Positions 1 to 11,013 of a stretch of 11,013 nucleotides of DNA are shown here, one piece after another. The notes beneath the pieces are model-generated. The model saw nothing but the letters and a program-made list of their open reading frames with translations, ran no database searches and was not told where the DNA came from. A program made the translations under genes and the position numbers. Within the stretch, counting starts at the first letter, position 1, and each line of letters starts with the position of its first letter. This stretch comes from an uncultured Prevotella sp. Lineage in GTDB: Bacteria > Bacteroidota > Bacteroidia > Bacteroidales > Bacteroidaceae. The stretch spans positions 1 through 11,013 of the forward strand of contig CAKPRX010000073.1 in the NCBI GenBank assembly GCA_934183135.1. Reading direction: 5' to 3'.

Positions 1-506
1 CTCTTGGTCTTTGTGTTATAGGCCGTCATAATGCAAGGAGACTTGTATGGCATCTCGCTCTGCATGCCAAACTCGAGCCAAGGCCTGCCATCGGGCGCAG
101 CTTGCAGCACCCTGCTCTTGTAGCAGATAGTTCTTCTCCTATATTTAGTGTCGAATTGAAAGTTGCAAGTGAATACACAGTTGGCCTGCTCGTCTGCGGG
201 TATGCCTTTTACAAAATCTTGCCATTCTATGGTGTGTAGCCACATCTTGTCTGATAGTTCCTGTGGCATGTCCCGGCATAGCTCTGCGATATCTGTGGCA
301 TGTTCCCTGTAGGGGAAACCCGAAGAGCCTTGTCCCGGAGCGGCATGGTAACATACCATCCTGTGATAGTCAAAGATATAGTATTCTGCGCAGAACATGG
401 GCGATATGTTGTCTATCATTTTCACGTACGGCTCTATCCGCTTGTAGTCTTCCTCGGTTATGCCGGTTACCTGTATGCGCGTTAATAAGTCTGGTGGAAT
501 ATTCAT
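1..506 (-). CDS. LuxR-family regulator, module 1 copy (C-terminus outside window)
   Basis: An open frame of 168 codons runs from the ATG at 506 to the left edge without a stop. It is a paralogue of the complete regulator at 2584-3336. Both start MNIPPDLL, and 21 of the first 24 residues are identical. Later shared blocks are IFDYH (about residues 44-48), QDFV and APDGR-W. Between these the two proteins have diverged strongly. The DNA-binding domain of the paralogue begins at its residue 190, so this protein's expected HTH lies beyond the window and its presence is inferred. It starts 16 bp after the stop of the 192-aa gene, so it is probably the last visible gene of the module 1 transcript. 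A role as transcription factor rests only on the paralogue. Confidence 0.8.
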   Translation of the reverse strand, partial: MNIPPDLLTRIQVTGITEEDYKRIEPYVKMIDNISPMFCAEYYIFDYHRMVCYHAAPGQGSSGFPYREHATDIAELCRDMPQELSDKMWLHTIEWQDFVKGIPADEQANCVFTCNFQFDTKYRRRTICYKSRVLQAAPDGRPWLEFGMQSEMPYKSPCIMTAYNTKTK

Positions 507-522
507 GCTGGTCTGTTATAAG

Positions 523-1101
523 TTAAAAATCAATATGCACACATTCGTAGACTTCGGATGCCATCTCGTACTCTTCTGGCTCAGTGTTCTTGAATGTCGA
601 AACACTACCGGGGTACCTGTAAAACCATCTTTCTATTCTCGTCCAGTCTTTATCGGTTAGTCTATAGTCTTTTTTGACTTGTTGTCCGTCCCATATACTG
701 AAGTCTACCCAATGGATAGCTTGCCTTTTTCTGTCATGGGTAGCTACTATTACCAGTCTGCAGCCCTTGTATTTAGCATACGCTTCAGCGTGTATCACTT
801 TTTCAACGAATTTAATAATTCGGGGATTGCATTGTATGTCGTAGCTGTAATAGTTGTAGAAATAGCCCAGTTCGTTTTTTCTTTCCCATCCTCTCTCCGT
901 AAACTTGTAGTGGTATGTGCGCCAACAGCCCAGATAATAGCGTAAGTCCCTTAGCCGCTGAAGAGGGTTTGTGGCAGTTACTATAATAATGAATAATGAC
1001 CCTATTACATAAATAGGCGACAGAATATAAAAGAGTATTATAACCCCCATAGCACGACCATTTTTCCCCCACCATGCTCTTTGTACATAAAGTTCAGTCA
1101 T
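523..1101 (-). CDS. 192-aa single-pass membrane protein, unknown function
   Basis: I do not recognise this family. The N-terminus has a short charged stretch, then one strong hydrophobic segment (about residues 18-42), then a soluble tail of about 150 residues rich in Tyr, Trp and charged residues. The tail probably faces the cytoplasm, since Lys/Arg are near the N-terminal flank, but topology is not certain. The gene lies 45 bp after the 51-aa gene and 16 bp before the LuxR gene, so co-transcription is likely. It belongs to a block present in module 1 and exactly missing from module 2. Base composition is AT-rich like its neighbours and unlike the GC-rich genes further right. Confidence 0.75.
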   Translation of the reverse strand: MTELYVQRAWWGKNGRAMGVIILFYILSPIYVIGSLFIIIVTATNPLQRLRDLRYYLGCWRTYHYKFTERGWERKNELGYFYNYYSYDIQCNPRIIKFVEKVIHAEAYAKYKGCRLVIVATHDRKRQAIHWVDFSIWDGQQVKKDYRLTDKDWTRIERWFYRYPGSVSTFKNTEPEEYEMASEVYECVHIDF

Positions 1102-1146
1102 AAGTTTTGTCTTTCTTGTTTGTAATATGCACTTAGTTGCTGGCGC

Positions 1147-1302
1147 TTATATGTAAGGGCCGTCTTTAAAGTAAGAGGGTGCTAAGAACGCCGCTATGGC
1201 CATTATAACATTGAGACCAAATTCGGCTGTGACATGCAATGCCTTATAAATCCATTTTACGGTATGGTATATTGGATAAATGGGAGCTTTATTTTTACTC
1301 AT
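1147..1302 (-). CDS. 51-aa small protein with one possible membrane helix
   Basis: A 52-codon frame including the stop starts at the ATG at 1302 (MSKNKAPIYP) and ends TAA at 1147. Residues about 24-42 (HVTAEFGLNVIMAIAAFL) are moderately hydrophobic and could form one membrane helix, preceded by a basic N-terminus. The sequence before the ATG (ATATTTCAGCC) is identical to the leader directly before the LuxR gene of module 2. In module 1 this small gene has therefore taken the position, relative to the shared leader, that the regulator has in module 2. The 192-aa gene follows after 45 bp. Function is unknown. Its placement and its exact fit into the extra block support a real gene, but its short length keeps confidence moderate. 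Confidence 0.55.
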   Translation of the reverse strand: MSKNKAPIYPIYHTVKWIYKALHVTAEFGLNVIMAIAAFLAPSYFKDGPYI

Positions 1303-1425
1303 GGCTGAAATATATGTGTTTTATTGGTTGGTAGATAGGTAAGATGAGTGGGGCGGTTGGGGTGAGCCGCCCCGTACTCTTCATCTTGACAGGTAGAGAT
1401 AGTCATCAGCCTGTTACCATCTTAA
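1303..1425 (-). repeat. Intercistronic repeat block, module 1 copy
   Basis: This stretch between the DUF3828-like gene and the 51-aa gene is homologous to 3350-3462, between the secreted-protein gene and the LuxR gene of module 2. Shared landmarks in transcription order are TAATTAAGATG, TAACAGG, ACCTGTCAAGATGAAGAG or its GCCTGTC variant, a GC-rich hairpin, and ATATTTCAGCC just before the next gene. I see no promoter in it. Confidence 0.75.
1350..1373 (-). terminator. Conserved intercistronic hairpin, module 1
   Basis: GGGGCGG (1350-1356) pairs with CCGCCCC (1367-1373) across a 10-nt loop. On the transcribed strand no U-run follows, so a strong intrinsic terminator is unlikely. Attenuation, mRNA stabilisation or processing between the upstream exported-protein genes and the downstream genes is more plausible. 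Module 2 has an equivalent hairpin at 3390-3412. Confidence 0.4.
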
Positions 1426-1869
1426 TTATAGAATCTCTTTTACTTGATTGATTTTACCACCCTTTACGGTAACTCTTAGCTTTATACTGCGGATGTAGTA
1501 ACGGTTACGGTCATCTTTGGCGTTCCGTTTGTATGTCACAATATAGTTGTTGCCTACAGGTTTTACATCAAGAGTCTTAACCGACAATGTGTCTATGCCT
1601 GCATCATCTGTGGCATAGTCATAGTATATACCAGTTCCCCCGCGGTCGTCTTTGGTGTCCTTGCATATAGTCTCAGAGCAGTAAATCTTCAGCAGCGAAT
1701 CGCATTTGGCAAAAGAGGCCTTGAGATTCTTAATGCTATAGGCTACCGCATATTGGCGATAGAAGTCTCTGACTTTTTCCAGGTCATGGTCGTTGTTACC
1801 AGCCCACATTTTCATACAGCCTACTGATACGCATAGTATCATGGCCATTGTCATACATAGCTTTTTCAT
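1426..1869 (-). CDS. Exported DUF3828-like protein
   Basis: The 147-aa product begins with a likely signal peptide (MKKLCMTMAMILCVSVGC...WA), then a domain with FYRQYAVAY near the start, a conserved-looking KIYC, a D-Y-DAGIDTLSVKTLDV stretch and a final beta strand ending GKINQVKEIL. This order resembles the DUF3828 / NTF2-like family of small exported Bacteroidetes proteins of unknown function; the family assignment is from memory. The in-frame ATG at 1896 would overlap the stop of the preceding gene (ATGA) and add nine residues. I chose 1869 because it gives a clean signal peptide, but translational coupling from 1896 is possible. The gene is an extra of module 1: module 2 passes straight from the 143-aa gene to the intercistronic repeat. 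Confidence 0.7.
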   Translation of the reverse strand: MKKLCMTMAMILCVSVGCMKMWAGNNDHDLEKVRDFYRQYAVAYSIKNLKASFAKCDSLLKIYCSETICKDTKDDRGGTGIYYDYATDDAGIDTLSVKTLDVKPVGNNYIVTYKRNAKDDRNRYYIRSIKLRVTVKGGKINQVKEIL

Positions 1870-1892
1870 AATTGTTATTTTATGGTTGTTAA

Positions 1893-2324
1893 TCATTTGA
1901 AGGCGTCAGGGTAGTTCCAGGAAGGAAAGGCCATGTTGTCATTGCCAAATCTGATGAACCATGCCTTGCCAGACTTGTCAGATACGTACACCCTGGCTAT
2001 GGGGAAAGAGCCATGGTTAGTCCCTGGTTTGCAATAGAGAGTTACCTTATATTGCAAAAGTCCTAAATGGCTGCTTCGTTCCACATCTTTTTTATCATTG
2101 GTGTTGATTCCCCGGTTGAATGTGGTTATCTCAGACTTACCGCAATATCCGTAATTAGCATAGTACTTGCTAAACATCTTGTGCTTATAGACATTCAGGG
2201 CTATTTGGGTAAGCTGGGCGTTGCGCTGGCTCTCTCCCATAGTAGAGAACATCTGGGCGCAGGCCGACTGGCTGCCTCCTATCAGTAGGAGTGCTGCGAT
2301 GAGGGTTTGAAAAGAGTGTCTCAT
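1893..2324 (-). CDS. Secreted 143-aa protein, module 1 paralogue
   Basis: The protein has a signal peptide (MRHSFQTLIAALLLIGG...ACA, cleavage probably before Gln24) and a mature part of about 120 residues with FSKYY-NYGY-GK-EIT (about 51-67), VYVSDKSGKAW (112-122) and FGNDNM (126-131). By hand alignment without gaps it shares about 98 of 143 residues with the protein at 3463-3894. I do not recognise the family. It is probably periplasmic or surface-exposed; no lipobox is visible. It has its own promoter (2475-2506) and is the first gene of the module 1 transcript, followed by the DUF3828-like gene with an ATGA overlap or a short gap. Confidence 0.8.
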   Translation of the reverse strand: MRHSFQTLIAALLLIGGSQSACAQMFSTMGESQRNAQLTQIALNVYKHKMFSKYYANYGYCGKSEITTFNRGINTNDKKDVERSSHLGLLQYKVTLYCKPGTNHGSFPIARVYVSDKSGKAWFIRFGNDNMAFPSWNYPDAFK

Positions 2325-2474
2325 AATGATATGTCTGATTAGAATGTTTGCGAATGATGTCTCCTCCGGCGATCCTCATGTAGATGGGTTCATGGAGGTT
2401 GTCGCACAGGGCGATGATGGCGGTCTTTTCTGTTTCTACTATTGCTTCGTTAATGGTAAAGATGGTATATGGCA

Positions 2475-2506
2475 CAAAGTTAGTATATAGAAGTGAGCCG
2501 CGCAAA
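2475..2506 (-). promoter_or_regulatory. Bacteroidetes-type promoter of module 1
   Basis: The -33 box TTTG lies at 2506-2503 and the -7 box TAACTTTG at 2482-2475, with a 20-nt spacer. This matches the Bacteroidetes primary sigma consensus (TTTG, 19-21 nt, TAnnTTTG). The transcript would start near 2468. Confidence 0.8.
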
Positions 2507-2515
2507 TAAATGCTA

Positions 2516-2531
2516 TCGTGGAAAACCATGG
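2516..2531. promoter_or_regulatory. Degenerate dyad upstream of module 1 promoter
   Basis: TCGTGG-AAAA-CCATGG is an imperfect version of the perfect dyad at 4086-4101. It sits at the same distance (about 10 bp) upstream of the -33 box. A candidate operator; the binding protein is unknown, and the LuxR-type regulators of the array are the obvious candidates. Confidence 0.4.
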
Positions 2532-2583
2532 AAATGAAAATATTTATCGGTCTTTGTATCTGTGCGAGCATTGGATTACGCCT

Positions 2584-3336
2584 TTACAACAGGTGGTAAG
2601 TCATGGCATAGCCTACGGCCTCCATCATGTTGGTTACATTCAGTTTCTTGAATAGTGCTCTGCGGTGTGTCTCTATTGTGCTCTCTGTCCGGTTTAGTAT
2701 GTCGGCTATCTCCTTAGTCATCAGTCCCTGAGCTGCCAGGTTCAGTATTTCCCTCTCCTTGTCACTTAGCTGGGGTAGGGAAGTCTTAACCCACTGCTCT
2801 GAGTCCATGTCCAAAGTCCATTGTTCGTGTGTCTTTATATTCTGAGCCACTAATAGGTTGCCTTTTTTCAATGGCGACAGGCTCTGAATACCCAATCCTA
2901 ACCATGTGCGGCCGTCAGGAGCTATTTCGAGTGCGATGCTTCTATAGCTTATAGCAGTACTCTTCCCATGTATCTGTACTGGGAAGTTGCGGAAGAAGAC
3001 GATGTTTTTGCGCTCGCAGGCAGGCTGGTTTCTTACAAAGTCTTGCCTGCATGCTGCTAATGTCAACGTTTTATTGCTCTCATTCTCGGTCATATAGCTA
3101 TATATGTAATCCCCGCCTTTATTCATGGCTTCCTCTCTGTCCATGTTCAGTAGTCCGTAATTTTTTGTCGCTATATGATGGATGCGCATCTTGTGGTAAT
3201 CGAAGATGGAGAAGGCTTGGAAAAACAGGGGCGATATGCTGTCTACCATATTCGTAAACTGTCCAATCCGCTCGTAGTCTTCCTCTGTTATGCCTGTAGC
3301 CTGTATGCGCGCTAATAAGTCTGGTGGAATGTTCAT
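2584..3336 (-). CDS. LuxR/NarL-type transcriptional regulator, module 2
   Basis: The 250-aa protein has a C-terminal LuxR-type helix-turn-helix from residue 190: LSDKEREIL, then LAAQGLMTKEIAD-L, then TIETHR and KKLNV. These match the conserved positions of the GerE/NarL fold. The N-terminal about 180 residues have no receiver-type phosphorylation pattern that I can see and may be a PAS-like or other sensing domain. It starts MNIPPDLL like its partial paralogue at 1-506. It follows the secreted 143-aa gene by 126 nt, across a hairpin and without a visible promoter of its own, so it is probably the second gene of the module 2 transcript. The target is unknown; the duplicated dyads upstream of both module promoters are candidates. 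Confidence 0.9.
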   Translation of the reverse strand: MNIPPDLLARIQATGITEEDYERIGQFTNMVDSISPLFFQAFSIFDYHKMRIHHIATKNYGLLNMDREEAMNKGGDYIYSYMTENESNKTLTLAACRQDFVRNQPACERKNIVFFRNFPVQIHGKSTAISYRSIALEIAPDGRTWLGLGIQSLSPLKKGNLLVAQNIKTHEQWTLDMDSEQWVKTSLPQLSDKEREILNLAAQGLMTKEIADILNRTESTIETHRRALFKKLNVTNMMEAVGYAMTYHLL

Positions 3337-3349
3337 GCTGGTCTGTTAT

Positions 3350-3462
3350 GGCTGAAATATATGTATTTTATGAGTAGGCGGATGAGCGGGGGGCGGTGGA
3401 AAAGCCGTCCCCTGCTCTTCATCTTGACAGGCTGAATAGTTGCCGGCCTGTTATCATCTTAA
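3350..3462 (-). repeat. Intercistronic repeat block, module 2 copy
   Basis: Homologous to 1303-1425. In transcription order it starts right after the stop of the 143-aa gene (TAATTAAGATG) and ends ATATTTCAGCC-AT, 13 nt before the LuxR start. It holds the hairpin at 3390-3412. A small inverted pair ACAGGC/GCCTGT also lies just after the stop codon. Confidence 0.75.
3390..3412 (-). terminator. Conserved intercistronic hairpin, module 2
   Basis: GGGGCGG (3390-3396) pairs with CCG-CCCC (3405-3412) with one bulged base and an 8-nt loop. Arm and loop sequences differ from the module 1 hairpin but the fold is kept. No U-run follows on the transcribed strand, so partial attenuation or RNA stability are likelier roles than full termination. 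Confidence 0.4.
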
Positions 3463-3894
3463 TTACTTGAAAGGTTCAGGACAGTTCCAATAAGAGTAGA
3501 CCATGTTATCATTGCCAAACATAATAGACCAAGCCTTACCAGACTTGTCAGATACGTATACTTTGGCTATGGTGAAAGACCCCCATTTGGCTCCAGGCTT
3601 GCTATAGAGCTTTACTATATATTGTAATTTTCCTAAGATTTTGTCTCGTTCTATACTTGCTTTGTCATTCTCATCTACACCTTTGTTGAATGGCGTTATT
3701 TCGTACTTGCCAGAATAGCCATAATTGGAATAGTACTTGCTAAATTTTTTTGCCTTATACACTTTTAAGGCTATCTGAGTAAGTTTGGCATTACGCTCAT
3801 TTTCGCTCATAGTTGAGAATGTCTGGGCACGGGCCGACTGGTTGCTTCCTATCAGTAGGAGTGCTGCGATGATGGTTTGAAAAGAGTTTCTCAT
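3463..3894 (-). CDS. Secreted 143-aa protein, module 2 paralogue
   Basis: It has the same length and layout as the protein at 1893-2324, about 69% identical by hand count. The signal peptide is MRNSFQTIIAALLLIG...ARA with cleavage probably before Gln24. Conserved blocks are FSKYY-NYGY-GK-EIT, VYVSDKSGKAW and FGNDNM. Differences cluster around residues 79-86, 102-104 and 132-138, and there are no gaps. It is the first gene after the promoter at 4045-4076, followed by the LuxR gene. Function is unknown. Confidence 0.8.
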   Translation of the reverse strand: MRNSFQTIIAALLLIGSNQSARAQTFSTMSENERNAKLTQIALKVYKAKKFSKYYSNYGYSGKYEITPFNKGVDENDKASIERDKILGKLQYIVKLYSKPGAKWGSFTIAKVYVSDKSGKAWSIMFGNDNMVYSYWNCPEPFK

Positions 3895-4044
3895 AATGAT
3901 ATGTCTGATTAGAATGTTGACGAATGATATTTTCTCTGGAGATGCTCATATAGGCGGGCCTTATGTAGGTTGTCGCCCTGGGCGATTAGGAGGTCTTTGC
4001 TGTTTCTGTTATTGCTTCGTTAATGGTAAAGATGGTATATGGTG

Positions 4045-4076
4045 CAAAGATAGCCTATAAAAATGAGCCGTGCAAA
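4045..4076 (-). promoter_or_regulatory. Bacteroidetes-type promoter of module 2
   Basis: TTTG at 4076-4073, a 20-nt spacer and TATCTTTG at 4052-4045 form a consensus promoter. The transcript would start near 4038, giving a leader of about 144 nt. Confidence 0.8.
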
Positions 4077-4085
4077 TAAATCTCA

Positions 4086-4101
4086 TCATGGAAAACCATG
4101 A
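4086..4101. promoter_or_regulatory. Perfect dyad upstream of module 2 promoter
   Basis: TCATGG-AAAA-CCATGA has 6-bp perfect arms and lies 9 bp upstream of the -33 box, a usual place for an activator site. The module 1 promoter has a weaker version at the same place. Confidence 0.5.
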
Positions 4102-4176
4102 AAATGAAAATTACTGTGGGAGTGGATGAGCCTGTTAGGGAGTGGCACGGGTTAAGATGGTATCGGTGGGCCGGCA

Positions 4177-4228
4177 GCTGGCGAGGGCCAGCCAGGGCAT
4201 AGCCACCGCCGTGGCGAATGGCTATGCC
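4177..4228 (-). terminator. Two hairpins downstream of kduD
   Basis: GGCATAGCC (4196-4204) pairs perfectly with GGCTATGCC (4220-4228) over a 15-nt loop. A second hairpin, GCTGGC/GCCAGC with a GAGG loop, spans 4177-4192. They follow the kduD stop by about 30 nt. No U-run follows, so a canonical intrinsic terminator is not shown, but the position fits the 3' end of the kdu transcript. Confidence 0.45.
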
Positions 4229-4259
4229 GCATGTGTAGGTGGGCTGACCGTGGGCCCTG

Positions 4260-5063
4260 TCAGGGTTGCTTGCCTATATAGGCTAAGATGCCACCGTCGA
4301 CATAGAGGATGTGCCCATTGACAAAGTCGGAGGCGTCAGAGGCTAAGAAGATGGCCGGGCCCATCAGGTCATCGGGTGTGCCCCAGCGCGCGGCGGGTGT
4401 CTTGGCGATGATGAAGCTGTCAAAGGGATGGCGGCTGCCGTCGGGCTGGCGCTCGCGCAGCGGAGCCGTCTGCGGGGTGGCTATGTAGCCAGGGCCGATG
4501 CCGTTGCACTGGATGTTGTAACCGCCAAACTCGGAGCAGATGTTGCGCGTAAGCATCTTCAGGCCACCTTTGGCGGCGGCGTAGGCGCTCACCGTCTCGC
4601 GGCCCAGTTCGCTCATCATCGAGCAGATGTTGATAATCTTGCCATGTCCCTTCTGCTTCATACCCGGAATGACGGCCTTGGCCACGATGAAGGGCGCGTT
4701 GAGATCCGTGTCTACCACCTGTCGGAAGTCCTCGGCCGTCATGTCCTCCATGGGTATGCGCCTGATGATGCCGGCATTGTTGACCAGTATGTCTATCGTA
4801 CCCAGCGTGCGCTCTATGTCGGCCACCATGGCCCGGACCTCGTCCTCGCGCGTCACGTCGGCTATGTATCCCTTGGCCACTATGCCCTTGGCCCGGTAGT
4901 CGGCCAGGGCCTTGGCCAGATGCTGCTCCGAGCGGCAGTTGAACGCTATACATGCCCCGGCCCTGGCGAAAGCCTCGGCTATGGCAAACCCTATACCATA
5001 GGCGGCGCCGGTTACCAGCGCCACACGCCCCTCTAACGAGAAGCGGTTCATAATGTTCTCCAT
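4260..5063 (-). CDS. kduD: 2-dehydro-3-deoxy-D-gluconate 5-dehydrogenase / gluconate 5-dehydrogenase-type SDR
   Basis: A 267-aa classical short-chain dehydrogenase with TGAAYGIG (residues 18-25, cofactor binding), NNAG (95-98) and the catalytic set Ser148, Tyr161 and Lys165 (YAAAK). The C-terminus VDGGILAYIGKQP is typical of Bacteroidales proteins annotated gluconate 5-dehydrogenase or KduD. In the uronate pathway KduD interconverts 3-deoxy-D-glycero-2,5-hexodiulosonate and 2-keto-3-deoxygluconate with NAD(H) in the cytoplasm. No signal peptide is seen. It lies 6 bp after kduI, which favours the KduD role over gluconate metabolism. The start at 5063 gives MENIMNRF; the ATG at 5051 (MNRFSLEG) is an equally reasonable start. 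The kinase (KdgK) and aldolase (KdgA) that would follow are not in this window. Confidence 0.9.
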   Translation of the reverse strand: MENIMNRFSLEGRVALVTGAAYGIGFAIAEAFARAGACIAFNCRSEQHLAKALADYRAKGIVAKGYIADVTREDEVRAMVADIERTLGTIDILVNNAGIIRRIPMEDMTAEDFRQVVDTDLNAPFIVAKAVIPGMKQKGHGKIINICSMMSELGRETVSAYAAAKGGLKMLTRNICSEFGGYNIQCNGIGPGYIATPQTAPLRERQPDGSRHPFDSFIIAKTPAARWGTPDDLMGPAIFLASDASDFVNGHILYVDGGILAYIGKQP

Positions 5064-5069
5064 ATCTGT

Positions 5070-5990
5070 TTATTTTAAGTCTGTAGTCTTGATTACGTTC
5101 ATGTCACCATAGTCCAGGTTCTCGCCCGCCATGCCCCATACGAAGGTATAGTTGCTGGTGCCAGCCGCGCAGTGTATGGACCACTGCGGCGCGATGATGG
5201 CCTGCTCGTTGCTCATCCACACTACGCGCGTCTCCTGGGGCTCGCCCATGATGTGGGCTATGCGCTGCCCCTCGGCCACGTTGAAGTACAGGTAGGTCTC
5301 CATTCGCCGTAGGTGGGTGTGGGCCGGCATGGTGTTCCACACGCTTCCCGTCTTCAGCTCGGTTATGCCCATCTGCAGCTGGCAGGTACGCACGCCCGCC
5401 ACGCCGTCGATGATGAGCTGGTGTATCACCCGGTCGTTGCTGCCGGCCAGGTTGCCCGCCTTGATATTGTTGGCCTCGCTCAGCGTAACCCGCTTGGTGG
5501 GATAGGCGGCATGGGCCGTGGCGCTGTTCATGTAGAACTTGGCCGGGTTGTGGGCATCGCGGCTGCTCAGGGTTATCTCGTTGGGGTGCCTGTCGGTGGC
5601 GCGGCCCACATACAGGCCCTCCATCATGCCCAGGGTGTATGCGCGTCCGTCTACGGTTACCGTGCCCGGGCCGCCTATGTTGATGATGCCTATCTCGCGG
5701 TTCTCTAACAGCGTGCGGGCCTTGAGCGGCTCTATCGGCGCGAGCCTGAGCGGCTCAGTGGTGGGCATGGCTCCGCCGATGAGAAACCGGTCGTACATGG
5801 AGTATGTCCAGCACACCTCGCCAGGGGCGAATACGCGCTCTATCAGGAACTCCTTACGCAGCCGCTGGGTGTCGTAAGTCTTGGCGTCGGCCGGATGGCT
5901 GCTCCAGCGCACCTCGTAGTAGGTCTTGTCCTGGGCCATGGCGCAGATGCCTGCGGCCAGGGCCGCTACGGTCATTAGTGTTTTCTTCAT
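5070..5990 (-). CDS. kduI: 5-dehydro-4-deoxy-D-glucuronate isomerase with signal peptide
   Basis: This 306-aa protein matches E. coli KduI over its full length after an N-terminal extension. Shared stretches include YDTQRLRKEFL, INIGGPGTVTVDG, NTMPAHTH-RRME-Y-YFN, PQETR and SIH. The metal ligands correspond to His224, His226, Glu231 and His273. The enzyme isomerises 5-keto-4-deoxyuronate, from unsaturated uronates of pectin or glycosaminoglycans, to 3-deoxy-D-glycero-2,5-hexodiulosonate. Residues 1-20 (MKKTLMTVAALAAGICAMAQ) form a textbook signal peptide, with AMA followed by Gln, leaving a mature enzyme of normal size. No other Met exists before residue 62, so the extension cannot be a start-site error. 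KduI is normally cytoplasmic, so this copy is probably periplasmic. It lies 15 bp after the EIIC gene and 6 bp before kduD. Confidence 0.92.
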   Translation of the reverse strand: MKKTLMTVAALAAGICAMAQDKTYYEVRWSSHPADAKTYDTQRLRKEFLIERVFAPGEVCWTYSMYDRFLIGGAMPTTEPLRLAPIEPLKARTLLENREIGIINIGGPGTVTVDGRAYTLGMMEGLYVGRATDRHPNEITLSSRDAHNPAKFYMNSATAHAAYPTKRVTLSEANNIKAGNLAGSNDRVIHQLIIDGVAGVRTCQLQMGITELKTGSVWNTMPAHTHLRRMETYLYFNVAEGQRIAHIMGEPQETRVVWMSNEQAIIAPQWSIHCAAGTSNYTFVWGMAGENLDYGDMNVIKTTDLK

Positions 5991-6005
5991 ATTATGCTGT
6001 CTGTG

Positions 6006-7391
6006 TTAGTGGTTGTCGTTGTGGGGCGTGGCGTACTGCTCGTTGCCCAGTATACGGTGGCGGTTGTAAGCCATCAGTCCTGCCGTCGCGGCCACCAGCA
6101 TGGCCGGTCCTATGTAGGGCAAGTAGGCTGCCAGCCGGTAGGTGACCCATCCGAAGAGGGCCGCCGAGAAGTCTAACGACCCACCCATGAATCCCTCGGG
6201 TATGTGGGCCGCGCTGTCGCCCGTGGCGGCATACACCGCCTGGGCCGCCTGGGTAAAGTCGGGTGCCATGTCGGTTACGAAGTACAGGCCCACGGCCAGC
6301 GCCACCAGCCCCGTGATGAAGGTCTTGGCCACGTTGCCCCGCGTATAGGGCAGCACCATGGGGAAGAGGTAGAACAGGCCGGCCAGCGAGGCCAGGGGTA
6401 GAAACTGGTTGGCCGGCAGCACGATGGCCAGCACCAGCACCGTTGGTATGAGCAGCAGCGACACCACCAGCGTGGTGGGGTGGCCTATGACCAGGGCCGG
6501 GCTCATGCCTATGTATATACGGCGCCCGCTGAACCGCCGTGTCACTATCTCGCGCGTCTTGTCGGATATGGGCATCAGTCCATCGATGAAGAGGCGTGTC
6601 ACGCGCGGTATCAGCTCCATCACAGCCCCCAGGGTGACCCCCAGGGTGAGGGTGCCCTTGACATCCTGGCGGGCCAGCGCGCCTATGAGCAGGCCCACCG
6701 CCACGCCTAAGACCAGCGGCTCGCCCATGACGCCAAACTTGCGCTTCAGCCCGTCGGCATCTATGTCTATGCGGCCAAATCCCGGTATGCGGTCCAGCAC
6801 CCGCCCTACGACGATGGCAAAGGGCATGAAGCTCTGGCAGAAAGGCTGGGGTATGGATATGCCCTCTACCTCGGGATAGTACTGCTGGAAGCGCTCGGCG
6901 GTAAGGTCGGCACACACCAGGGTTACGATGTAGCACACGATGGCGGCAAAGTAGCCCCACGCCAAGCTCTGGCCCGTGACGAAGTACACCACGGCGCCGA
7001 TAAAGGCAAAGTGCCAGTAGTTCCACAGGTCTATGTTGATGGTGCGGGTGGTTCTGGTGACCAGCATCAGCAGGTTTACGCCCAGGCATACGGGTATGAT
7101 GAGTGCGCCCACCGCGGTGTTGTAGGCCACCGCGGCTGCCGAGGGCCAGCCCATGTCGAATATGCTGAGCTGCAGGTGGTACAGGGCGCTGATGGCGGTG
7201 AGCGGCGTGTTAAAGTTGGTGGTGAGCAGGGCCGTAACGATGCCCAGGCCTACGAAGCCCACGCCCACGAACAGGCCCGACTTGAGTGCCTGTCCGGGCT
7301 TCATGCCTATGAGCATGCCTATAACCGTAAAGATGATGGGCATCATAACGCTGGCGCCCAACTGGATAATGTAGCTGAAGAGGGTTTCCAT
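6006..7391 (-). CDS. PTS galactitol-type EIIC permease homologue, probable uronate transporter
   Basis: The 461-aa, very hydrophobic protein resembles E. coli GatC (451 aa) along its length: GLFVGVGFVGLGIV near residues 39-52, VTRTTRTINIDLWNYWH (111-127), EGISIPQ (176-182), KFGVMGEP (218-225), GHPTTLV (303-309) and RGNVAKT (351-357). The first two thirds hold most of the helices, with further helices near 310-345, 355-372 and 425-441. EIIC proteins carry the sugar across the inner membrane, normally with EIIA and EIIB phosphorylation. No EIIA or EIIB gene is in this window. The gene leads an operon with kduI and kduD, so the cargo is more likely a uronate-derived keto acid than galactitol. 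The start at 7391 (METLF) was chosen over the ATG at 7481 because the promoter -7 box lies at 7468-7475 and the extra 30 residues are basic and unlike the family. Confidence 0.85.
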   Translation of the reverse strand: METLFSYIIQLGASVMMPIIFTVIGMLIGMKPGQALKSGLFVGVGFVGLGIVTALLTTNFNTPLTAISALYHLQLSIFDMGWPSAAAVAYNTAVGALIIPVCLGVNLLMLVTRTTRTINIDLWNYWHFAFIGAVVYFVTGQSLAWGYFAAIVCYIVTLVCADLTAERFQQYYPEVEGISIPQPFCQSFMPFAIVVGRVLDRIPGFGRIDIDADGLKRKFGVMGEPLVLGVAVGLLIGALARQDVKGTLTLGVTLGAVMELIPRVTRLFIDGLMPISDKTREIVTRRFSGRRIYIGMSPALVIGHPTTLVVSLLLIPTVLVLAIVLPANQFLPLASLAGLFYLFPMVLPYTRGNVAKTFITGLVALAVGLYFVTDMAPDFTQAAQAVYAATGDSAAHIPEGFMGGSLDFSAALFGWVTYRLAAYLPYIGPAMLVAATAGLMAYNRHRILGNEQYATPHNDNH

Positions 7392-7467
7392 AAAGATACT
7401 TGTTGTTGTCGATTTGTCTTGTAGTGTAGTTCTCTGGCGGTGGGGCAGTAGTCTCCGTCGCCGCATA

Positions 7468-7498
7468 CAAAGGTAGTGCAAACCGCAGACAGTACAAA
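7468..7498 (-). promoter_or_regulatory. Promoter of the EIIC-kduI-kduD operon
   Basis: TTTG at 7498-7495, a 19-nt spacer and TACCTTTG at 7475-7468. The transcript would start near 7461, about 70 nt before the EIIC start codon. No other consensus promoter is seen before kduI or kduD. Confidence 0.75.
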
Positions 7499-7666
7499 GC
7501 AGAACGCCAAGTTTTTTGCAAATTAGTCCCTCGCTGTCCTCGGACGAAAGGCCAAAACACTCCTTGCATGGTGGCCGTGGCCGTCATGGAGCGTGTCACG
7601 GCCTCTATCGTTGCTATAAACATGGCTAAAACCGAGAAAAACCTTTACATGCGACTGTCATAACAC
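7499..7666. other. Intergenic stretch upstream of the kdu promoter
   Basis: No gene is supported here. The only structure noted is an inverted pair GGCCGTG (7573-7579) and CACGGCC (7597-7603) with a 17-nt gap, about 75 bp upstream of the -33 box. It could be a regulator site, but 7-bp arms in GC-rich DNA are weak evidence. Confidence 0.3.
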
Positions 7667-7715
7667 AAGCCGGACAACCCACGCAGAGAGAGTGATGCGC
7701 ACGGTTGTCCGGCTT
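7667..7715 (-). terminator. Strong inverted repeat downstream of the DUF6249-like gene
   Basis: AAGCCGGACAACC (7667-7679) pairs perfectly with GGTTGTCCGGCTT (7703-7715) across a 23-nt loop. It begins about 37 nt after the stop of the 145-aa gene, and TTGTGTTATG follows on the transcribed strand. It probably ends the sigma-locus transcripts and insulates the kdu promoter. Confidence 0.65.
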
Positions 7716-7752
7716 AATAAGTTGACGGCTCCGCCCAGGCGGGCAGCGGCGG

Positions 7753-8190
7753 CTATTCGTCCTGGCCGTTATCGGCTGGAGAGGGCTCGCTGTCCTCTGC
7801 GGCCTCGTCTGCAGGGCGGCGACCCGAGAGGCGCCACTCGACGATGAACGAGATGAACAGGCCCACGCCCACGAACAGCATTACGATGAGCCAGAACATC
7901 AGCCCACTGTCATAGAACTCGTGGGCCACCAGGGCACCCACACCCATGAAGATGGCCAAGAGCGCCGTGCGCAGGGTGGCAAATTTTTGCTGCGCCGACG
8001 ACTGTTTTTCCGGCTTGCGCAGCAACAGCGCCACCGTCTGAGGGTCCAGCTGACTGTGCAGCACCTCGCTGCGCAACCGGTAGTCATTGCGATTCTTACT
8101 GACGTAGGCGTAGATAAGGCCCACGATAAATACGATAGGGATAGCCAGGCCCAACACGATGGCTAACGCGTTTTCAAGAGTTCCTCCCAT
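7753..8190 (-). CDS. DUF6249-like three-helix membrane protein
   Basis: The 145-aa protein has hydrophobic segments at about residues 8-30, 73-90 and 96-117. Between the first two is a charged loop with the pattern RSEVL...LDPQTVALLLRKPEK, which resembles the DUF6249 family found next to ECF sigma factors in Bacteroidetes (recalled, not searched). The tail after residue 120 is acidic and low in complexity. Its biochemical role is not known. It has its own ECF-type promoter element (8226-8264), a near copy of the one before the sigma gene, so it is probably a direct target of that sigma factor and possibly part of its feedback control. Confidence 0.75.
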   Translation of the reverse strand: MGGTLENALAIVLGLAIPIVFIVGLIYAYVSKNRNDYRLRSEVLHSQLDPQTVALLLRKPEKQSSAQQKFATLRTALLAIFMGVGALVAHEFYDSGLMFWLIVMLFVGVGLFISFIVEWRLSGRRPADEAAEDSEPSPADNGQDE

Positions 8191-8225
8191 AATACTGTCT
8201 GTTATTTTAATGATTAATACTGTTG

Positions 8226-8264
8226 TTTACCTTAAAGACCGGCAAGGTGGCCGATTATTACACC
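8226..8264 (-). promoter_or_regulatory. ECF-type promoter element before the DUF6249-like gene
   Basis: GGTGTAATAAT (8264-8254), 14 nt, then GTCTTTAAGGTAAA (8239-8226). The same two blocks with the same spacing occur before the sigma gene at 9106-9144. The -35-like block overlaps the stop codon of the upstream gene, and the element ends 35 nt before the ATG at 8190. Confidence 0.7.
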
Positions 8265-8572
8265 TCGCGCAGTGAAAAATTTCGCACACACATCAACCAG
8301 GCCACCAGCATAGCCACGACCGCAAGGGCCAGCGAGGCCACTACCAGCTGGCTGCCCTGCTGGGCCACCCTGTACACGGCCCAGCCAAAGAAGAGGGCCA
8401 GCAGGGGCATAACGAAGGAGAAAACCACCACACGGACCCACAGCCGTATGCGCCGGCGGCGTGCCTGTCGGCGCACCTGCCCCATCACTTGCCGCTGTAT
8501 GCCGTCGAGCAGCACGCGGCGCTCTGCCGACTCCCGCAGGAGCCGGTCCAGTTGCTCATCATTCATCTTCAT
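8258..8572 (-). CDS. Small two-helix membrane protein, probable anti-sigma factor or regulator
   Basis: The 104-aa protein has an N-terminal region of about 44 residues, charged and probably cytoplasmic (NDEQLDRLLRESAERR..., then Arg-rich), followed by two hydrophobic segments at about 45-68 and 74-96. There is no zinc anti-sigma motif (HxxxCxxC). Its start overlaps the end of the sigma gene (14 nt from the ATG at 8572, 8 nt if the ATG at 8566 is used), which implies translational coupling. Gene order and topology suggest it holds or senses for the sigma factor at the membrane; this is inference. Its stop codon lies inside the next promoter element. Confidence 0.7.
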   Translation of the reverse strand: MKMNDEQLDRLLRESAERRVLLDGIQRQVMGQVRRQARRRRIRLWVRVVVFSFVMPLLALFFGWAVYRVAQQGSQLVVASLALAVVAMLVAWLMCVRNFSLREV

Positions 8573-9083
8573 CGGTTGTTAATTGTTTTTTAAGACGCTG
8601 CCGTATGCGGTGCAGCCGCACCAGCACATTGGCAGCGGTGAGATGCAGCGCCCGGGCTATGTCGGCCGTAGTCTGCCGACGGTAGTAGTGCAGCTGCACG
8701 ATGCTCCTGTCGGGCTCGGGCAGACGGGCTATGGCCTGCTCGAGCTGCTGCAGCTGCAGCTCGTGCTCGGGACTGTACGCATCGGGCTCCATCCGGCTGT
8801 CCTCATGGTTCGCCCGCCGGCGCCGGGCCTCGTCCAGGGCATTGAGCGACAGCCGCACGGCCGTCGTGGCCAGCCAGGGCCCTATAGAGGCGCAGCCCTG
8901 CCAGTCAGCCAGATGCGTATAGGCCCGTATGAAGGTCTGCTGGGTTATGTCGGCCGCCAGGTCCTGACAGCGCACTATCCCCATGGCCTTGGCTAACACC
9001 ATGGCCGAGTAGCGGCTCACCAGCTCAGCATAGCTGCGGGTGTGCCCACCGAGGACACGGTCTGCCAGTTGTCGGTCTGTCAT
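8559..9083 (-). CDS. ECF-type RNA polymerase sigma factor
   Basis: From the ATG at 9083 the protein is 174 aa. Region 2 covers about residues 5-92 (YAELVSRYSAMVL, DITQQTFIRAY, GPWLATTAVRLSLN) and region 4 about 112-168 (IARLPEPDRSIVQLHYY, TTADIARALHLT, NVLVRLHRIRQRLKK). Regions 1 and 3 are absent, as expected for the ECF group. A longer frame reaches 9128, but the ECF-type promoter element at 9106-9144 overlaps it, so 9083 is the better start. The small membrane protein overlaps its 3' end. The sigma factor probably responds to an envelope signal and drives its own promoter and the DUF6249-like gene; the signal is unknown. Confidence 0.88.
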   Translation of the reverse strand: MTDRQLADRVLGGHTRSYAELVSRYSAMVLAKAMGIVRCQDLAADITQQTFIRAYTHLADWQGCASIGPWLATTAVRLSLNALDEARRRRANHEDSRMEPDAYSPEHELQLQQLEQAIARLPEPDRSIVQLHYYRRQTTADIARALHLTAANVLVRLHRIRQRLKKQLTTDEDE

Positions 9084-9105
9084 CTGTCTGTTCACGCTTG
9101 TTGTT

Positions 9106-9144
9106 TTTACTATTAAGACAGGGGGCACGGGCTATTATTACACC
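9106..9144 (-). promoter_or_regulatory. ECF-type promoter element before the sigma gene
   Basis: GGTGTAATAAT (9144-9134), 14 nt, then GTCTTAATAGTAAA (9119-9106). The 11-nt upstream block is identical to the element at 8226-8264 and the downstream block matches at 11 of 14 positions. The 14 nt between them are largely unrelated, as expected of a spacer. Confidence 0.7.
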
Positions 9145-9204
9145 CAAGGGCCTATTTTTTTTCACGGCCAGAGAGCCGTCCCCTGCCGCTGCCTATAAAG
9201 CAGA

Positions 9205-9244
9205 TGCCGACAGCACCGTCTCCGCGAGAGACGGGCTGTCGGCA
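9205..9244 (-). terminator. Long hairpin downstream of asd
   Basis: The left arm 9205-9222 and right arm 9228-9244 form a 17-bp stem (TGCCGACAGC...CCGTCTC) with one bulged A and a CGCGA loop. It starts 37 nt after the asd stop. On the transcribed strand it is followed by ATCTGCTTTATA, so the U-tract is poor. It probably ends or protects the asd mRNA. Between 9145 and 9204 I see nothing else. Confidence 0.65.
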
Positions 9245-9281
9245 CCGGTTGCCTCTATTATATAGTAGGTATATCCTGGCG

Positions 9282-10298
9282 TCAGGCTTTAACGTTGCCC
9301 ACCTTGACAAGATACTCAGCTATCTGCACGGCATTGAGGGCAGCGCCCTTGCGTATCTGGTCGCCAGTGAGCCAGAGGGTGATGCCGTTGTCGTCGGCCA
9401 GGTCGCGGCGCACGCGGCCCACAAAGACATCGTCCTTGCCAGCGCTCTCAAGCGGCATGGGGTAAACGTAGTGCTGCGGGTCGTCCTCCAGGGTGCAGCC
9501 CGGCGCAGCGGCTATGGCCCGGCGCACCTCGTCTACGCTGAGCGGCCGCTCGGTCTCTATCCACACCGACTCGGAGTGCGACCGGAGCGACGACACACGT
9601 ACGCAGGTGGCGCTGGTGCGGATGTCGCTGTGCATTATCTTGCGCGTCTCGTTGTACATCTTCATCTCCTCCTTGGTATAGTCGGTATCGGTCATCACGT
9701 CTATCTGCGGGATGACGTTGTAGGCCAGCTGGTGGGGGAACTTCTTGATGGTAGTGACCTTCCCCTCGGTCACCATCTCGCGGTACTGCTGCTCCAGCTC
9801 GGCCATGGCGGCTGCCCCGGCACCACTGGCACTCTGGTAGGACGACACGTGTACACGGCGTATGTGGCTGAGCTGCTCGATGGGCTGCAGCACTACGACC
9901 ATCATAATGGTGGTACAGTTGGGGTTGGCTATGATGCCGCGGGGGCGCTCCAGGGCATCGGCCGCATTGACCTCGGGCACTACCAGGGGCACATCGGGGT
10001 CCATACGGAAGGCGCTCGAGTTGTCTATCATCACGGCACCGTGCTTGGTGATGGTCTCGGCAAACTCCTGCGAGGTACCGCCGCCCGCCGAGACGAAGGC
10101 GATGTCGACATCGCGGAAGTCATCGTTATGCTGGAGGAGCTTTACCTCGTACTCCTTGCCCTTGAATGTGTACTTGGAACCGGCACTGCGCTTAGAGCCG
10201 AAGAGCACCAGGTCGTCGATGGGGAACTCGCGCTCGGCAAGGATACGCAGAAACTCCTGCCCTACGGCACCGCTGGCACCTACTATTGCTACTTTCAT
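9282..10298 (-). CDS. asd: Aspartate-semialdehyde dehydrogenase
   Basis: The 338-aa protein has the NADP-binding GASGAVG (residues 7-13), SAGGGTS (70-76), the active-site cysteine in NPNCTT (Cys128), SYQSASGAG (153-161) and a second active-site residue, His241, in LRSHSE. It reduces L-aspartyl-4-phosphate to L-aspartate 4-semialdehyde with NADPH, the branch point to lysine, diaminopimelate, methionine and threonine. The start at 10298 ([10 protein letters not shown]) is used because the longer frame to 10340 would overlap the promoter -7 box. It is a single-gene unit with a promoter on one side and a long hairpin on the other. Confidence 0.95.
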
Positions 10299-10337
10299 CT
10301 GTGTTACTATCTTTATGATTAAACTGTTATCTGCGTG

Positions 10338-10345
10338 CAAAATTA
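10338..10345 (-). promoter_or_regulatory. -7 box of the asd promoter
   Basis: TAATTTTG on the minus strand fits TAnnTTTG and lies 40 nt before the asd start. No good TTTG is found at the -33 position; instead palindromes occupy that area, which suggests regulated or activator-dependent transcription. Confidence 0.5.
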
Positions 10346-10356
10346 CTACATTTAAG

Positions 10357-10391
10357 GCGATTATCGCTTAATTTTTAGCGATTTTATCGCT
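10357..10391. promoter_or_regulatory. Pair of GCGAT palindromes in the asd/antiporter intergenic region
   Basis: GCGAT-T-ATCGC (10357-10367) and AGCGAT-TTT-ATCGCT (10377-10391) have centres 22 bp apart, two helical turns. The first overlaps the expected -33 area of asd. A dimeric regulator binding on one face of the helix would suit this layout and could act on asd, the antiporter gene or both. Regulator unknown. Confidence 0.5.
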
Positions 10392-10445
10392 TTATGTGAC
10401 ATTTTTTTCAGACCTTTGCATATAAATTGCAAGCAACCGTAAGAT

Positions 10446-11013
10446 ATGCCCGAATTGTCACAATATTTTCCGATAACCGACCCTACGATTATATTCTTTG
10501 TCGTACTGCTCATCATCCTGTTTGCGCCAATCATCATGGGCAAGTTGCGTATTCCCCATATCATCGGCATGGTGCTGGCGGGCATGGCCATAGGCAGCCA
10601 CGGGCTCAACATCCTGTCGCGCGATGCCTCGTTCGAGCTGTTCGGCAAGGTGGGCATGTACTATATCATGTTCCTGGCCGCCCTGGAGATGGACATGGAG
10701 GGCGTAAAGCGCACGGGCAGGCAGATGAGCTTCTACGGGGCGCTCACGTTTCTCCTGCCGGCCATGCTCACGTCATGGGCCACTTACACGCTGCTGGGCT
10801 ATCCCGTATCTACCAGTCTGCTGCTGGGCTGCCTTATGGCGTCTAACACCCTGGTGGCCTACCCCATCGTGGGGCGCTACGGCCTGCAGCGCAAGCCCAG
10901 CGTGGCGCTCAGCGTGGGCTCCTCGATGATATCGCTCTTCATGGCGCTGATGATGCTGGCCGCCATGGTGGGCATCAACCAGGGCGACAGCGGCGTGGGG
11001 TTCTGGGCTGCCT
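10446..11013 (+). CDS. Cation:proton antiporter, CPA2/Kef-like (C-terminus outside window)
   Basis: The frame runs 189 codons from the ATG at 10446 (MPELSQYFPI) to the right edge without a stop. It has a series of membrane helices, with RIPHIIGMVLAGMAIG (residues 35-50) matching the N-terminal motif of the Na+/H+ exchanger fold, YIMFLAALEMDME (73-85) matching the family's LFLxGLE region, and ASNTLVAYPIVGRYG (132-146), where the CPA2 fold has its broken helix. It would exchange Na+ or K+ for H+ across the inner membrane. It is divergent from asd. A weak promoter candidate is GACCTTTG at 10411-10418 with no clear -33 box. Family is confident, ion specificity is not. Confidence 0.85.
   Translation, partial: MPELSQYFPITDPTIIFFVVLLIILFAPIIMGKLRIPHIIGMVLAGMAIGSHGLNILSRDASFELFGKVGMYYIMFLAALEMDMEGVKRTGRQMSFYGALTFLLPAMLTSWATYTLLGYPVSTSLLLGCLMASNTLVAYPIVGRYGLQRKPSVALSVGSSMISLFMALMMLAAMVGINQGDSGVGFWAA

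Follow-up and report, generated by a model that had tools for sequence, protein, structure and literature searches.

Two duplicated units of exported protein and PAS-like LuxR regulator in an uncultured Prevotella, tentatively read as a poly-immunity array

The DNA analysed here, referred to throughout as the window, is a stretch of 11,013 nt from an uncultured Prevotella sp. (GCA_934183135.1, contig CAKPRX010000073.1, positions 1-11,013). All genes of the array described below are read from its minus strand and are arranged in two units. Unit 1 has the order dyad, promoter 1, leader, secA, spacer and reg1, and unit 2 the order dyad, promoter 2, leader, secB, orf156, spacer, orf51, orf192 and reg2. 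The features are as follows.

4087..4100, minus strand: dyad 1, CATGG TTTT CCATG, presumed operator upstream of promoter 1 (pattern search; kept in the SUG78 locus L001)
4045..4076, minus strand: promoter 1, TTTG-N20-TAnnTTTG (pattern search)
3895..4041, minus strand: leader of unit 1, from the putative transcription start (identical to leader 2 at 125 of 146 bases)
3463..3894, minus strand: secA, 143-aa exported protein (ORF; relatives; signal-peptide-like start)
3337..3462, minus strand: spacer of unit 1 with stem-loops (predicted folding)
2584..3336, minus strand: reg1, 250-aa PAS-like LuxR regulator (GerE HTH; match to 3clo)
2517..2530, minus strand: dyad 2, upstream of promoter 2 (pattern search)
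2475..2506, minus strand: promoter 2, TTTG-N20-TAnnTTTG (pattern search)
2325..2471, minus strand: leader of unit 2 (alignment with leader 1)
1893..2324, minus strand: secB, 143-aa exported protein (95% identical to P0003)
1426..1896, minus strand: orf156, exported protein whose start overlaps the stop of secB (ORF; family profile)
1303..1425, minus strand: spacer of unit 2 with stem-loops (BLASTN; predicted folding)
1147..1302, minus strand: orf51, small membrane-like protein (ORF)
523..1101, minus strand: orf192, hydrophobic over a stretch close to the start (ORF)
1..506, minus strand: reg2, PAS-like LuxR regulator truncated by the window edge, 168 codons (full-length relative P0013)

A sequence-only reading of this DNA had described two repeated units, each with a promoter, dyad, leader, 143-aa protein, stem-loop and LuxR-type regulator, and BLASTN of window positions 1-4200 against themselves confirmed this description. 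Positions 3459-4111 match 1889-2541 with 77.4% identity over 654 columns (E 7e-146), the two spacers match each other (3348-3465 and 1301-1428, 75.8% identity), and 3187-3349, which covers the start of reg1 and the 13 nt ahead of it, matches 357-519 with 80.4% identity. The repeat far exceeds chance. Three additional ORFs of 156, 51 and 192 aa, present in unit 2 only, separate secB from reg2, and the BLASTN matches of the spacers and regulator starts place orf156 after secB and before the spacer, and orf51 and orf192 after the spacer and before reg2. The products of secA and secB share 69% of their amino acids in a gap-free alignment, while reg1 and reg2 are only 43% identical. Between the units the leader (125/146 bases) and the promoter/dyad region (57/70) are conserved better than the coding sequence (320/432). 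Comparison of secA with secB by the NG86 method gave a dN of 0.20 and a dS of 1.09 (dN/dS about 0.19), indicating purifying selection on the 143-aa protein. The repeats and this divergence under protein-level constraint bear out the earlier proposal that whole expression units, and not genes alone, were duplicated.

The promoters were searched with the pattern TTTG-N19..21-TAnnTTTG, which we take to be of the Bacteroidota type. It occurs at three sites in the whole window, namely promoters 1 and 2 and one other, with a chance mean of 0.09. The dyad CRTGGnnnnCCATG, a pattern formulated post hoc from its two sites, occurs in the window only at 4087-4100 and 2517-2530 (chance mean 0.07), and its distance to the promoter is identical in units 1 and 2. 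Stem-loops are predicted in both spacers, with one base pair changed on both sides in this comparison of two sequences only, and a simple scan of the minus strand found no terminator at either spacer.

Both regulators are LuxR-type proteins with a GerE HTH, which is found directly in reg1 (PF00196, 64.8 bits against a cut-off of 23.5) and for reg2 through its full-length relative P0013, a protein of 260 aa that is 97.6% identical over 168 aa and carries the HTH. The earlier description of the regulators as LuxR-type is borne out, and Pfam and NCBIfam show no receiver domain in reg1. The earlier statement that no histidine kinase is near agrees with a Pfam scan of the main window ORFs, which returned no kinase family. 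A NarL/FixJ response regulator was rejected as a candidate, since reg1 has no Pfam receiver match at E<=1 and its NCBIfam rows cover the HTH part. An acyl-homoserine-lactone LuxR receptor was likewise rejected, reg1 having no autoinducer-binding family (Pfam, E<=1); Foldseek rows to SdiA and RhlR have TM-scores under 0.31.

The N-terminal domain of the regulators had been called unrecognised. It has no Pfam PAS match but appears PAS-like, the nearest solved structure being 3clo, a LuxR-type protein of Bacteroides thetaiotaomicron. Foldseek matched the reg1 model, which is of middling confidence, to 3clo and to VqmA, both of which contain PAS domains. The likeness to 3clo extends to the LuxR HTH, with a sequence match at residues 121-244 (E 2e-12), and to a Foldseek match over nearly the full chain (E 7e-11, 256 columns), whereas the TM-scores are only 0.37-0.40 with an rmsd of 16-17, so that either the domain arrangement is different or the model is unsure. 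The VIA-align superposition is mostly of the HTH. A profile of the PAS-like N-terminal domain found wider regulator relatives in 51 of 398 Prevotella genomes. These proteins resemble reg1 and reg2 in matching the N-terminal profile and carrying a LuxR HTH, but they form a clade separate from the array regulators (100/100, with a long-branch warning), and their loci differ as well: at 14 of 29, an outer-membrane carboxypeptidase-regulatory-type gene lies within 1.5 kb in place of a 143-aa protein. The dyad is not evident at these other Prevotella PAS-LuxR loci.

The 143-aa proteins had been described as secreted, and their signal-peptide-like start supports export but not release. A first profile search with the family returned four rows. 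A wider search gave 18 rows at E<=10; two of these, P0049 (E 0.014) and P0050 (E 0.03), exceed 0.01, and P0050 was still included in profile A9 because the alignment spans most of it. The close profile has matches in 3 of 398 Prevotella genomes, one of them judged to be chance, and the wider profile in 7 of 398, comprising G347, G166 and five distant ones. For secA, secB, orf156 and the relatives scanned, no Pfam or NCBIfam family, including the named immunity families, was above its cut-off.

The view that secreted factor and regulator form a general pair was not supported across genomes. None of the 29 Prevotella PAS-LuxR loci read has a 143-aa relative within 1.5 kb. Conversely, among the ORFs of at least 50 aa in the stretches read, a PAS-LuxR gene was found at none of the seven loci of 143-aa relatives. 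The seven are not independent, because several stretches end at contig ends, just 1.7 kb is available for G166, and L078 and L080 have a common neighbourhood. The two counts come close to the outcome, a family occurring mostly without a LuxR-type neighbour, that the sequence-only reading had itself set against its proposal. In G347 the 143-aa relative is the last gene before asnS, the contig ending inside that gene, and this genome is not among the 51 that match the regulator profile. At the seven orf156-family loci, neither a PAS-LuxR gene nor a 143-aa relative was found. The co-occurrence counts of 0/29 and 0/7 suggest that the pairing is specific to a small lineage, and it looks like an invention of that lineage. 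LuxR-family regulators of Porphyromonas gingivalis have been studied, and the parts of the literature returned by our searches hold no published account of an exported protein paired with a PAS-LuxR regulator.

In a close relative, Prevotella sp. SUG78, we found a locus (L001) whose KduI and KduD are 95% and 97% identical, respectively, to those of the window. Its order is kduI, kduD, then a dyad and promoter, directly followed by what is left of a reg2-like regulator, its broken 3' half, and finally asnS. The dyad/promoter region shares 60 of 70 bases with unit 1 and 58 of 70 with unit 2, the regulator match contains two stops, and the SUG78 genome has no 143-aa match. This remnant suggests that the array was lost between the first promoter and the last regulator; a site that was never filled is less likely. 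Because asnS follows the regulator remnant in SUG78, the additional units that had been suggested to the left of the window look unlikely. At none of the other 33 KduI loci was asnS found, which precludes a wider comparison of the array site.

A profile built from ten relatives of orf156, leaving out orf156 itself, finds it with an E of 7.8e-24 for a nominal database size of one million. Relatives occur in 7 of 249 Prevotella genomes, with two of the seven loci (L106 and L107) carrying a nearly identical region, and they stand in tandem in three genomes (three each in G126 and G025, two in G013). In one of the seven genomes, G076, a family member sits in an Rhs locus (L104), where it is paired with an effector, a Tae4-like amidase tip. 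Here the orf156 relative shares one open frame with a detached stretch ahead of it, which matches the C-terminal tip of the adjacent Rhs protein with 71% identity over 51 aa. The Rhs core of that protein scores above its cut-off, and its Tae4 match stays below threshold (E 0.008). In G091 (L077) a 451-aa ORF precedes a distant secA relative by 30 nt. It ends in an HxH...S..D stretch, which we read as a JAB-like motif; Pfam and NCBIfam returned nothing for this ORF. Near the other distant 143-aa loci are a DUF4377 protein, a WG-repeat protein, an AbiEii-type gene, and TPR and DUF4919 proteins, with no clear toxin tip, so that a toxin-like neighbour ORF is present at one of five. Within the array itself, no toxin gene or family was detected in the ORFs by Pfam and NCBIfam. 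Neither orf51 nor orf192 has a Pfam match, and two weak matches to orf192 in the 249 genomes are regarded as chance.

We tentatively propose a duplicated, autoregulated poly-immunity array as the best explanation of the locus, with a confidence that stays below even because a single genome of the orf156 family and a single motif carry the case. Each unit would be transcribed from its own promoter, presumably as one transcript. The PAS-like LuxR regulator at the end of the unit would bind the dyad ∼50 nt upstream of the putative start and activate its own unit, with its PAS-like domain possibly sensing some cue, a putative ligand. The secA product, and in unit 2 those of secB and orf156, would accumulate in the periplasm, where they may neutralise the toxin domains that rival bacteria deliver. 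What is observed is the duplication, the common promoter, dyad and leader, the signal-peptide-like starts, the regulator type, a dN below dS and the loss in SUG78. Autoregulation is favoured because the dyads stand only at the two promoters, and immunity because orf156 relatives occur in tandem and behind an Rhs/Tae4-like tip and because of the JAB-like neighbour in G091. A further step, which we consider distinctly unlikely, would make this an attack-inducible immunity array whose units respond to different envelope-damage or rival cues and which grows by duplicating sensor-plus-shield units.

Poly-immunity loci have been described (PMC3482391), as have orphan immunity genes in gut Bacteroidales (PMC12247911; PMC10470768), in the portions of these papers available to us. 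The array, with its three small exported proteins in tandem, resembles such Bacteroidales loci (PMC12247911, PMC3482391, PMC10470768) in having tandem diverged small genes without an adjoining effector, and in that relatives of one array family lie behind an Rhs toxin tip. It differs from the loci in these excerpts in its signal-peptide-like starts, its regulator in each unit and its lack of a named immunity family. The tandem immunity genes esaG of Staphylococcus aureus are also paralogues of which copies are lost by deletion (PMC9484751, in the sections available), and the loss of the array in SUG78 is consistent with such deletions, whereas esaG belongs to another phylum and another toxin type and those sections mention no paired regulators. 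The main weakness of the immunity reading is that its support is drawn from a few genomes with distant relatives, at loci without the regulator. Export also counts against it, since in the accessible part of PMC3482391 immunity proteins are cytoplasmic in all but a few cases; the same part gives the immunity partner of the Bacteroidetes Tox-JAB-1 a signal peptide and a lipobox. Further points against the proposal are that no named immunity family is matched, that the array shows no toxin gene and that the dyad is not evident at the other PAS-LuxR loci. Should the exported proteins confer immunity, it would be regulated unit by unit. Because the two orphan regulators are paralogues and each has its presumed operator in an equivalent position upstream of its own unit, questions of ligand-free binding and activation are directly testable.

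Three other explanations were weighed against the poly-immunity array. A self-contained secreted-factor/regulator system, in which the exported protein acts or senses outside the cell and the paired regulator responds, would fit the coupling of one exported protein to one regulator in each unit. Moreover, 101,675 bases is given as the length of the longest contig for both the secB-type P0003 and the reg2-type P0012, which makes it probable that the two are linked in another genome as well. However, relatives of the exported protein and of the regulator each occur without the partner, the sequence gives no known signal for release, and it is not evident how a PAS-like regulator in the cytoplasm would sense an exported protein; we judge this system rather unlikely. 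We think it equally unlikely that the 143-aa protein has a cystatin- or PepSY-like fold and serves in the periplasm in housekeeping or envelope stress, for instance as a protease inhibitor or chaperone, with the PAS-like LuxR protein providing local autoregulation. In the secA model (pLDDT 74) a sheet follows the helices, and the matches to cystatin-like and YpeB/YpmB-like folds are weak. A lineage-specific cassette in decay, with no function left, appears very unlikely. SUG78 does retain only a scar and a broken regulator half, and several relatives of P0004 are short or altered (P0005, P0037, P0040, P0044 and P0046-P0048), which assembly breaks could explain. Against decay, the window copies have open frames, a dN/dS well below one (about 0.19), and matching promoters and dyads.

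At 14 of the 29 Prevotella loci that carry a PAS-like LuxR regulator related to reg1 and reg2 (L043-L071), a similar outer-membrane carboxypeptidase-regulatory-type gene is located no more than 1.5 kb away. We regard this gene as a candidate target of the PAS-LuxR regulator family.

Within the window, a third match to the promoter pattern is present at 7468-7498, upstream of the genes for an EIIC-GAT permease, kduI and kduD. The KduI protein (window 5070-5990) exhibits a signal-peptide-like stretch at its N-terminus. Most of its Prevotellaceae matches align from residue 1 while more distant relatives align only from approximately residue 8-35, and because of this difference in alignment start we suggest that an exported KduI may be a trait of the Prevotellaceae. 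In Prevotella sp. SUG78 (L001 11880-12449) the array is represented by just the dyad/promoter fused to a broken regulator half, and this remnant is flanked by kduD and asnS.

We also observed that an alternative open frame (window 2185-2571) runs through the leader of unit 2 and continues into the secB gene. The equivalent stretch of leader 1, which belongs to the secA unit, contains two indels and one stop.

Regarding relatives of the 143-aa exported protein, a single 140-aa relative (P0004) represents 803 sequences. Several short or altered versions of this relative were found (P0005, P0037, P0040, P0044 and P0046-P0048), which could have arisen either by decay or by assembly breaks.

At L105 (3910-6683) a relative of orf156, the 156-aa exported protein of unit 2, is preceded by a larger TonB_C protein, and its start overlaps the last 4 bases encoding a small TonB_C-domain protein. 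At L104 (5730-12371), in a single genome, several Rhs-type pieces with differing C-terminal ends are interleaved with small exported proteins.
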